This document shows positions 1-64,000 of a stretch of 64,000 bases of DNA, in pieces. The stretch spans positions 1 through 64,000 of the forward strand of contig CAMYKB010000008.1 of assembly GCA_947258875.1 (NCBI GenBank). Reading direction: 5' to 3'. How positions within the stretch are numbered: position 1 is the first letter of the stretch; each line of letters opens with the position of its first letter. Under the pieces are notes generated by a model. It was given only the letters and a program-made list of their open reading frames with translations. It had not been told where the DNA came from and ran no database searches. This DNA is from an uncultured Gammaproteobacteria bacterium (GTDB lineage Bacteria; Pseudomonadota; Gammaproteobacteria; CAMYKB01). Made by a program: the position numbers and the translations under genes.

Positions 1-140
1 AGAGTACTTGATTCTTTAACAACGGCGCCTTTGGTAGCCTATGTTAGCCGTTACCAGTCTATTGCCCGGCCGGGGAGTACAGAAAAGTTTATAATGATGA
101 CCACGTACTCGCGATAAGCTAGGTTAGAAGTCTTAACAAG

Positions 141-1961
141 ATGAATCTGGACCAGATCATCATTCTTGCGATCCTCGTTGCTACTATCGCCATGTTCCTG
201 TGGGGGCGTTGGCGTCACGATATGGTGGCTCTGGCAGCGCTGCTGGCTTGTGTTGCTACCGGGCTCGTTGCTGGTGCCGAGGCCTTCACCGGCTTCGGCC
301 ACCCAGCAGTGATCACCGTTGCCTGTGTTTTGGTGCTGAGCCAGGGTCTGCAGGATACCGGGGCGGTGGATGCGCTGGCGGCGCGGGTGTTACCGAAGGC
401 CGCCGGACCGGTGATGATGATCGCGGCGCTTACCGGGCTGGGTGCATTGTTGTCCGCGTTCATGAACAACGTGGGCGCCATGGCTTTGTTGATGCCGCTG
501 GCCATCCAGGTGGCTGGCAAACATGACCTGCCGGCGGGCAAAGTGCTGATGCCGTTGTCCTTCGGCACCATCCTCGGCGGCATGACCACCCTGATCGGTA
601 CGCCACCCAATCTGATTGTCTCCGGTTTTCGGGAGCAGACCGACGCTGGCAGTTTTGCCATGTTTGATTTCAGTCCCGTGGGGCTGGCCATAGCCGGTCT
701 TGGTGTGATCTTCGTCGCCCTGCTCGGCTGGCGCATGGTGCCGGCGCGTCAACAGGCCAGTGACACCAGTTTCGATACCGGTACTTATCTCACCGAAGCG
801 CGGGTCACCGGCGAGGGCAAGGCGGCAGGCAAGAGCCTGGGCGAGGTGGACAAGATTTTGGCGGAGGCCGACGCCCAGGTGGTCGCCATGGTGCGTAACG
901 AGTTTCGTCTCACGGCACCGAACCCCTATCGGGTGTTGCAGGCCGGTGACATCCTGGTCATCGAGGCGGAGCCGGAGTCACTGGCGGCGGCCTTGACCAG
1001 CCTCGGTTTAATATTGGAACAGGAAGGCAAAGCTTCGACTTCGGATTCCGATGAAAACCAGGATGAGGAGCGCGCGGCGGATAAGAAAAAAGAGGAGACC
1101 GCTAGCGAGACCGTACTGCAGGAATTGGTGGTCATGCCTAACTCGTCCTTGGTCAATCGGTCCTCGGGCGGTATTCAGTTGCGGAATCGTTACGGTCTGA
1201 ACCTGTTGGCGATCTCCCGCCAGGGGCGACGCACTATCAAGCGGCTGCGTTCTACCCTGATCCAGGCGGGTGACGTGTTACTTATGCAAGGTGTGCCCGA
1301 GGCCTTGTCAGGATTCGCCACCGAGTTTGGTTGCGTGCCTTTGGCCAAACGATCCATCCGTATCCCCAACAAGCGCAGGGCGGCCATTGCAACCATCATC
1401 ATGGCGACGGCCATCGTCGGCGCCGCGTTTGGTTTACTGCCGGCGGCTATATCCTTTGCCGCCGGCATACTGTTGTTCATGGCATTCAGGGTGGTGCAAC
1501 CGCGCAAGGTCTATGAGGACATCGACTGGCCGGTCATTGTCATGCTCGGTGGCCTGTTTCCAGTGGCCGCGGCGCTGGCCTCCACCGGTGCCGCCGACTT
1601 GCTCGCAGGCTTTATGTTAGAGGGTATTGCCCAGGGCCATCCGATTATCGCCCTGGCGGTGATCCTCATTGTTACCATGACCCTGTCGGATTTCATGAAC
1701 AACGCCGCCACCGCCGCAGTCATGTGCCCCATTGCAATCAGTAGCGCGACCCAACTCGGTGTCAATACCGATTCTTTTCTCATGGCGGTGGCCATCGGCG
1801 CCTCCTGCGCATTTCTTACCCCCATCGGCCACCAGAACAATACGCTTATTCTCGGTCCCGGCGGTTTTCGCTTCAGCGATTACTGGCGACTGGGTCTGCC
1901 CATGGAGATACTGGTGGTTTTGATAGGTGTGCCCATGCTGTTGTGGGTGTGGCCGCTTTGA
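141..1961 (+). CDS. SLC13-family permease with two RCK_C (TrkA_C) domains
   Basis: This is a 606-residue inner-membrane protein of the SLC13/DASS (ArsB/NhaD-like) superfamily, expected to move an anion such as sulfate or a dicarboxylate with Na+ or H+. About five to six hydrophobic segments fill residues 1-200 and another set fills residues 405-606. Each half carries the family's repeated Asn-rich motif: FMNNVGA near residue 110 and FMNNAATAAV near residue 515, each followed by an IGTPPN-like or GHQNN loop. Between the halves lie two soluble RCK_C-like domains (about 210-290 and 325-400), joined by a highly charged Glu/Lys/Asp linker. The upstream ribosome site is weak, but no better start is visible. 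The substrate cannot be read from sequence. Class is confident, substrate is not. Confidence 0.88.
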   Translation: MNLDQIIILAILVATIAMFLWGRWRHDMVALAALLACVATGLVAGAEAFTGFGHPAVITVACVLVLSQGLQDTGAVDALAARVLPKAAGPVMMIAALTGLGALLSAFMNNVGAMALLMPLAIQVAGKHDLPAGKVLMPLSFGTILGGMTTLIGTPPNLIVSGFREQTDAGSFAMFDFSPVGLAIAGLGVIFVALLGWRMVPARQQASDTSFDTGTYLTEARVTGEGKAAGKSLGEVDKILAEADAQVVAMVRNEFRLTAPNPYRVLQAGDILVIEAEPESLAAALTSLGLILEQEGKASTSDSDENQDEERAADKKKEETASETVLQELVVMPNSSLVNRSSGGIQLRNRYGLNLLAISRQGRRTIKRLRSTLIQAGDVLLMQGVPEALSGFATEFGCVPLAKRSIRIPNKRRAAIATIIMATAIVGAAFGLLPAAISFAAGILLFMAFRVVQPRKVYEDIDWPVIVMLGGLFPVAAALASTGAADLLAGFMLEGIAQGHPIIALAVILIVTMTLSDFMNNAATAAVMCPIAISSATQLGVNTDSFLMAVAIGASCAFLTPIGHQNNTLILGPGGFRFSDYWRLGLPMEILVVLIGVPMLLWVWPL

Positions 1962-2078
1962 TGTCTCCTTGCTCAACACGTAATTCTAAGGAGTTCGAGT
2001 TGTTGAAACTCGTCCATATCAAGTACTCTGACCCCTTGATGTGCACCTCCAGGTTGTTTTATCAGGAATGAGATAAAG

Positions 2079-2972
2079 ATGCCTAATGTAAAACGTTTAT
2101 TTGTGACACTAATAGCTATTTCCACTCTGCTAATGGTGAATACCGCTTTTGCGGAGGAGCATGTCTGGAGAGCGGCAGATGGCGTATACAGGTATGGAAA
2201 TCCCGCTTACGGTTATTATTCGATGTTTGTGGTAACCGATGAAGGGGTTATTGCGATAGAACCTGTCAGTAGTACGCATTCTAAGGGCTTATTAAAAGCC
2301 ATCAGGAGTGTTACAAAAAAACCCATTCGCTACCTGCTGCACAGCCATAACCATTGGGATCACTCCAAGGGTGGCCAGGTCTTCCGTGATCAGGGCGCCA
2401 AAATTGTAGCTCACGAAGAAGCCGTTGAGTGGATGAAGGCCAATCCGCACCCGGATCTGGTGCTTCCTGATGAAGTCTGGACTGGAAACCGAAAGGATAT
2501 TGTTTTAGGTGGTAAAACAATTGAATTGCATTATATGGGAATGAATCACGGCCTTGGCATGACGGTATTTCTCATGCCCAAGGAACAAGTCGTATACATC
2601 GCTGATCTTGTGACGCCTAATCGAGTGCTTTTTTCTATCGCTGATTTCAACATCAAGGAATGGACACGGACACTGACAGAAATTGAAAAAATGAATTTCA
2701 AAACGGCTATCTACTCCCACTCCCATGCCAAAGAACCTTTTGGCACCAGGTCAGATGTAACTCAAACTCGCGAATTTATAGAAGATCTACAGGTGGCTAT
2801 CATCGCTGAATTCAAAAAAGGAACCTCGTTTTACGAAATTCCAGAAACCATAAAACTCAGCAAATACGAACACTGGGACTTTTATGACGAATGGCTGCCC
2901 ATCAATGCCTGGAAAATGATGTTCAGTATGGAGATGGGCTCCTTCCCCTGGCGACACGTCCCGGCGGATTAG
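2079..2972 (+). CDS. secreted metallo-beta-lactamase-fold hydrolase
   Basis: This 297-residue protein has an N-terminal Sec signal (hydrophobic residues 8-24, cleavage probably after AFA at about 25), so it is expected in the periplasm. The MBL-fold zinc motif HxHxDH is intact as H90-N-H92-W-D94-H95. It is followed by a conserved His in the MNHGLG segment, the bridging Asp in YIADLV, and a final His in the YSHSHAKE segment. These are the ligands of a two-zinc site. The family includes lactamases, thiol hydrolases and quinoprotein-associated hydrolases, and nothing here selects among them. The gene stands alone, and its codon use looks more AT-rich than the permease before it. The family call is secure, the substrate unknown. 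Confidence 0.85.
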   Translation: MPNVKRLFVTLIAISTLLMVNTAFAEEHVWRAADGVYRYGNPAYGYYSMFVVTDEGVIAIEPVSSTHSKGLLKAIRSVTKKPIRYLLHSHNHWDHSKGGQVFRDQGAKIVAHEEAVEWMKANPHPDLVLPDEVWTGNRKDIVLGGKTIELHYMGMNHGLGMTVFLMPKEQVVYIADLVTPNRVLFSIADFNIKEWTRTLTEIEKMNFKTAIYSHSHAKEPFGTRSDVTQTREFIEDLQVAIIAEFKKGTSFYEIPETIKLSKYEHWDFYDEWLPINAWKMMFSMEMGSFPWRHVPAD

Positions 2973-3039
2973 TCGAGGAAATATATGATCAAGGTTTCAG
3001 AGTATTTGAACTAAAAAACCAGTGCACTTGAAAATTAAA

Positions 3040-3402
3040 ATGAGACCCGCGCCATTCATATCGTTATTAGTTGTATCATCGGCATTTGCTGAAGTATCCG
3101 ACAAAATTGCATCGATACCTCAACTCTGGACGCAAGGTATTATCGTCGCAGCCATTATATTGTTTCTTGTTCGATGGTCTGTTTGGTTTAGTATTTTAGG
3201 GATATTGATTGCAGTCTTTTTTGGCACCGCATCTTATGAAATGCTTGCAGATCCATTTATCGGGCCCGCAATAATCAGGGAGCAAGGTATTCCGTATGTC
3301 GTGTCAGCTTATAGCCCGGCATTATTAATAGCGTTTGCTATCGTTGCAAGCATCATCTTAAATCGCAGGCGACTTGGGCAGGAAGATCATCATCGCACAT
3401 AG
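3040..3402 (+). CDS. small membrane protein of unknown function
   Basis: This 120-residue protein is not recognised. I start it at ATG 3040; the longer reading frame begins at a GTG (3022) with no clear ribosome site. It opens with a short hydrophobic, signal-like stretch ending in SSAFAE. Two further hydrophobic segments follow (around residues 30-65 and 90-112), and it ends in a basic, His-rich tail. It sits 67 bases after the MBL-fold gene in the same orientation, so the two may be co-transcribed, and a palindromic repeat follows its stop. It could be a small integral membrane partner, but that is inference from position only. Confidence 0.5.
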   Translation: MRPAPFISLLVVSSAFAEVSDKIASIPQLWTQGIIVAAIILFLVRWSVWFSILGILIAVFFGTASYEMLADPFIGPAIIREQGIPYVVSAYSPALLIAFAIVASIILNRRRLGQEDHHRT

Positions 3403-3425
3403 CCTATAAATATATCTTTTACTGG

Positions 3426-3445
3426 ATACCCGCTTCCGCGGGTAT
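3426..3445. repeat. REP-like palindrome (ATACCCGC..GCGGGTAT)
   Basis: A perfect 8-bp inverted repeat with a TTCC loop, inside the longer string TGGATACCCGC-N4-GCGGGTATGAC. This closely resembles a palindrome dispersed through many proteobacterial genomes (TGGAT-CCCGC-loop-GCGGG-ATGAC). It lies downstream of the small membrane protein and lacks a T-run, so it is better read as a REP-type element than as a classical terminator. Confidence 0.65.
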
Positions 3446-3597
3446 GACACATAATCGATAAGATCGGCCCGTATTGATCTGTGGAACACCCGTTACACCA
3501 TAGCAAAACAATTTGCCTCGCCTGGACAAATAATAAGAGTTTGATCTATACAACAGGTAAGCTGGCAATTTCTTATAACCCGTCATGAGGTTGAACC

Positions 3598-4740
3598 ATG
3601 CACTACCCGCTCTTTCACCAGGCCGTTTTCATTTCGATACTTGCTACCTGCCTGCTGGCTCCGGCAGTACATGGGGTTGGCCCTGATGCCGATGCCACCG
3701 CGCTGATAGAGAACCTCGGGCTGAGGGAATCAGCCAAACCCATCAAGGATTCGCCGCACTGGAGAAAACCGCAGAAGATTGTTGTGTTGTTGCCCACAAA
3801 CCGCACACCTGCACGGGCTGACTACAAGGCCTGGCTGCAGCAGGCGGCGGGTGATGCGGAGATGATTTATATCGCCACGCCCGAGGAGCTGGAACTGGAA
3901 AAGGACGATGCCGATGTGTACCTGGGCTTTTGCCAGCACGTGTCGCCCGATATGGAAAAGCTGCGCTGGGTGCAGAATTATTATGTCGGTGTCGACCGCT
4001 GCACGAATAATGAACTGCTGTTGCAAGGGAACGTATTGCTCACCAATACCAAGGCCATCCCCGGCCCCGGCATGGCAGAACATGCGATGGCGATGATGTT
4101 GATGCTGACGCATAAGATGCACGTGTTCTATCAGCAACAACAGCGATCGGAATGGCGCCGCCTGCCTAACGCCACCGAGCAGGTGATCGAGGTCAACGGC
4201 AAGACCATGCTGGTCGTCGGCCTGGGTGGTATCGGCCAGCAGGTAGCGAAACGCGCCCATGGCCTTGGCATGCGCGTGATCGCAACCCGCAATTCGAGCC
4301 GCAATGGACCTGACTATGTTGAATACGTTGGCCTTGCAGATGAGATGACAGAACTCGCCAAACAGGCGGATGTGGTAGTGAATATCACGCCGCTGACAAA
4401 AGCCACCACCGGCATGTTCAACCGCGCTTTTTTCAAGGCCATGAAACCCGGCGCCTACTTTATCAACATTGGCCGTGGCAAGAGTGTGGTCACCGAAGAC
4501 CTGATGGCAGCACTCAACAACGAGGAGATCGCCGGCGCCGCACTGGATGTCACCGACCCCGAACCCTTACCGGCCGATCATCCGTTATGGAAAATGCCCA
4601 ATGTAATTATCACCCCGCACAACAGCGCACCATCGGATCAGATGATGCAGCGCTTCTGGACATTGGTGCGCGAGAACCTGCGCCGTTATACGGCCGGTGA
4701 ACCCATGCTTAATGTTGTTGATATCAAGCGGGGTTATTGA
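3598..4740 (+). CDS. D-2-hydroxyacid dehydrogenase family protein with an export signal
   Basis: This 380-residue protein belongs to the NAD(P)-dependent D-isomer 2-hydroxyacid dehydrogenase family, which interconverts 2-keto and 2-hydroxy acids. The nucleotide-binding GxGxxG motif is present as VVGLGGIGQQ (about residue 205). The catalytic triad is readable: Arg in NIGRGKS, Glu in DPEPL, and His in ITPHNS. The N-terminus is odd. About 25 hydrophobic residues (ISILATCLLAPAVHG) look like a Sec signal or membrane anchor, although NAD(H) is cytoplasmic. No alternative start removes it without damaging the fold, because the first internal Met is far downstream. The gene is monocistronic and flanked by repeats. 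Family confident, substrate and location uncertain. Confidence 0.82.
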   Translation: MHYPLFHQAVFISILATCLLAPAVHGVGPDADATALIENLGLRESAKPIKDSPHWRKPQKIVVLLPTNRTPARADYKAWLQQAAGDAEMIYIATPEELELEKDDADVYLGFCQHVSPDMEKLRWVQNYYVGVDRCTNNELLLQGNVLLTNTKAIPGPGMAEHAMAMMLMLTHKMHVFYQQQQRSEWRRLPNATEQVIEVNGKTMLVVGLGGIGQQVAKRAHGLGMRVIATRNSSRNGPDYVEYVGLADEMTELAKQADVVVNITPLTKATTGMFNRAFFKAMKPGAYFINIGRGKSVVTEDLMAALNNEEIAGAALDVTDPEPLPADHPLWKMPNVIITPHNSAPSDQMMQRFWTLVRENLRRYTAGEPMLNVVDIKRGY

Positions 4741-4857
4741 TTGTTATATATCCGGTAGACAATTGCTTGATAAACCTAAAACCGCAACCCTGACCTGATT
4801 ATATTCGAGCGTTATCAAAACAAGGCGCATTTCTCAATTCTATTGGCAGATGATGCA

Positions 4858-5238
4858 ATGACTAAATATTATTACATGTCCCTATTTGCAGCCCTATTGT
4901 TCATGTCAATGAAGATCTATGCAGAACCGGTGCTGTATGGGATTTATTCAAACTTTAACGCTGAAGAAGAAGAGCTTTCCGGAATGGAAATGTTCTTTTT
5001 GAATGATGGCAGGGCGGGAAAATGTGATCAGTCCATCTTATTTCAAGTTGCTGAAGGATGGCCTCAATATCCTGAACTGCTGGACTGTTGTGCATGCTCG
5101 GCCGGAAACATCCAGTTTCAATCAAAGAACTGGGGAAAGTTCATCGGACACGTTGATAACGGCCACTTAATCGGTGAGTTCACCGATAGCAAGCACACAG
5201 TAAAATTAAAAAGAGGAAAAAGTTACTGGCAAAAGTAA
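4858..5238 (+). CDS. secreted hypothetical protein
   Basis: This 126-residue protein is not recognised. The start is taken at ATG 4858, because the longer frame opens with TTG at 4843. Residues 1-22 form a signal peptide (MTKYYYMSLFAALLF, cleavage likely after IYA). The mature part is about 100 residues with acidic and aromatic character, a Cys cluster (LDCCACSAG) plus one earlier Cys, and a basic C-terminus. Four Cys suggest disulfides in the periplasm, which is inference. It has low GC compared with the backbone and sits between an orphan dehydrogenase and an inverted REP pair, consistent with accessory DNA. Confidence 0.5.
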   Translation: MTKYYYMSLFAALLFMSMKIYAEPVLYGIYSNFNAEEEELSGMEMFFLNDGRAGKCDQSILFQVAEGWPQYPELLDCCACSAGNIQFQSKNWGKFIGHVDNGHLIGEFTDSKHTVKLKRGKSYWQK

Positions 5239-5397
5239 TAATGCATAAAAACGAACACCTATAGTCTGGCAGGTTTACTCATGCGCTCATACCGGCATGA
5301 GAATGTTGAGTTGCCCTGCATACTATAGAGCCGTCTGAACGTAGTTGAGGTGGATATTGTTGATCGAAATTGAACGGGGTTATTGATTAATGTGATC

Positions 5398-5489
5398 GTT
5401 GGGGTTTGCTACACTCACCCCAACCTACAAGTAAATATCAATATTAGCTCACCGTAGGTTGGGGTGAGTGGTGTTCTACGAACCCCAAC
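5398..5489. repeat. inverted pair of GTAGGTTGGGGTG-type REP elements
   Basis: Two copies of a roughly 33-base element face each other. The left copy reads GTTGGGGTTTGCTACACTCA and ends CCCCAACCTAC. The right copy starts GTAGGTTGGGGTGAGTG and ends GAACCCCAAC. Each copy can fold on itself through GTTGGGG/CCCCAAC, and the pair forms a larger cruciform. The GTAGGTTGGGGTGAG...GAACCCCAAC sequence is a familiar dispersed palindrome of proteobacterial genomes. It lies between the convergent ends of the hypothetical gene and the outer-membrane barrel gene, where it may also stop transcription from both sides. Confidence 0.75.
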
Positions 5490-5502
5490 AATGATTAAAC
5501 AA

Positions 5503-6702
5503 TCAAAAATACCAACCGAGTTCTACTTGCAGATAATCATCGTCGCGCAGGCTGTAGAGTACATCCTGTGGGTCGATATTACTGAATAACTGCAGTTCGC
5601 CACTGAGTTTGAAACTGTTACCCAGGCGGCGGCTGGCTTCGATACGAAAACTACGGCTGTCACTGTCAAGATCAATAATGCTGCCTGCCAGAATTTCTGT
5701 ACTCTGTGCATCATTAAATGCCAGGCGCGCGCCGGCGAACACATCATCCTGAAATGGCACCCGCGCGGCTTCTCCACGGTCATCGTAGTGATACTCAACA
5801 ATGGCGCCCAGATCCAGTGCGGATTCGAAAATACCGTAAAAGGTGTATTCAAAACCACCTACCGCGGCGGCGTAGCTGTCCACCGGGTTGTCCTGATATA
5901 TTGCTTCCAGTTTCCACAACCAGTTACCCAGGATGGCTGACACATCCAGACTGCTTTGGTCGATGAGGTTATAGCGCGGCACCAGAACGGGATTACCGTT
6001 GCCATCCAGCACGGGCAGCAGTTCGGGATTGCGTGCGGTACCACTGAAATGCGCCAGCCCGATTTCCCAGGCACCTATGATGATCTTGCTGCGCAGGGCC
6101 CAATCGATATGTTGCTGTTCGTCATCGGATTCATATTCGGCGCGGTCGGTATCGACGACTAACGGCGTGCGCAATCGCCCTTCCGCGCCGGGGAAGCTGC
6201 GTTCGCGGAAAGCGGGCAGAACGAAGAATTCCAGAGCGCCCCAATCCTGTAACCAGGTGGCCTGAATCATCGGCTGTCCGAGTTTGTCTTCGCCGTCGAG
6301 GTTTTCGACCAGGTCGGTTTGATTAATGATATCGACCAGGTGCTGCGACTCGGTGACACCCCAAAACACCTTGCCGATACCGAAACGCCATTCCCAGTCA
6401 CCCCGGGTCAGCCGGTGGTTCAGTTCACGGATATCGGCATGGCTGCGTTCCTCATCATTTTGATCAAGACGCGCAAATGCAATGAATGTGAAACCTTGGC
6501 GACGGTTGTCCCACTCATGGTAGTACTCAGGCTTGAAGGCCAGCGAGGCGTTCTCATCATTGTACTGTGCGGGACTCAGCGCATCATCCGGGAAATAACG
6601 CAACTCCGCGCTGATATCGCCAGACCACACACCAGCCACAACTGGCTGAACAGCCGACGGCAACAGTATGCCTGCGATTAAGGCAATATATTTTGCATCC
6701 AT
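5503..6702 (-). CDS. outer-membrane beta-barrel protein
   Basis: About 399 residues. I begin at the ATG at 6702 because this gives a proper signal peptide (MDAKYIALIAGILLPSAV..AG) and avoids overlap with the upstream gene. The open frame itself runs back to 6780. The mature protein alternates polar and aromatic residues in short strands separated by acidic loops (SDDEQQH, LDSDSRS), and it ends in Tyr-Phe. A C-terminal aromatic is the usual signature for BAM-inserted barrels. It is the last gene of the TetR-controlled operon, after the MMPL transporter, LolA-like protein and thioesterase, so it is the natural outer-membrane exit or docking point of that system. I cannot assign a named family with certainty. 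Confidence 0.72.
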   Translation of the reverse strand: MDAKYIALIAGILLPSAVQPVVAGVWSGDISAELRYFPDDALSPAQYNDENASLAFKPEYYHEWDNRRQGFTFIAFARLDQNDEERSHADIRELNHRLTRGDWEWRFGIGKVFWGVTESQHLVDIINQTDLVENLDGEDKLGQPMIQATWLQDWGALEFFVLPAFRERSFPGAEGRLRTPLVVDTDRAEYESDDEQQHIDWALRSKIIIGAWEIGLAHFSGTARNPELLPVLDGNGNPVLVPRYNLIDQSSLDVSAILGNWLWKLEAIYQDNPVDSYAAAVGGFEYTFYGIFESALDLGAIVEYHYDDRGEAARVPFQDDVFAGARLAFNDAQSTEILAGSIIDLDSDSRSFRIEASRRLGNSFKLSGELQLFSNIDPQDVLYSLRDDDYLQVELGWYF

Positions 6703-6709
6703 CTTGTGT

Positions 6710-7219
6710 TTATCCCGTAGGATCGAACCAGCGTTCAAAACCTGCCGGCATCTCCGGGCTGGCATGCTCACCATATCCAAGCGCCTCGATCAATTCAGTA
6801 CTGGACACCTTATCCCTGCCGCACATAAACAGACCACGGAGGCGGCCGATGGCTACCACCTTGTCGCCAATCCTGAAGCGCTGTTCCATGTAAAACCATT
6901 TTTCATCCCAGCCGATGATGCGAGTATGCAACTGATATTTTTGAAACGGATCAAGGGAGCGGCGAAAATGCATACACGCATAGCCAACGACAGGGTACCA
7001 GCGGCGTTTCAGCATAGTCTTTAAAAAATCCAGACGTAGAATCATATCGGTACGCCCCAAGTCCATGATTGTGAGATAACGCCCATTATTCATGTGCAGA
7101 TTGGTATCGAGATCATTCGGCAGCACCCTGAATTCGGTAACCGAATCATCGAGCAACTGCAGCTTTGGCCGCTGCCAGGCAGTCAGCAGCAACCACAGCA
7201 GGCGAAAATAGAGGTTCAT
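6710..7219 (-). CDS. hotdog-fold acyl-CoA thioesterase (THEM6/4HBT-like)
   Basis: This 169-residue protein has a short hydrophobic N-terminus (residues 3-15) and then a single hotdog domain. The core motif DLDTNLHMNNGRYLTIMDLGR (about residues 36-56) matches the D-x-x-x-H-x-N-N active-site segment of 4-hydroxybenzoyl-CoA/acyl-CoA thioesterases. Such enzymes cleave fatty acyl-CoA or acyl-ACP thioesters. The N-terminal hydrophobic stretch suggests membrane association. It lies 13 bases after the LolA-like gene and just before the barrel gene in the same operon, which suggests the system handles acylated lipids. The enzyme class is good; the physiological acyl chain is unknown. Confidence 0.8.
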   Translation of the reverse strand: MNLYFRLLWLLLTAWQRPKLQLLDDSVTEFRVLPNDLDTNLHMNNGRYLTIMDLGRTDMILRLDFLKTMLKRRWYPVVGYACMHFRRSLDPFQKYQLHTRIIGWDEKWFYMEQRFRIGDKVVAIGRLRGLFMCGRDKVSSTELIEALGYGEHASPEMPAGFERWFDPTG

Positions 7220-7232
7220 AGTATCAACTTCA

Positions 7233-8012
7233 CTAGCGCACGCTGCTGAGAGTGTTGGAGTTAAAGTCGCGATCCGTCAGGCCTGTGCGAAATTGATAGT
7301 TCGACCACTTAAGCAGTGTGCTTTTACCGTTCTGATGATTTTGCACAAACATCTCATCCGGCCTCCAGTAACGGCCGATATATTCCTTGTATCCTCGAGA
7401 ATCCAGAGTTTTGAGCAATGCGTTTTTACGATCATAAAACTCAACTTTGACGACGCGATACTCTGCCTGGTCTCTCCACACAATTTGCCGCGTATAACCA
7501 GAATACTCATATTCGGGTTTGCGTTCAGTGACATAGCACTGCCATTCGCCACAGGCCTCATCACGCAGGTATTTGTAGGAATACTTCTCGACTTCCTGGG
7601 AACCGAGGTCTTCGAATGCAAACTCGCTACCCATGAAGGGGCCAGACTTGTTACGCGAGTTAATGCGTTTAACACGCTTGAGCGCCGGTAGATACAACCA
7701 TTGATCGTCCGGCTTGAGTCCATGCGAGAACGTCAGCATCGCCGTACCCTTCACATCCCGTGGCTCATCAAAGATCGACATACTCTTGTCGCCTTCTCCT
7801 TCACCTTCAAGGGTCCGAATACGAATATATCGCACACTTTCGTTGCCTTTGCGGTTGCGCAGGGTCATGGTCATGTCTGCGATAAAATCACCGAATCCAG
7901 CATCGCGTTCATCGGCCGCTTTGGCGATCGCCAGGCCTTTCTCTTCGGGTGTTTCGGCCATAGCATTACTGGATAAACCAATACACAATAAAAGTATCCA
8001 TAAGTGTTTCAT
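7233..8012 (-). CDS. LolA-like outer membrane lipoprotein-sorting family protein
   Basis: This 259-residue periplasmic protein has a clear signal peptide (MKHLWILLLCIGLSSNAMA). The rest fits the family annotated 'outer membrane lipoprotein-sorting protein' (LolA-like half-barrel). Visible family features are the D-MTLRNRKG strand, the IFDEPRDVKGTAML segment, DQWLYLPALKRVKRI, and GSEFAFEDLGS. These proteins are found next to MMPL/RND transporters and are thought to bind a hydrophobic ligand in an open beta-sheet cavity. The ATG overlaps the stop of the MMPL gene by four bases (ATGA), with GAGGAG eight bases upstream, so the two are translationally coupled. It is therefore a likely periplasmic shuttle partner of that transporter. 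Confidence 0.85.
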   Translation of the reverse strand: MKHLWILLLCIGLSSNAMAETPEEKGLAIAKAADERDAGFGDFIADMTMTLRNRKGNESVRYIRIRTLEGEGEGDKSMSIFDEPRDVKGTAMLTFSHGLKPDDQWLYLPALKRVKRINSRNKSGPFMGSEFAFEDLGSQEVEKYSYKYLRDEACGEWQCYVTERKPEYEYSGYTRQIVWRDQAEYRVVKVEFYDRKNALLKTLDSRGYKEYIGRYWRPDEMFVQNHQNGKSTLLKWSNYQFRTGLTDRDFNSNTLSSVR

Positions 8013-10294
8013 GCAGTATTCTCCTCAAGCTGGATAAGCAACGGCGGCAAGAATAGAAAATCCACTATTAGTGCAATAGCGATGGTAATGGCTGTTAGTA
8101 GCCCCATACCGGCGTTGAGTTCAAATGCCGACAGCGACAGCACCAAAAAACCTGCCACCAACACCACAGTCGTCACCCAAAGAGCCACACCTACACTGGA
8201 AAAGGCATAGCGCACGGCATCTTCGGCACTCAACCCTTGTTCCCGCCGGGCACGCAAATATTTACTCAGAAAATGAATGGTGTCATCGACCACGATACCC
8301 AATGTCATACCCGCTACCACTGACAGCGCCAGCCCGACCTGCCCGACCGTTAGCGCCCAGACACCGAAGGCAATACCTGCCGGCGCAAGATTCGGTATCA
8401 GGCTGATGAGTCCCATCTTGAGTGAGCGCAGCGCAAATATCAGGATTGATGAAATCAACACTAACGCAATCGTCGTACCGAGTAACATACTACGAATATT
8501 TCGATGACCTATGTGCGAGAACATTACTGTCGGGCTTGAACCTTCCGCTTCCAGTTCAGGCGCATTACCCTGTAGCCAGTTTATGGCACGCTGTTCCAGC
8601 TCCAGCACGCGTTTCGATGAAATCGTTTTTAAGCTAACCGACATACGTGTGGCCGATTTATCAAGATTGATCTGATTATTAAGATCAAGCCCGTAAGGCA
8701 GCGACATCTCATACAATAACAAATACTGCGCAGAAAGGTCTCGTGTTTCCGGTATACGATAATAACTGGTCTCGTCGGCATGCATGTTCTTGTTAAGGCG
8801 CTTAAAAACATCTGTAATGATATTGACGTGCAACACTTCGGGTTGTTCACCATACCAATCCGCGAAGGATTCAACCTTGGCAAGAAATTCCGGTTCACTG
8901 ATACCACCCGATTCTTTGGCATTCAATGAGTAGTCAACGAAATAAAGCCCAGTGAGATTATCGGCCACCATATCGGTATCCGTCCTGAACTCGACGGATT
9001 CATCGAAATACTCGACAAATACATCGTTAAGCTCGTTCCTCGGAATCAACGCGATTAACCCCAGGGTTGCGACACCCATGCCCAACATTAATACACGGCG
9101 TCGGCGAATCACAAATTCGGCCAAATCCTGCATGAGCAGCGTGGAACGGCTTTCACGCTGCGTCACCCTCACCGGCAAGACAGATACCAGCGCGGGCAGG
9201 AAGGTGACCGTCAGTATGAAAGCGTAAACCACACCCATTGCAGTGATATTACCAAGATCGTTAAACGGTGGAGAATCACTGAAGTTCAGGCTGAGAAAAC
9301 CAATTGCCGTGGTTAGTGAAGTCAGAAAAATTGGATGATAATTAATGCGCATGCTTTCAACGATGGCTTCCTGTTTAGCATGGCCTTTGCGCATATTGAA
9401 GAGAAAGGTTGTTAGGAAATGTACGCAATCGGCTACCGCCAGCGTCAGAATCATAATCGGGGCGGATGCTGATGGTGGTGTCAGTTTGATTCCCAACCAA
9501 CCACTTGAACCCATAGCCAGCAATATCGAAGTGACGATGATCAATAATGTGACAAAGGTGCCGGTAAAGCTGCGCAGGAAAAATAGTAACCCAATAATAA
9601 TAGCAAGAAACGCTAATGGCACCAGGGTCTTCATGTCGTTTTTCGACGCTTCCGGAAAGGCATTATTTAGCATCACCACCCCAGTTACGTAAAAATCGAT
9701 TTGTGGATATTTTCGTTCCATCTGTTGCAGCAAGTCGCGCACGTGCTGCACCACCTCTGGCGTCTCATGGTTCTGATCTACGCCCGGCATTTCTATTGTT
9801 ACATTGACGCCCGTTGCATGCGCATCAGGAGAAATAACGCGGTTGCGCAGTAGCGGCTCGCGGGTTGAGATAGACTTTGCCGTTACAAAATCCTCTGCAC
9901 TCAACACTTGTAGATCGAGCACCAGATCCTCAACAACCAGGTCATCGCCTTCTGCATAGGTGTTCTGAAAATTGGTTACAGAGTCTACGCGTCTTGAATA
10001 TGGTATTTGCCAGGCCGCTTCAGTTAGTTCCTGCACGGCCTGCAGGGTATGTTGTGTAAAGACGCCGCCATCCTTGGGAATTAACATAAACAGGACATTA
10101 TCGTTCTTAATATAAGTATCCTGCAGGTTCTCAAATGCTTCGAGTTGCGGATTAGTCTTACCGAAAAACACCCGGTAGTCATTCGTGAACTCAAGGAATC
10201 GCCCGCCACTGGCAACTACAGCGGTGATTAGTAAGGTAGCGATAATAATCAACCACCGCCAACGCAATACAGCCCGCGTGTATGTCTCGATCAT
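8009..10294 (-). CDS. MMPL/RND-superfamily transporter
   Basis: This 761-residue inner-membrane protein has the duplicated RND layout. A first membrane helix (about residues 12-30) is followed by a large periplasmic loop (about 35-210) and a block of five helices (about 215-365). The second half repeats this with a helix near 390, a loop, and a block at about 600-755. Sterol-sensing/MMPL-type motifs are visible, such as SAPIMILTLAVADCVHFL and GMTLGIVVDDTIHFLSKYL, with the Asp-Asp pair that relays protons. Family members export lipids and other hydrophobic compounds to the periplasm. It is coupled to the LolA-like gene downstream and follows tetR by 53 bases with a GAGGA ribosome site. Substrate unknown. 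Confidence 0.88.
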   Translation of the reverse strand: MIETYTRAVLRWRWLIIIATLLITAVVASGGRFLEFTNDYRVFFGKTNPQLEAFENLQDTYIKNDNVLFMLIPKDGGVFTQHTLQAVQELTEAAWQIPYSRRVDSVTNFQNTYAEGDDLVVEDLVLDLQVLSAEDFVTAKSISTREPLLRNRVISPDAHATGVNVTIEMPGVDQNHETPEVVQHVRDLLQQMERKYPQIDFYVTGVVMLNNAFPEASKNDMKTLVPLAFLAIIIGLLFFLRSFTGTFVTLLIIVTSILLAMGSSGWLGIKLTPPSASAPIMILTLAVADCVHFLTTFLFNMRKGHAKQEAIVESMRINYHPIFLTSLTTAIGFLSLNFSDSPPFNDLGNITAMGVVYAFILTVTFLPALVSVLPVRVTQRESRSTLLMQDLAEFVIRRRRVLMLGMGVATLGLIALIPRNELNDVFVEYFDESVEFRTDTDMVADNLTGLYFVDYSLNAKESGGISEPEFLAKVESFADWYGEQPEVLHVNIITDVFKRLNKNMHADETSYYRIPETRDLSAQYLLLYEMSLPYGLDLNNQINLDKSATRMSVSLKTISSKRVLELEQRAINWLQGNAPELEAEGSSPTVMFSHIGHRNIRSMLLGTTIALVLISSILIFALRSLKMGLISLIPNLAPAGIAFGVWALTVGQVGLALSVVAGMTLGIVVDDTIHFLSKYLRARREQGLSAEDAVRYAFSSVGVALWVTTVVLVAGFLVLSLSAFELNAGMGLLTAITIAIALIVDFLFLPPLLIQLEENTA

Positions 10295-10347
10295 CTGATT
10301 GTCCTCATCCGTAGTTTTTTAGAGATCAGTCAACAGGATTAACAATT

Positions 10348-11037
10348 TTAGGTATGCAGACTTTTAAGATAATGAATTAAACCAGTGCCACAGGCATGCA
10401 GCACATCGATACTTTGGGCAACCTTGGCGCTCCCCAGACAACCTTCGAGCGAGGCCACAATGAAAATCGCGGCTTTTTCAACATTCACACTTGGACGCAC
10501 CTGTCCATGCCCCTGTCCGCGGCGCAATGCCTGAGCAATCGCCTCCCGCCATTCATCGTATATGGATTCAAGTCTGGACTTGAATCCGGCATCAATCGGC
10601 GACATCTCCTGGCTTAGGTTGTTCAGTGGACAACCCAGCCGCACCATCTCCTCATCGATTTGCTTACCCTCTTCCTGTAACAGGGTGATAAAGGTAACGA
10701 TAGGATCATTCGCCTCTTGCATGGGTTTGACCCAACGTTCTCGCAAGGTCGTAGCAATGATTTCATCGACAACTGCATAGCCCAGGGCTTGCTTGTTCGG
10801 GAAGTGGTGATATAACGCACCTTTGGTGACGCCGGTGTCCTTGAGTATTCTGGAGAGACTGGCCGCCTGAAAACCCTGCTCATGAATCTCGCGAAAAGCC
10901 GCCTCTAACAAGAGCAAGCGGGTTTGTTCGCCGGCACTCTCACAGCGCTCGCAGCGCCACCAGTGATAGCGCGCACTAAGTACGTCATGAAGCTTTTCAC
11001 CAATTCGCCCGTGACGGCGCCGCGCTGTTGTAGACAT
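10348..11037 (-). CDS. TetR/AcrR-family transcriptional regulator
   Basis: About 229 residues from the ATG at 11037, which overlaps the MAPEG stop codon by one base (TGATG) and has GAGG upstream; the frame itself is open further. The TetR helix-turn-helix is clear: AAFREIHEQGFQAASLSRILKDTG then VTKGALYHHFPNKQALG (about residues 45-85). The C-terminal half is the usual all-helical ligand domain. Before the HTH lies an extension of about 36 residues, rich in Arg/His, with a CxxC pair (WRCERC), which is unusual for the family. Two palindromic sites that flank and overlap the promoter of this operon are the obvious operators, so it probably represses its own operon and responds to a hydrophobic inducer. 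Confidence 0.88.
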   Translation of the reverse strand: MSTTARRRHGRIGEKLHDVLSARYHWWRCERCESAGEQTRLLLLEAAFREIHEQGFQAASLSRILKDTGVTKGALYHHFPNKQALGYAVVDEIIATTLRERWVKPMQEANDPIVTFITLLQEEGKQIDEEMVRLGCPLNNLSQEMSPIDAGFKSRLESIYDEWREAIAQALRRGQGHGQVRPSVNVEKAAIFIVASLEGCLGSAKVAQSIDVLHACGTGLIHYLKSLHT

Positions 11038-11423
11038 CAGACTAACCTCACAGCATTTGCCACCGTCAGACCTAAAATAACCAACCAACTCAGCAACGTG
11101 CCATAAAAACGACCGAATGAGGCACCCGAATGTCTGCTCATACCCCAGGCGTGAATTGCACGCGCAATGATCAACACCGCACCGAATCCATGCACCAAAA
11201 GGCTCGCCCCATTCGCTTCCAGCAACAACATCATCAGCAATGCCAGCGGAATATTTTCGACTGCGTTACCATGCGCAGCGATCGCGCGTGCCAGTTCGCG
11301 CTTACCGCCGTCGCCAAGCCCAACACGCTCACTACGACGCAGTACGGTTACGCGCCAGGCCAGGAAGATGATGAGCGGGGCCAGGATGACTGCATACAGC
11401 GTTGTTATTGGAATGGCTGGCAT
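11037..11423 (-). CDS. MAPEG-family membrane protein
   Basis: This 128-residue integral membrane protein has four hydrophobic helices. The MAPEG signature is readable: RAIAAHGNAVENIPLALLMMLLLE (Arg, His-Gly-Asn, Glu-Asn-x-Pro) about residues 46-70. MAPEG proteins bind glutathione and act on lipophilic substrates, as in eicosanoid and glutathione metabolism in eukaryotes; bacterial members are poorly defined. It is the first gene of the TetR-controlled operon and has a good ribosome site (GGAGG, four bases before ATG). Its position ahead of tetR and a lipid-type transporter suggests a role in handling lipophilic or oxidised compounds, which is inference. Confidence 0.85.
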   Translation of the reverse strand: MPAIPITTLYAVILAPLIIFLAWRVTVLRRSERVGLGDGGKRELARAIAAHGNAVENIPLALLMMLLLEANGASLLVHGFGAVLIIARAIHAWGMSRHSGASFGRFYGTLLSWLVILGLTVANAVRLV

Positions 11424-11454
11424 TACGCCTCCGTCTTTGGGTAAAACTCATAAA

Positions 11455-11500
11455 CATACCGATTGGTATGTTTATACATACCAATCGGTATGTTTGTCAA
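11455..11500 (-). promoter_or_regulatory. TetR-controlled promoter with two inverted operators
   Basis: On the minus strand a near-consensus sigma70 promoter is visible: TTGACA (11500-11495), an 18-base spacer, then TATAAA (11476-11471), reading toward the MAPEG gene. Two 16-base copies of an imperfect palindrome surround the -10: CATACCAATCGGTATG at 11477-11492, filling the spacer, and CATACCGATTGGTATG at 11455-11470, just downstream. They are inverted relative to each other with centres 22 bp apart, about two helical turns. This is the arrangement expected for two TetR-family dimers blocking RNA polymerase. A perfect CCTCTAGAGG palindrome at 11501-11510 adjoins it on the bioD side. Confidence 0.88.
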
Positions 11501-11531
11501 CCTCTAGAGGCCAAGCGTGTAAAATTCCGCG

Positions 11532-12233
11532 ATGACTCAGGTGGATCACAATCAACCAAGCGGCGTGTTCATTACGGGTACAGATACCGGCGTGGGCAAG
11601 ACCTGGGTCAGCGCCCGACTCATCCAGCAACTCCTGCAGCGTGGCGTCCATGTGATCCCGCGCAAGCCGGTGGAATCAGGTTGCGCATCCACAGCGATGG
11701 GACTTGCGCCTGCTGACGCAGCCGCGCTGCATATCGCGGCAGGCAGGCCGTGTACGCTTGATTTGGTCTGCCCATACCGTTTTGCACCCGCCCTGTCACC
11801 CGATAGAGCAGCGCGCCTCGCGGGCAGCGACCTGACAGTCAAGATGCTGGCGGATGCCTGTAGATATGGAGTTGAAGGCAGCGACTTTTTGCTAATTGAA
11901 GGTGCTGGCGGATTTTATTCGCCAATCGCGAATGATGGATTAAATGCCGATCTCGCACAGGCCCTTGATTTTCCTATTATTATTATCGCCGAGGACAAGC
12001 TGGGTTGTATCAACCATGTCCTGCTCACCCGTGAAGCGATTCGTGCGCGCGGCCTCACACTAACCGCCGTAGTCCTCAATCAAATCCAGACCACGGAGGA
12101 AGGACAAATGAATAATGGTGAAGACTTAAGTAGATTGATCCACGAACCGGTCAGCGTAATCGGACACAACGCCGACGCTACCATCGCCCAAACCCTGGGC
12201 TACCTGGCGGAAACCCTAATCGCTGGCGACTGA
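11532..12233 (+). CDS. bioD: dethiobiotin synthetase
   Basis: This 233-residue cytoplasmic enzyme converts 7,8-diaminopelargonate, CO2 and ATP to dethiobiotin, the penultimate step of biotin synthesis. The P-loop FITGTDTGVGKTW (about residues 12-24) is characteristic of BioD, as are the RKPVESG segment (Lys that binds substrate), the LIEGAGG motif (about residues 117-123), and the late VVLNQI nucleotide-base segment. Length is normal (about 225). No other bio gene lies in the window, so this is an unlinked bioD. It is divergent from the TetR operon and its start lies only 32 bases beyond the operator region, so cross-talk is possible. Confidence 0.93.
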   Translation: MTQVDHNQPSGVFITGTDTGVGKTWVSARLIQQLLQRGVHVIPRKPVESGCASTAMGLAPADAAALHIAAGRPCTLDLVCPYRFAPALSPDRAARLAGSDLTVKMLADACRYGVEGSDFLLIEGAGGFYSPIANDGLNADLAQALDFPIIIIAEDKLGCINHVLLTREAIRARGLTLTAVVLNQIQTTEEGQMNNGEDLSRLIHEPVSVIGHNADATIAQTLGYLAETLIAGD

Positions 12234-12250
12234 AGAAACCGTCTGTAAAC

Positions 12251-12704
12251 TCAGCCCTTCAGACGGTCGATCGCCTGCTGCAAGTTCTGGCGTACCTGGA
12301 TGTCGAATCGCTCGGTAAAATAGTCCGTGCTGTAGATGTGTTGTCTGTCCAGGAAAGAGCGCAACAATCGCCGGCACGAAACCCTGAACAAAATGACCCA
12401 GCTTGTCGTAATTATTACGACTCATACCAAAGGCATCCTTGATCCAGTCAAACAACGGCACTTCTGCATAGGTATAATGCCCGCCAACCATCAATACGAC
12501 ATAGTGAATCAGGATGAGGATATAGGCGAGCGTAGTGAATGGAAAGCGGTGGCGCGTTACGAACAGCAGCACAACTGCAATCAATGCAGGCGCGACCTCA
12601 AGCAATCATATGAAATAATCCTGCGGTTGAATCCCCGACCACAGCAACACGCCGAAGAACACCGCATACCAGATCTTGTTTATTATCAGCCGAGTATCGT
12701 TGAC
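12251..12704 (-). pseudogene. decayed DUF2238 (YjdF-like) membrane protein
   Basis: Reading the minus strand right after the DUF2892 stop gives a frame of 32 codons (..NKIWYAVFFGVLLWSGIQPQ..) that hits an in-frame TGA at 12608-12606. It then resumes in the same frame as LLEVAPALIAVVLLF and continues through MVGGHYTYAEVPLFDW and NNYDKLGHFVQGFVPAI. These are unmistakable DUF2238 family blocks, in which the stop position normally holds Trp or another residue. After VPAIVA the frame loses family similarity, about 90 residues before the expected C-terminus. A different frame there reads 37 sensible codons (LRSFLDRQHIYSTDY...) to a TGA at 12253-12251. A start codon is also not evident. The gene looks dead, with a possible deletion fusion at its 3' end. 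Confidence 0.75.
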
Positions 12705-12911
12705 TTACTCCGGTTTCGCACCGAACAACTTGTTCATAAAAATCATACCGGGGCAAATACTGGTAACCGCCGCAAACGTGAAGAATACAGTTGGCAGGTA
12801 CAGCACCCAATGCACTGCGCCAAAACCCGTTAACCAGATGCCCAGCCACATCAACACACCCGCAAACAGGAAAAAAGCACGCATTGGTTTACCGATAAGC
12901 AATTTTTCCAT
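12705..12911 (-). CDS. DUF2892 / YgaP-like inner-membrane protein
   Basis: This 68-residue membrane protein has two hydrophobic helices (about residues 10-28 and 31-50) and the family's C-terminal CPGMIFMNKLFGAKP, similar to the membrane part of YgaP and other DUF2892 proteins. I choose the ATG at 12911 because AAAGGGG lies six bases before it; the ATG at 12917 directly abuts that ribosome site. It is 108 bases downstream of ygiQ and directly upstream of the DUF2238 remnant, with which it probably once formed a pair. Its function is unknown. Confidence 0.75.
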   Translation of the reverse strand: MEKLLIGKPMRAFFLFAGVLMWLGIWLTGFGAVHWVLYLPTVFFTFAAVTSICPGMIFMNKLFGAKPE

Positions 12912-13019
12912 GAACATCCCCTTTGTAATACATGATTCGCGTGGCCAACACACAGAGATCTATATATCTCGGATCACAGCATACCACTGCGAAGCCACAA
13001 TACTTCGGCGTCAAACAAA

Positions 13020-15233
13020 CTACGGCCTGCGCCTGCGTGTGGTACGAGCACCTGTTGTATTCACAGATTTCCTGCCACGCCCTTGACGCGGGCCATCCGG
13101 CAAGCCCGTATGCTGGGTACGAATAGCTTTACCATGGAGTCTGCGAGACTTGCGTTTACCTTCGTGTTCATCACCTGTACCGGCTGGCTGGTAATAAGGG
13201 ATCAGGTGATATTTGCTGTTACCAATCAAATCGGCGCGGCCCATGCGTTTTAGCGCTTCGCGCAACAAGGGCCAGTTATTGGCATCGTGATACCGCAAGA
13301 AGGCCTTGTGCAAACGGCGTCGCTTGAAACCTTTGGGTGTGGTGACAGACTCGCTCTCATAAGTGACCTTGCGCAGCGGGTTCTTACCCGCATGATACAT
13401 GGCGGTCGCTGTCGCCATCGGCGACGGCAGGAACGCCTGCACCTGATCCGCCCGGAAGCCATTACGCTTCAGCCATAAGGCAAGATTTAGCATATCCTCA
13501 TCCGTGGTACCCGGATGAGCCGCGATAAAATACGGGATCAGGTACTGTTCCTTGCCTGCCGCTTGCGAATATTTCTCAAACATCGCTTTGAAACGATCAT
13601 ATGTACCGATACCGGGTTTCATCATCTTCGTCAGTGGCCCCGCTTCGGTATGTTCCGGCGCAATCTTGAGATAACCCCCCACATGATGGGTTACAAGTTC
13701 TTTCACATACTCCGGCGATTCAACCGCCAGGTCGTAGCGCAGACCTGAAGCGATCAGCACTTTTTTAATACCACGCAATTCACGCGCACGCCGATAAAGC
13801 TTAATCAAAGGCTGGTGATTGGTATTCAGATTTTTACAAATACCGGGAAACACGCAAGACGGCAGGCGGCAGGCGGATTCGATTTCGGGGCTCTTGCATT
13901 GCAGGCGATACATATTGGCGGTGGGGCCACCCAGATCCGAGATCACACCGGTAAAGCCGGGCACCGAATCGCGAATGGTTTCCACCTCACGAATAATCGA
14001 GTCCTCGGAACGGCTCTGAATAATGCGGCCTTCGTGCTCGGTGATCGAGCAGAAAGTACAGCCACCGAAACAGCCGCGCATAATGTTCACCGAGAAACGG
14101 ATCATTTCATATGCTGGTATACGGGCATCACCATAGACCGGGTGCGGCGTGCGCGAGTATGGCAATTCAAAAACCGAGTCCAGTTCTGATGTTGTTAACG
14201 GCAGCGGCGGTGGATTCAACCATAGATCGCGGTCGCCATGACGCTGCACCAGGGCACGCGCATTACCCGGGTTGGTTTCCAGGTGCAGGATGCGCGATGC
14301 ATGCGCGTATAGCACAACATCGGATTTTAGCTTTTCATAAGCAGGCAGACGAATCACAGAGGTGCTGCGATCCAGTTTCACACGCGGTTGAAATTTCAGA
14401 ATCCGTGTGCCGCTACTGTGACTATTTGTTTCAGCCTTTTGATCTGCTTTTTTGTCTGCACAGGCTACAGACCGTGTGGTGTCTTCATAGGGATCAATCG
14501 GTGCATCGATTTTTCCAGGCGTATCGATATGTGTTGAATCAATCTCGCTCCAGCCTGCTGGCAATTGCTGCACCATAAACGCAGTTCCGCGTATATCGCG
14601 AATTGCATCGATCGACTCCCCCGCCGCAAGCCGATGCGCGACCTCGACGATGGCGCGCTCGGCATTACCGTAAAGCAACAGGTCGGCCCTGGCATCCAGC
14701 AAAACCGATCGCCGCACCTTGTCCTGCCAGTAATCGTAATGCGCAATACGTCGCAGACTGGCCTCAATGCCGCCGATAATAACCGGCGTGTCCTTATAAA
14801 CCTCACGACAACGTTGTGTATAAACTATCACTGAACGATCCGGACGCTTGCCGCCTTCATCGTTGGGTGTATAAGCATCGTTGCAGCGAACGCGCCGATC
14901 CGAGGTATAGCGATTCACCATCGAATCCATATTGCCTGCAGTCACGCCGAAAAACAGGTTCGGTCTGCCGAGACGCATGAAATCGTCTGTACTGCACCAA
15001 TCCGGTTGAGCGATAATCCCTACCCGAAAACCCTGTGATTCCAGCAAGCGCCCAATCACCGCCATGCCGAAGCTGGGGTGATCCACATAGGCATCACCGG
15101 TTACGATTATGATGTCGCAGCTATCCCAGCCCAGATCATCCATCTCTTCACGCGACATGGGCAGCACCGGCGCCGTGCCGAAGCGTTTCGCCCAATACTG
15201 GCGATAAGAAAAAATGTTTTTGGCTGTTTCCAT
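13020..15233 (-). CDS. ygiQ: YgiQ-family radical SAM protein
   Basis: About 737 residues from ATG 15233. Family N-terminal residues begin here ([30 protein letters not shown]), and the extra 15 codons upstream start with TTG. It carries an N-terminal cobalamin-type/UPF0313 domain and a radical SAM core whose cluster ligands are visible in [18 protein letters not shown] (C-x3-C-x2-C, around residue 380). The C-terminus is a basic, Arg/Lys-rich tail, typical for YgiQ. The biochemical role of YgiQ is still not established, though radical chemistry on an unknown substrate is expected. It has no apparent operon partner on its 5' side. Confidence 0.93.
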
Positions 15234-15368
15234 CGGAGAATTCTGCAGCTGGGCAGGTCTGGCACTTTTGACAAACAAGAGACGATTGTAGCGTAAATAT
15301 GCGGCATCCGGTGCAGCCGTCAGTCGATTTTACAATCTGTAGCGTAATTGTACGGCCATAAAACCGCC

Positions 15369-15803
15369 CTATTGCTGATAAATATCCGCATCATGCCGTT
15401 CCATGAAGATTTCCGGTCTCTTCAAACAGGTAAAACCATATTGCTCATACAATCCATGTGCATCCAGTGTAGCCAACGCCCAACGCCGCAGACCCTGCAA
15501 CTGCGGATGCAAGGTTACACACTCCAGCAGCCACTTCGCTAAACCTCGGCCACGGTATTCCGGCAATACAAACGCATCAGCAAGGTACGCGAAGGTTGCG
15601 TAATCAGTAATCACCCGCGCAAAAGCGACTTGCTGGCGAGCATCGTAAAGACCGAAATTCAGCGAGTGCTTGATCGAATGTTCAACGATATGCTTGGGGA
15701 TATTCCTGGCCCAATACGATTCAACGAGAAACCCATGGATGACATCGATCTGTAGTAATGCCGGATCCGTACTCGTCCGGAAATCTCCATATAACCATTC
15801 CAT
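15369..15803 (-). CDS. GNAT-family N-acetyltransferase
   Basis: This 144-residue single-domain acetyltransferase has the acetyl-CoA-binding motif A as LPEYRGRGLAKWLL (about residues 80-93; the R/Q-x-x-G-x-G/A loop). It is preceded by the beta4 strand AYLADAFV and followed by the YEQYGFTCL segment typical of the GNAT C-terminus. The substrate amine cannot be predicted. It lies six bases after the CPCC-protein gene on the same strand, so the two are probably one transcript. Confidence 0.87.
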   Translation of the reverse strand: MEWLYGDFRTSTDPALLQIDVIHGFLVESYWARNIPKHIVEHSIKHSLNFGLYDARQQVAFARVITDYATFAYLADAFVLPEYRGRGLAKWLLECVTLHPQLQGLRRWALATLDAHGLYEQYGFTCLKRPEIFMERHDADIYQQ

Positions 15804-15809
15804 CAGTTG

Positions 15810-16244
15810 CTAACTGGAAAGCCTCCTCCAATAGGTTGGCCGCCAGTAGTAAAGTACCGTGGTGTCCTGGATCGGGTAGCTATCGGCATAATCAATGCCG
15901 CGCTGCGGTTCTTCTACATTATCATGTGTGACATCAAGCACCCGCCACGAATCTTCACGCACATCATCACCCAGAGGCTGACGACCCGTACCGGCGTTGC
16001 GCCTCTCGGCAGTGCCACAGGCAACGTAGTTCTTTTGTGCCTGCTGCAATGACACAGGGTTAGCGACATTCGGCATCAGTGGGAAGCGTAACTGTGCCAG
16101 ATTATCCTGCCACAGGCATATCGGGCAAGTCTGATAACTGCCTGGCTGTTCGCTGAACATTAGGTAGCCACAGCAGGGACAGGGGAATTTTTCATAGTTA
16201 GTGTACATGACCGTTAATACCATACGCCTTTTGTTAGTACTCAC
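15810..16244 (-). CDS. CPCC-family cysteine-rich protein
   Basis: A 144-residue cytoplasmic protein of the CPCC family, named for its first zinc-binding motif. FPCPCCGYLMF (about residues 20-30) and a second pair, TCPICLW, give a four-Cys zinc-ribbon-like site. A conserved WxDN segment follows directly. The start is uncertain. GTG at 16244 has AGG five bases upstream; ATG at 16223 or 16208 would shorten it by 7 or 12 residues without touching the motif. Function is unknown. It is likely co-transcribed with the GNAT gene downstream. Confidence 0.78.
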   Translation of the reverse strand: MSTNKRRMVLTVMYTNYEKFPCPCCGYLMFSEQPGSYQTCPICLWQDNLAQLRFPLMPNVANPVSLQQAQKNYVACGTAERRNAGTGRQPLGDDVREDSWRVLDVTHDNVEEPQRGIDYADSYPIQDTTVLYYWRPTYWRRLSS

Positions 16245-16425
16245 ACAAGCCTGGATTTCTTACTGCAAAAACGCAAAGAAAACAGGTTACTAAATCTTGA
16301 CGCAATTATATGTTTTCTAACCCGCTTTATTGTTCAGCCAAAATGTTATCCTTGAACATCCTTTCAGCACGGCCCTTTGCGCCTTTATGACCTATGGGTA
16401 TTTAGGCGCAATCTTTCCGAGATAA

Positions 16426-16456
16426 CAAAAAAACGGGCGCCGCGGCGCCCGTTTTA
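16426..16456 (-). terminator. Rho-independent terminator after amtB
   Basis: A GC-rich perfect stem ACGGGCGCC/GGCGCCCGT with a GCG loop. On the minus strand it is followed by seven T residues (A-run at 16426-16432 on the plus strand). It lies 20 bases past the amtB stop codon. Confidence 0.92.
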
Positions 16457-16476
16457 ACACAACATTATTTTTACGT

Positions 16477-17763
16477 TTAGATGTTGTAACCCGTTTCCTC
16501 GTGTTGCGTGATATCCAGTCCTTGTGTTTCCACATCACTGGAAACACGCAGCCCGACCACGGCATTAACCACCTTTAGAATCACAAACGTAACCACAGCT
16601 GTCCATGCGACAGCCACCACGATACCGGTCAACTGAATGCCAACTTGTTTGCCCATGGTGACACCTTCGACACCGGCACCACCGAGGGTAAATACAAAAA
16701 TACCGGCCGCGAATGTACCCAATACACCGCCGACACCATGCACCGGAAACACGTCCAGAGAGTCATCGATCTTGAGCACACGCTTGAGGTAGCTGGTGGC
16801 ACTGAAGCAGACGACGCCTGCTGTAATACCGATAATCAACGCCCCCATGGGACCGACAAAACCAGAGGCTGGCGTAATAGTGCCGAGGCCTGCAACCATA
16901 CCGGTAACAATGCCCAGCACACTGGGCTTGCCGTACTTAATCCACTCCATAGCCATCCATGCAAGCGAACCCGCGGCGGCGCTGATATGCGTGACCAACA
17001 TGGCCATGCCGGCATCACCGTTGGCGGCCACCGCACTTCCGGCATTGAAGCCAAACCAGCCTACCCACAACATACCGGCGCCGGTTACAACCATGGTCAT
17101 GTTATGTGGCGGCATTGCAGTGGTAGGGAAGCCTTTGCGGTTACCCATCACCATGGCAGCCACCAATGCGCCGACACCGGCGGTGATGTGCACCACGGTA
17201 CCACCCGCAAAATCCAACAGCCCCATGCTGCCGAGCCAACCACCACCCCATACCATATGACACAGTGGCAGATAAACCAGCGTCAACCACAGTGCCGAGA
17301 ACCACAACATGGCTGAAAACTTCATACGTTCAGCAAAGCCACCGACCACCAACGCGGGTGTGATGATGGCGAAAGTCATCTGGAACATCACAAAGACTGT
17401 TTCGGGAATCGTACCGGACATGGCACCGCGGTCAACACCGCTCAGGAACGCCTTACTTAAACCACCAATTACGGCGTTACCCTCCGAAAACGCCAGACTG
17501 TAGCCGTATAGCAGCCATATCAGCGATGCCAGACAGGTAATCGAAAAGCATTGCATCAATACGGATAGCACATTTTTGCTACGCACCAGACCGGCATAAA
17601 ACAAGGATAGTCCGGGGATGGTCATGAACAAGACCAAGGCTGTTGAAGTCAGCAGCCAGGCGGTATCACCGCTATCAAGCCCTTCAGCCATGGCAATTGA
17701 CGGCAAGCCGAACAGGATCAGCATCACGACACCCACCATTGGTTGGCTGGCAATTTTTCTCAT
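16477..17763 (-). CDS. amtB: ammonium transporter
   Basis: This 428-residue inner-membrane ammonium channel has an N-terminal signal-like helix (to about IAMAEG, residue 27) and eleven transmembrane helices. Typical Amt motifs are visible: FYAGLVRSKN, the FAIITPALVVGGFAERMKF region, the pore His in DFAGGTVVHI and in FPVHGVGG, and a short cytoplasmic C-terminal tail (VSSDVETQGLDITQHEE) that contacts PII. It follows glnK by 45 bases in the classical glnK-amtB operon, in which uridylylation-controlled PII blocks the channel when nitrogen is plentiful. I looked for a sigma54 promoter upstream of glnK but found none close to consensus. Confidence 0.96.
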   Translation of the reverse strand: MRKIASQPMVGVVMLILFGLPSIAMAEGLDSGDTAWLLTSTALVLFMTIPGLSLFYAGLVRSKNVLSVLMQCFSITCLASLIWLLYGYSLAFSEGNAVIGGLSKAFLSGVDRGAMSGTIPETVFVMFQMTFAIITPALVVGGFAERMKFSAMLWFSALWLTLVYLPLCHMVWGGGWLGSMGLLDFAGGTVVHITAGVGALVAAMVMGNRKGFPTTAMPPHNMTMVVTGAGMLWVGWFGFNAGSAVAANGDAGMAMLVTHISAAAGSLAWMAMEWIKYGKPSVLGIVTGMVAGLGTITPASGFVGPMGALIIGITAGVVCFSATSYLKRVLKIDDSLDVFPVHGVGGVLGTFAAGIFVFTLGGAGVEGVTMGKQVGIQLTGIVVAVAWTAVVTFVILKVVNAVVGLRVSSDVETQGLDITQHEETGYNI

Positions 17764-17808
17764 GTTTTCCCCCTCGATCTGTAACGAAATAATTTTTATA
17801 TGTCGTCT

Positions 17809-18168
<360 letters not shown>

Positions 18169-18329
18169 TTAACGTGCTGGTCACAATGCGAACCAGGATG
18201 ATGCATACGCACCGCAGTGACGCAAACTGGGACTAATATAATGATTTACAGGCTCGATTGCATCACCCTGTAGCCAATAACTTAACTCCAGCCACTCACA
18301 CGGACCATGCCTACGCTGATATAGAACAT

Positions 18330-18360
18330 AAAAAAGGGGCGATAAATCGCCCCTTTTATT
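18330..18360 (-). terminator. Rho-independent terminator after fba
   Basis: Stem GGGGCGAT/ATCGCCCC with an AA-containing loop, followed on the minus strand by six T residues. It lies about 30 bases past the fba stop and ends the tkt-gap-pgk-pyk-fba operon. A-runs on both sides would also let it act in the other direction. Confidence 0.9.
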
Positions 18361-18391
18361 TAGCTTGCAGCCAAGGCTTATGCCCCCGGAT

Positions 18392-19456
18392 TTAATTAAT
18401 TTTCGGGTTCAACTCACCGTTCTTGTAGCGCGCCATCATGTCTTCCAGAGAGATCGGTTTGATCTTGGAGGCCTGCCCGGCACAACCGAAGGCTTCGTAA
18501 CGCGCCTTGCAAATCTGCTTCATGGCCTCAGTTGATGCCTTGAGGAACTTGCGCGGATCGAAGTTGCTGGGATTGTCGTGCAGATGCTTGCGAACTGCAC
18601 CGGTGGACGCCATACGCAGGTCGGTATCGATATTAACCTTGCGCACACCGTGCTTGATACCTTCCTGGATCTCTGAAACCGGTACGCCGTAGGTCTCACC
18701 CATGTCACCACCATGGTTGTTGATGATCTCCAACCAGTCCTGCGGCACCGAAGAGGAGCCGTGCATCACCAGGTGGGTATTGGGGATGCGGGCATGAATT
18801 TCCTTGATGCGCTCGATAGCGAGAATGTCACCAGTCGGCGGACGGGTGAACTTATAGGCGCCGTGGCTGGTGCCGATGGCAATGGCCAAGGCATCCACGC
18901 CGGTCTGCTTGACGAAGTCAGCGGCCTCTTCAGGATCGGTTAGCAGCTGGTCCATGGACAGCTTTCCCTCAGCGCCATGGCCGTCTTCCTCACCCATTTC
19001 ACCGGTTTCCAGTGAGCCCAGGCAACCCAGCTCGCCTTCGACTGAAACGCCACCCGCATGAGCAATATCAACGACCGTCTTGGTGACGTCAACGTTGTAT
19101 TCATAGCTGGAAGGCGTCTTCATATCAGCCATCAACGAACCGTCCATCATGACGGAGGTAAACCCTGACTGGATGGAACGCAGGCAAACGGCTGGCTCGG
19201 AGCCGTGGTCCTGATGCATGACAACCGGAATATGCGGATACATTTCAACCGCAGCCTGGATTAGATGACGCAGGAAAGGCTCGCCCGCATAGGAACGCGC
19301 ACCGGCAGAACCCTGCATGATCACCGGGCTGTCAGTCTCGTCAGCAGCCTGCATGATGGCATGCACCTGCTCCATGTTATTGACGTTGAACGCTGGCATG
19401 CCATAACCGTTTTCAGCGGCATGGTCCAGCAATTGGCGCATTGATATCAGGGCCAT
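18392..19456 (-). CDS. fba: class II fructose-1,6-bisphosphate aldolase
   Basis: A 354-residue zinc-dependent aldolase that cleaves or forms fructose-1,6-bisphosphate in glycolysis, gluconeogenesis and, if present, the Calvin cycle. The start at 19456 is fixed by a perfect AGGAGGT; the longer frame starts with TTG. Zinc and substrate residues are visible in [19 protein letters not shown], the phosphate-loop [18 protein letters not shown], and [11 protein letters not shown]. These match the CbbA/Fba type of proteobacteria. It is the last gene of a five-gene operon with tkt, gap, pgk and pyk. Confidence 0.95.
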
Positions 19457-19537
19457 AGTACCTCCTCTATCGTATCCTGAATGGTAATGTTTCTGGTTAG
19501 TGTAAAAATATCTTGATTCCAAGTTATGTATATTGAA

Positions 19538-20992
19538 CTAAGCATTCTCTTCTTCCGGGTCGATTAGTCCGCCGACCCGCGCAATTTTCATGGCATTGGT
19601 GCCGCCGCCCACCCCCTTGAGATCACCCTTGGTAATTATCACCAGATCGCCGTCCTGCACCACACCATTTTCGAGTAAAACCTCGACGGCCTCCTTGTTG
19701 ACGTGTGCATGACTGGCACCCATCGTATTAAACGCGGCAGGGTAGACACCTCGGTAAAGGGTTACTTTTCTACGCGTCTGCACATGCCGCGTCAAGGCGT
19801 AAATCGGAATTCCTGAGCTGATCCGAGACATCCACAACGCAGTGGAGCCGGACTCAGTCAAGGCCGCAATCGCACGTACGCCCAGGTGATTGGCTGCATA
19901 CATGGTTGCCATGGCGATGGCTTCATCAATAAATTCGAAGGGCTCGTTGATACGGTGTTGCGACTGACGCGCCGTACGCTGCTTTTCCGCTTCGATACAG
20001 ATACGGCTCATAGACTCGACCACCTGCACCGGGTAGTGTCCAACCGCAGTTTCACCCGAAAGCATTACTACATCAGTGCCATCCAATACCGCATTGGCAA
20101 CATCAAATACCTCGGCACGTGTAGGAATTGAATTATTGATCATCGATTCCATCATCTGCGTCGCAGTGATCACGATACGGTTCATACGCCGCGATTTATT
20201 AATGAGATGTTTCTGTGCGGCAGGTAATTCAGCATCACCAATCTCAACACCCAAATCACCGCGCGCAATCATCACGGCATCCGAGGCTGCAATGATGTCA
20301 TCGATGACGTCCATAGCCTCGGCACGTTCAATCTTGGAAACGATCCCGGCCTGGCACCCGGCTGTACGTGCCAGTTCTCGCGCCAGTTTGACATCCGCTG
20401 CCGAACGTACAAATGACACCGCGAGGTAATCTACTCCGACTTCCGCAGCCAGCTTGATGTCGGCACGATCCTTCTCCGAGATCGAGACCGCAGAAAGCCC
20501 GCCACCCTGGCGATTAATCCCCTTGTTGTTGCTCAGCACACCACCAACAACTACATGCGTACGTATTTCTGTGCCGGTAACCTCGCCAACCTGCAACACC
20601 AACCGCCCATCATCGAGCATTAATCTGTCGCCAGTCTGCACATCTTTCACCAGGTCTTTATAAGCAATCCCGACGCGTTCCCGGGTGCCTTTTGCAGGAT
20701 CAAGCGACGCATCCAGGACAAATGTATCACCCTCATCCAACTCGATACTGCCTTCGACAAACTGATCGATACGAATCTTCGGGCCTTGCAGGTCACCCAG
20801 CACACCCACCTCACGGCCGAGTTGCTCTGTAATCTCGCGGAGCATCTGTACGCGTTTACGGTGCTGGTCTGCAGCCCCATGCGAGAAGTTGATACGAACC
20901 ACGTCCACACCTGCATTAATCAGATCACGCATCACTGCCGGATCGTCAGTAGCGGGACCTAACGTTGCTATTATTTTTGTACGTCTATGCAT
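19538..20992 (-). CDS. pyk: pyruvate kinase
   Basis: A 484-residue enzyme making pyruvate and ATP from phosphoenolpyruvate and ADP. Family motifs in order: RTKIIATLGPA at the N-terminus, VRINFSHG, the GDLQGPKIRI strand, the catalytic signature ISKIERAEAMDVIDDI (Lys plus Glu), MIARGDLGVEIG, and TATQMMESM. The C-terminal allosteric domain has VVIITKGDLKGVGGGTN in the usual place. It sits between pgk and fba, a layout known for cbb/glycolytic operons of chemolithotrophic proteobacteria. Confidence 0.96.
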   Translation of the reverse strand: MHRRTKIIATLGPATDDPAVMRDLINAGVDVVRINFSHGAADQHRKRVQMLREITEQLGREVGVLGDLQGPKIRIDQFVEGSIELDEGDTFVLDASLDPAKGTRERVGIAYKDLVKDVQTGDRLMLDDGRLVLQVGEVTGTEIRTHVVVGGVLSNNKGINRQGGGLSAVSISEKDRADIKLAAEVGVDYLAVSFVRSAADVKLARELARTAGCQAGIVSKIERAEAMDVIDDIIAASDAVMIARGDLGVEIGDAELPAAQKHLINKSRRMNRIVITATQMMESMINNSIPTRAEVFDVANAVLDGTDVVMLSGETAVGHYPVQVVESMSRICIEAEKQRTARQSQHRINEPFEFIDEAIAMATMYAANHLGVRAIAALTESGSTALWMSRISSGIPIYALTRHVQTRRKVTLYRGVYPAAFNTMGASHAHVNKEAVEVLLENGVVQDGDLVIITKGDLKGVGGGTNAMKIARVGGLIDPEEENA

Positions 20993-21046
20993 CTGGATTA
21001 ATCAATGGAACTGCTATATACCAAAGGCAACAGCAGTTCGTGAGAC

Positions 21047-22225
21047 CTACTTGGCGCGCTCTTCTAGCATCGCGACAGCCGGTAATTTTTTGCCTTCCAG
21101 AAACTCCAGGAAGGCGCCGCCACCCGTTGAAATGTAAGACACCTTGTCAGCTATATCGTATTTGTCGACTGCTGCCAGGGTGTCACCACCACCGGCAATG
21201 GAGAAGGCATCGGATTCAGCAATCGCCATCGAAATAGCTTTGGTGCCCTCGCCAAACTGGTCGAACTCAAATACGCCAACAGGACCGTTCCACACAATTG
21301 TGCCTGCGTTCTTGATCACCTCGGCCAGAGTCCTGGCGGAATCCGGGCCGATATCGAAGATCATGTCATCATCAATTACATCCTGAACCTTTTTCAGCTC
21401 GGCGGCGGCAGACTCGGAAAACTCCTTGCCGCACACCACGTCGGTGGGCACCGGGATGTCACCACCACGCGCCTTCGCATCAGCAGTTAATTTCTCACAG
21501 GTCCCAATAAGGTCAGCTTCGTACAGCGACTTTCCGACATTATGACCCGCCGCGGCAATGAAGGTATTCGCAATACCACCACCAACGATCAACTGATCGA
21601 CGATCTTGGAAAGCGAGTCAAGCACAGTGAGCTTGGTCGAGACCTTGGAGCCACCCACGATAGCCACCATAGGCCGCTTTGGATTATCCAGCGCCTTACC
21701 CAAGGCATCGAGCTCACCTGCCAACAAGGGGCCTGCACAGGCAATAGTTGCATATTTACCTACGCCATGTGTGGAAGCCTGTGCGCGATGCGCGGTACCA
21801 AAAGCATCCATAACATAAACATCACAAAGCGCCGCGTATTGTTTAGATAAGTCGTCGTCGTTTTTCTTCTCGCCCTTGTTGAAGCGCACGTTTTCCAGGA
21901 TCACGACATCGCCATCATTCATCTTGGGCGCACTACCCAGATAATCCTTGACCAGCTTAACCTCTTTACCCAGCAAACCAGAGAGATGTTCGGCCACCGG
22001 CGCCAGTGAAAATTCATCCGCAGGTTCGCCTTCTGTGGGGCGACCCAGGTGCGACATCAGCATCACCCTGGCACCCGCTTTCATTGCATGCTCTATCGTC
22101 GGCATTGAGGCACGGATACGTTTATCACTGCTGACCTTGCCATTTTTAATCGGTACATTCAGATCCTGACGAATCAATACGCGTTTACCGGCAAGATCCA
22201 GGTCAGTCATTTTGATGACAGACAT
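21047..22225 (-). CDS. pgk: phosphoglycerate kinase
   Basis: A 392-residue two-domain kinase interconverting 1,3-bisphosphoglycerate and 3-phosphoglycerate. The ATG at 22225 is chosen for AAGGAG seven bases upstream; the frame extends six codons further. Motifs: [14 protein letters not shown] (family signature), [11 protein letters not shown], the [13 protein letters not shown] segment, the nucleotide-binding [22 protein letters not shown], and the C-terminal [14 protein letters not shown] and [14 protein letters not shown]. It lies downstream of gap across a structured 270-base spacer. Confidence 0.96.
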
Positions 22226-22305
22226 AGGAATACTCCTTAACATTTTTAGTCTTTCAAATATGGTTTGTTAAATTAGAAACTTAACGAACAATACTTTTAT
22301 CTTAA

Positions 22306-22340
22306 AAACACCAGTCTGGAATATTCCAGACTGGCATCTA
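22306..22340 (-). terminator. terminator hairpin between gap and pgk
   Basis: A perfect 24-base palindrome CCAGTCTGGAAT/ATTCCAGACTGG (22311-22334). On the minus strand it is followed by TGTTTTTAAG, and on the plus strand by eight T residues. It could partially terminate transcription after gap and so lower pgk-pyk-fba expression relative to tkt-gap. Confidence 0.75.
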
Positions 22341-22381
22341 TTTTTTTTACTTACGCTTCCACACGCCTTACATAAATCAGC

Positions 22382-22490
22382 GAGAAATTTTTCCCGAGAG
22401 CAAGGCGCAAGGTCAGTTTAAAAGCGGAGCGTGCATTTAGCACATGAGCATTTCAAACTGACTTTGCAACACCGCTACCGGAGAAAAGAT
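22382..22490. repeat. structured palindromic element in the gap-pgk spacer
   Basis: The element contains the long inverted repeat GCAAGGTCAGTTT (22407-22419) and AAACTGACTTTGC (22455-22467), with 12 of 13 pairs. Inside it are a second stem GTGC/GCAC and flanking AGCGGAGC and ATGAGC. Outer arms TTTTTCCCG and CCGGAGAAAA can also pair in part. The pattern (..AAAAGCGGAGCGT..TTTAG..ACATGAGCATTTCAAAC..) resembles palindromes dispersed in gammaproteobacterial genomes. It lies between the gap stop codon and the terminator hairpin. Confidence 0.6.
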
Positions 22491-22498
22491 CCGCTTAT

Positions 22499-23524
<1,026 letters not shown>

Positions 23525-23548
23525 TTAAAAAAATTAATCGAAAATGTA

Positions 23549-23578
23549 ACAAGGCCCGGCGCCTTCACCGGGACTTGT
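23549..23578 (-). other. hairpin between tkt and gap
   Basis: Inverted repeat ACAAGGCCCGG/CCGGGACTTGT (10 of 11 pairs) with an eight-base loop in the 81-base tkt-gap spacer. On the minus strand the sequence after it is TTACATTTTCGATTAATTTTTTT, so some T-rich sequence follows at a distance. It may be an RNA processing or partial termination site. Confidence 0.55.
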
Positions 23579-23584
23579 TGATCT

Positions 23585-25582
23585 TTATGTGCAAACCTTC
23601 TCGACAGCCTTAACCACATTCTCGACTGTAAAGCCGAAATGCTTGAACAAGTCACCGGCGGGCGCAGATTCACCAAAGCGGTTGAGACCAATGACCTGGC
23701 CTTTAGTCCCGACGTACTTGTACCAACCATCGGTGACTCCGGCTTCAACTGCAACACGGGCGGTGACAGCACTCGGCAGTACAGCCTCCTTGTAGGCTTC
23801 ATCCTGAGCATCAAACACATTGGTCGATGGCATCGAGACGACACGCACCTGTTTGCCTTTACCCGCGAGTGCCTCGGCGGCATCCATTGCCAGGCTTACT
23901 TCGGAACCGGTCGCAATGATGATGGCGTCGGGCGCAGCATCGGTATCTCGCAGGGTATAGCCGCCGCGTAAGATGTTTGCGAGTTGCTCGGGTGTGCGTT
24001 GCTGATGCACCAGGTTCTGGCGCGAAAAGATCAGGCAGCTTGGGCCATCTTTGCGTTCCACAGCATATTTCCAGGATACCGCCGACTCAACCGCATCACA
24101 GGCACGCCACACACTCATGTTGGGAATCATGCGTAACGTAGCAGTCTGCTCGACCGGCTGATGCGTGGGGCCGTCTTCACCCAGACCTATGGAATCGTGG
24201 GTATACACGAAGATGCTCTGGATCTTCATGAGCGCCGCCATGCGCAAGGCATTACGCGCATATTCCGAGAACATCAGGAAGGTTGCACCGTAGGGAATAA
24301 AACCACCGTGCAAGGTGATACCGTTCATGATGGCGGACATGCCGAATTCACGCACGCCGTAGTAAAGGTAATTACCGGCACCATCATTATTGCTGATACC
24401 TTTGGAACCAGACCAGATGGTCAGGTTGGAACCCGCCAGGTCGGCAGACCCTCCCAGAAATTCCGGCAACACCGGACCAAACCCATTTAATGTATTCTGC
24501 GAGGCCTTGCGCGAAGCAATGGTATCGCCTTTTTCGGCTACCGCCTTGATGTAGGCATTGGATTCTTGCTGCCAGTCGGCCGGCAACTCACCCGCCATAC
24601 GGCGTTCGTACTCAGCAGCCAGCTCTGGATATGCTGCCTTATAAGCTACAAATTTCTCATTCCAGGCAGCCTCGGCTTGCCTACCCTTATCCTTGGCATC
24701 CCAGCCGGCATAAACGTCGTCGGGCACGACAAATGGCGGGTGTGACCAACCAATTGTCTCGCGCACCAGAGCAATTTCGTCATCACCCAAGGCAGCGCCG
24801 TGACACTCCTCTTTACCTTGCTTATTCGGAGAACCCCATCCGATAATGGTTTTACACTGGATCAGGCTGGGCTTGTCGGTAACTGAACGCGCCTCGTCAA
24901 TGGCCTTTTTCACCGCATCGGCATCGTGGCCGTCCACATCACGCACCACATGCCAGCCATAGGCATCGAAACGTTTGGGCGTATCATCGGTGAACCATCC
25001 CTCGACCTCTCCATCAATGGATATACCGTTATCATCATAAAAAGCAATCAGCTTGCCCAGGCCAAGGGTACCGGCCAGCGAACAAGCCTCGTGCGAGATA
25101 CCTTCCATCATGCAACCGTCACCCAGAAACACATAGGTGTAATGATCAACGACCTCATGGCCGGGTTTATTGAATTGTGCGGCCAGCGCCTTTTCAGCGA
25201 CCGCCATACCGACACCGTTGGTTATGCCTTGCCCCAATGGGCCAGTGGTCGTCTCGATACCCGGTGCGTAGCCGTATTCAGGATGACCCGGGGTCTTGGA
25301 ATGCAGCTGCCGGAAGTTCTTAATCTCTTCCATCGGCAGGTCGTAACCCGTTAGATGCAACAATGAATATGGCAACATGGAGCCGTGGCCGTTGGACATA
25401 ATGAAACGGTCACGATCCACCCAATTGGGGTTTACCGGATTGTGTTGCATGTAGTCGTTCCAGAGCACCTCGGCGAGGTCCGCCATGCCCATGGGGGCAC
25501 CCGGATGGCCAGAGTTGGCTTTTTGCACGGCATCCATACTCAGGGCACGGATGGCGTTGGCTAGTTCACGTCGCGATGGCAT
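23585..25582 (-). CDS. tkt: transketolase
   Basis: A 665-residue thiamine-diphosphate enzyme that moves two-carbon ketol units in the pentose phosphate and Calvin cycles. The start at 25582 is fixed by AGGAGG four bases upstream; the frame continues 14 codons further without a better site. Motifs: [20 protein letters not shown] near the N-terminus, the ThDP motif [18 protein letters not shown]...[12 protein letters not shown] (GDG..N), [19 protein letters not shown], and the C-terminal [11 protein letters not shown]. It heads the tkt-gap-pgk-pyk-fba operon. Confidence 0.96.
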
Positions 25583-25912
25583 TTCGCCTCCTGTTACATC
25601 TTTAATTGAAATCGGTTTCGCCACGTCCGTCGCCCTCTCTTCCGGAAAACGACGCCGTTATGTTGGTGAACACAGCGAAAAAGTGTCCACGCCGCATGCT
25701 GAAGATTCAGCTAACAGCCTGGAATCATTAATGAAAAATATCGCGGCAGGCCTGGAGTTATCTCGCGCCACTCATCTATACAACCCGCCCGCGGATGGTC
25801 ATCGCCCATCCAGCCCCGAAGAAGCGGGGCCGGTTATTCTCCCCGACTTGCCCCCGCGGGGCAATAGCAGGTACTTATACCCCCATACAAAAGGGACAGG
25901 AGACGCTCAAAC
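25583..25912. other. intergenic region upstream of tkt with two GC-rich hairpins
   Basis: No convincing gene is seen in these 330 bases. It should hold the promoter of the tkt operon, but I cannot point to clear -35/-10 boxes. Two short hairpins lie near the 3' end of the thioredoxin-like gene: GCCCCG/CGGGGC (25813-25830) and TTGCCCC/GGGGCAA (25848-25864). Neither has a T-run, so they are at best weak or Rho-dependent terminators. Confidence 0.5.
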
Positions 25913-26470
25913 CTAGCCCTCTCCGATCCACTTGATCGAACAACCCATGCTGGGGATCTGTTCCTCGGGGCCCTTACCCGTCTCCGCCACTTGCTTCATG
26001 CCCTCAAACAGGTCGCGTCGCGCATCTGCCACCAGTTCCTTGCGACTGGCATCCAGGCGCCCGCGGTACTGCAATTTGAGATCAGCGTTATAACCGAAGA
26101 AGTCCGGTGTACACACCGCGCCAAAGTTTTTGGCGATCTGCTGGGTATCATCCAGCAGGTACGGGAACGGAAAATCGAATTCCTCTGCGACCTTTTTCAT
26201 GTTCTCAAAAGAGTCTTCCGGATAATCAGCAGGGTCATTTGACATGATCGCTACGGACTTGATGCCCAGTGTCTCGAGTTCGCGGGTATCACGCACAATG
26301 CGCTCGCGCACTGATTGAACATAGGGGCAATGGTTACAGATAAACATCACCAGCAGGCCTTTTTCGCCGCGGCAATCCACCAGTGTATGGCGCTTGCCGT
26401 CAACACCCTGCAGGTCAAAATCGTGAGCTGCTGCACCGAAGTCACATACTGGGGTTTCAGTTCTTACCAT
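25913..26470 (-). CDS. thioredoxin-fold / AhpC-TSA-like redox protein
   Basis: A 185-residue cytoplasmic protein of the thioredoxin-fold, redoxin type. The redox pair is C45-N-H-C48 in VMFICNHCPYVQS. Next come the long helix and IKSVAIMSND, the FPFPYLLDDTQQIAKNFGAVCTPDFF segment with its cis-Pro, and the family's end motif IPSMGCSIKW. It has no signal peptide. Proteins of this type are often annotated as thiol peroxidase or TlpA-like, but the precise activity is not known. It is divergent from metK across 289 bases. Confidence 0.85.
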   Translation of the reverse strand: MVRTETPVCDFGAAAHDFDLQGVDGKRHTLVDCRGEKGLLVMFICNHCPYVQSVRERIVRDTRELETLGIKSVAIMSNDPADYPEDSFENMKKVAEEFDFPFPYLLDDTQQIAKNFGAVCTPDFFGYNADLKLQYRGRLDASRKELVADARRDLFEGMKQVAETGKGPEEQIPSMGCSIKWIGEG

Positions 26471-26759
26471 GAATCGCTACTCCAAACCGGATAATTAAGA
26501 GGGATACAACCTGCCGTACCGCACTCCGTGGCGGTCCAGCTGTTTCGAGGCCGCATTATAGGCCAGTCTGCACAACTTCGCAGGTCAAATCCTGATTCGC
26601 CTGAAACAACAGCAGGCGTAGTTCTGCCCATAGGCCCATTTTTTTTGTATACTCGCCACCCCCATAACGACCGAGGGGGACCAGCCTGCAGAAAGCAGTG
26701 TAATACCTGAAACAACACTGTATGTAGTGGCATTATCATCGTTACATTGAGGAATACGC

Positions 26760-27920
26760 GTGGCCAAATCATATTTATTTACTTCGGAATCCGTGTCGGA
26801 AGGACACCCAGACAAAATCGCCGACCAGATATCGGACGCCATCCTGGACGAAATCCTCAAACAGGACACTAATGCCCGCGTGGCCTGCGAAACACTGGTC
26901 AAAACTGGCATGGTACTGCTGGCAGGTGAGATCACGACCTCAGCCAACATTGACTACGAAACTATGGTACGTAGCGTCGTCAGACAGATCGGTTACAAAT
27001 CCACCGAGGTCGGTTTCGACGCTGACACCTGCGCGGTCATCAATGCCATCGGTAAACAATCGCCGGACATTGCACAAGGGGTGGACCGTAGTGAACGCGA
27101 GAACCAGGGAGCCGGGGACCAGGGCCTGATGTTCGGCTATGCCAGCAACGAAACCGACGTATTGATGCCGGCACCGATCACTTACGCGCATCGACTGGTG
27201 CGCCGCCAGGCGGAAGTGCGAAAAAATGGCGAACTGCCCTGGCTACGTCCGGATGCCAAAAGCCAGGTAACCTTCCGTTACCAGGATAACAAGCCGTCCG
27301 CTATTGACGCCGTGGTCCTGTCGACCCAACACGACGAAGACATCGACCAGGCCGACCTGCATGACGCCGTGATGGAGGCCATCATCAAGCCGGTGCTCCC
27401 CGCAGAATGGCTAAGCAAGGACACTAAATACCACATCAATCCCACCGGTAAATTCGTCATCGGCGGCCCGGTCGGCGACTGTGGTCTCACCGGCCGCAAG
27501 ATCATAGTTGATACGTACGGCGGCATGGCGCGTCACGGTGGCGGCGCTTTTTCTGGCAAGGATCCGTCCAAGGTGGATCGCTCGGCAGCCTACGCGGGAC
27601 GCTATGTGGCCAAGAATATCGTAGCCGCCGGCCTCGCCCAACGCTGCGAGATCCAGGTCTCCTATGCCATAGGTGTCGCCGAACCGACTTCCATCAGTGT
27701 CGACACCTTCGGTACTGGCGCCATAGATGACGAACGCATCGAGGCCTTGATACACGAGCATTTTGATCTGCGTCCCTGGGGCAACATCACGATGCTGAAC
27801 CTGCTGCAACCCATCTACCTGCAGACGGCGGCCTATGGTCATTTTGGGCGTGATGATATCGACCTGCCCTGGGAACGAATCGATAAGGCCCAGTTACTGA
27901 AAGAAGCAGCCGGGCTTTGA
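26760..27920 (+). CDS. metK: S-adenosylmethionine synthetase
   Basis: A 386-residue enzyme making SAM from methionine and ATP. The start is GTG at 26760 with GAGGAA upstream; an N-terminal reading of [18 protein letters not shown] is the family norm. Other motifs: [12 protein letters not shown] (hexapeptide), the phosphate-loop [19 protein letters not shown], and the C-terminal YGHFGRDD. A possible -10 box (TATACT, 26648-26653) lies about 110 bases upstream, but no convincing -35 matches it. It begins the metK, ahcY, metF run of activated-methyl-cycle genes. Confidence 0.97.
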
Positions 27921-27965
27921 TCTCGACCTAAATTTAGCTATCATTCACACCCTGAATAGTACTAC

Positions 27966-28053
27966 CAGTGGCTGAGGAGCGCTGCGACGGGAACCCCCGC
28001 CAGGCTCAGTCCACTGATGAACCCCATTTATGGGTTATAACAACGGCGCTCAT
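27966..28053 (+). ncRNA. S-adenosylhomocysteine (SAH) riboswitch
   Basis: The leader of ahcY carries the conserved SAH-riboswitch core: CTGAGGAGCGCTGCGAC, then a short stem, then CCAGGCTCAG. The outer stem P1 pairs GTGG-CTGAG (27968-27976) with CTCAG-TCCAC. The diagnostic pseudoknot is present: GAGCGC (27977-27982) is the exact complement of GCGCTC (28046-28051). A further stem AACCC/GGGTT (28020-28036) sits between. SAH binding is known to turn on ahcY expression, and the aptamer ends about 24 bases before the ahcY start, close enough to affect the ribosome site AGGAG. Confidence 0.93.
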
Positions 28054-28076
28054 TCTTCTGACACAGGAGTCTGAGC

Positions 28077-29504
28077 ATGAGCACTACCGCCACATCCATC
28101 ACCGCAGGCAACGATCACCATGTTGCCGATCTTTCCCAGCAGGCAATCGACTGGGGACGTAAGGAAATCGCCATAGCCGAGACAGAAATGCCCGGCCTGG
28201 TGTCACTGCGCGAACGCTACAGCAAACAGCAACCACTCAAGGGCACCCGCATTACCGGTTCCCTGCATATGACCATCCAAACCGCGGTGCTGATCGAAAC
28301 CCTGGTGGCACTGGGCGCAGAAGTGCGTTGGGCCTCCTGTAATATCTACTCCACTCAGGACCATGCCGCCGCCGCTATCGCTGCCACGGGCGTACCGGTA
28401 TTTGCCTACAAAGGTGAAAGTCTGGACGAATACTGGGAATTCAGCCACCGTATCTTCGAATGGCCAGATGGCAAATACTCCAACATGATTCTTGATGACG
28501 GTGGCGATGCCACCCTGCTGTTGATCCTTGGCAGCAAGGCGGAAAAAGACATCTCGGTAATTGCAAACCCCGCCAACGAAGAAGAAGTTGCGCTGTTTGC
28601 TGCGATCAAGAAACACCTGCAAATCAGCCCCGACTGGTATTCGACAAGACTCAGGGAAATCCGTGGAGTCACAGAAGAAACCACTACCGGTGTGCACCGC
28701 CTCTACCATATGCAAAACGAAGGCTCGCTACCGTTTCCAGCAATAAACGTCAATGATTCGGTAACCAAATCCAAATTCGATAATTTGTACGGCTGCCGCG
28801 AATCCCTGGTGGATGGTATTAAACGCGCCACTGACGTAATGATTGCAGGTAAAATCGCAGTGGTCTGCGGCTATGGCGATGTCGGCAAAGGTTGTGCACA
28901 ATCCCTACGCGGGCTCGGTGCGACCGTGTGGGTCACGGAAATTGATCCGATCTGTGCACTACAGGCTGCAATGGAAGGCTACCGCGTGGTTACTATGGAA
29001 GAAGCTGCCGGCAAGGCCAACATCTTCGTTACCGCCACCGGCAACTATCACGTGATCGAACATGATCATATGGAGGCAATGCCGGATCAGGCCATTGTCT
29101 GCAATATCGGCCACTTCGACAGCGAGATTGATGTGGCAAGCCTTAAGGACTATGAATGGGAGAACATTAAACCGCAGGTAGATCACATCATCTTTCCGGA
29201 CGGCAAGCGCATCATCTTGCTGGCCGAGGGCCGTCTGGTAAACCTTGGTTGCGCCACCGGGCATCCCAGCTTCGTCATGTCCAACTCATTCACTAACCAG
29301 GTGCTGGCGCAGATGGAACTGTGGAACAACCCTGACAACTACAAGAATGAGGTTTACGTCTTACCGAAAAAGCTTGATGAGGAAGTCGCTCGCCTGCACC
29401 TGGACAAGATTGGCGCACAACTGACGATATTGCCAAAAGAAAAAGCAGACTATATCGGCGTACCGGTTGAAGGGCCCTATAAGCCCGATCACTATAGGTA
29501 CTAA
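28077..29504 (+). CDS. ahcY: adenosylhomocysteinase
   Basis: A 475-residue NAD-containing hydrolase that splits SAH to adenosine and homocysteine. Family features: [10 protein letters not shown] and SLDEYWEF in the substrate domain, [24 protein letters not shown] at the junction, the NAD site [29 protein letters not shown], and the C-terminal KPDHYRY. AGGAG lies seven bases before the ATG. The SAH riboswitch in its leader controls it, so hydrolase rises when its toxic substrate accumulates. metF lies downstream and may share the transcript across an inverted-repeat element. Confidence 0.97.
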
Positions 29505-29510
29505 ATCCCT

Positions 29511-29649
29511 CTCACCGCATAGACACAAAGTCCGCAAAGTTTATTATTGGAAGAACCCGTTGCAAACCATACGCTTGCAACACTCTTGACCCTATTATCC
29601 TCTTTGAGGCAATAGGTTTTACTTTGCGCACTTCGTGTCTATGTGATGA
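29511..29649. repeat. 139-bp inverted-repeat (MITE-like) element between ahcY and metF
   Basis: Two arms of about 30 bases face each other across about 80 bases. The left arm runs CTCACCGCATAGACACAAAG then TCCGCAAAGT (29511-29540). The right arm runs ACTTTGCGCACTTCGTGTCT then ATGTGATGA (29621-29649). The reverse complement of the right arm matches the left at 21 of 23 core positions. Caccgca-gacacaaag-type arms are familiar from small non-coding repeats in environmental bacterial genomes. No reading frame is present inside. Confidence 0.7.
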
Positions 29650-29673
29650 ATTAGGCACCGCGAATTAATACCC

Positions 29674-30528
29674 ATGGAATCACAAAAAAAATTCCCGCGT
29701 ACGTTCAGCTTCGAGTTCTTCCCCCCCAAAACTGAGGAGGGTATGGCAAAACTGCGTGAGGTACGTGGGAAACTGTCAGCACTGAATCCGCGCTTCTTTT
29801 CGGTGACGTTTGGTGCGGGCGGTTCGACGCGGGATCGCACACTGAAAACTGTCCTGGATATTCAACGTGAATCAGGGGTCGAGGCCGCGCCACACATCTC
29901 CTGCGTCAGTTCAAACCGCGCACAGATACAGGAAATACTGCAAACCTATATCGATAACGACATCAGGCATATTGTTGCGCTCCGCGGCGACATTCCATCG
30001 GGTAATCATGAATTGGGTGACTTTCAGTATGCCAATGAGCTGGTTGAATATATACGCAATGAGACCGGCGATCATTTCCACATTGAGGTCGCGGCCTATC
30101 CTGAATTTCATCCGCAGGCACGTAACGCCAGAATCGATCTTGAAAATTTCAAGCGTAAGGTCGAGGCCGGTGCGAACAGCGCTATCACGCAATATTTTTT
30201 CAACCCGGACGCCTATTCTAGTTTTGTAAACAGCTGCGAAAAGATGGGTATCGACATCCCTATTGTGCCGGGCATCATGCCCATTACCAATTACTCTCAA
30301 TTAGCACGTTTCTCCGATATGTGCGGCGCCGAGATCCCGCGTTGGGTGCGTAAACGACTGGAAAGCTTTGGCGACGATAAGAACTCGATACGCAGCTTCG
30401 GCACCGAAGTTATAAGCCAACTATGTGAAGACCTGCTTAGCGAAGGCGCACCAGGCCTGCATTTTTATACCATGAACATTGCCGCTCCCACCATGGAAGT
30501 GTGGAACAACCTGGCATTGGGCAAGTAG
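29674..30528 (+). CDS. metF: 5,10-methylenetetrahydrofolate reductase
   Basis: A 284-residue flavoenzyme (TIM barrel) that makes 5-methyl-THF, the methyl donor for methionine synthase. Motifs: SFEFFPPKTEEGMAKL at the N-terminus (catalytic Glu in FEFFPP), FFSVTFGAGGSTRD, HIVALRGDIPSG, EVAAYPEFHP, and GANSAITQYFFNPD. The C-terminus LHFYTMNIA is typical. It lies 169 bases after ahcY, completing a metK/ahcY/metF activated-methyl block. Length fits bacterial MetF (about 290). Confidence 0.96.
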   Translation: MESQKKFPRTFSFEFFPPKTEEGMAKLREVRGKLSALNPRFFSVTFGAGGSTRDRTLKTVLDIQRESGVEAAPHISCVSSNRAQIQEILQTYIDNDIRHIVALRGDIPSGNHELGDFQYANELVEYIRNETGDHFHIEVAAYPEFHPQARNARIDLENFKRKVEAGANSAITQYFFNPDAYSSFVNSCEKMGIDIPIVPGIMPITNYSQLARFSDMCGAEIPRWVRKRLESFGDDKNSIRSFGTEVISQLCEDLLSEGAPGLHFYTMNIAAPTMEVWNNLALGK

Positions 30529-30551
30529 CAGAGGTACCCCAGCCTCCGCCG

Positions 30552-31280
30552 ATGCGTATTCCCAGAATCTATCTCAACGTAGCACTGGCGATCGATGATG
30601 AAATCGAACTCGATAAAGATAGCCATCACCGTATTACCCAGGTACTACGGCTGAGACTCGACGACCAGGTCATTATCTTCAATGGAAACGGCGGCGAATA
30701 CTCAGCCCGATTATGTAACATCGCGCGCCGTGCGAGTCGCGTCCACATTGAAGCCTTTGTCGACACCGATCGTGAATCTCCTCTCAGAATTCATTTATTG
30801 CAAGGCTTATGCAAGGGTGAGCGGATGGATTTTGCTCTGCAAAAAACCACCGAGCTGGGGGTGGCGTCCATTACGCCGACAATCACCAGCCGTAGCACAG
30901 TGCAACTCGATGCACAGCGTATTAAGAAAAAACACAGGCATTGGGGGAAAGTCATCATCAGCGCCTGCGAGCAATCAGGCCGCACTCTGATACCGGAATT
31001 GCGTCCTACTACTGAGTTATCAGACGCATTGCAGCAGCACTCCTGTGGTGTGGTGCTGCACCCTACAGCAGGACAGCCCATCCATACCCTCGAGGAGATC
31101 AGTATAGAACTGGGATTACTAGCTGGTCCGGAGGGTGGTCTCTCGCTTGAAGAATTCGAGCTGGCACGTGAGCACGGATTCGCGCCCATACGCATAGGGC
31201 CACGCATATTACGCACCGAGACAGCAGGCATTGCCAGTATCGCCTGTTTGCAAATGATGTGGGGAGATTTGCGCACCTGA
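30552..31280 (+). CDS. rsmE: 16S rRNA (uracil1498-N3)-methyltransferase
   Basis: A 242-residue SPOUT-class methyltransferase that methylates U1498 of 16S rRNA. I start at ATG 30552 (MRIPRIYLN); the frame is open upstream but overlaps metF. Features: a PUA-like N-terminal domain with HRITQVLRLRLDDQVIIFNG, the KGERMDFALQKTTELGV segment, SACEQSGRT, and the knotted SAM site LLAGPEGGLSLEE followed by IGPRILRTETAGI. It starts 23 bases after the metF stop, so the two are probably co-transcribed. Confidence 0.95.
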   Translation: MRIPRIYLNVALAIDDEIELDKDSHHRITQVLRLRLDDQVIIFNGNGGEYSARLCNIARRASRVHIEAFVDTDRESPLRIHLLQGLCKGERMDFALQKTTELGVASITPTITSRSTVQLDAQRIKKKHRHWGKVIISACEQSGRTLIPELRPTTELSDALQQHSCGVVLHPTAGQPIHTLEEISIELGLLAGPEGGLSLEEFELAREHGFAPIRIGPRILRTETAGIASIACLQMMWGDLRT

Positions 31281-31303
31281 ACAGACGCGCGTTGATGCTG
31301 TAA

Positions 31304-31777
31304 TTAAAGCTTCTGTAATTCGTCGCGAATCAGATGTTCAATTTGCTGCAAGTCCGGCACTATAACCTTTTGAGTACCGATAACAGCATTACTTGCGACC
31401 ACTGCGCTTGCCGTTGACTCGGCCTGATTGGAAACAATCATACGACGCTCAAGATCAACCGGGTGCGGAATCGACTGGATTTCGATAGCATAAAACATTA
31501 AACCGGGAATATCCTCCAGGCCATGCAGTACAGCGATACGTTGCCTGCTTCCGCCAGTCAGACGATCAGCGCCCTGCGCCCCAGCCATGGTCTCGAATGA
31601 CACCAGGGCTACCTGTTCAGCGCGCCATTTAAAAACCCCTCGCAGCCAAGGAGCAACATCACTAACCGGTGTCGCCTCAGGTGTACCGGTTACCTCCGCA
31701 ACCGTAGACTGAGGCAGAATGACCTGCATCCCCACGAGCGGCAATAAAAGCGCATTGACTCTTGTAGTATTTTCCAT
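31304..31777 (-). CDS. chpC: CheW-like chemotaxis protein, ChpC type
   Basis: A 157-residue protein with a single CheW domain (about residues 8-140). Recognisable points are LLPLVGMQVILPQSTVAEV at the start of the domain, APWLRGVFKWRAEQVALVSFE in the middle, and IAVLHGL in the third block. CheW proteins join receptors to the kinase. It is the last gene of the pilG-pilH-pilI-pilJ-chpA-chpC operon, 14 bases after chpA. In Pseudomonas the homologous ChpC follows chpB, which is absent here. It convergently meets rsmE with only 23 bases between the stop codons. Confidence 0.85.
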   Translation of the reverse strand: MENTTRVNALLLPLVGMQVILPQSTVAEVTGTPEATPVSDVAPWLRGVFKWRAEQVALVSFETMAGAQGADRLTGGSRQRIAVLHGLEDIPGLMFYAIEIQSIPHPVDLERRMIVSNQAESTASAVVASNAVIGTQKVIVPDLQQIEHLIRDELQKL

Positions 31778-31791
31778 GCAATACTCTGCTG

Positions 31792-34700
31792 TTATTTCTC
31801 AGTAACGTCCTTGAGAGTTTTTTCGATATTCTCCAGCAAGTCAGTTTCCTGATAAGGCTTACCTAGATAACGATTGACACCAATATCCATTGCCCGTTTG
31901 CGATGTTTCTCGCCGGTACGCGAGGTAATCATGATAATTGGGATGTGCTTTAATCTTTCGTTATTGCGAACATGGGTAGCCAGCTCATAGCCGTCCATAC
32001 GCGGCATCTCAATATCCAACAACATCAGGTCGGGTGTCAGCTCGTGCAACTGACTCACCGCATCAACGCCATCTTTCGCGGTTATCACCTCATAATTATT
32101 GCGCTCAAGCATACGCGTGGTCACTTTACGAATAGTGATTGAGTCATCAATGACCATGACTGTGAGCTTCTGGTCCTCTTTTGTGACCGCCGGCTCTTCA
32201 GGCTGATACACAATTTGGCCGGCAACACTGATACGCACCAGGCCAGCAACATCGAGGATCAGTACTACACGACCATCACCCAAGATAGTGGCCCCGGAAA
32301 TACCACGCACCTTACTGATTTGCGGGCCAACCGGCTTGACCACGATTTCACGGCTACCGATAAGTTCTTCAGCCTGCAACGCGAAACGGTGATCACCTGA
32401 ACGCACCAGCAACACCGGGTACATGGTGCCACTCTCATCCAACATGGGTTTCGATACACCCAGTAACGCTCCCAGGTGCTTGAGTTCGTACTCGTTACCC
32501 GCGTACTGGTGTATCGGATTTTCTTCGGCGTAACTACTTGCCAACTCATTACCCGGCAAACGCACAACACCCTCAATACTACCCAGTGGCACCGCATATA
32601 AATCTTCACCAGTCTGTACCAACAACGCCTGATTGATCGCAAGAGTAAAGGGCAGGCGCACAACAAAATCGGTGCCCTTCCCAAAAACAGAATCAATAGT
32701 GAGTGAACCGCCAAGTTGTTTGATTTCGTTATTGACCACATCCATACCAACACCGCGACCTGAAATCTGTGTGACCTTGTCGGCGGTACTGAAACCGGAT
32801 TCAAGAATGAGCTGCATGGCATCATGATCGGAGACATCATCTTCGGCCTTGAGCATGCCCGCAGCCAGCGCTTTCTCACGGATTTTGCCCAAATTAATAC
32901 CAGTACCATCATCTTCACAATTAATAACAATCTCGCCACCATCACGAGAAATGTTGATGTGTATGATACCGGTTTCGGATTTACCTTTTTGCACACGCTC
33001 TTGCGGGGTTTCGATTCCATGCGAAATAGCGTTGCGCAACATGTGCTCCAGGGGCGCAACCATGCGATCGAGGACATTCCGATCAATTTCATTGTGCTCA
33101 CCAGAAATATGCAGCGCCACTTTTCTGCCGAGTTCGTTTGCAGTCTGACGTGCGATACGCCGCAACCGTGGCGCCATCCCGCTGAATTGCACCATACGCG
33201 TACGCATGAGACCTTCCTGCAAATCAGTACTGACACGAGACTGCTGCAACATCAGGGTTTCCGAATCCCTGACAATATCAGCCATTACATCGCGGATACT
33301 CCCGAGGTCATTTGCTGTTTCGGCAAGCCCACGTGATAACTGTTGGATATTTGAATAGCGATCCAGCTCAAGCGGATCGAATTCCTCATCACCTTCACCA
33401 TGTTCCTGCTCATAGCGGAACAGGATCTGCGCCTCGGTCTCGAGTTCCATCTTGCGTAACTGATCGCGCAATCGTCTCAGTGTCTGTTCAAGCTCGTTGA
33501 GGTTGAAAGAATAGGCATTGATTTGCTGAGCCAGGCGTGAGTGATAAATATTAACTTCACCCGCGTAATTGACCAGGTTGTCCAATAAATCAGAACGTAC
33601 GCGCACAAGCTCCTGCGCACCACTTCTGGCAGCAGTTCCCTTACTCTTATCCGCAACAGGTTTTATCGGCTCGTGGTGCTCTTCTACGGCCTCAAGCTCA
33701 ACAGTGCTAACGGTCTCATCTTCGACTGTTATCGAATCCTCAATAGCCCCAACACCTGTCACGAGCAGGTCATCAGGCGAGACCTCCTCCTCAACGCCTA
33801 CTATCTCCAGATCAGCCAACAAGGGCTCATCATCTGCCGCGATAGCTTGAGATTCACGCCGTTCAGCTGACTCAATAGTTGAGGCCTCAATCGATTCTTG
33901 TAGCGACACTGTTTCTGCTGCTGTTGACGACCCACCTTTGCGAACCTCGTCAAGTCTGCTGATTATGTCTGGCGCAGGATAAACAGGTTCCTGCCTGGAG
34001 GCCTTTTGCAGCATTTCATGCAAGCGATCGAATCCCTGATGCAAAGATGAAGCCATATCGGTGCTAAATGGCACTAGTCCATCAGCACAACTGACAATCA
34101 GAGATTCTGTCGCATGACTGAGGTCGCCTATTGACGAAAAACCCGCCATACGTGCGCCACCTTTCAATGTATGTAGCTGGCGCTGCAACTCATTCATTGC
34201 GTCCTTATCATCACTACTGGATATCCAATGCTGCAGCGAGTTGTCACTTGCATCAAGAATTTCGTGGGCCTCTTCCAGAAAAATCTCAACCAGCTCCTGG
34301 TCCTGCTCACCGGGCATGTCCGGCACCAAGTCAGGGTATGCGGCTTCAGCCTCAGGCATTACTGATTCAGAAACCGTCTCTTCTTCAGTTGCCACTGTCT
34401 CAACAGCTGCGGCTTGTTGCCGCAACTCGACCTCTTCTGCAGTAAGGATCTTGCCTATCTGTGTATCCGGATCGGTATTTTGTGCGTCGAGTTCATCGGC
34501 GAGCAGGGCCTCGACCTGGACGCTTAAGGCCCCGCTATCCGGTAGTGATTTATTATCAACGAGCGCATCGATACATTCAGCAATACGCTGCGAACATTCC
34601 GCAAATAGCGGCACTGCTGAAGCCACCACGGGCTGTTCGATTTGTTGTCTTGCCCTCAGATAACGCTCCAGCGGGCCGCAGAGTCTAGAGATTTCATCAA

Positions 34701-37635
34701 CTTCCGCGGTACGCGAACTACCATTGAGAGTATGTATTGAGCGCAACAGCGGTTCCGTAATATCCAAGTCGCCACCCGCTCTCAAGCCATCCTGCATAAT
34801 ACTGTCCAACGTTACCCAGTGCTGTCTGGCCTCATTGGTAAAGATCTCAAGCAGCACCGGATCGATTTCATCCTCGACGCTCACCGGACCCTCGATGACT
34901 TCTGTTATCTCGGGCACAACAAAATCAGTCATTCCAAGTGCGTCAGTGTCGAATTCACCCGTCGGAGGGCCATCATCCTGGCTTGTCGGCATCGGCGCAG
35001 CTTCGATAACCTCGGTCTCAAGCACCGTATCCGCTGCGAAATCCGCGGCGACCTCGGTATCTGACTGTACCGATTCCAGATCTACCCCTTCCGGAGCAGT
35101 CGACACGTCCGCAGCCTCTATAACATCAGCATCCTCTCTTGCAGGCTCTGCTGTAGCTAAATCAGATGCGTTTTTTTCAGACTTTTTTTTAGTGTATTCG
35201 GCGTGCGAATACCCTGGCTTAGCCATGGCATTCACCATTTCCATCATCGAGAACACATCCGCCGACGCAGCTGTATCTTCACCCTTAATTTGCGCTACCA
35301 ATTGCGGCAATACACGGCCGGCATCGGCAATCGCCTCGTAGATGTGCGGCTGCAGATCTATGGTCTGGTCTATGACACGGTTCAGCAGGCTCTCATAACC
35401 CCATGCAAACTCGCCGAGAAGCTGTGCGCCTACCAGCCGTCCACTGCCCTTGAGCGTATGGAATGACCTGCGAATCGTGGATAATGCTTCTTGGTCGTTA
35501 TCGTCACGCCATTGCGGCAGTAGAGACTGGATATTATTCGTTTCCTCCTCAGCCTCTTCAATAAAAATCTCCAGAATTTCATCATCGATTTCGCCAGTAA
35601 GCGCCTTCAGATTCCGGTCAATTCCTGAAGCATCAGGGGCGGGAGTGGGTGCCGCCCCGGGCATGGACTTCGTTTCAGTTTTTTCCGTAGCGTGTTCAAG
35701 AGCTGCGGTTTCCTCGAAGTCCATATTATCAACCATGGTTTCCGCTGATGTCGCGGACTCCAGGGTCATGTCACTGAAATCGGGTATATCGTGCACACCT
35801 GAAAGCACTTCCTCTGGCTCAATCACAAGATCGTCGATTTCGACGACAGTGGTGTCCACTACATCTGTTGCTGGCTCATAATCCTCGACATCCAAGACGC
35901 CCCCTTGATCCGCCGCGCCCCCTAACGGGTATCCCAGACGCGCCACGCTGGCCTCACCCGCCTTGAGGATAGGTTCCGGGTCCAAGCCATGCGTACTCAA
36001 CGACTCCAGGAAATACTCCACACTGGTAATCGCATCCGCAAACGCTTCAAGCTGCCTGGTATCAGGCACGATACGGCTGGTGAGCAATTGTCCCCTAACA
36101 TAGCGGCCTAACGAATCAAGCAATGGAACAACATCATGGATATTAACGACCGACATCACACCTTTGATACGCTCGAGATGCGCCGGAACCAATTCAAGTT
36201 GTTCGCTGTTCTGGGGCGCAGAGAGGAAATCAGAAACTGCGTCCTTGGTAATATTCATTTCATGCAGTGCTTCTTGCACCACAGAATCCAGCATCTTTTT
36301 GTATTCAGCGTCTGAGAGCCCTTGCATATGCTGCGGTCGCGCAGCAATACCCGACTCGACAGATACCGGTGGAGCCACGTGCGGCTCCCTTAAACTCCCG
36401 ATAGCCGATTCGATCTTGATCATGACGCCTGCCATATCCATGATCGCGCTGTCAGTAGGATCCTGACCACCCTCGTCCATGGTATCAAGCCGGCCAGCCT
36501 CGCTTAGCACCTCTTCGCGTGCTTCGCCAAGTCCGAGCATACCCAACGTATCAGCGATACGATTCAGCTTTTCTTTAACTGTATTCAGCTGACCCGTTTG
36601 TGATTCTTCACTGCTGATGAAGATTTCGAGGCCATCCTTAACTTCTGCAAGGTCTTCATTGAGGGCATCGGAAACCGTCTCCAGCAGTTCAGCATTAGGT
36701 GCGGCTAGATTGTCGCGCACCTCGCTAAGATCGCTATCCTTGGGTATCAGTTGATCGAGACTAAAGGCCTTTTTAACTTCCTTGACCGTTGGGCCGCGGA
36801 ATTCAGCCAGGGCAAGATAATAAAGAATATTCTTTATCAGGTCGTCAGAACTACGCTTCGTGAAGGCCGCCTCACCCTCATCAATCAGGGTCTTGATCTG
36901 GCGGTCGACTTTACCCAGTAATGACTTGATGGTGACATTGGGGTCCAGGGCGTCGTTAGCAAGCGCTTCCGGCAATGCCGAAGCCACCCACCACAAGCGC
37001 TGCCCTGCCTGGGTTTTGGAGGCGCGGTGAATACGTGCAACCACACTGAACAACTTGTTAAGACTAGATTCAACATTCTGATTTCTGAACAGCCCCAGCA
37101 AACCCAATTGGAAGGTGTGCCTCAGGCGTTTTGCAAGAACTTGCGCGTCATCGATACCTGAAGATTCTACGATGCGCGCTCCCGGCGCGGTAACAGTATC
37201 GAATTGCGGAAAGAAGAGCACCGCCTCCGACAACAGCGGCGCATCACGTGACGTCCTGAGATCGTTGAGTAGCGGTAATAATACGATGGGCACATCACGA
37301 TTACCTGACTGAATGTGTTCCAGATAATCAGGTAACTGAAGAATGGCGCGGAATAACACCTCAATGGCATCATCCTTGTTTTTGACCTTGCCATTCAACA
37401 GCGCCTGGGTGAGGCTACCCATTTCCTCAGCCAGCATAGAAGCCCCATAGAGCTCCACCATCTGCAGAGTACCGACGACCTGGCGCAACGAATCCTTTAC
37501 CTCATCGAGGTAAGCCGTCTTGTCTTCATCCTCGACATAGGCTTGCAGTGACTTGCCTGATTGTTCAAGGACAAGATCGAGTTCTTTTTTAACCCATCTC
37601 AGGGTTTCATGCTCGAGTCCCGATTGTTCACTCAT
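31792..37635 (-). CDS. chpA: hybrid chemotaxis histidine kinase ChpA (PilL-like)
   Basis: A 1947-residue CheA-type kinase of the type IV pilus Pil-Chp system. The N-terminal part (about 1-560) is helical and Hpt-like without an obvious phospho-His. Three canonical Hpt domains follow with His726 (SFHTLKGSGR), His968 (SIHTLNGSSR) and His1155 (LHTLKGGARM), separated by long acidic linkers. The kinase core starts near residue 1345: N box HMLRNAISHGIE, G1 CEDDGTGIN, G2 ISGRGVGMDVV. A CheW-like regulatory domain and a C-terminal receiver with phospho-acceptor Asp1874 (LMLLDIEMPR) complete it. It phosphorylates PilG and PilH, which set pilus extension and retraction. Pseudomonas ChpA is longer (about 2470, more Hpt-type modules). 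Confidence 0.95.
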   Translation of the reverse strand: MSEQSGLEHETLRWVKKELDLVLEQSGKSLQAYVEDEDKTAYLDEVKDSLRQVVGTLQMVELYGASMLAEEMGSLTQALLNGKVKNKDDAIEVLFRAILQLPDYLEHIQSGNRDVPIVLLPLLNDLRTSRDAPLLSEAVLFFPQFDTVTAPGARIVESSGIDDAQVLAKRLRHTFQLGLLGLFRNQNVESSLNKLFSVVARIHRASKTQAGQRLWWVASALPEALANDALDPNVTIKSLLGKVDRQIKTLIDEGEAAFTKRSSDDLIKNILYYLALAEFRGPTVKEVKKAFSLDQLIPKDSDLSEVRDNLAAPNAELLETVSDALNEDLAEVKDGLEIFISSEESQTGQLNTVKEKLNRIADTLGMLGLGEAREEVLSEAGRLDTMDEGGQDPTDSAIMDMAGVMIKIESAIGSLREPHVAPPVSVESGIAARPQHMQGLSDAEYKKMLDSVVQEALHEMNITKDAVSDFLSAPQNSEQLELVPAHLERIKGVMSVVNIHDVVPLLDSLGRYVRGQLLTSRIVPDTRQLEAFADAITSVEYFLESLSTHGLDPEPILKAGEASVARLGYPLGGAADQGGVLDVEDYEPATDVVDTTVVEIDDLVIEPEEVLSGVHDIPDFSDMTLESATSAETMVDNMDFEETAALEHATEKTETKSMPGAAPTPAPDASGIDRNLKALTGEIDDEILEIFIEEAEEETNNIQSLLPQWRDDNDQEALSTIRRSFHTLKGSGRLVGAQLLGEFAWGYESLLNRVIDQTIDLQPHIYEAIADAGRVLPQLVAQIKGEDTAASADVFSMMEMVNAMAKPGYSHAEYTKKKSEKNASDLATAEPAREDADVIEAADVSTAPEGVDLESVQSDTEVAADFAADTVLETEVIEAAPMPTSQDDGPPTGEFDTDALGMTDFVVPEITEVIEGPVSVEDEIDPVLLEIFTNEARQHWVTLDSIMQDGLRAGGDLDITEPLLRSIHTLNGSSRTAEVDEISRLCGPLERYLRARQQIEQPVVASAVPLFAECSQRIAECIDALVDNKSLPDSGALSVQVEALLADELDAQNTDPDTQIGKILTAEEVELRQQAAAVETVATEEETVSESVMPEAEAAYPDLVPDMPGEQDQELVEIFLEEAHEILDASDNSLQHWISSSDDKDAMNELQRQLHTLKGGARMAGFSSIGDLSHATESLIVSCADGLVPFSTDMASSLHQGFDRLHEMLQKASRQEPVYPAPDIISRLDEVRKGGSSTAAETVSLQESIEASTIESAERRESQAIAADDEPLLADLEIVGVEEEVSPDDLLVTGVGAIEDSITVEDETVSTVELEAVEEHHEPIKPVADKSKGTAARSGAQELVRVRSDLLDNLVNYAGEVNIYHSRLAQQINAYSFNLNELEQTLRRLRDQLRKMELETEAQILFRYEQEHGEGDEEFDPLELDRYSNIQQLSRGLAETANDLGSIRDVMADIVRDSETLMLQQSRVSTDLQEGLMRTRMVQFSGMAPRLRRIARQTANELGRKVALHISGEHNEIDRNVLDRMVAPLEHMLRNAISHGIETPQERVQKGKSETGIIHINISRDGGEIVINCEDDGTGINLGKIREKALAAGMLKAEDDVSDHDAMQLILESGFSTADKVTQISGRGVGMDVVNNEIKQLGGSLTIDSVFGKGTDFVVRLPFTLAINQALLVQTGEDLYAVPLGSIEGVVRLPGNELASSYAEENPIHQYAGNEYELKHLGALLGVSKPMLDESGTMYPVLLVRSGDHRFALQAEELIGSREIVVKPVGPQISKVRGISGATILGDGRVVLILDVAGLVRISVAGQIVYQPEEPAVTKEDQKLTVMVIDDSITIRKVTTRMLERNNYEVITAKDGVDAVSQLHELTPDLMLLDIEMPRMDGYELATHVRNNERLKHIPIIMITSRTGEKHRKRAMDIGVNRYLGKPYQETDLLENIEKTLKDVTEK

Positions 37636-37721
37636 ACGTTGTCGACTCTCTTACTCAGCAGTGGCGTTACCACTGGGCCACTCGGCAGTTAACAACCATT
37701 CCATAGCTCACAAGGCTTATC

Positions 37722-39758
37722 CTAGGTATTGCCACTCTCAGGCAGCTTGAAGCCGGCAACCGACTCACGCATAGCCTGCGCCAGATGGGAAAGATTACCA
37801 ATCGATGATGCTGTCTCACTTGTACCCTCTGACGTCTTCATTGTGATTTCCTGAATCACCTTCATGGTATTCGTAATATTGGCTGCGGACTCGGACTGGT
37901 GTTGCGCGGCCTCAGAAATACCGCCAATCATGTCTGCGAGCTGACCCGAGACACCCTCAATTTCACTCAACGCCTCACCCGCGTCCTCTGCCAAACGCGC
38001 GCCACCTACCACGTTAGCGGTACTTTGTTCCATGGAGATCACCGCTTCGTTGGTATCGGTCTGAATCGTTTTCACCAACGCTTCAATCTGCTTGGTCGCG
38101 TTACCGGCGCGTTCAGCGAGCCGCTGAACTTCGTCAGCCACCACCGCGAAACCGCGTCCCGCCTCACCAGCGGTTGACGCCTGGATCGCTGCATTTAATG
38201 CCAGGATGTTAGTCTGGTCCGCAATTTCATTAATCAACCCCACGATGTCACCAATTTCCTGCGAACTCTCACCGAGGCGCTTGATTCGCTTCGATGTCTC
38301 CTGGATCTGCTCACGAATCGTATCCATACCTTCGATGGTACGGGTCACAGTTTGTGCACCCTTGGATGCAATTTGCACCGAACGTTGCGCCACCTCTGCA
38401 GAGGCAGCAGCTTTTGTAGAGACCTGTTGAATGGAATCCGCGATATCAGTGATCGCTGCGGACGCCGACGCAATCTCGCGCGCCTGCATACTACTCGCGC
38501 TAGCGAGTTGTTGCGCCGTACCCTGCGTTTTTTCAGCCTCGGCGGAGACCTCGACCGCAGTATTGTTAATCGTGGATACCAGGTCACGCAACGCATCGAT
38601 AGAATAGTTCACGGAGTCAGCAATCGCCCCCGTTACCTCTTCGGTTACGGTAGTGTGCGTCGAAAGGTCACCATCCGCGAGATTGGACATTTCGTCCAGC
38701 AACAACAAAATGGCGTCCTGATTGCGGCGATTCTGCTCGTCAGCCAAACTCAATTGACGACGGGTATCAAGCAACATCTGGAAACCAAGCAACACAAGGG
38801 TTGCCAGTGCAAGTCCCGCAAAGACAATCGCCGCAAGGTTAAAGATATCAAATTTAGTTGCATTACCTTCAACGGCCTGCTGCAGGCTAACCGATGACGA
38901 AAACAGAGTATCGCTGTCCCGTTTAACACTATCGACCGCACCGAAGACATCAAACAACGATGGCGCAGCTTGTAGAATATTGTCTACATTTTGCGACACC
39001 GGTTCGAACAGCGATTCGACCTGTTTGAGTTTGGTAACGGCAGCCGCGTTGGTAATTGCCGTAACGTTGAGGGCTGGGTTACCCTTGATCATCGCCTGCA
39101 TAAAACGATCCAACAACACTGTATCCCGACCTAAACGGTCAGCCGCAACAGGAGCATCCGCTCCGCCCGCCAACAGCTGACTTAAACTACTGTCGATACG
39201 TTGAATAATAAGCAACTGACGAGACGCAATATACACCTGCTCGGCATTCGCCCTGGATTTGATCAACTGGTTGGTTATCTGGTCCGACGCCGCCAACATC
39301 AGCGGCAACTTTTTGCGCACATCTTCTGCCAGGCCATTGAGTTGAGTGATCGAGTCACTACCACCGGTAATACTATTCAGGTTTTCACGAAAACCATTCC
39401 AACGTCCCGCCACCGTATCGACCTGAGCTTGTAAATCACTCGGCACCGCAGACAGCCGCGTTGCGGAATCACCCTGCGTAAGCCTCAGCAGGCTGCCGTC
39501 AAACTCATCACGCAATGTTTTTATCTGAGCAAAAGATTGCTGATTACCCGCTACAGCTTCCAGCGCATTTGCTGCGAGTCGCTGAGAAAGCAACTGTTGC
39601 TCTGAAGCAATACTCGAGTACTGCGCATATTGTCCGCGCTTGGTTGCGGCATAGAAGAACGATGCGACCGACAAGATCAGGAAAACAAGCAATAGTATAA
39701 ACAGAATTACTATCTTCCCGCTGAACCCTCCCGCACCAGCCTTGCTTGGTATTTTCAT
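37722..39758 (-). CDS. pilJ: type IV pilus methyl-accepting chemotaxis protein PilJ
   Basis: A 678-residue membrane receptor with two membrane helices, at about residues 15-38 and 305-333. They enclose a helical periplasmic sensor domain of about 265 residues of the type IV pili methyl-accepting kind. The cytoplasmic part has a HAMP-like region and the kinase-control hairpin with the highly conserved block [41 protein letters not shown] (about residues 510-550), then [13 protein letters not shown]. It passes a pilus-contact or surface signal to ChpA through PilI. It lies directly before chpA (86-base gap), where Pseudomonas has pilK. Confidence 0.95.
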
Positions 39759-39839
39759 ACTCTAATCTCCAGCCCTATATTCCAACCGCATCTGCGATTA
39801 TTTAGTTATTTCAACAAATTTATGTATCGCGCTTTCTGT

Positions 39840-40400
39840 CTATACAGCCACATCCAGAAAAATTTCATCTTCTATCAGCTTATACACACTAAACACAGCA
39901 TAGCGCTCGCCGAGACCTGTGAATGACCGCTCCACATAAGGCTTGAAAACCCCGTCCAGTTCCGGCAATCCTTTATCAACCTCGTCCACATAAAAACGCT
40001 TCAAACCGTGGATCGCTTCAACCAGCAGACCCACAGTGACTCCAGCGTGCTCTATCACAAGAATCCGCTGATGGCGCGGATCAAATACCGAATTGTCATC
40101 ATACAAAAAACCCTGCAAGTCAATGACTGGTAGCAGGTTGCCACGCATATTGGCGATACCCAGCACCCAGGGTTTAGCACCAGGCACGTTTGCAAAATTC
40201 ATAGGTTTGACAATCTCGGCAACCTCATCCATCGGCGCCAGCAGTACTGTATCTCGAACCTGAAAGGCAACACCCAACCACTCCTCACGCGCTTCATCTT
40301 CGACCGGAAAGCCATGCGCTCTCTGCCTGCTCTTTCGGTCTATCCCGAGTAACAAGTCAAAAGGCGATGCGCTACTGATTTCCATGTCGACACTTTGCAT
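39840..40400 (-). CDS. pilI: CheW-like adaptor PilI
   Basis: A 186-residue protein with a CheW domain from about residue 35. Motifs: WLGVAFQVRDTVLLAPMDEVAEI, WVLGIANMRGNLLPVIDLQGFL (the classic CheW core), and RILVIEHAGVTVGLLVEAI. It couples the receptor PilJ to the kinase ChpA. It is the third gene of the operon, five bases after pilH and ahead of pilJ, the order known from Pseudomonas and relatives. Confidence 0.93.
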   Translation of the reverse strand: MQSVDMEISSASPFDLLLGIDRKSRQRAHGFPVEDEAREEWLGVAFQVRDTVLLAPMDEVAEIVKPMNFANVPGAKPWVLGIANMRGNLLPVIDLQGFLYDDNSVFDPRHQRILVIEHAGVTVGLLVEAIHGLKRFYVDEVDKGLPELDGVFKPYVERSFTGLGERYAVFSVYKLIEDEIFLDVAV

Positions 40401-40405
40401 CAGGA

Positions 40406-40771
40406 TTATCCAGCCAACAACGACGCAATCATCCCCGTGAGTTCAGCCTCATCCACGGGTTTTACTAGATAGCCCTTGGCGCCCTGTCGTATACCCCACA
40501 CCTTGTCTGTCTCCTGATCCTTGGTTGAAACGATGATGACAGGAATATTGGCTGTCGCCTCATCTTTACTAAGTTGTCGTGTCGCCTGAAAACCATTCAA
40601 GCCCGGCATTACCACATCCATAATAACCAGATCAGGCAAGCTTGATTTAGCAATAGCTACACCTTCCTCGCCGCTTTGCGCCACGAGCATTTCATGCCCG
40701 CCCTTGGCCAGGATGGTTTTGAGTTTATGGACCTCCGTAGGAGAGTCATCAACTACCAGTATCTTTGCCAT
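40406..40771 (-). CDS. pilH: response regulator PilH
   Basis: A 121-residue single receiver domain. The acidic pair is in ILVVDDSPTE, the phospho-acceptor Asp is in LVIMDVVMPGLNGF, the conserved Thr/Ser position is in VIIVSTKDQET, and the Lys is in YLVKPVDE. It has no output domain. In the Pil-Chp system PilH is the second regulator, thought to favour retraction or act as a phosphate sink for PilG. It lies between pilG and pilI with short spacers. Confidence 0.93.
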   Translation of the reverse strand: MAKILVVDDSPTEVHKLKTILAKGGHEMLVAQSGEEGVAIAKSSLPDLVIMDVVMPGLNGFQATRQLSKDEATANIPVIIVSTKDQETDKVWGIRQGAKGYLVKPVDEAELTGMIASLLAG

Positions 40772-40820
40772 CTTCTTATCTTTAACCTCATTTTTTCAAA
40801 ACCAGCGAGCACCCAGGCCC

Positions 40821-41225
40821 TCAGGTAGCGACATGCTGCTTGATCGCATCAAGCAAATCGTCACGTGTAAACGGTTTGGTCAGATATTGCTGCGATCCGA
40901 CTATACGGCCTCGCGCCTTGTCAAAAATACTGTCCTTACTGGACAGCATTACGACCGGTGTTTCCCTGAATATGCGGTTATGTTTGATTAACGCACAAGT
41001 CTGGTAACCATCAAGCCGCGGCATCATGATATCGACGAAAATGATATCGGGCTTGTGTTCGGCAATTTTCGCCAGCGCCTCAAAGCCGTCAGCGGCGGTG
41101 ACGACCTCACAGCCTTGCTTTTTCAAAAGTGTTTCCGCAGTACGACGAATCGTCTTACTATCGTCGATGACCATCACTTTGAGGCCGGAAAGGCCATCGA
41201 CTCCTGAGTTGTTATTGTTGCTCAC
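40821..41225 (-). CDS. pilG: response regulator PilG
   Basis: A 134-residue receiver protein with a short N-terminal extension. Motifs: VMVIDDSKTIRRTAETLL, the phospho-acceptor in IIFVDIMMPRLDGYQ, VMLSSKDSIFDKARG and YLTKPFTRD. PilG in its phosphorylated form promotes pilus extension through PilB and links to cAMP or c-di-GMP signalling. It is the first gene of the operon and is divergent from gshB, the same arrangement as in Pseudomonas. Confidence 0.94.
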   Translation of the reverse strand: MSNNNNSGVDGLSGLKVMVIDDSKTIRRTAETLLKKQGCEVVTAADGFEALAKIAEHKPDIIFVDIMMPRLDGYQTCALIKHNRIFRETPVVMLSSKDSIFDKARGRIVGSQQYLTKPFTRDDLLDAIKQHVAT

Positions 41226-41600
41226 AGTGGACCCTGATTTGGTAGGTTGGACAGCCGCTACATCCGCTAGAATGTAGCTTAAGTTTAGGGTTTAATCAAT
41301 AAAATACAAGAAATAAAGGCGCTTAGCGCTTTTTCATCATGTCACTTCTAAGTAATGAATCAGCCCGCCCAGTCTTGCAGTCATCCCGATCTGCGTCGCA
41401 TTATGAACAGGATAACCACAAGAGACACCCCCCTGTTACCCTATTTGACAGATGATCCGATAGACAGCCCAACAGACCGATAGATGGCATATCAGCCTAC
41501 TACTCACAACAGCGGCGCCCGATCAGCGTAAGTAAAATCACAAAACCACGGCGTTAACCGTTAAGATTTACGGCTTTGGCTATGATTCATGGGTGGAGTG
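41226..41600. other. intergenic region between pilG and gshB (divergent)
   Basis: About 375 bases without a gene. It must contain both the pilG operon promoter and the gshB promoter, but I could not assign consensus boxes with confidence. Near pilG is a 7-bp inverted repeat GCTACAT/ATGTAGC with an eight-base loop (41257-41278), a possible operator. A second hairpin AAAGGCGC/GCGCTTTT (41314-41334) has a T-run but no gene ends before it on that strand, so I do not call it a terminator. Confidence 0.5.
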
Positions 41601-42566
41601 ATGACAACAAGACTTGCAGTGGTGATGGATCCGATCAGCTCGATCAAGATTCACAAGGACAGCACTTTCGCCATGCTCTTGGCGGCACAGGCGCGTGGCT
41701 GGGAACTACTGTATCTACAACAGCAAGACCTGTATCTTGAAGACGGCGATGCATTCGGTCACGCGCGTCCATTACGTGTCAAAGACGACTCACAGGACTG
41801 GTATAACCTGGGTACGCCAGCGGCTATACCACTCAGTCAGTGCGATGTGATACTCATGCGTAAGGACCCGCCCTTCGATATGGAATACATCTACACGACT
41901 TACATCCTGGACAGGGCCGCCACTGGCGGCGCCCTGGTGATCAATCGCCCGGATAGCCTGCGGGATGCAAACGAAAAGGTCTTTACCGCCTGGTTTCCCC
42001 AATGCTGCGTTCCTACGCTGATTTCAGGAGATATGACCCACATCCGGGCTTTTCTGGATAGCCAACAACACATCGTGGTAAAACCACTGGATGGTATGGG
42101 AGGCGAATCGATTTTCCGTATCAACCAGGGCGACCCGAATACCAATGTGATCCTCGAAACCCTGACCCGTCACGGTCGCCGCACCATCATGGCGCAACGT
42201 TTCATCCCGGAATACACCGCAGGCGATAAGCGTATCCTGCTGATCGACGGCGAGCCTGTGCCTTATGCCCTGGCGCGCATCCCGGCGCGCGGCGAAACAC
42301 GCGCCAACCTAGCGGCCGGGGGTCGCGGCGAGGGGGTGGAGTTAAGTCAGCGCGACCAATGGATATGTTCACAAGTTGCTCCGATTTTACGCGAAAAAGG
42401 GCTTATTTTCGTAGGAATCGACGTTATCGGCGACTATCTGACTGAAATCAACGTCACCAGTCCGACCTGCATACGCGAACTTGATGCGCTCTACCAACTC
42501 GACATCGCCGCTCAGCTGATGAATGTTATCGAACAAAAGCTGGCTACCAGACAAAAACCGGCATGA
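41601..42566 (+). CDS. gshB: glutathione synthetase
   Basis: A 321-residue ATP-grasp enzyme joining gamma-glutamylcysteine and glycine. I start at ATG 41601 (MTTRLAVVMDPISSIK, the family N-terminus) rather than the ATG four codons earlier. Motifs: the VMRKDPPFDMEYIYTTYIL-type block (here ILMRKDPPFDMEY), NRPDSLRDANEK, KPLDGMGGESIFR in the ATP-grasp lid, and the metal/phosphate ligands in INVTSPTCIREL. The stop overlaps the ApbE start by four bases (ATGA). The neighbourhood gshB/pilG is conserved in many gammaproteobacteria. Confidence 0.95.
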   Translation: MTTRLAVVMDPISSIKIHKDSTFAMLLAAQARGWELLYLQQQDLYLEDGDAFGHARPLRVKDDSQDWYNLGTPAAIPLSQCDVILMRKDPPFDMEYIYTTYILDRAATGGALVINRPDSLRDANEKVFTAWFPQCCVPTLISGDMTHIRAFLDSQQHIVVKPLDGMGGESIFRINQGDPNTNVILETLTRHGRRTIMAQRFIPEYTAGDKRILLIDGEPVPYALARIPARGETRANLAAGGRGEGVELSQRDQWICSQVAPILREKGLIFVGIDVIGDYLTEINVTSPTCIRELDALYQLDIAAQLMNVIEQKLATRQKPA

Positions 42567-43630
42567 TAACTACCCAGGCTACACCAGCAGTGTCACGGTT
42601 ATGGCTCGCCGGACTGATAACCATCCTGGGCCTTGTCGGGTGTTCCCGTGAAACGCTAGACGAAAAACAGTTCCTGGCCTTCGGCACGGTGGTCGAAATC
42701 ACGCTTTATAATGCCGATGCGGAACAGGCCCGTCTGGCATTCAAAACAGCGGATGCCGACCTTAGCTATATGTCCCGCGCCTGGCATCCGTGGAAAGCAG
42801 GTACCCTGGGACGCATGAATGGCCTGCTCCCCACCGGCGGCAGCTTCAGCGCCGGGCCCTCAGTAGTGCCATTGATCAGCAAATCACAAACACTTTCCAG
42901 CGCCAGCAACGGATTGTTCAACCCGGCAATCGGCAACTTGATTAAATTATGGGGCTTTGATCAGGACGATATTGCTGACAGCAGTCCGCCCGATAGGGCC
43001 GCAATCGAGGCACTATTGGAGCAACATCCCACTATGGATGACATTATCCTTGAAGGGATACAGCTACGCTCGACTAATCCGGCGGTATTACTGGACTTCG
43101 GTGCCTTCGCCAAAGGTTATGGCATAGGCTTGCTGATGGAGCGCATTAAGGCGCTGGGCATAGAAAACGCCATCATCAATGCCGGCGGCGATCTGCGCGT
43201 TATCGGCAGTCGCGGTAAACGCCCGTGGCGTGTTGGAATCCGCGACCCGCGCGGCACAGGCGTTATCGCGTCCATCGAAACCCAGGGCGACGAAAGCATC
43301 TTCACGTCCGGCAATTATGAACGCTACTTTGACCACAACGGGACACGCTACCACCATATCATAGACCCCCGTACGGGCTATCCCGCAGAGGGCATGCTAT
43401 CGGTCACGGTCATTCATCCAGATGCCGCCACCGCTGATGCCGCCGCCACTGCGCTGTTTATTGCGGGTCCCGGGCAATGGCAGGAAATAGCCGGACGCAT
43501 GGGTATCGAACAGATCATGCTCGTTGATGAAGAGCAACATGTCTATATGACACCCAAAATGGCCAAGCGGATTCATTTTGAAACCCGGACGCTACCTGCA
43601 ACTTCAGTAGTAGATTTGGGAAACTCCTGA
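42563..43630 (+). CDS. apbE: FAD:protein FMN transferase (ApbE), lipoprotein
   Basis: A 355-residue enzyme that attaches FMN covalently to Thr/Ser of exported redox proteins. The lipobox LVGC puts lipidated Cys27 at the outer face. Family motifs: LSYMSRAWHPWKAGTLGRMN near residue 65, DFGAFAKGYGIGLL (the DxGxxxKG type), INAGGDLRVIG, and the C-terminal HHIIDPRTGYPAEG. It overlaps gshB (ATGA) and the NusG-II gene (TGATG), so it is translationally embedded in this run. No obvious flavinylation target is encoded in the window. Confidence 0.93.
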   Translation: MITTQATPAVSRLWLAGLITILGLVGCSRETLDEKQFLAFGTVVEITLYNADAEQARLAFKTADADLSYMSRAWHPWKAGTLGRMNGLLPTGGSFSAGPSVVPLISKSQTLSSASNGLFNPAIGNLIKLWGFDQDDIADSSPPDRAAIEALLEQHPTMDDIILEGIQLRSTNPAVLLDFGAFAKGYGIGLLMERIKALGIENAIINAGGDLRVIGSRGKRPWRVGIRDPRGTGVIASIETQGDESIFTSGNYERYFDHNGTRYHHIIDPRTGYPAEGMLSVTVIHPDAATADAAATALFIAGPGQWQEIAGRMGIEQIMLVDEEQHVYMTPKMAKRIHFETRTLPATSVVDLGNS

Positions 43631-43992
43631 TGTTGACTCGTGCCGACAGTACCGTCCTTGCGGCCTCAGTAGTGTTTATAGCCTGCCTCTATGCCGTGTT
43701 CTGGCAGCCGCATGCAACAGCGAGCCACATCAACATCATCAATGGAAATGAGCCGCCGCAACAGGTATCACTCGAGCAAGACCAGGTCCTCGACGTCAAG
43801 GGCAGGCTCGGTAACAGCCGTATCCAGATACAACAGCGGCGAGCACGTTTCATCGCATCGCCCTGTAATAACAAATTGTGTATCTATCAGGGCTGGTTGC
43901 AACACGGCGGTGAGCTCGCGGCTTGCCTGCCGAACCGTATTCTCATCACTGTAAAGTCAAACCGCCGCGGATTTGACGCCATTAATTACTGA
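43630..43992 (+). CDS. NusG domain II-containing protein
   Basis: A 120-residue protein with an N-terminal membrane helix (about residues 9-25) followed by a small extracytoplasmic domain. The domain holds the diagnostic motif SPCNNKLCIYQGWLQ and CLPNRILITV of NusG-II proteins, with three or four Cys. Such genes travel with apbE and Gx transporters in clusters for extracytosolic flavin or electron transfer in Firmicutes and some proteobacteria. It is translationally coupled to apbE. Its biochemical role is unknown. Confidence 0.87.
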   Translation: MLTRADSTVLAASVVFIACLYAVFWQPHATASHINIINGNEPPQQVSLEQDQVLDVKGRLGNSRIQIQQRRARFIASPCNNKLCIYQGWLQHGGELAACLPNRILITVKSNRRGFDAINY

Positions 43993-44016
43993 GCCTGATA
44001 GCCACCCCGTTAAAGC

Positions 44017-44529
44017 ATGCATATACAGACCACACGCGAAGACCACCGTATCGCATGGCTTGCCGCGCTGGCAATCTGCATCCACATACTCGAAGCCTCG
44101 TTCCCTAGCCCCTTGCCCGGCATAAAACCGGGTCTGGCGAATATTATTACCATCATGGCACTCCTGCTATTCGATATACGCACCGCCATCTGGGTCAGCC
44201 TGCTGCGCGTGCTGGCAGGCAGTTTGCTGGTTGGCAGCTTCCTCACGCCGACCTTCATACTAAGTCTTACCGGCGCGATCTGCAGTCTGCTGGTGTTGTG
44301 GCTGGCAAGTCATCTGCCAGGGCGTGGATTCGGCCCTGTCGGTTATAGCCTGCTGGCTGCTCAGGGCCACATGGCTGGACAATTCGCTGCTGCATATTAT
44401 CTATTTATCCCGCACCAAGGCCTGCTCAGATTATTTCCTGTTTTAATGACGCTTGCGCTGATATTCGGCGTCGTTAGCGGTACAATTGCTCACGCCATGC
44501 TCCAACGGATACCAGCGCATAACGCATGA
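44017..44529 (+). CDS. Gx transporter-family membrane protein
   Basis: A 170-residue integral membrane protein with about five helices of the Gx family, often mis-annotated as heptaprenyl diphosphate synthase component I. Family features: LEASFPSPLPGIKPGLANIITIMAL at the N-terminus, LLRVLAGSLLVGSFLTPTFILSLTGA in the middle, and LLAAQGHMAGQFAAAYYLF. It is related to ECF S-component-like small transporters, with a flavin or quinone-type cargo suspected but unproven. It follows apbE and the NusG-II gene, and its stop overlaps the tonB start (ATGA). Confidence 0.85.
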   Translation: MHIQTTREDHRIAWLAALAICIHILEASFPSPLPGIKPGLANIITIMALLLFDIRTAIWVSLLRVLAGSLLVGSFLTPTFILSLTGAICSLLVLWLASHLPGRGFGPVGYSLLAAQGHMAGQFAAAYYLFIPHQGLLRLFPVLMTLALIFGVVSGTIAHAMLQRIPAHNA

Positions 44530-45404
44530 CAACAACACCCAACAAGGCTGTCACCGACACAGACCGCCTGACACTTACCTTGTTCCTGGCGATAGTCATT
44601 CATAGCATCGCAATCCTCGGGTTGGGCTTCGGCCTCGGCAGTAACGAACAACCGATCCAATCGATGATTGATGTCATCCTGGTACAGGCCGGCACCAACG
44701 TGGAACCCGAGGAAGCGGATTTCATCGCGCAGGCTAACCAACAAGGCAGTGGCACAGAAGAAGAAGCGCAACGCCCGGCCAGCGACATCTCTGGCCCACT
44801 ACCCGTACCCCAGGCAGGCGATGCACCAATGCAATTACAGGCGGCCGCTACCAGCACTCCGCAAAAGCTGGAAGACAACTTCATCACGCAGCGATTGGCC
44901 GAGTATGCGTTGCTCAACGAAGAAGAATTCCAGCCGGTGGAACAAAACAACCCTCAACAAGGCAAAACCATACAGGAACCTGAGCTGGAGGTGGCTGCAC
45001 TCAAGGCTGAAGTAAATGCCGATAAGCAAAACCTGGCAAGGCGCCCACGGGTCAATTTCTTCAACTCCGTCAGTGCCAAAACCGCGATCGAGGCCAGCTA
45101 TATCAAGGTCTGGGTGGAACAGATCGAGAGCTTTGGCAACCTCAACTATCCCGACGAGGCGCGCCGCCGCAAGCTCAGTGGCTCACTGATTCTGCACGCC
45201 ACTATCAACCATGACGGCAGCCTGATCAACACCCGTATCGGCTCATCATCGGGCCAGCAGCTACTCGACGACGCAGCGGTAAGAATCACCAGATATGCCA
45301 CGCCCTTTGCTAAATTTCCTGATGAAATGCGTGAGGAATACGACCAGATTGTTATCACCCGTACCTGGGTATTCAATGCAGACCAGCAGCTGACAACTAA
45401 ATAA
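44526..45404 (+). CDS. tonB: energy transducer TonB
   Basis: A 292-residue protein with an N-terminal membrane anchor (about residues 16-38), a long proline-poor, acidic/Gln-rich periplasmic linker (about 45-180), and a C-terminal TonB domain (about 195-290). The domain carries FGNLNYPDEARRRKLSGSLILHATINHDGSL and a final strand with DQIVITRTWVF. It should couple proton-motive force to outer-membrane receptors, or act in pilus biology as reported for Pseudomonas TonB3, which lies in the same neighbourhood. No exbB/exbD is in the window. Confidence 0.9.
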   Translation: MTTTPNKAVTDTDRLTLTLFLAIVIHSIAILGLGFGLGSNEQPIQSMIDVILVQAGTNVEPEEADFIAQANQQGSGTEEEAQRPASDISGPLPVPQAGDAPMQLQAAATSTPQKLEDNFITQRLAEYALLNEEEFQPVEQNNPQQGKTIQEPELEVAALKAEVNADKQNLARRPRVNFFNSVSAKTAIEASYIKVWVEQIESFGNLNYPDEARRRKLSGSLILHATINHDGSLINTRIGSSSGQQLLDDAAVRITRYATPFAKFPDEMREEYDQIVITRTWVFNADQQLTTK

Positions 45405-45474
45405 AGCGCTTTGGACACTTAAAAGCGGACACTTCACTTGCCAGCTGCACGCCTGCGCGAGATACTACGTCATC

Positions 45475-46047
45475 ATGACATCGGTAAGTTTCACCAATCA
45501 GCTCTTGATTGCAATGCCCAACCTTGCCGACCCGCATTTTTCCCAAACAGTCACCCTAATTTGCGAACATAACGAGAATGGCTCCCTGGGCGTGGTGATC
45601 AACCGGCCATCGGAACTACAACTCGATGAACTGCTCGAGCATATGGATATCGACTATATTGACCGGCAAGATCTACTGACACCCGTCTATGAAGGCGGCC
45701 CCGTTGCAACAGGTCATGGATTTATATTGCATCAACCCCTGGGAAACTGGGAAACAACCCTACGCATCAATTCGCAGCTTGGCCTCACGACCTCTCGCGA
45801 TATTTTGATCGCAATTGCCGAGGAACGCGGCCCAGCGAGTAGCCCGGAGCAGTGCCTGGTAGCGCTGGGTTATGCCGGCTGGGGACCAGGACAACTCGAG
45901 ACTGAAATGGCCGAGAATGCCTGGCTAACGGTAGCCAGTGACCCTGAAATCATTTTCGATCTGGATTGCGAACAACGCTGGCGGGCCGCGGCCAACAAAC
46001 TCGGTATCGACCTGAATCTGCTGACGGGTAGCGCAGGACATGCCTGA
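45475..46047 (+). CDS. yqgE: YqgE (UPF0301) family protein
   Basis: A 190-residue cytoplasmic protein of the conserved UPF0301/DUF179 family. Motifs: LTNQLLIAMPNLADPHFSQTV at the N-terminus, GSLGVVINRPSEL, VYEGGPVATGHGFILH, and the late LGYAGWGPGQLETEM. Its function is unknown, but it almost always precedes ruvX, as here, where the genes overlap by eight bases. The order tonB-yqgE-ruvX-pyrR-pyrB matches Pseudomonas. Confidence 0.95.
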   Translation: MTSVSFTNQLLIAMPNLADPHFSQTVTLICEHNENGSLGVVINRPSELQLDELLEHMDIDYIDRQDLLTPVYEGGPVATGHGFILHQPLGNWETTLRINSQLGLTTSRDILIAIAEERGPASSPEQCLVALGYAGWGPGQLETEMAENAWLTVASDPEIIFDLDCEQRWRAAANKLGIDLNLLTGSAGHA

Positions 46048-46543
46048 GGCGATGCGTTTGACAGCAGCAAGCACAGCAGGCAACTCAACCACAGCACGCA
46101 CCGCATCCACCCTAATGGGTTTCGATTATGGTGAACGCCGCATCGGTGTCGCAGTTGGACAGACACTGACCACTAGCGCGACACCTGTGACCGCAGTGGC
46201 AAACCGTAACGGGCAGGTTGACTGGCAAGGCATCGAGAAACTCATCAACGAATGGTCGCCAACTGCACTTGTCGTGGGCATACCCGAAAGCGTAGATCAT
46301 GAATCCAAACTGACACCCTTAATTAATTCTTTTTGCCGCAAACTCGAAGGACGTTTCAATTTACCAGTTCATACCATCGACGAATCCTTGAGTTCTGTGC
46401 AGGCTTATGAAACCTTACGGACCCAGCGACAGCAAGGCACACGCCGCAAAAAAATCGACAAGTCAGATATCGACGCGTTGGCTGCGGCAATCATTCTCGA
46501 GTCATGGATGCAGCAGCTTTCATCCAACGGAGACGCCAGGTGA
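46040..46543 (+). CDS. ruvX: RuvX/YqgF putative Holliday junction resolvase
   Basis: A 167-residue RNase H-fold nuclease implicated in Holliday junction resolution and 16S rRNA 5' maturation. It has a 25-residue N-terminal extension and then the acidic active-site blocks: Asp in LMGFDYGERRIGVAVG, Glu in VVGIPESVDHE, and Asp/Glu in HTIDESLSSVQA and DALAAAIILESW. The start at 46040 overlaps yqgE by eight bases; a second ATG lies four codons in. The stop overlaps the pyrR GTG start (GTGA). Confidence 0.93.
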   Translation: MPEAMRLTAASTAGNSTTARTASTLMGFDYGERRIGVAVGQTLTTSATPVTAVANRNGQVDWQGIEKLINEWSPTALVVGIPESVDHESKLTPLINSFCRKLEGRFNLPVHTIDESLSSVQAYETLRTQRQQGTRRKKIDKSDIDALAAAIILESWMQQLSSNGDAR

Positions 46544-47073
46544 ACGCTCTTAAAGACATCGCCAGCTTACTCGACAAGATGCAACAAGGGCTCGCGGAAT
46601 ATTTGCATACTCACCGTATCGAGAACCCATTGATGGTGGGTATCCATACCGGCGGCACCTGGATCGCCCAGGAGCTACATCGCCGCTTACAGTTGCAGGA
46701 ACCCCTGGGCATGCTGGATATCGCCTTCTACCGCGACGATTTCAGCCGCATCGGTATGCAGCCGCAGGTGAAACCCTCATCATTACCACTGAATGTCGAC
46801 GACCGGCACATAATCCTTGTCGATGACGTGCTCTATACCGGCCGCACCATCCGTGCGGCACTTAACGAGATTTTCGACTATGGCCGTCCCGCGACAGTGA
46901 CGCTGGCGGTGCTCATAGAACGCAACGGCCGCGAGCTACCTATCGATGCCGCCATAATCGGTCAACGTCTGCAACTGGGTATCCACGAACACGTCAGCCT
47001 TAGCGGCCCGCAAGCTATGAAACTAAGTATTGTAGAGACAATGATCAATGACAGCGGCAACACCACGTCATGA
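46540..47073 (+). CDS. pyrR: bifunctional pyrimidine regulator / uracil phosphoribosyltransferase PyrR
   Basis: About 177 residues. I choose GTG 46540 over the ATG at 46504 because it overlaps the ruvX stop as GTGA and has GGAG seven bases upstream. Motifs: [15 protein letters not shown], the PRPP-binding [18 protein letters not shown], and late IPIDAAIIG-like residues ([10 protein letters not shown]). In Bacillus PyrR binds pyr mRNA leaders; in gammaproteobacteria it is usually a UPRTase or regulator. The stop overlaps the pyrB start (ATGA). I saw no PyrR-type leader hairpins upstream. Confidence 0.93.
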
Positions 47074-48086
47074 GTGTGGTACCCGTTGAATTGGCGCCAC
47101 CGGGGCCGCTGCCCGCGAGCACACAACTCAACGCCCAGGGACGTCTGCGTCATTTCCTGACTATCGAAGGCCTGTCTCGGGAATTGCTAACCGAAATCCT
47201 CGATACTGCGGAGTCCTTCGCCGGTAGCGCACAGGGCTCACTCGTCAAAAAGGTCCCGCTATTACGCGGCAAAACCATTGTTAATTTATTTTTCGAAGCC
47301 AGCACCCGCACCCGTACCACCTTCGAACTGGCCGCGAAACGTATGTCCGCGGATGTAATGAATTTCAATATCAATACCGCATCCACCACCAAGGGCGAAA
47401 CCCTGCTGGACACACTGCGCACACTTGAAGCGATGTACACCGACATGTTTATCGTACGCCACAACGAAAGCGGTGCAGCGCAGTTCATAGCCCATCATGT
47501 AGCCCCACATGTCAGCGTGATCAATGCAGGTGACGGTCGCCACGCACACCCTACTCAAGCCATGCTCGACATGTTCACCATCCGCCGCCACAAACAGGAA
47601 TTCGGCAAGCTGCGTGTTGCAATCGTCGGCGACATCATGCATTCCCGTGTAGCCCGCTCACAAATTCATGCGCTCAATACCCTCGGTACTGGCGAGATAC
47701 GCGTGATCGGTCCACAAACCCTTATCCCCACAGATATCGAACAATTGGGCGTACATGTTTACCAGGACATGCAGCACGGCCTCAGGGACGTGGACGTCAT
47801 CATCATGTTGCGCTTACAGAAAGAACGCATGCAAGGCGCCCTGCTGCCCAGCGAACACGAGTATTACCATCTATACGGCCTCAACAGCGAGCGCCTGGCG
47901 CTCGCCAGGAATGATGCCATCGTTATGCATCCCGGACCGATCAACAGAGGAGTGGAAATCAGCTCAGATGTGGCCGACAGCCCGCGCTCACTCATACTGC
48001 AACAGGTAACCTATGGACTGGCGATACGCATGGCCGTGATGTCACTTACGCTGGGCTCAACCCAAAGCGCAGAGAAGGAAACCTGA
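47070..48086 (+). CDS. pyrB: aspartate carbamoyltransferase catalytic subunit
   Basis: A 338-residue enzyme for the first committed step of pyrimidine synthesis. The carbamoyl-phosphate loop is Ser78-Thr-Arg-Thr-Arg-Thr ([15 protein letters not shown]). Other motifs: [47 protein letters not shown], and [12 protein letters not shown]. The N-terminal extension of about 25 residues before [13 protein letters not shown] is typical of the Pseudomonas type that assembles as a dodecamer with an inactive PyrC'. The pyrC' gene follows after three bases, which fits that class. Confidence 0.96.
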
Positions 48087-48089
48087 GCA

Positions 48090-49373
48090 ATGAACCTGCT
48101 GATCAAAGGCGGGCGCATCATCGACCCGGAGAATAATATTGACCGGATCGACGATCTGTTTGTCAGAGATGGATTGATCGCCACCACCGGGCAAGCACCC
48201 GACGGATTTCAGGCCGACCATATCCTGGATGCACACGACCACATTGTCATGCCCGGTATTGTTGATATGGCAACGCGCTTGCGCGAACCCGGCCAGGAAC
48301 ATAAAGCGACCATCGCCACAGAAACCCGTGCTGCCGCAGCTGCGGGTATCACCAGCCTGTGTTGCCTTCCTGACACAGACCCCGTGGTGGATACACCTGC
48401 GGCCGTGCGCCTCATCCAGCAACGCGCGGAGTCGGCCGGCTTCTGTCACGTCTATGTCATTGGTGCACTGACCAACGCCCTGGATGGTGCCCGGCTCAGT
48501 GAAATGGCGGCACTCAAGGAGGCTGGCTGCATCGGGGTAAGCAACGTTTTGCAACCCATGGCCAGCACCTTGGTTATGCGCCGTGCTATGGAGTACGCAG
48601 CCAGCCAGGACCTGCCGGTGTTCCTGCACCCCATGGATCACGGCCTTGCCGATGGCGGTTGTGCGCACGAAGGTACAGTCGCTACCCGCCTGGGGTTACC
48701 GGCAATCCCCGGTGCCGCGGAAACCGCAGCAGTCGGTCAATTATTGGCGTTGACCGAGCAGACAGGGGCACGTGTTCACTTCTGCCGTCTCTCCACCGCG
48801 CGCGCGGTTAATATGATTACGCGAGCACGTTATGAAGGATTGCCGGTCAGCGCCGACGTCTGCGCACATCAATTATTTTTAACTGAAATGGACATCGCCG
48901 ACTTCAACAGTTTGTGCCATACCTTGCCACCGCTACGCAGTCAGCGAGATCTCGATGGCCTGCGCCACGGCGTCACCCATGGCGGTATCGATGCGCTTTG
49001 TTCGGACCACCAACCCCACGAGGCCGACGCCAAACGAGCCCCTTTTCAGGCAACCGAACCGGGCATATCCGCACTGGAAACCCTGCTGGGCTTAAGCCTT
49101 CGGTTGGTTGCAGAAGATGTGCTGAGTTTATCTGCTGCAATCAACATGCTGACATCAGCACCTGCCCGCGTGCTGGGCATAGACGCGGGCAGTTTGTCAC
49201 CCGGCCGGCCAGCAGATATTTGTATCATTGACCCTGACAAACACTGGCAACTCACAGCTGCAACCCTATTAAGTTCGGGCAAGAATACGCCGTTTTCCGG
49301 CTGGGAATTCAATGGCCGTGTCAGCCACACCCTGGTAAACGGTTGCATCGTCTATCAGGCAACCGACATCTGA
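48090..49373 (+). CDS. dihydroorotase-like protein PyrC' (catalytically dead ATCase partner)
   Basis: A 427-residue amidohydrolase-fold protein of the dihydroorotase type. The metal site is lost. Where active enzymes have HxH before LREPG, this has Ala61-Thr-Arg63-Leu-Arg-Glu-Pro-Gly. The later zinc His of the HVCHLST type is replaced (VHFCRLSTA). An Asp-His is still present in LCSDHQPHEAD. In pseudomonads such pseudo-dihydroorotases are needed to hold ATCase in an active dodecamer, and the pyrB-pyrC' pairing here supports the same role. A real dihydroorotase must be encoded elsewhere. Confidence 0.92.
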   Translation: MNLLIKGGRIIDPENNIDRIDDLFVRDGLIATTGQAPDGFQADHILDAHDHIVMPGIVDMATRLREPGQEHKATIATETRAAAAAGITSLCCLPDTDPVVDTPAAVRLIQQRAESAGFCHVYVIGALTNALDGARLSEMAALKEAGCIGVSNVLQPMASTLVMRRAMEYAASQDLPVFLHPMDHGLADGGCAHEGTVATRLGLPAIPGAAETAAVGQLLALTEQTGARVHFCRLSTARAVNMITRARYEGLPVSADVCAHQLFLTEMDIADFNSLCHTLPPLRSQRDLDGLRHGVTHGGIDALCSDHQPHEADAKRAPFQATEPGISALETLLGLSLRLVAEDVLSLSAAINMLTSAPARVLGIDAGSLSPGRPADICIIDPDKHWQLTAATLLSSGKNTPFSGWEFNGRVSHTLVNGCIVYQATDI

Positions 49374-49384
49374 ATCAACACGAC

Positions 49385-50254
49385 ATGCATAAACCCCATC
49401 GCGATACCATCTTTCTCGAACAGGCTAAGGTACTGGATCATCAGTCCTTCGGTGCGCAACAGTATGTCATGCGCTTGTATGCGCCCAAGTGTGCGGTACA
49501 AGCAAGCGCGGGTAGTTTTGTACACCTGCAATGTGATCCGCTGTTGCCAATGCGGCGCCCGTTCTCGATCATGCGTAGCTCGGCACGCGAAGGCTGGCTT
49601 GATGTTTTGTATAAAGTAGTGGGCGACGGCAGCCTGCAGCTGGCAAAACGCCAACAAGGCGAGACGCTCAGTTGCCTGGGTCCCATTGGCAATGGTTTCA
49701 GCCCGCACGCGGAACGTCCACGCGCACTGTTACTCGGTGGCGGTGTCGGCATTCCGCCAATGATTTTCCTCGCCGAGCAATTGCGTCTTGATAAATCCTA
49801 CCAACCGTTGGTGATCATGGGATCGGAAATTCCCTTCCCCTTTACCAGCAAGCCCTCGCAGATCATGGTGCCGGGTATGCCGGATGGCGTGATTGCAGCT
49901 ATGCCATTACTCGAAGACTGGGGGATTGCCTCGCGCCTTACCAGCCTGCAAGGCTATGCGGGATGTCATCAGGGTTATATTACGGATCTGGCGCGCCACT
50001 GGCTTGACGCCCTGCAGGAATCACAACACGGTGAGGTCGAAATTTTTGCTTGTGGTCCGCAGCCTATGCTAGCGGCAGTTGGCGCACTGGCGCAGCAATA
50101 CAATCTTCCCTGCCAGGTATCACTTGAAGAATTTATGGCCTGCGCCGTAGGTGGTTGCGCGGGTTGCGTGGTCGAAGTCAAAACCGAGGATGGCCCAGTC
50201 ATGAAACGCGTGTGTGTAGACGGACCGGTATTCGACGCGGCGAAGGTATTCTGA
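49385..50254 (+). CDS. dihydroorotate dehydrogenase electron-transfer-type (PyrK-like) flavoprotein
   Basis: About 289 residues. ATG 49385 is chosen because the longer frame opens with TTG inside pyrC'. Domain order: a FAD-binding ferredoxin-reductase beta-barrel with LLPMRRPFSIMRS (the RxxS flavin motif), an NAD-binding fold with RALLLGGGVGIPPMIFLAEQL and FACGPQPMLAAV, and a C-terminal [2Fe-2S] site with four Cys (ACAVGGCAGC...VC). In Gram-positives PyrK passes electrons from PyrD type 1B to NAD. No pyrD is in the window, so the partner is unknown. It ends the pyr block. Confidence 0.88.
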   Translation: MHKPHRDTIFLEQAKVLDHQSFGAQQYVMRLYAPKCAVQASAGSFVHLQCDPLLPMRRPFSIMRSSAREGWLDVLYKVVGDGSLQLAKRQQGETLSCLGPIGNGFSPHAERPRALLLGGGVGIPPMIFLAEQLRLDKSYQPLVIMGSEIPFPFTSKPSQIMVPGMPDGVIAAMPLLEDWGIASRLTSLQGYAGCHQGYITDLARHWLDALQESQHGEVEIFACGPQPMLAAVGALAQQYNLPCQVSLEEFMACAVGGCAGCVVEVKTEDGPVMKRVCVDGPVFDAAKVF

Positions 50255-50292
50255 CCAGCCCAGACTTGGGCAATACCTGATACGCAACACAG

Positions 50293-51543
50293 CTATTTCA
50301 TATTTGCAAAGGGGTTATCGCGGCCTGCTGCGCTGTCATCGCTAGCGGCATCATCATCCAGCCCGGCGTCATCATCAAACACGCCGTCGAGGTCGCCTAG
50401 CACATCATCGCTCTCATCCGTATCAACGAGCCGTTGCTCACCCGGTAGCTCGAGTGCGCTTTCATCTTCGCCGACACTGCGGATACCACCACCAAAATTA
50501 ATTTGCCACTCAAGATTACCGCGTGAATCGGCATGTGCAAGGGCATCTTCAAGAGAGATCTTGTCAGCCTTGTACAACTCATAAAGCGCCTGGTCGAAGG
50601 TCTGCATGCCACTGGCCGCGCCCTTCTCCATGATCTCCTTAATCTCGTTGATCTCACCCTTGCGGATCAGTTCCGCGATATAGGGGGTATTCAGTAACAC
50701 CTCAACAGCCGGTACACGCTTGCCATCCACAGAGGGTATCAAGCGTTGCGAGATAATTGCACGCAGGTTCATCGACAAATCCATCAGGATCTGTTGTTTG
50801 GCATCCGGCGGAAACAGGTTAATGATACGGTCCAGGGCTTGGTTGGAATTGACAGCGTGCAGGGTTGTCATCGCCAGGTGCCCGGTGTCAGCAAAGCTGA
50901 TTGCAGCTTCCATCGTGGCGCGATCGCGTACCTCACCGATCATGATCAAATCTGGAGCCTCACGCATGGCTTCGCGCAAGGCATTCTCATAAGACAAGGT
51001 ATCCAGGCCCACTTCGCGCTGACCCACGATTGACAATTGATGGCGGAAGACATACTCAATCGGATCCTCGATGGTGAGGATATGCCCGGTTTTAGTGGCG
51101 TTACGGTGATCGATCATCGAGGCCATCGAGGTCGATTTGCCGGAACCGGTAGAACCCACAATCAGGATCAAGCCTGTCTTGCGCATTACAATATCTTTCA
51201 TTATCGCGGGCAGGTTCAGCTCTTCTACCGTGGGGATGATACCCTTGATGTAGCGAATCACCATCGAGACTTCGCCGCGTTGCTTGTAGATATTGACGCG
51301 AAAACGTCCCGCGCCCAACACCGACATACCCAGGTTCATCTCGCGAGTCTCTTCGAACTCGCGGGTCTGGTCCTCGTCCATGATGCTGTAGGCGATCTTC
51401 TTGACTAGCCCGGGCTCCAGGCGTGTCTTGCTAAGCGGTTTGGTTTCACCCTCGATCTTCACACAAGCCGGGGCACCTGTGGTGAAATAGATATCCGAGG
51501 CGTTTTTCTCCGCCATTAATTTCAGATATGGTTCGATATTCAT
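50293..51543 (-). CDS. third PilT/PilU-type twitching ATPase with acidic C-terminal tail
   Basis: A 416-residue hexameric ATPase of the PilT/PilU retraction group. The Walker A is GSTGSGKST at about residues 130-138, with the Asp box TIEDPIEYVF, the Walker B LIMIGEVRDRATME and the His box TLHAVNSNQALDR. It resembles PilU in its LNTPYIAELIRKGEINEIK region (PilU: LIRKGEVHELK) but is more distant than the gene before it. It differs by a long acidic, low-complexity tail (about residues 356-416; many Asp and Ser, ending NPFANMK). It lies 24 bases downstream of pilU on the same strand. Probable role: a PilU-like accessory motor in pilus retraction. Which pilus it serves is not shown. Confidence 0.88.
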   Translation of the reverse strand: MNIEPYLKLMAEKNASDIYFTTGAPACVKIEGETKPLSKTRLEPGLVKKIAYSIMDEDQTREFEETREMNLGMSVLGAGRFRVNIYKQRGEVSMVIRYIKGIIPTVEELNLPAIMKDIVMRKTGLILIVGSTGSGKSTSMASMIDHRNATKTGHILTIEDPIEYVFRHQLSIVGQREVGLDTLSYENALREAMREAPDLIMIGEVRDRATMEAAISFADTGHLAMTTLHAVNSNQALDRIINLFPPDAKQQILMDLSMNLRAIISQRLIPSVDGKRVPAVEVLLNTPYIAELIRKGEINEIKEIMEKGAASGMQTFDQALYELYKADKISLEDALAHADSRGNLEWQINFGGGIRSVGEDESALELPGEQRLVDTDESDDVLGDLDGVFDDDAGLDDDAASDDSAAGRDNPFANMK

Positions 51544-51567
51544 AGTAGTAGTTCCCTGGAGAGCAGG

Positions 51568-52734
51568 TTAGCGGATAAGACCTGCATCCTCTGATTTTTC
51601 CTCGACCGATACATCATCCAAACCTTCCATCAGATCCGAATCCTTCGCTGCCTTGCCCTCCAGTTTGATCCGCAAGCGTAAGTCATTAACCGAATCAGCA
51701 TTGCGCAAGGCATCCTCATAGGTAATGGTGTCTTCTTCGTATAACTGGAATAAGTGCTGGTCAAAGGTCTGCATTCCGACTTCGTTAGATTTGGCGATCA
51801 ACTCCTTCATTTCATGCACCTTACCCTTAAAGATCAGGTCTGACATCAACGGCGTATTGATCATTACCTCGACTGCCGGTGTACGTCCCTCACCTTCCTT
51901 GAGCGGTATCAAACGCTGCGAGATCACAGACTTGAGGTTAAGCGATAAATCCATTAATACCTGCGCCCGCCGCTCTTCCGGGAAAAAGTTGATAATACGG
52001 TCCAGTGCCTGGTTAGTACTGTTAGCATGCAAGGTCGACAGACATAAGTGCCCGGTTTCAGCGAAGGCGACCGCATGCTCCATAGTTTCGCGGTCACGAA
52101 TCTCACCAATCAGGATCACATCCGGCGCCTGGCGCAAGGTATTCTTCAAGGCTATATGGTAATTATCGGTATCCACACCGATCTCGCGCTGAGTGATAAT
52201 GCAATTGCTATGGTTATGTACGAACTCGATTGGGTCCTCAATGGTAATAATATGACCAAAGCTGTTCTGGTTGCGGTAGCCCACCATCGCCGCTAGCGAG
52301 GTTGATTTACCCGAGCCGGTACCACCCACGAAAATAACCAGGCCGCGCCGGGTCATTGACAGGTCCTTAAGGACTGGTGGCAGACTCAAGTCTTCGAATT
52401 TCGGAATATCAGTCTTGATGACACGAATAACAATACCGGGGCTGCCACGCTGGGTATAGGCGCTGGCGCGGAAACGGGACACGCCCGGCAGACTGATCGC
52501 AAAATTACATTCCTGCGTCTGTTCGAACTCACGTGCCTGGCGGTCGTTCATGATGGAACGCACCAGCACCTGAGTGTGCGCCGAAGACAGCGGCTGGTTG
52601 GTGATATGCACCACCTTGCCATCCACCTTCATCGCCGGTGGCGCACCCACTGTAATAAACAGGTCAGACCCGTCCTTACTCAGCAAGGTCCTCAGCAGGT
52701 CGTGCATGAAGCGTATCGCTTTATCTCTATCCAT
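51568..52734 (-). CDS. pilU: twitching motility ATPase PilU
   Basis: A 388-residue ATPase close to canonical PilU: SDLFITVGAPPAMKVDGK near the N-terminus, ECNFAISLPGVSRFR, Walker A VGGTGSGKST, TIEDPIEFVHNHSNCIITQREIGVD, IGEIRDRETMEHAVAFAETGHLCLSTLHAN, and QTFDQHLFQLYEEDTITYEDALRNADSVNDLR. PilU works with PilT to retract type IV pili under load. It lies 69 bases after pilT in the same operon. Length matches PilU (about 380). Confidence 0.94.
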   Translation of the reverse strand: MDRDKAIRFMHDLLRTLLSKDGSDLFITVGAPPAMKVDGKVVHITNQPLSSAHTQVLVRSIMNDRQAREFEQTQECNFAISLPGVSRFRASAYTQRGSPGIVIRVIKTDIPKFEDLSLPPVLKDLSMTRRGLVIFVGGTGSGKSTSLAAMVGYRNQNSFGHIITIEDPIEFVHNHSNCIITQREIGVDTDNYHIALKNTLRQAPDVILIGEIRDRETMEHAVAFAETGHLCLSTLHANSTNQALDRIINFFPEERRAQVLMDLSLNLKSVISQRLIPLKEGEGRTPAVEVMINTPLMSDLIFKGKVHEMKELIAKSNEVGMQTFDQHLFQLYEEDTITYEDALRNADSVNDLRLRIKLEGKAAKDSDLMEGLDDVSVEEKSEDAGLIR

Positions 52735-52803
52735 AATTCAAGCCCTTAACACTGCAACTGCAGCCGGCATCCGATGTTCCACAATGCCCCAGGTACCACA
52801 GTA

Positions 52804-53838
52804 TCAAAAATCATTCTTGTTGGTGGCTTTTCTGCGTGCTTCTTCCTTACTGATCAGACCTTTAGAGAGAATCTCCTTAAGGTTCTGGTCCAGAGTCTGC
52901 ATCCCCACGGCATTACCGGTCTGGATCGCGGAATACATCTGCGCAACCTTATCCTCGCGAATGAGGTTACGTATCGCCGGTGTGGCAATCATGATCTCGT
53001 GCGCAGCAATACGACCGCCTCCGATTTTTGGACACAAGGTCTGCGAAATAACGGCACGCAGGGATTCCGACAACATCGCACGAACCATATCCTTTTCTGC
53101 GCCCGGAAACACATCAACAATGCGGTCAATGGTCTTGGCTGCCGAGCTGGTATGCAGGGTACCAAACACCAGGTGACCGGTCTCTGCAGCAGACAACGCC
53201 AGGCGTATGGTCTCCAGATCACGCATCTCGCCCACCAGGATCGTATCCGGGTCTTCACGCAGCGCCGAGCGCAATGCCTCACTGAAGCCCAGAGTATCAC
53301 GATGCACCTCACGCTGGTTAACCAGGCATTTTTTACTTTCGTGGACAAACTCGATCGGGTCCTCGATGGTGAGTATGTGCTCGTAGGCGCTTTCGTTCTT
53401 ATGATCGACCATCGCCGCCAGGGTGGTAGACTTGCCTGAACCTGTCGGCCCCGTCACCAGCACGATACCACGCGGATAAGATGCGATATCCTCGAATATA
53501 TTCGGGGCACCGAGTTCTTCGAGGGTAAGAATCTTGGTTGGAATGGTACGAAACACTGCAGCAGCGCCACGGTTCTGGTTAAAGGCATTTACGCGAAAAC
53601 GTGCCAAACCCGGCACCTCAAATGAAAAATCAGTTTCAAAGAATTCTTCATAATCCTTGCGCTGCTTATCGTTCATGATGTCATACACCATGCCGTGGAC
53701 TTCCTTGTGCTCAAGGGGCGGCATATTGATACGCCTGACATCTCCGTCAACCCGGATCATAGGTGGCACCCCGGATGACAAATGTAAATCCGATGCGCCG
53801 TTTTTAACGCTGAAAGCAAGCAACTGCGAAATGTCCAT
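52804..53838 (-). CDS. pilT: twitching motility retraction ATPase PilT
   Basis: A 344-residue hexameric ATPase that powers pilus depolymerisation. Motifs: SDLHLSSGVPPMIRVDGDVRRI in the N-terminal domain, Walker A GPTGSGKST (about residues 130-138), TIEDPIEFVH, the Walker B region ILVGEMRDLETIRLAL, the His box TLHTSSAAKTIDR, and the PilT-specific AIRNLIREDKVAQMYS near residue 290. It is the first of three tandem retraction ATPases. It is divergent from yggS across about 250 bases, the arrangement known in Pseudomonas. Confidence 0.97.
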   Translation of the reverse strand: MDISQLLAFSVKNGASDLHLSSGVPPMIRVDGDVRRINMPPLEHKEVHGMVYDIMNDKQRKDYEEFFETDFSFEVPGLARFRVNAFNQNRGAAAVFRTIPTKILTLEELGAPNIFEDIASYPRGIVLVTGPTGSGKSTTLAAMVDHKNESAYEHILTIEDPIEFVHESKKCLVNQREVHRDTLGFSEALRSALREDPDTILVGEMRDLETIRLALSAAETGHLVFGTLHTSSAAKTIDRIVDVFPGAEKDMVRAMLSESLRAVISQTLCPKIGGGRIAAHEIMIATPAIRNLIREDKVAQMYSAIQTGNAVGMQTLDQNLKEILSKGLISKEEARRKATNKNDF

Positions 53839-54087
53839 TTATGGCCCTTTATGGCATGATCAACGAAATCGTCATTAGTATTGGCTCAGCTACGCAATAC
53901 ACACCTATACTACCGACACATATAGCTAAGCTACTAATCACAACTGGCTATTCTGTCTCAAACAGGCCGGTATTAGCCAGTGGTGAATGTGACAAGAGCG
54001 CCGGTTAGAGCGACCAAAGGTCGCAGGTTGAACTCGCAGATCATTAACGAGAATTTCTTCTTATATCGAATAAATATAGCACGCCCA

Positions 54088-54786
54088 ATGACCGATATCG
54101 CCAAAAATATGAGCGAGGTACGTAAGGCTATCAGCCGGGCTGAGCAGGACTTCGGACGCCCCCCGGGCAGTGTGTCCCTGCTCGCAGTCAGCAAGGCACA
54201 TCCGGCGGAGCGTATCCTGCAGGCTGCCAGTTGCGGACAACGCCACTTCGGAGAGAGCTACGTACAGGAGGGGGTGGAAAAAATCTGCAGCCTGGGACAA
54301 GACAAACTGGTCTGGCACTTCATAGGCCCCATCCAATCCAACAAGACACGCCTGATCGCTGAACATTTCAGCTGGGTGCACAGCCTCGATCGCAGCAAAG
54401 TCGCAGCACGGCTGAACGAACAACGCCCATCATCACTCCCTCCGTTGCAGATTTGCCTGCAGGTTAATATCAGTAATGAGCCCGCTAAGGGCGGTGTTGC
54501 GCTGACTGAACTGCCAGCACTGGCCGATACAGTTAATAGCCTGCCACAGCTCAGGCTACGGGGACTCATGGCGATACCGCAGCCATGCAATGATTTCGAA
54601 CGGCAACGCAAACAATTCGCCGCTGTACGCAACGCATTGATACAACTCAACCAATATGGTCACCGATTTGATACGCTATCTATGGGTATGAGTAATGATA
54701 TGCGTGCCGCCATTGCGGAAGGCGCTACCATGGTGCGCATCGGGACCGCCATTTTTGGGCCCCGACCCAAAGCAACACCATCATGA
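54088..54786 (+). CDS. yggS: YggS-family PLP homeostasis protein
   Basis: About 232 residues from ATG 54088 (MTDIAKNMSEVRKAISRAEQDFGR); the frame is open 36 codons upstream without a convincing ribosome site. It is a single-domain alanine-racemase-like TIM barrel binding pyridoxal phosphate. Motifs: LLAVSKAHPAERIL (PLP Lys), HFGESYVQEGVEK, WHFIGPIQSNKTRLIAE, LQVNISNEPAKGG, GLMAIPQ, and LSMGMSNDMRAAIAEGATMVRIGTAIFG. It heads yggS-proC-yggT-metX-metW, a conserved gammaproteobacterial order. Confidence 0.95.
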   Translation: MTDIAKNMSEVRKAISRAEQDFGRPPGSVSLLAVSKAHPAERILQAASCGQRHFGESYVQEGVEKICSLGQDKLVWHFIGPIQSNKTRLIAEHFSWVHSLDRSKVAARLNEQRPSSLPPLQICLQVNISNEPAKGGVALTELPALADTVNSLPQLRLRGLMAIPQPCNDFERQRKQFAAVRNALIQLNQYGHRFDTLSMGMSNDMRAAIAEGATMVRIGTAIFGPRPKATPS

Positions 54787-54852
54787 GCTTGGATCGCATC
54801 CAGCTAAAAACTTGTTCCCCAAACCCGGACACTTGAAACCGAGACTTTAACC

Positions 54853-55701
54853 ATGAAACCTGCAAAAATTGCATTTATTGGTGGCGGCAACATGGCACGC
54901 GGCCTGATTGGTGGCATGCTGGCCGACAACTTCCCGGCGAGCAACATATGGGTCTCCGATCCGGATATTGCGCAGGCCAACACACTCCAACAACTTTACC
55001 CCGGCATCCACATCACCGCCGACAATATAGAGGCCGTTGGCAACACCGATACCCTGGTGCTGGCCGTTAAACCGCAGACCCTCAAATCTGTCGCCCTGGA
55101 ACTGGCAAGCGCCGTACAAACCGGACAACAGCTGGTGATCTCCATTGCCGCCGGCATCCGTAGCATCGACCTGGAGCGCTGGCTGGGAGGCGATGTCAGC
55201 GTGGTCCGCTGCATGCCGAACACACCCGCGCTAGTGAGCAGCGCCGCGACAGGCCTGTATGCCAACGCACGGGTAAACCCTGCACAACACGATTTCGCCG
55301 AAAGCATCTTGCGTGCTGTTGGCCTAACTGTATGGGTGGCCAACGAAGAACTTATTGACGCCGTCACAGCCGTTTCCGGTAGCGGACCTGCGTATTTCTT
55401 CCTCGTGATGGAGGCGCTTGAACAGGCCGGCGTCAAGCTGGGCCTGGAGACAGAAGTGGCGCGACTGTTAAGCATACAAACGGCTTTCGGCGCCGCCAAG
55501 CTCGCCCTCGAGAGTGACGAGACCCCGGCTATATTGCGACAGCGTGTCACCTCAAAAGGTGGCACTACTGAGCGTGCAATCGATGTACTCAGCAAAGGCA
55601 ATCTGTTACAACTGTTTGCCGATGCCCTATCCGCAGCCAGCCAACGCGCGCAGCAAATGGCGGATGACTATGGAGCTGACAACACGGAGACCAATACTTG
55701 A
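54853..55701 (+). CDS. proC: pyrroline-5-carboxylate reductase
   Basis: A 282-residue NADPH enzyme for the last step of proline synthesis. Motifs: the dinucleotide fold IAFIGGGNMARGLIGGML, LVLAVKPQTLKSVA, SIAAGIRSIDLERWL, VRCMPNTPALVSSAATGLYA, and the C-terminal signature VTAVSGSGPAYFFLVMEALEQAGVKLGL...VTSKGGTTERAI. It follows yggS by 66 bases, and its TGA overlaps the yggT ATG by one base (TGATG). Confidence 0.96.
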   Translation: MKPAKIAFIGGGNMARGLIGGMLADNFPASNIWVSDPDIAQANTLQQLYPGIHITADNIEAVGNTDTLVLAVKPQTLKSVALELASAVQTGQQLVISIAAGIRSIDLERWLGGDVSVVRCMPNTPALVSSAATGLYANARVNPAQHDFAESILRAVGLTVWVANEELIDAVTAVSGSGPAYFFLVMEALEQAGVKLGLETEVARLLSIQTAFGAAKLALESDETPAILRQRVTSKGGTTERAIDVLSKGNLLQLFADALSAASQRAQQMADDYGADNTETNT

Positions 55702-56261
55702 TGGGAAACACACTGGTAGAAATATTCGCCTCTCTGGTTCACCTGCTGTTCACCCTTTACATCACGGCATTCATGCTGCGACTGATGTTGGCCTGGACAC
55801 GGGCAAATTTCGCCAACCCGCTGGTGCAATCCATTGTCAGGGTCACCGACCCATTACTGAAACCAGCACGCCGCGCGATTCCCAGTATCGGCGGTATCGA
55901 TAGCGCGAGTATCATCATTATGCTGATCCTGAAGATGATCGGCCTGGCAATCACCTGGCTAATACTGGGACGCTTCGCCGGTGGCATGCTGTTGTTCACC
56001 ACCGCGATCCTGCAGCTCATCGAACTCGCAATCTATATTTATTTGTTCGCCATTTTTATTCAGATCATTTCCAGCTGGATCGTGCCGGCGCAACAACAAT
56101 ATGGCAACCCAATACTGGGATTATTACACACACTGACTGAGCCGCTGATGCGCCCTGCACGCCGCCTGATTCCACCTATTGGCGCTCTCGATCTTTCACC
56201 CATGGCGGTCATTTTTCTGCTGTATGCCCTGTTACGCATCCTGCAAACCCTACACCCCTAG
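55701..56261 (+). CDS. yggT: YggT-family membrane protein
   Basis: A 186-residue inner-membrane protein with two repeats of the YGGT domain, each with a pair of helices and the motif W-x-R-A-NF/P...PLV-x2-I-x-R-x-TDPLLKPARR or TEPLMRPARRLIPPIG. The start is the ATG at 55701, overlapping the proC stop; the frame's TTG one codon earlier is less likely. The family is linked to osmotic stress and, in other bacteria, to cell division or chloroplast biogenesis (YlmG), but its function here is not settled. Confidence 0.92.
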   Translation: MGNTLVEIFASLVHLLFTLYITAFMLRLMLAWTRANFANPLVQSIVRVTDPLLKPARRAIPSIGGIDSASIIIMLILKMIGLAITWLILGRFAGGMLLFTTAILQLIELAIYIYLFAIFIQIISSWIVPAQQQYGNPILGLLHTLTEPLMRPARRLIPPIGALDLSPMAVIFLLYALLRILQTLHP

Positions 56262-56297
56262 AGATCCGCGAAACCATTTAGGTGTATCGGATACCCT

Positions 56298-56365
56298 GTT
56301 TAAGTGACCCGGGTTAATTCATCGGCGACCACTCTAAGCCCAAAATTAATCAGAGCCCACTTAAC
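56298..56365. repeat. dispersed palindromic element, copy 1 (diverged)
   Basis: An imperfect inverted repeat in the yggT-metX spacer. It shares TTAAG--ACCC--TTAATTCAT--GCG--CTC spacing with the clearer copy at 58250. Arms are around GTTTAAGTG (left) and CACTTAAC (right), with TTAATT near AATTAAT inside. Confidence 0.55.
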
Positions 56366-56465
56366 TTATACAGCCTGACTCTGGCTAACCGCCACAGTTA
56401 GATGTATTGCATCGCAATCGGTCACTCTTTAGACTGGTTCGTTTTACATTGCTACAACTACCTGG

Positions 56466-57611
56466 ATGCCCGAGACAATACCTTCAGACTCAGTTGGTCT
56501 AGTTGAGAATCAGAAGCTGCATTTTGAGCAGCCGCTGTCTCTGGACTGCGGCCGCAACCTGGCGGAATTCGACCTCGCTTATGAAACCTATGGTGAGATC
56601 AATGCTGATCGCTCCAACGCCATTCTGATTTGTCACGCACTGTCGGGAGACCAACATGCAGCGGGCTACCACAGCATGGATGACAAAAAACCGGGATGGT
56701 GGAATAGCTGCATCGGCCCCGGAAAGCCCTTCGACACTAATAAATTTTATTTCGTCTGCCCCAACAACCTCGGCAGTTGCAAAGGCTCAAGCGGCCCTAC
56801 AACCGTTAACCCGGAGACAGGCAAGTTATACGGCCCTGATTTTCCTATCGTCACGGTAAAAGATTGGGTGCGTAGCCAGCTGCGGCTCGCCGATGCGCTA
56901 GGTATTGAGCAATGGGCAGCAGTCATCGGTGGTAGCCTTGGCGGCATGCAAGTGATGCAATGGGCGATTGATTTCCCGCAGCGCATCCGCAACGCCGTGG
57001 TTATCGCTGCAGCACCCAAGCTATCGGCACAAAATATCGCTTTCAATGAGGTCGCGCGGCAGGCTATCACCTCCGACCCGGATTTCCATGCCGGCCGTTA
57101 TTATGAAAACAACACGGCTCCGCAGCGCGGTTTAATGCTGGCACGCATGCTAGGGCACATCACTTATCTTTCCGATGACGCCATGCGCGCAAAATTCGGC
57201 CGTGATTTACGCGAGGGCAAACTTAACTTCGGTTTCGATGTTGATTTCCAGGTCGAGAGTTATCTGCGTTATCAGGGTCGTTCATTCGTCGAACGTTTCG
57301 ATGCTAACTCCTATCTGTTGATGACCAAGGTACTGGACTATTTCGACCCCGCCATGGACTGGAATAACAATCTCACTGACGCCTTCAGGCAATCACTGGC
57401 GCGTTTCCTGGTGATCAGTTTTACCAGCGATTGGCGCTTTGCGCCGGCACGCTCGCGTGAAATTGTACGCGCACTGTTGGACGCAGATCGCGAGGTCAGC
57501 TATGTGGAAATCGAAGCCACACATGGCCACGACGCCTTTCTCCTGCCGCTCCCTCAGTATCTTGATGTATTGCATGCCTTCATGGCGCGCGTTGCAAGCG
57601 AGTTTGGCTGA
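56466..57611 (+). CDS. metX: homoserine O-acyltransferase MetX
   Basis: A 381-residue alpha/beta-hydrolase-fold acyltransferase that activates homoserine for methionine synthesis. Motifs: [17 protein letters not shown] near residue 55, the nucleophile elbow Ser157 in [37 protein letters not shown], and the catalytic His in [12 protein letters not shown] (about residue 360). The acyl donor (acetyl- or succinyl-CoA) depends on a few residues that I cannot settle by reading; many gammaproteobacterial MetX use succinyl-CoA. Its stop overlaps the metW ATG (TGATG), so the pair is translationally coupled. Confidence 0.95.
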
Positions 57612-58210
57612 TGCGAGCGGATCTCGAAATCATCAGCGAGTGGATCAAGACCGGCAGCCGCATCCTCGACCTGGGCTGTGGTGATGGCACGCTACTGGAA
57701 CACCTGCGTGACACCCGCAACACCACCGGGTACGGCCTGGAAATCGACAACAGCAACATCGTCACCTGCATCAGCCGCAAACTTGATGTCATCCAAACAG
57801 ATCTCGATGCCGGCTTGTCGGAATTTTTTGACGAAGGATCATTTGACTACGTGATCATGACGCAAACACTGCAGGCCATCCATCATCCTGACAAATTGCT
57901 CGATGAAATGTTACGTGTCGGCCGCGAAGGCATTGTTACCTTCCCCAATATGGCGCATTGGAAAAGCCGTCTGCAATTAGCGCTTAGTGGCCGTATGCCA
58001 CGCACCCGCACCTTGCCACATGAATGGTATGACACGCCCAACATCCACTTATGCACCTTACGGGATTTTGAAAAACTCTGTGAACAGCACAATATCCATA
58101 TCCTGCAACGTACTACTGTGGATTATGCGCACCGCGCAAATATTGGTATTCGCTTATTTCCTAATTTACTGGGTGAAATAGCACTTTACCGTTTCTGCCG
58201 TGGAGACTAA
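57611..58210 (+). CDS. metW: methionine biosynthesis protein MetW
   Basis: A 199-residue protein with a SAM-dependent methyltransferase fold (MetW family). Motif I is ILDLGCGDGTLLEHL (residues about 18-32), followed by GYGLEIDNSNI, FDYVIMTQTLQAIHHPD, and VTFPNMAHWKSRLQL, with RFFPN-like end replaced by RLFPNLLGEIALYRF. It pairs with MetX, and the two are thought to be required together for efficient homoserine acylation in proteobacteria. It overlaps metX by one base. Confidence 0.95.
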   Translation: MRADLEIISEWIKTGSRILDLGCGDGTLLEHLRDTRNTTGYGLEIDNSNIVTCISRKLDVIQTDLDAGLSEFFDEGSFDYVIMTQTLQAIHHPDKLLDEMLRVGREGIVTFPNMAHWKSRLQLALSGRMPRTRTLPHEWYDTPNIHLCTLRDFEKLCEQHNIHILQRTTVDYAHRANIGIRLFPNLLGEIALYRFCRGD

Positions 58211-58249
58211 GCTGGAATCATTACCGGCACACGCTGTCACAATAACAAG

Positions 58250-58298
58250 TTAAGGAACCCCTGATTAATTCATGAGCGGTTGCTCAGGAGTTCCTTAA
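58250..58298. repeat. dispersed palindromic element, copy 2
   Basis: TTAAGGAACCCCTGA (58250-58264) and TCAGGAGTTCCTTAA (58284-58298) are inverted repeats with 14 of 15 matches, across a loop TTAATTCATGAGCGGTTGC. The sequence resembles the TAAGGAAC-CTCTGA...GGTTCCTTA repeats seen in many gammaproteobacterial genomes. It lies between metW and the DUF4426 gene. Confidence 0.75.
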
Positions 58299-58326
58299 TG
58301 GTAATTATTATCAGAGGAGACATGCA

Positions 58327-58776
58327 ATGGATTCACGCAAAACACCCGGATACCTATTGATTTTTTCTGTATTGCTACTGTTCGCAGGCACCATTCACGC
58401 CGAACAATCAAAAGACCTGGGCGAGTACGTGGTTCACTACAACGCCCTGACGACAGACTTCCTGACACCGCAGGTTGCCAAACTTTACAACATCAAGCGA
58501 AGCAAAAACCGCGCCATGCTCAATGTCACGGTACTGAAAAAACACATGGGCCTGGCCTCGCTGCCCGCCACCGCTGTAATCAGCGCCAACGCAACCAACC
58601 TGAATAACCAGGTTAAACAAATGAATATGCGCGAGATTACTGATGGCGGCGCCATTTACTATATAGGCGAGGTACCCGTGTCACACCAGGAAGTACTGGA
58701 TTTTAAGATCGAGGTTACCACTGACGATGGCCTTACACGCCCAATAAACTTCAGGCAACGATTTTTTACAAAGTAA
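58327..58776 (+). CDS. DUF4426 periplasmic protein
   Basis: A 149-residue protein with a signal peptide (LLIFSVLLLFAGTIHA, cleavage about residue 25). The mature domain begins near GEYVVHYNALTTDFLTPQVAKLYNIKRSKNRAMLNV, the hallmark of DUF4426. The start is supported by AGGAG seven bases upstream. In Pseudomonas the homologue sits just after metW (PA0388), so it keeps the ancestral neighbourhood. Function is unknown. Confidence 0.9.
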   Translation: MDSRKTPGYLLIFSVLLLFAGTIHAEQSKDLGEYVVHYNALTTDFLTPQVAKLYNIKRSKNRAMLNVTVLKKHMGLASLPATAVISANATNLNNQVKQMNMREITDGGAIYYIGEVPVSHQEVLDFKIEVTTDDGLTRPINFRQRFFTK

Positions 58777-58850
58777 AAACAACCTGAAAGGCGCACTTGT
58801 TAAGAAACAATGCGAATTACCTGGCACCCTTAAACGCCCCCCGACAATAA

Positions 58851-58888
58851 AAAACAGGCATTTTTTGCTAAAAAATGCCTGTTTTTTA
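58851..58888. terminator. terminator with AAAACAGGCATTTTTT stem
   Basis: A near-perfect inverted repeat AAAACAGGCATTTTTT/AAAAAATGCCTGTTTT with a GCT loop and T-run beyond on the plus strand, about 75 bases after the DUF4426 stop. It is expected to end the yggS-DUF4426 transcripts before the HU-like gene. Confidence 0.92.
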
Positions 58889-58977
58889 TTGCTTAAACTG
58901 CTGCATAACTCAAAATATATGCTATCTTTAGCCACCGTAATACATCTGTAACTATCATAACACCAGAGGATTGATGC

Positions 58978-59310
58978 ATGCCCGTTAAGAAAAAAGCCGC
59001 AACCGCTAAGCCGCCAACAAAATCGGAAATACTGAGTTTCATATCGGATGATACCGAACTCACCCGTAAAGAAGTGAGCGCTGTTCTTGATTCACTTTCG
59101 ACATTGATTGGCAAAACCCTAAAACAGCGAGGTGGCCCGGGCGTTTTCAACATGCCAGGCCTGCTCAAAATCAAAGTAATCAAAAAACCGGCTACCAAGG
59201 CGCGTAAAGGCATTAACCCCTTTACTGGCGAAGAAACCATCTTCAAGGCCAAACCCGCACGCAAGGCAGTCAAGGTATTGCCGCTGAAGGGCCTCAAGGA
59301 AATGGTCTGA
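58978..59310 (+). CDS. HU-family DNA-binding protein
   Basis: A 110-residue basic DNA-binding protein with a Lys/Ala-rich N-terminus (PVKKKAATAKPPTKSEI) and an HU-like fold: LTRKEVSAVLDSLSTLIGKTLKQRGGPGVFNMPGLLKIKVIKKPATKARKGINPFTGEE. The arm motif -RKGINPFTGEE- matches HU/IHF-like NPxTGE. It is longer than HU (90) because of its tails. It probably binds DNA without strict sequence. AGAGGA precedes the ATG by eight bases. It is flanked by two strong terminators, so it is an independent unit. Confidence 0.9.
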   Translation: MPVKKKAATAKPPTKSEILSFISDDTELTRKEVSAVLDSLSTLIGKTLKQRGGPGVFNMPGLLKIKVIKKPATKARKGINPFTGEETIFKAKPARKAVKVLPLKGLKEMV

Positions 59311-59330
59311 ATTTTCAGTGACCAATAAAT

Positions 59331-59360
59331 AAAAAAGGGTGGCCTGAGCCACCCTTTTTT
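59331..59360. terminator. bidirectional terminator after the HU-like gene
   Basis: AAAAAAGGGTGGC/GCCACCCTTTTTT with a CTGA loop. A-run on one side and T-run on the other make it work both for the HU-like gene and for the convergent TerB gene. Confidence 0.95.
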
Positions 59361-59399
59361 ATGCCCTCAATTCCGTCAGCACGTTAGACTAAACGCCCT

Positions 59400-59864
59400 T
59401 TATGCCTCAATGCCAAATGCTTGTTGGACTCGTAATTTTGTACGAATAAACTCGCTATGCGGCACATACAGAAGGTCGGCTATCTTGCGGATCTGGTACT
59501 CTTCAAATTTGTCGAGCTTGCGATCCGCATAGGCCACACGCCACATATCCTCGATAATCCGCGTTTTTTGCTGCGCTGAAAAATGCTCATTAATCAACTG
59601 TACGAAAGGGTGTATAGAGATATGCTGCTCGTTCTGCTCCACCGCCAGAGTCATCAGCTCATCAGTTTCCGGTCGACTGAAATTGAAATGATTACGCAAC
59701 GCATCTCCAATCTCAACCAGTTCTTCCTGCTGAATATCAAAATCCGCCCGACTTACTTCAAGTAACAGTGCGGCCGCCGCAAGCTGCAACTGATGTTCCG
59801 TCGGCGCCCCCTGATCAGAGACCTGCAAGTGCCGCATAAAAAAATTTTTGATGTTGTCTATCAT
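59400..59864 (-). CDS. TerB-family protein
   Basis: A 154-residue cytoplasmic helical protein with a TerB (DjlA-like) domain. Points of similarity are the helix AAAALLLEVSRADFDIQQEELVEI, which carries the acidic metal-binding pattern, and the later IIEDMWRVAYADRKLDKFEEYQIRKIADLLYV, the family core. TerB proteins bind Ca2+-type ions at acidic clusters and are linked to membrane stress and tellurite resistance. Here it is a single-domain form with no other ter gene nearby. Called by family; role unknown. Confidence 0.85.
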   Translation of the reverse strand: MIDNIKNFFMRHLQVSDQGAPTEHQLQLAAAALLLEVSRADFDIQQEELVEIGDALRNHFNFSRPETDELMTLAVEQNEQHISIHPFVQLINEHFSAQQKTRIIEDMWRVAYADRKLDKFEEYQIRKIADLLYVPHSEFIRTKLRVQQAFGIEA

Positions 59865-59960
59865 GATTCAGTATCCTGTATTCACACACTACGGCCAGGC
59901 AGCAACAAACGCATGATTATTCGCCCGCAACACGCAGCTGCAGGCAGAAATATGGCGTGA

Positions 59961-60275
59961 TTAATTCGAGGTATGCCTCGGCACAAAGCACCCATTACAG
60001 AAACCCGTAAAAAAATACTCCAGCAAAGGATGCGCTATCGGCGCATCGCTATCATCGGCCTCAAGATTGCGTTCTGCGACGTAGGTTTCTGTCATCTGGC
60101 CGTCAACCAATACTCGATACCACGGCCTGTTCCTGGGTGGTCGAGATTTAGCCACTGCGTCATACCATTCGTCACTACCCTGGAAATTGCCGTCGATATC
60201 ATAAATCACGCCCCGATAATCAAAAAGCCGGTGATGCACGATTTGTCCGATTGAAAATGCGGCATGTTGCGCCAT
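59961..60275 (-). CDS. hspQ: HspQ-like hemimethylated-DNA-binding (YccV) protein
   Basis: A 104-residue beta-barrel protein of the HspQ/YccV family. The core motif IGQIVHHRLFDYRGVIYDIDGNF is followed by NRPWYRVLVDGQMTETYVAERNLEAD, as in HspQ. In E. coli HspQ helps Lon-type proteolysis of DnaA and specific substrates. The C-terminal extension HPLLEYFFTGFCNGCFVPR is family-like. Gene symbol is by homology only. Confidence 0.88.
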   Translation of the reverse strand: MAQHAAFSIGQIVHHRLFDYRGVIYDIDGNFQGSDEWYDAVAKSRPPRNRPWYRVLVDGQMTETYVAERNLEADDSDAPIAHPLLEYFFTGFCNGCFVPRHTSN

Positions 60276-60379
60276 ACGCTAAGAAACCTTTTCTACCTGG
60301 GCAATCACTTATGAATTTGAGCCACCTCAATGTATAAAGGTTCCACGTGACAAATACAGCCGGTATCATATGCTTCGTG

Positions 60380-60467
60380 CTAAGGAACTTCTAAACAAGC
60401 CATAAATGGGTGGCGAGCGATTTTAACGCTCAAATCACTCCACCCAGACCGGTCCAGAGGTTCCTAA
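60380..60467. repeat. dispersed palindromic element, copy 3
   Basis: CTAAGGAACTTCT (60380-60392) and AGAGGTTCCTA (60457-60466) form the outer arms. Nested inside are TGGGTGG (60407-60413)/CCACCCA (60440-60446) and GAGCG/CGCTC. It shares the TAAGGAAC...GTTCCT outer frame with copy 2. It lies in the spacer upstream of the dihydrolipoamide-dehydrogenase-like gene. Confidence 0.65.
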
Positions 60468-60510
60468 AAATGGCAACATATCGCCGACCACTCATTCTGG
60501 GAAAGTATAC

Positions 60511-61917
60511 ATGCAGAAAACTGTTGACGTCGCCGTAATCGGCGCAGGTTCCGCAGGCCTCAGCGCTGTTGCCCAGGCGCGGGGCGCGGGACGTTCCTTT
60601 ACACTAATCAATGGCGGCCATCTCGGCACTACCTGTGCGCGGGTAGCTTGCATGCCATCCAAGGCGCTCATCCAGATCGCCGAGGACTTCCACCGACGCA
60701 CGGTCTTCGATCGCCAGGGCATCGAAGGCGATGAACATCTGGCGATCAATATGGAAGACGTTATGGAACGTGTACGCGACCTACGCGATATTTTTGTCGA
60801 CCGGGTACTCGCCGGCAGCACCGACGATATGACCGATGAGCTCATCGAGGGGTATGCCGAATTTGTCGAGCCCAATGTATTGCGTGTCGGCGAACAGATT
60901 ATCCGCGCCGACAAGATCGTTATTGCGACAGGCTCACGACCTATAAAACCCAAAGCGTGGGATGATTTCGGCGATAAAATTCTTACCACAGATGAATTAT
61001 TCGAACAGGAAGACCTTCCTGCCTCGATGGCAATCATCGGCTTAGGTGTCATCGGGCTGGAGTTGGGCCAGGCCCTTAGGCGACTCGGCCTGGAAATCAC
61101 GGGTATCGACCAGGAAACCATGATCGCTGGCCTTAGCGACCCACTGATTAACCAGGCAGTCATCGATGTCATAGGTAATGAGTTTCCCGTCTGGCTGGGC
61201 GAGGCAGCACATATCGAAGCCTGCGGCAAACAGCTCCGGGTGACAGCCGGGGAACGCAGTGTGGTGGTGGATAAGGTGTTGGCCAGCATCGGCCGCACGC
61301 CAAATCTCGATAAACTCGGGCTGCAAAATATAGGCGTCAGTCTGAATGCTGACGGCCTCCCGGATTACAACCCCAACACCATGCAGATCGGTGAGCTGCC
61401 GATATTCATTGCCGGGGACAGTACTGGCAGCAGACCTGTAGTGCACGAGGCAAATGAAGAGGGCCGTATCGCTGGTTATAACGCATCCCATGAGCAGCGC
61501 GTTGCCTTTCGTCGCAAGACGCCGCTTACCGTGATTTTTTGCGATCCCAATATCGCCAGTGTTGGCGCAAGCTGGAATGAACTGCAACACCGTGAAGACC
61601 TGGTGTGCGGCGTGTTGCGCTTTGGCCCGGTGGGACGCGCGCTGCTAATGAGCAAAAACAAGGGGGTCTTGCGCCTGTATGCTGAACAAGGCAGTGGCAG
61701 GTTATTGGGCGCAAGCATGTTCGCGCCCAAGGGTGAAAACCTGGCGCATCTCCTTGCATGGGCCATCGAGCAGGAGATGACAGTCTTCGACCTGGTAAAG
61801 ATGCCATTCTATCATCCAGTCATCGAGGAAGGCCTGCAGGCCGCCCTACAGGGCATGCTGCATAAACTCGACAACCCCACGCCGGGCCTACCCCCGCAAC
61901 TGCAGGCATTAGACTAA
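60511..61917 (+). CDS. dihydrolipoyl dehydrogenase-family flavoprotein
   Basis: A 468-residue FAD/NAD disulfide oxidoreductase. Domain order: FAD Rossmann VIGAGSAGLSA (about residues 9-19), redox disulfide Cys42-x4-Cys47 in TTCARVACMPSKAL, NAD fold IIGLGVIGLELGQALRR (about residue 180), a second FAD motif FIAGDSTGSRPV, and the dimer interface with the catalytic His-Pro in FYHPVIEEGLQ. It may be an Lpd, glutathione/trypanothione-like or mercuric-reductase-like enzyme. No pyruvate or 2-oxoacid dehydrogenase E1/E2 genes are adjacent, so an Lpd role in such a complex is unproven. Monocistronic. Confidence 0.9.
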   Translation: MQKTVDVAVIGAGSAGLSAVAQARGAGRSFTLINGGHLGTTCARVACMPSKALIQIAEDFHRRTVFDRQGIEGDEHLAINMEDVMERVRDLRDIFVDRVLAGSTDDMTDELIEGYAEFVEPNVLRVGEQIIRADKIVIATGSRPIKPKAWDDFGDKILTTDELFEQEDLPASMAIIGLGVIGLELGQALRRLGLEITGIDQETMIAGLSDPLINQAVIDVIGNEFPVWLGEAAHIEACGKQLRVTAGERSVVVDKVLASIGRTPNLDKLGLQNIGVSLNADGLPDYNPNTMQIGELPIFIAGDSTGSRPVVHEANEEGRIAGYNASHEQRVAFRRKTPLTVIFCDPNIASVGASWNELQHREDLVCGVLRFGPVGRALLMSKNKGVLRLYAEQGSGRLLGASMFAPKGENLAHLLAWAIEQEMTVFDLVKMPFYHPVIEEGLQAALQGMLHKLDNPTPGLPPQLQALD

Positions 61918-62032
61918 GCCGCCCTGCCGCGCCAACAAACAGGCCGGGGCCCTGCAGGCAGGTCACCATTCCAGTATAATGTATGTTTTATGCTGGTTCG
62001 TGAGAGCACGGCTAATTCCCCCTGGAGCACTA

Positions 62033-62329
62033 ATGGATAACGGCAACCGTTCCAAAGAACAACGCATCATGGTGGCGATGAGAAAGGTACTTGCCAACAT
62101 CGTCAAGGACACTACGCCCAACCCGGGCATGCGGCATCCATTAAGCGAGAACACCATCAATGACATTCGTGTCTGTTTCGATCTTATTTCCGCGCGCGAA
62201 CGCGAACTTGCCGAGGCAGCGGGTATCGATAGCAAGGAGTTGCCGCGTTACATCGACGAGCCCCACGATGCCAAGATAGTGCCCATTTCAAAAATCACTA
62301 AACCCAGCCAGACGAAAGACAGCAACTGA
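62033..62329 (+). CDS. small conserved-looking protein of unknown function
   Basis: A 98-residue soluble protein, not confidently recognised. ATG 62033 is chosen because GGAG lies about seven bases upstream; the frame extends 18 codons before it. It is highly charged with many Arg and Glu (NRSKEQRIMVAMRKVLANIVKDTTP; SARERELAEAAGID). It looks helical, and the Pro-rich, Lys/Asp end is probably flexible. It sits 43 bases before the antitoxin-like gene on the same strand, so the two may be co-transcribed. It might be a DNA- or protein-binding adaptor, but I cannot place it in a family. Confidence 0.6.
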   Translation: MDNGNRSKEQRIMVAMRKVLANIVKDTTPNPGMRHPLSENTINDIRVCFDLISARERELAEAAGIDSKELPRYIDEPHDAKIVPISKITKPSQTKDSN

Positions 62330-62372
62330 CTGTTTTACACAGATAAATACGGACATCGCGGATAGCAATTTG

Positions 62373-62786
62373 ATGACGAACAATTTCAGTCACCAGGACC
62401 AGGTCAAGATCACCCAGGCCATCATGCAACTGCTTGATGGTTGGGAGCTTTCTGGTGAAGATATCATTTCTATGCTGGGGCTGACCGACACCCGCGTTCG
62501 CCACCTTGAACGCTATCGCCATGAAACACCCTTGCCTGATACTCGTGATGTAATGTTGCGCGTGGAGCATCTGGCAGGCATCGCTGATGCACTACGCACC
62601 ACCTATCCACGCAACTCAGGCATGGCTTTAATGTGGTTACGCCGGCCACACCGGCGTTTTCGAAGTCGCCCACCGATCCAGATCATGCTTGAAGGCGGAG
62701 TCAATGGGCTGGTACGAGTACGCTCTGAACTGGACTGTTGCTACGCTTGGGACCGCACTGGGACCTCACCCGAAACCACCACATAG
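62373..62786 (+). CDS. Xre/MbcA/ParS-type antitoxin-like protein
   Basis: A 137-residue protein resembling the antitoxins with a C-terminal MbcA/ParS/Xre toxin-binding domain. Residues about 15-75 form a helix-turn-helix-like part (AIMQLLDGWELSGEDIISMLGL, RVRHLERYRH). Residues 80-125 carry the characteristic YPRNSGMALMWLRRPHRRFRSRPPIQIMLEGGVNGLVRVRSELD. The start is ATG 62373, since the codon before it is TTG. The usual RES-domain NAD-consuming toxin partner is not encoded next door. It may be a solitary regulator or an orphan antitoxin. Confidence 0.78.
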   Translation: MTNNFSHQDQVKITQAIMQLLDGWELSGEDIISMLGLTDTRVRHLERYRHETPLPDTRDVMLRVEHLAGIADALRTTYPRNSGMALMWLRRPHRRFRSRPPIQIMLEGGVNGLVRVRSELDCCYAWDRTGTSPETTT

Positions 62787-62914
62787 CCTACTGGCAACCT
62801 GGTCGTTACGTGAACCCGCACACCTTTTCGCTTCACCTGACGGCTGCTGACTGCTATAAATAAAGGTAACAGCTTACCCGTTACTTTGACTGTCTTCAGC
62901 TCCCCGGGGGTTCT

Positions 62915-63346
62915 ATGGTGCAGATGCTTAGCCTTTCACGGGCCGCACGCCTTGCCGGTGTAAGCCGCGGCGCCATTCAGAAGCAAATCCGCAAAGGCGC
63001 CCTGCCCACCTTCGAAGGCATGGTTAAGGTTGCCGACCTGCAGCAGGTCTATCCCGATATCGAGCTGGAAGACAGTGCCATGTTGGAACGCCTTGCCCGC
63101 CTGCAACGCAGTGCTGCTGGCAAATATTCTGCAACCAACCTACCCAGCGAGGATTTGCTGGCAGACGAAATAAATCGTCTGCGCATCCAGATGACTGACC
63201 TGGAGGCTCAGGTCGCTGCATATCAGGACACGATAATTGCGCTGGATGTCAAACTGCAGGCCCTTCAAGAGGGGTGTAACCGTAAGCAAAAACTCATGCT
63301 GCAAGCCCTCATCACCTGGATGCACAACAAAACACACCAGCACTGA
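62915..63346 (+). CDS. helix-turn-helix DNA-binding protein with C-terminal coiled coil
   Basis: A 143-residue protein. The first 50 residues hold a MerR/excisionase-like winged HTH (LSLSRAARLAGVSRGAIQKQIRKGALPTFEGMVKVADL). Residues 80-125 form a likely coiled coil (LLADEINRLRIQMTDLEAQVAAYQDTII). GGGGG precedes the ATG by four bases. In related bacteria I recall this HTH domain near iron-sulfur oxidoreductases, but the window shows none here. It may be a small DNA-binding regulator. Function unknown. Confidence 0.68.
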   Translation: MVQMLSLSRAARLAGVSRGAIQKQIRKGALPTFEGMVKVADLQQVYPDIELEDSAMLERLARLQRSAAGKYSATNLPSEDLLADEINRLRIQMTDLEAQVAAYQDTIIALDVKLQALQEGCNRKQKLMLQALITWMHNKTHQH

Positions 63347-63560
63347 ACAGTGCTCTGCTACACACCATAGCAGGCAGAATTCAACAATGTTTAATAATTA
63401 CCTCCTGCTCACTCCTCACTGCAGCGGTTTCTATTCTCAGCAAGCCCCTCTCATCGGTAGATTCAACGCAGTCATCACTATCTGATTTCAGATTCAGCCG
63501 AATAGGCGGACAATAGATACACGTAACGCTCAAACTCAACCCCATGGCGCCGGAGGTATC

Positions 63561-63941
63561 ATGACGTCTATGAAGTACATAACATTAATATTTTTTGTTG
63601 TGCTACAAGGATGTGCGTCTACACCCAATACGGACTGGGTCAATACCAATACCGCGGATTTACGCAGCAGCGAGCTGTTGTTCAAGATCGATCATGGCGA
63701 ATGTACCGGGCTGATGCATTCCTTGATTGGCAAATCCTCCGGCTGCAACGCTGAACCAACCGCTACGGCGCCTGCCAAAAAATCAGCCAGCTTTATTGAC
63801 TGGTTTAATATTCCTGATTTGTTTTCACGCTGGAAGGCTCGCCAGCAAGACGAACGCCTGACAGCCATCGAAGAGGCGCAGAAGGATGTCTACACCGCGT
63901 GTATGGCCAAACGCGGTTGGCTGCAACAGTCAGCCAAATAG
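63561..63941 (+). CDS. putative outer-membrane or periplasmic lipoprotein
   Basis: A 126-residue protein with a lipoprotein signal: hydrophobic residues 5-15 then VLQGCAS, so Cys18 should be lipidated. The mature part is hydrophilic with Cys and a Trp-rich stretch (IDWFNIPDLFSRWKARQQ) and ends in a basic helix (CMAKRGWLQQSAK). Not recognised. A second Met four codons in could also be the start. It is the last complete gene of the window. Confidence 0.65.
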   Translation: MTSMKYITLIFFVVLQGCASTPNTDWVNTNTADLRSSELLFKIDHGECTGLMHSLIGKSSGCNAEPTATAPAKKSASFIDWFNIPDLFSRWKARQQDERLTAIEEAQKDVYTACMAKRGWLQQSAK

Positions 63942-64000
63942 TCCATAACACCCGTTCGCGGGCGTCATCACGAATCAATCCATGCCACACCCAACGCCAT

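Follow-up and report, generated by a model that had tools for sequence, protein, structure and literature searches.

A TetR-controlled operon with a conserved MMPL, LolA-like, and outer-membrane barrel core as a candidate export line for hydrophobic molecules

The window analyzed here, a 64,000-nucleotide stretch of a contig from an uncultured gammaproteobacterium, contains a tight operon of six ORFs, all on the minus strand (11423-5503), in which an MMPL pump, a LolA-like carrier, and an outer-membrane barrel constitute a functional unit, as judged from the conservation of these genes across genomes. With a probability of roughly 0.6, the operon encodes an export line that is repressed by its own TetR and carries a hydrophobic molecule, probably of the acyl or polyketide type; we infer both the substrate and the direction. 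A hydrophobic cargo is favored because the trio occurs in two biosynthetic-cluster contexts and because of the phenotypes and regulation of related cassettes (PMC6394551, PMC6304351).

Organization and regulation of the operon

From 5' to 3', the operon encodes a small MAPEG-family membrane protein, an accessory (11037..11423; PF01124, 85.8 bits), a TetR repressor and probable autoregulator (10348..11037; TetR_N, PF00440, 53.9 bits, and TetR_C_13, 51.5 bits), an MMPL (RND/HAE3-like) inner-membrane pump (8009..10294; PF03176, 138 bits), a LolA-like periplasmic carrier with a signal peptide (7233..8012; PF17131, 208 bits), a 4HBT_2 hotdog thioesterase with a hydrophobic N-terminus, also accessory (6710..7219; PF13279, 83.9 bits), and an outer-membrane beta-barrel of an unnamed family with 16-18 predicted strands (5503..6702; AF2 model). 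The initial annotation had described a six-gene, one-strand operon, and this stands: all six ORFs lie on the minus strand, Pfam families were assigned to five of the six proteins, and the barrel, the sole protein without one, is backed by its predicted fold. Read off the sequence, the MAPEG stop and the TetR start overlap as TGATG, and TetR and MMPL are separated by 53 nt. The ATGA coupling claimed for the MMPL and LolA-like genes is correct because the junction itself contains this overlap. The gaps from the LolA-like gene to the thioesterase gene and from there to the barrel gene are 13 and 7 nt, respectively. The most likely start of the barrel is the ATG at 6702, which gives a signal peptide, rather than the longest-ORF start at 6780. 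A long hairpin directly 3' of the barrel stop (5403..5490, minus strand; MFE -53.3 kcal/mol, z -8.0) is possibly the 3' end of the mRNA; it is made of a dispersed repeat, the core of which is present elsewhere in the genome. A phage or viral origin was rejected, as there were no viral relatives and no PHROG match.

The sequence upstream of the operon contains a sigma-70-like promoter and, at it, two palindromes of 18 bp. The -35-like hexamer TTGACA (11495..11500, minus strand) and, 18 nt behind it, the -10-like hexamer TATAAA (11471..11476, minus strand) were read from the sequence, and the pair is absent from the output of a strict consensus promoter scan because the -10 hexamer lacks the final T. 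Candidate operator 1 (11476..11493; ACATACCGATTGGTATGT on the minus strand, a perfect match to CATACCNNNNGGTATG) lies inside the promoter spacer, and candidate operator 2 (11454..11471; ACATACCAATCGGTATGT on the minus strand, a perfect copy) abuts the downstream side of the -10 hexamer, with 22 bp between the two centres. The layout of one promoter with two operators, as first proposed, is borne out by the hexamer pair together with the two perfect palindromes. With up to one mismatch allowed, the palindrome pattern was observed twice in the window against a chance expectation of 0.17, and these two operator sites are the only perfect copies of CATACCN4GGTATG in the 3.01-Mb genome; the pattern is also present at the orthologous tetR of 10 relatives. 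Because of this distribution, the TetR protein, which combines the PF00440 HTH domain of its family with palindromic operator-like sites at its own operon, is read as very probably a local self-repressor, and the TetR control claimed for the operon is, on the same grounds, very probable.

The MMPL-LolA-barrel core

A check on the co-occurrence of the MMPL, LolA-like, and barrel genes recovered a conserved unit, as judged by gene neighborhoods, around which the accessory genes vary between loci. The 274 genomes of the class contain 95 strong LolA hits, 80 of which have the barrel gene as their immediate downstream neighbor, at a median gap of 48 nt. Each of the 86 genomes with such a LolA hit also has a barrel. 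Within the named loci, a LolA gene lies directly upstream of 55 out of 64 barrels and an MMPL gene directly upstream of at least 43 out of 48 LolA genes. The usual gene order is MMPL-LolA-barrel, as in a Photobacterium relative (TetR-MMPL-LolA-barrel), and the window trio follows it on one strand with the thioesterase gene inserted between carrier and barrel. Pseudoalteromonas rhizosphaerae is a further, culturable carrier of the trio. MMPL and LolA are fused at one locus (L176). Two further long LolA proteins were rejected as MMPL fusions, since one (L174) is a response-regulator fusion and the other (L175) begins similarly and does not match MMPL. LolA is present in all six plasmid records that hold the barrel, the trio was also found in Alphaproteobacteria and Bacteroidota, and a single species-level pattern scan placed the barrel at more than 560 places at least. 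No adjacent barrel accompanies the other 15 of the 95 strong LolA hits, and several barrels are solitary (e.g., in Beggiatoa-like genomes); these cases were counted against the export reading.

The genomic surroundings of the trio include biosynthetic genes. On two plasmids, it lies inside lipid or polyketide biosynthesis loci. In Sulfitobacter, MMPL and LolA follow a type I PKS and the barrel is two genes further, while in Halioglobus the trio is found among SDR, AMP-ligase, FAD enzyme, P450, and KASIII genes.

The MMPL pump has 11 membrane segments by hydropathy, and the residues D670, D671, and H674 of its DD..H motif are invariant in 46 out of 46 homologues. It scored 178.8 bits against the HAE3 model TIGR00921 (cut-off 351.9). 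An identity as the hopanoid transporter HpnN was rejected (NF052374, 33.7 bits against a cut-off of 1100; TIGR03480, 118.4 against 751.85), as was HAE1-type tripartite RND efflux, as the operon has no membrane-fusion protein or TolC-type channel and its barrel is porin-like.

The 259-aa carrier has PF17131 as its main match and scored 29.4 bits against DUF1329 (cut-off 23.1) with only partial coverage of that profile. Foldseek E-values down to 1.2e-32 against LolA-superfamily proteins place it in the LolA fold. Its best structural and sequence match is 3bk5 (sequence 4.7e-87), which we take to be the VPA0919-type protein of Vibrio parahaemolyticus; the AF2 model of the carrier aligns with it at a TM of 0.94 target-normalised and 0.85 query-normalised, with 57% identity in the structure alignment. 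The literature searched contained a structure and no function for the 3bk5 protein.

The barrel matched no Pfam or NCBIfam family in profile searches. Its AF2 model (pLDDT 90.9, pTM 0.83) is a confident predicted beta-barrel with a generic porin/AlgE-like fold. Membership in DUF1302 was rejected (no Pfam match; hhalign probability 1.7%). Bridging sequences (e.g., L177) connect the window-type barrel family with DUF1302. PDB sequence searches with the thioesterase, MAPEG, and barrel proteins returned nothing useful.

Accessory genes and related systems

No other locus examined contained the complete set of six genes, so the roles of MAPEG and the thioesterase are guesses; the two are read as local add-ons to the core. 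The proposal that all six genes form one conserved system had to be given up, as MAPEG and the thioesterase are mostly absent or replaced in relatives. In the 274 genomes searched, the thioesterase was found with a barrel only in G136 and G033. By locus, it occupies the same slot in one other operon (L125) and adjoins a barrel without LolA in another (L039); this recurrence was counted for the proposed substrate class. The thioesterase and MAPEG searches of the 274 genomes found no MAPEG with the trio, and among the named loci it accompanies the trio in one other only (L069). A MAPEG gene near a further LolA locus (L126, in genome G010) was ruled out as a linked gene because it is approximately 3.5 kb away with opposite-strand genes between.

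A named system for the trio was not found in the open-access literature; the trio is widespread but has apparently not been described as a single machine. The architecture is not new: unnamed TetR/MMPL/LolA-like/'hypothetical' operons under strong iron or hemin regulation have already been reported in Bacteroidota (PMC10434189, PMC10470040). The closest relatives are the PG1178-1181 operon of Porphyromonas, discussed below, and AmeABCD, the apolar monoterpene efflux cassette of Castellaniella defragrans (DUF1302/DUF1329/YCF48-like/HAE3). The latter likewise brings together a single MMPL/HAE3 pump with a periplasmic protein of the LolA superfamily and an outer-membrane barrel, and its cargo is hydrophobic, as proposed for the window trio (PMC6394551). 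However, its carrier is a 450-aa DUF1329 protein instead of the 259-aa PF17131 protein, and its barrel belongs to DUF1302, as which the window barrel is unrecognised. Moreover, the window operon lacks the YCF48/BNR-type second periplasmic protein and is TetR-controlled, with adjacent thioesterase and MAPEG genes. An AmeABCD-type cassette is also present in the same genome (contig C6, locus L138).

In Thalassolituus oleivorans, n-C28 alkane induces TOL_3187, an MMPL+LolA protein, together with TOL_3188, the porin encoded next to it (PMC6304351). The likeness, by description, lies in the combination of MMPL and LolA-like domains with a neighboring porin that has no assigned domain, although both domains are in a single protein there, as in L176. 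The Lol pathway (LolA/LolB/LolCDE) resembles the window operon in its carrier fold and in the concept that a soluble shuttle moves acyl chains, whereas the window operon has an MMPL pump in the place of LolCDE, no LolB, and a barrel as the endpoint. LolA2/LolB2 of the flexirubin cluster in Flavobacterium johnsoniae similarly include a LolA-like protein whose gene accompanies those of a lipid or pigment pathway, but the protein is of another LolA subfamily and has a LolB partner (PMC11885536).

Cargo and direction of transport

In the proposed export line, the proton-driven MMPL pump would lift the molecule from the inner membrane and pass it to the LolA-like shuttle, which would be made beside the pump through translational coupling. 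The shuttle would then cross the periplasm and deliver the molecule to the dedicated barrel, which may release it or insert it into the outer leaflet. TetR would let go once the substrate or a related molecule accumulates, while the thioesterase may supply a free acid from a thioester and MAPEG may modify or detoxify the lipophilic molecule. Of the lipid export route put forward in the initial annotation, the conserved trio is retained, with acyl or hydrophobic trafficking as the best reading, and the inclusion of all six genes in a single system is not.

The same line may instead serve detoxification, which is possible if rather unlikely, by exporting lipophilic electrophiles or lipid breakdown products that MAPEG conjugates or reduces and that TetR senses via an invariant cysteine. 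The MAPEG genes of the window operon and L069 are consistent with this, as are the glutathione-dependent GFA (L067) and the CMD/AhpD-like protein (L048) that are each encoded between MMPL and LolA; however, each of these accessory genes is found in one or two loci only, and six other relatives carry a PEMT/ICMT-type methyltransferase as the accessory gene. TetR Cys136 is invariant in 15 out of 15 orthologues, and TetR has weak matches to AcuR and NemR, but the cysteine may be structural because its motif also occurs in other members of the TetR group.

Transport in the inward direction appears improbable. The barrel could admit a hydrophobic nutrient (e.g., an alkane or lipid), with the LolA-like protein and MMPL working inward or clearing lipid from the outer membrane, and the porin-like predicted fold of the barrel would suit such a role. 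TOL_3188, likened by description, also speaks for this reading, since uptake of n-C28 alkane has been proposed for that porin (PMC6304351). The barrel is as near to generic porins as to exporters and could serve uptake, and this was counted against the export reading. Export is nevertheless favored by the biosynthetic-cluster contexts of the trio, by the HAE-2 and HAE-3 relatives of the pump, for which the export of lipids and hopanoids has been described (PMC8277102), and by the related AmeABCD, the deletion of which decreased monoterpene tolerance and increased Nile Red accumulation (PMC6394551).

By analogy with the Bacteroidota operons, the cargo could be a hydrophobic iron carrier or porphyrin, which we regard as quite improbable. 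PG1178-PG1181 of Porphyromonas gingivalis and their Prevotella counterparts have the same four core gene types (TetR/MMPL/LolA-like/hypothetical; PMC10434189, PMC10470040), PG1175-1181 rise 13- to 136-fold when iron is low (PMC10434189), and the hemin-repressed genes, ranked by P-value, start with those for TetR, the LolA-like protein, the hypothetical protein, and MMPL (log2 change -7.4 to -8.1; PMC10470040). Operons of this type differ from that of the window in their iron or hemin regulation and contain neither a thioesterase nor a MAPEG gene. The P. gingivalis operon was likened by gene types, with a sequence comparison of LolA3 (9tp6) and the carrier only. At the Prevotella nigrescens locus L189, the carrier (32% identity, E 4e-37), the pump (E 3e-44), and the barrel (E 2.7e-8; annotated there as DUF1302) are homologous to those of the window, and the best PDB sequence matches of the window pump, although weak, are the siderophore exporters MmpL4/5. 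On the other hand, the Prevotella TetR is similar to that of the window only distantly, the window operon lacks the two additional ABC genes of Prevotella, and the only regulator site found at the window operon is the candidate TetR operator. The response of the Porphyromonas operon to low iron or hemin, with no pointer to lipid export, was also counted against the export reading (PMC10434189, PMC10470040).

The LolA-like protein could also belong to a branch of lipoprotein sorting and bring one particular lipoprotein to the outer membrane. This would agree with the modeled LolA-superfamily fold and with records annotated as 'outer membrane lipoprotein-sorting protein', but is very improbable: the operon encodes an MMPL pump and a barrel but no lipoprotein, LolB, or LolCDE, true LolAs match the carrier structure only distantly (E about 4e-9 or weaker; query-normalised TM about 0.4-0.45, compared with 0.85 for 3bk5), and the P. 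gingivalis homologue LolA3 interacts weakly with LolB (PMC13103446).

More broadly, and at somewhat less than even odds, the trio may be an envelope machine of general use across phyla for the export of various lipophilic products, with a soluble LolA-type shuttle, a dedicated barrel of an unclassified family, and host enzymes (thioesterase, MAPEG, PEMT-type methyltransferase, or PKS) that differ with the cargo. It has long been asked how hydrophobic molecules that are neither LPS nor lipoproteins get across the periplasm of Gram-negative bacteria, and the trio offers a complete candidate path. The unclassified barrel family and the mapped candidate self-repressor site make induction screens and lipid profiling directly feasible. 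The trio could also help explain the iron-response operon of Porphyromonas, the structures 3bk5 and LolA3 (9tp6), and the alkane-induced TOL_3187/3188.

Operon layout and conservation of its core

Six closely spaced genes lie on the minus strand from 11423 to 5503 of the window and encode a MAPEG protein (11423-11037), a TetR regulator (11037-10348), an MMPL pump (10294-8009), a LolA-like carrier (PF17131; 8012-7233), a thioesterase (7219-6710), and an outer-membrane barrel (6702-5503). Five of the six are named by Pfam, each far over the cut-off, and the barrel has no family in Pfam or NCBIfam. The MAPEG and TetR genes overlap by TGATG, the ATGA overlap of MMPL and LolA-like genes claimed in the initial annotation is seen in the sequence, and the final two gaps (LolA-thioesterase and thioesterase-barrel) are 13 and 7 nt.

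Directly 3' of the barrel gene is a long, near-perfect hairpin (5403-5490; MFE -53.3, z -8.0) composed of two inverted copies of GTAGGTTGGGGTGAG, which may form the mRNA 3' end. Nine genomic sites carry this 15-mer or a one-mismatch form of it, against 0 in the control, and thus the element looks like a REP/REPIN-type repeat. A small secreted-looking protein of 131 aa, convergent with the operon (4843-5238, plus strand), matched no Pfam or NCBIfam family.

The MMPL-LolA-barrel core occurs together more than by chance. Across 274 genomes of the class, the barrel gene lies directly downstream on the same strand for 80 of 95 strong LolA matches (median gap 48 nt) and is present in all genomes having a strong LolA (86/86). 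This survey is the less biased figure because the 80 named loci were retrieved by the barrel; among those loci with enough sequence, LolA is directly upstream of the barrel in 55/64 and MMPL directly upstream of LolA in 43/48 (44 if L108, which has a tandem pump copy, is included). LolA was also found on six of six plasmid records bearing the barrel, and the range of the trio includes Alphaproteobacteria (L140) and Bacteroidota (L189).

Barrels without adjoining LolA or MMPL were observed at eight loci (L049, L052, L055, L068, L071, L072, L073, and L083), a number of them belonging to large sulfur bacteria (Thiomargarita, Marithrix, and Halobeggiatoa); their partners may be elsewhere in the genome. 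On a 23.9-kb Pseudoalteromonas plasmid (L139, NZ_CP118497.1), MMPL-LolA adjoin gamma-mobile-trio recombinase genes and the barrel is on the opposite strand, a context in which horizontal transfer of the system is possible. The source genome has a second PF17131 LolA-like gene, truncated by the contig end (L188, contig C50:1-744), and, judged by their protein sequences, the genes upstream of it resemble a copper/heavy-metal P-type ATPase cluster. At L174 (6360-9125), PF17131 forms the C-terminus of a response-regulator protein; the protein at L175 (2221-4896) has a similar N-terminus and likewise a C-terminal LolA-like match, and both genes adjoin genes resembling an RND efflux pump.

Probable regulation by TetR

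Two palindromes, ACATACCGATTGGTATGT and ACATACCAATCGGTATGT, have centers 22 bp apart (two helical turns). One lies between the hexamers of a promoter-like TTGACA-N18-TATAAA pair, which was unlisted by a strict scan because its -10 ends in A, and the other abuts the -10. No perfect copy of CATACCN4GGTATG occurs elsewhere in the 3.01-Mb genome, and only ten of the 80 named loci (1.1 Mb) contain one; each of the ten encodes an orthologous TetR, and the site invariably sits where the gene for it begins. Judging from this restricted distribution, this TetR very probably acts as repressor of its own operon with few targets beyond it. One of these might be a bioD-like gene (11532, plus strand) that shares the intergenic space. 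This TetR adjoins the pump in 12 of 47 relatives with visible upstream sequence and a different TetR occupies that position in others, such that TetR control is common and the particular repressor exchangeable. Cys136 of TetR is invariant (15/15), although its motif is common to other members of the same TetR group, so that it may act in sensing or be structural.

Core proteins and their kinship

The AlphaFold2 model of the barrel (45 relatives supplied) is of high confidence (pLDDT 90.9, pTM 0.83) with about 16-18 strands; confidence is lowest at the FWGVTESQHLVDIINQ motif, where conservation is highest. In the PDB, the model resembles generic porins and AlgE, the alginate exporter (TM about 0.4-0.6). 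SPOR-like N-terminal extensions on the barrels of L109 (a Pfam SPOR match), L054, L082, L089, and L124 suggest, for some lineages, a link with septal peptidoglycan. By its sequence, the carrier is equipped with a signal peptide that lacks a lipobox. Its model is fitted far better by 3bk5 (57% identity), LolA3 of P. gingivalis (9tp6), and the DUF1329 protein 4z48 than by true LolA. The pump has a GIVVDDTIHF motif with D670, D671, and H674 kept in 46/46, a residue set expected of a proton-coupled RND protein and consistent with proton coupling.

Identity with AmeABCD was rejected, as the operon lacks a YCF48-type protein and its barrel does not match DUF1302; of 45 barrel relatives, only one gave a DUF1302 match below 0.001. 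Remote kinship of the trio with AmeABCD is likely, given a weak additional match of the carrier to DUF1329 and the existence of single proteins, one of them in L177, that are hit by both DUF1302 and the barrel profile. The same genome has a separate, complete AmeABCD-like cassette (L138, contig C6:74.5-81.5 kb) of DUF1302, DUF1329-like, third periplasmic-type, and MMPL genes. The Lol pathway was rejected because the operon lacks LolCDE and LolB; for LolA3, the homologue in P. gingivalis, interaction with LolB is only weak (PMC13103446). Papers on Bacteroidota already show a four-gene architecture without naming it, and no paper describing the trio as one machine was found in the open-access literature searched.

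Cargo and accessory genes

We infer a hydrophobic cargo from four lines, namely the parts, gene context, published relatives, and the thioesterase. Among the parts, LolA-fold proteins accommodate acyl chains. Transport of lipids and hopanoids is the described role of HAE-2/HAE-3 pumps (PMC8277102). On a Sulfitobacter plasmid, a type I polyketide synthase gene is directly followed by MMPL and LolA; the barrel comes two genes later, and condensation-domain proteins are encoded close by. The trio on a Halioglobus plasmid is preceded by genes for an SDR, an AMP-ligase, and an FAD enzyme and followed by P450 and KASIII genes, although a transposase gene separates it from the P450. Deletion of AmeABCD lowered monoterpene tolerance and raised Nile Red accumulation (PMC6394551), and TOL_3187/3188 show induction on n-C28 alkane (PMC6304351). 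The presence of a thioesterase agrees with an acyl-thioester precursor. Counting against this cargo class, the corresponding Bacteroidota operon ranks among the strongest responses to iron or hemin starvation in the published data (PMC10434189, PMC10470040), which may reflect either another cargo or remodeling of the envelope when iron is limiting.

The accessory genes vary among relatives. The thioesterase occupies the equivalent slot in genome G136 (L125), the only case found with the trio, and adjoins a barrel without LolA in G033 (L039), whereas MAPEG is alongside the trio only in L069. A PEMT/ICMT-type methyltransferase is the accessory gene in six other loci, and further types include a GFA protein, a CMD/AhpD-like protein, and a SPOR domain fused to the barrel. 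With thioesterase and MAPEG rare or replaced, the six-gene route proposed initially is thus better described as a conserved trio, MMPL-LolA-barrel, with changeable enzymes.
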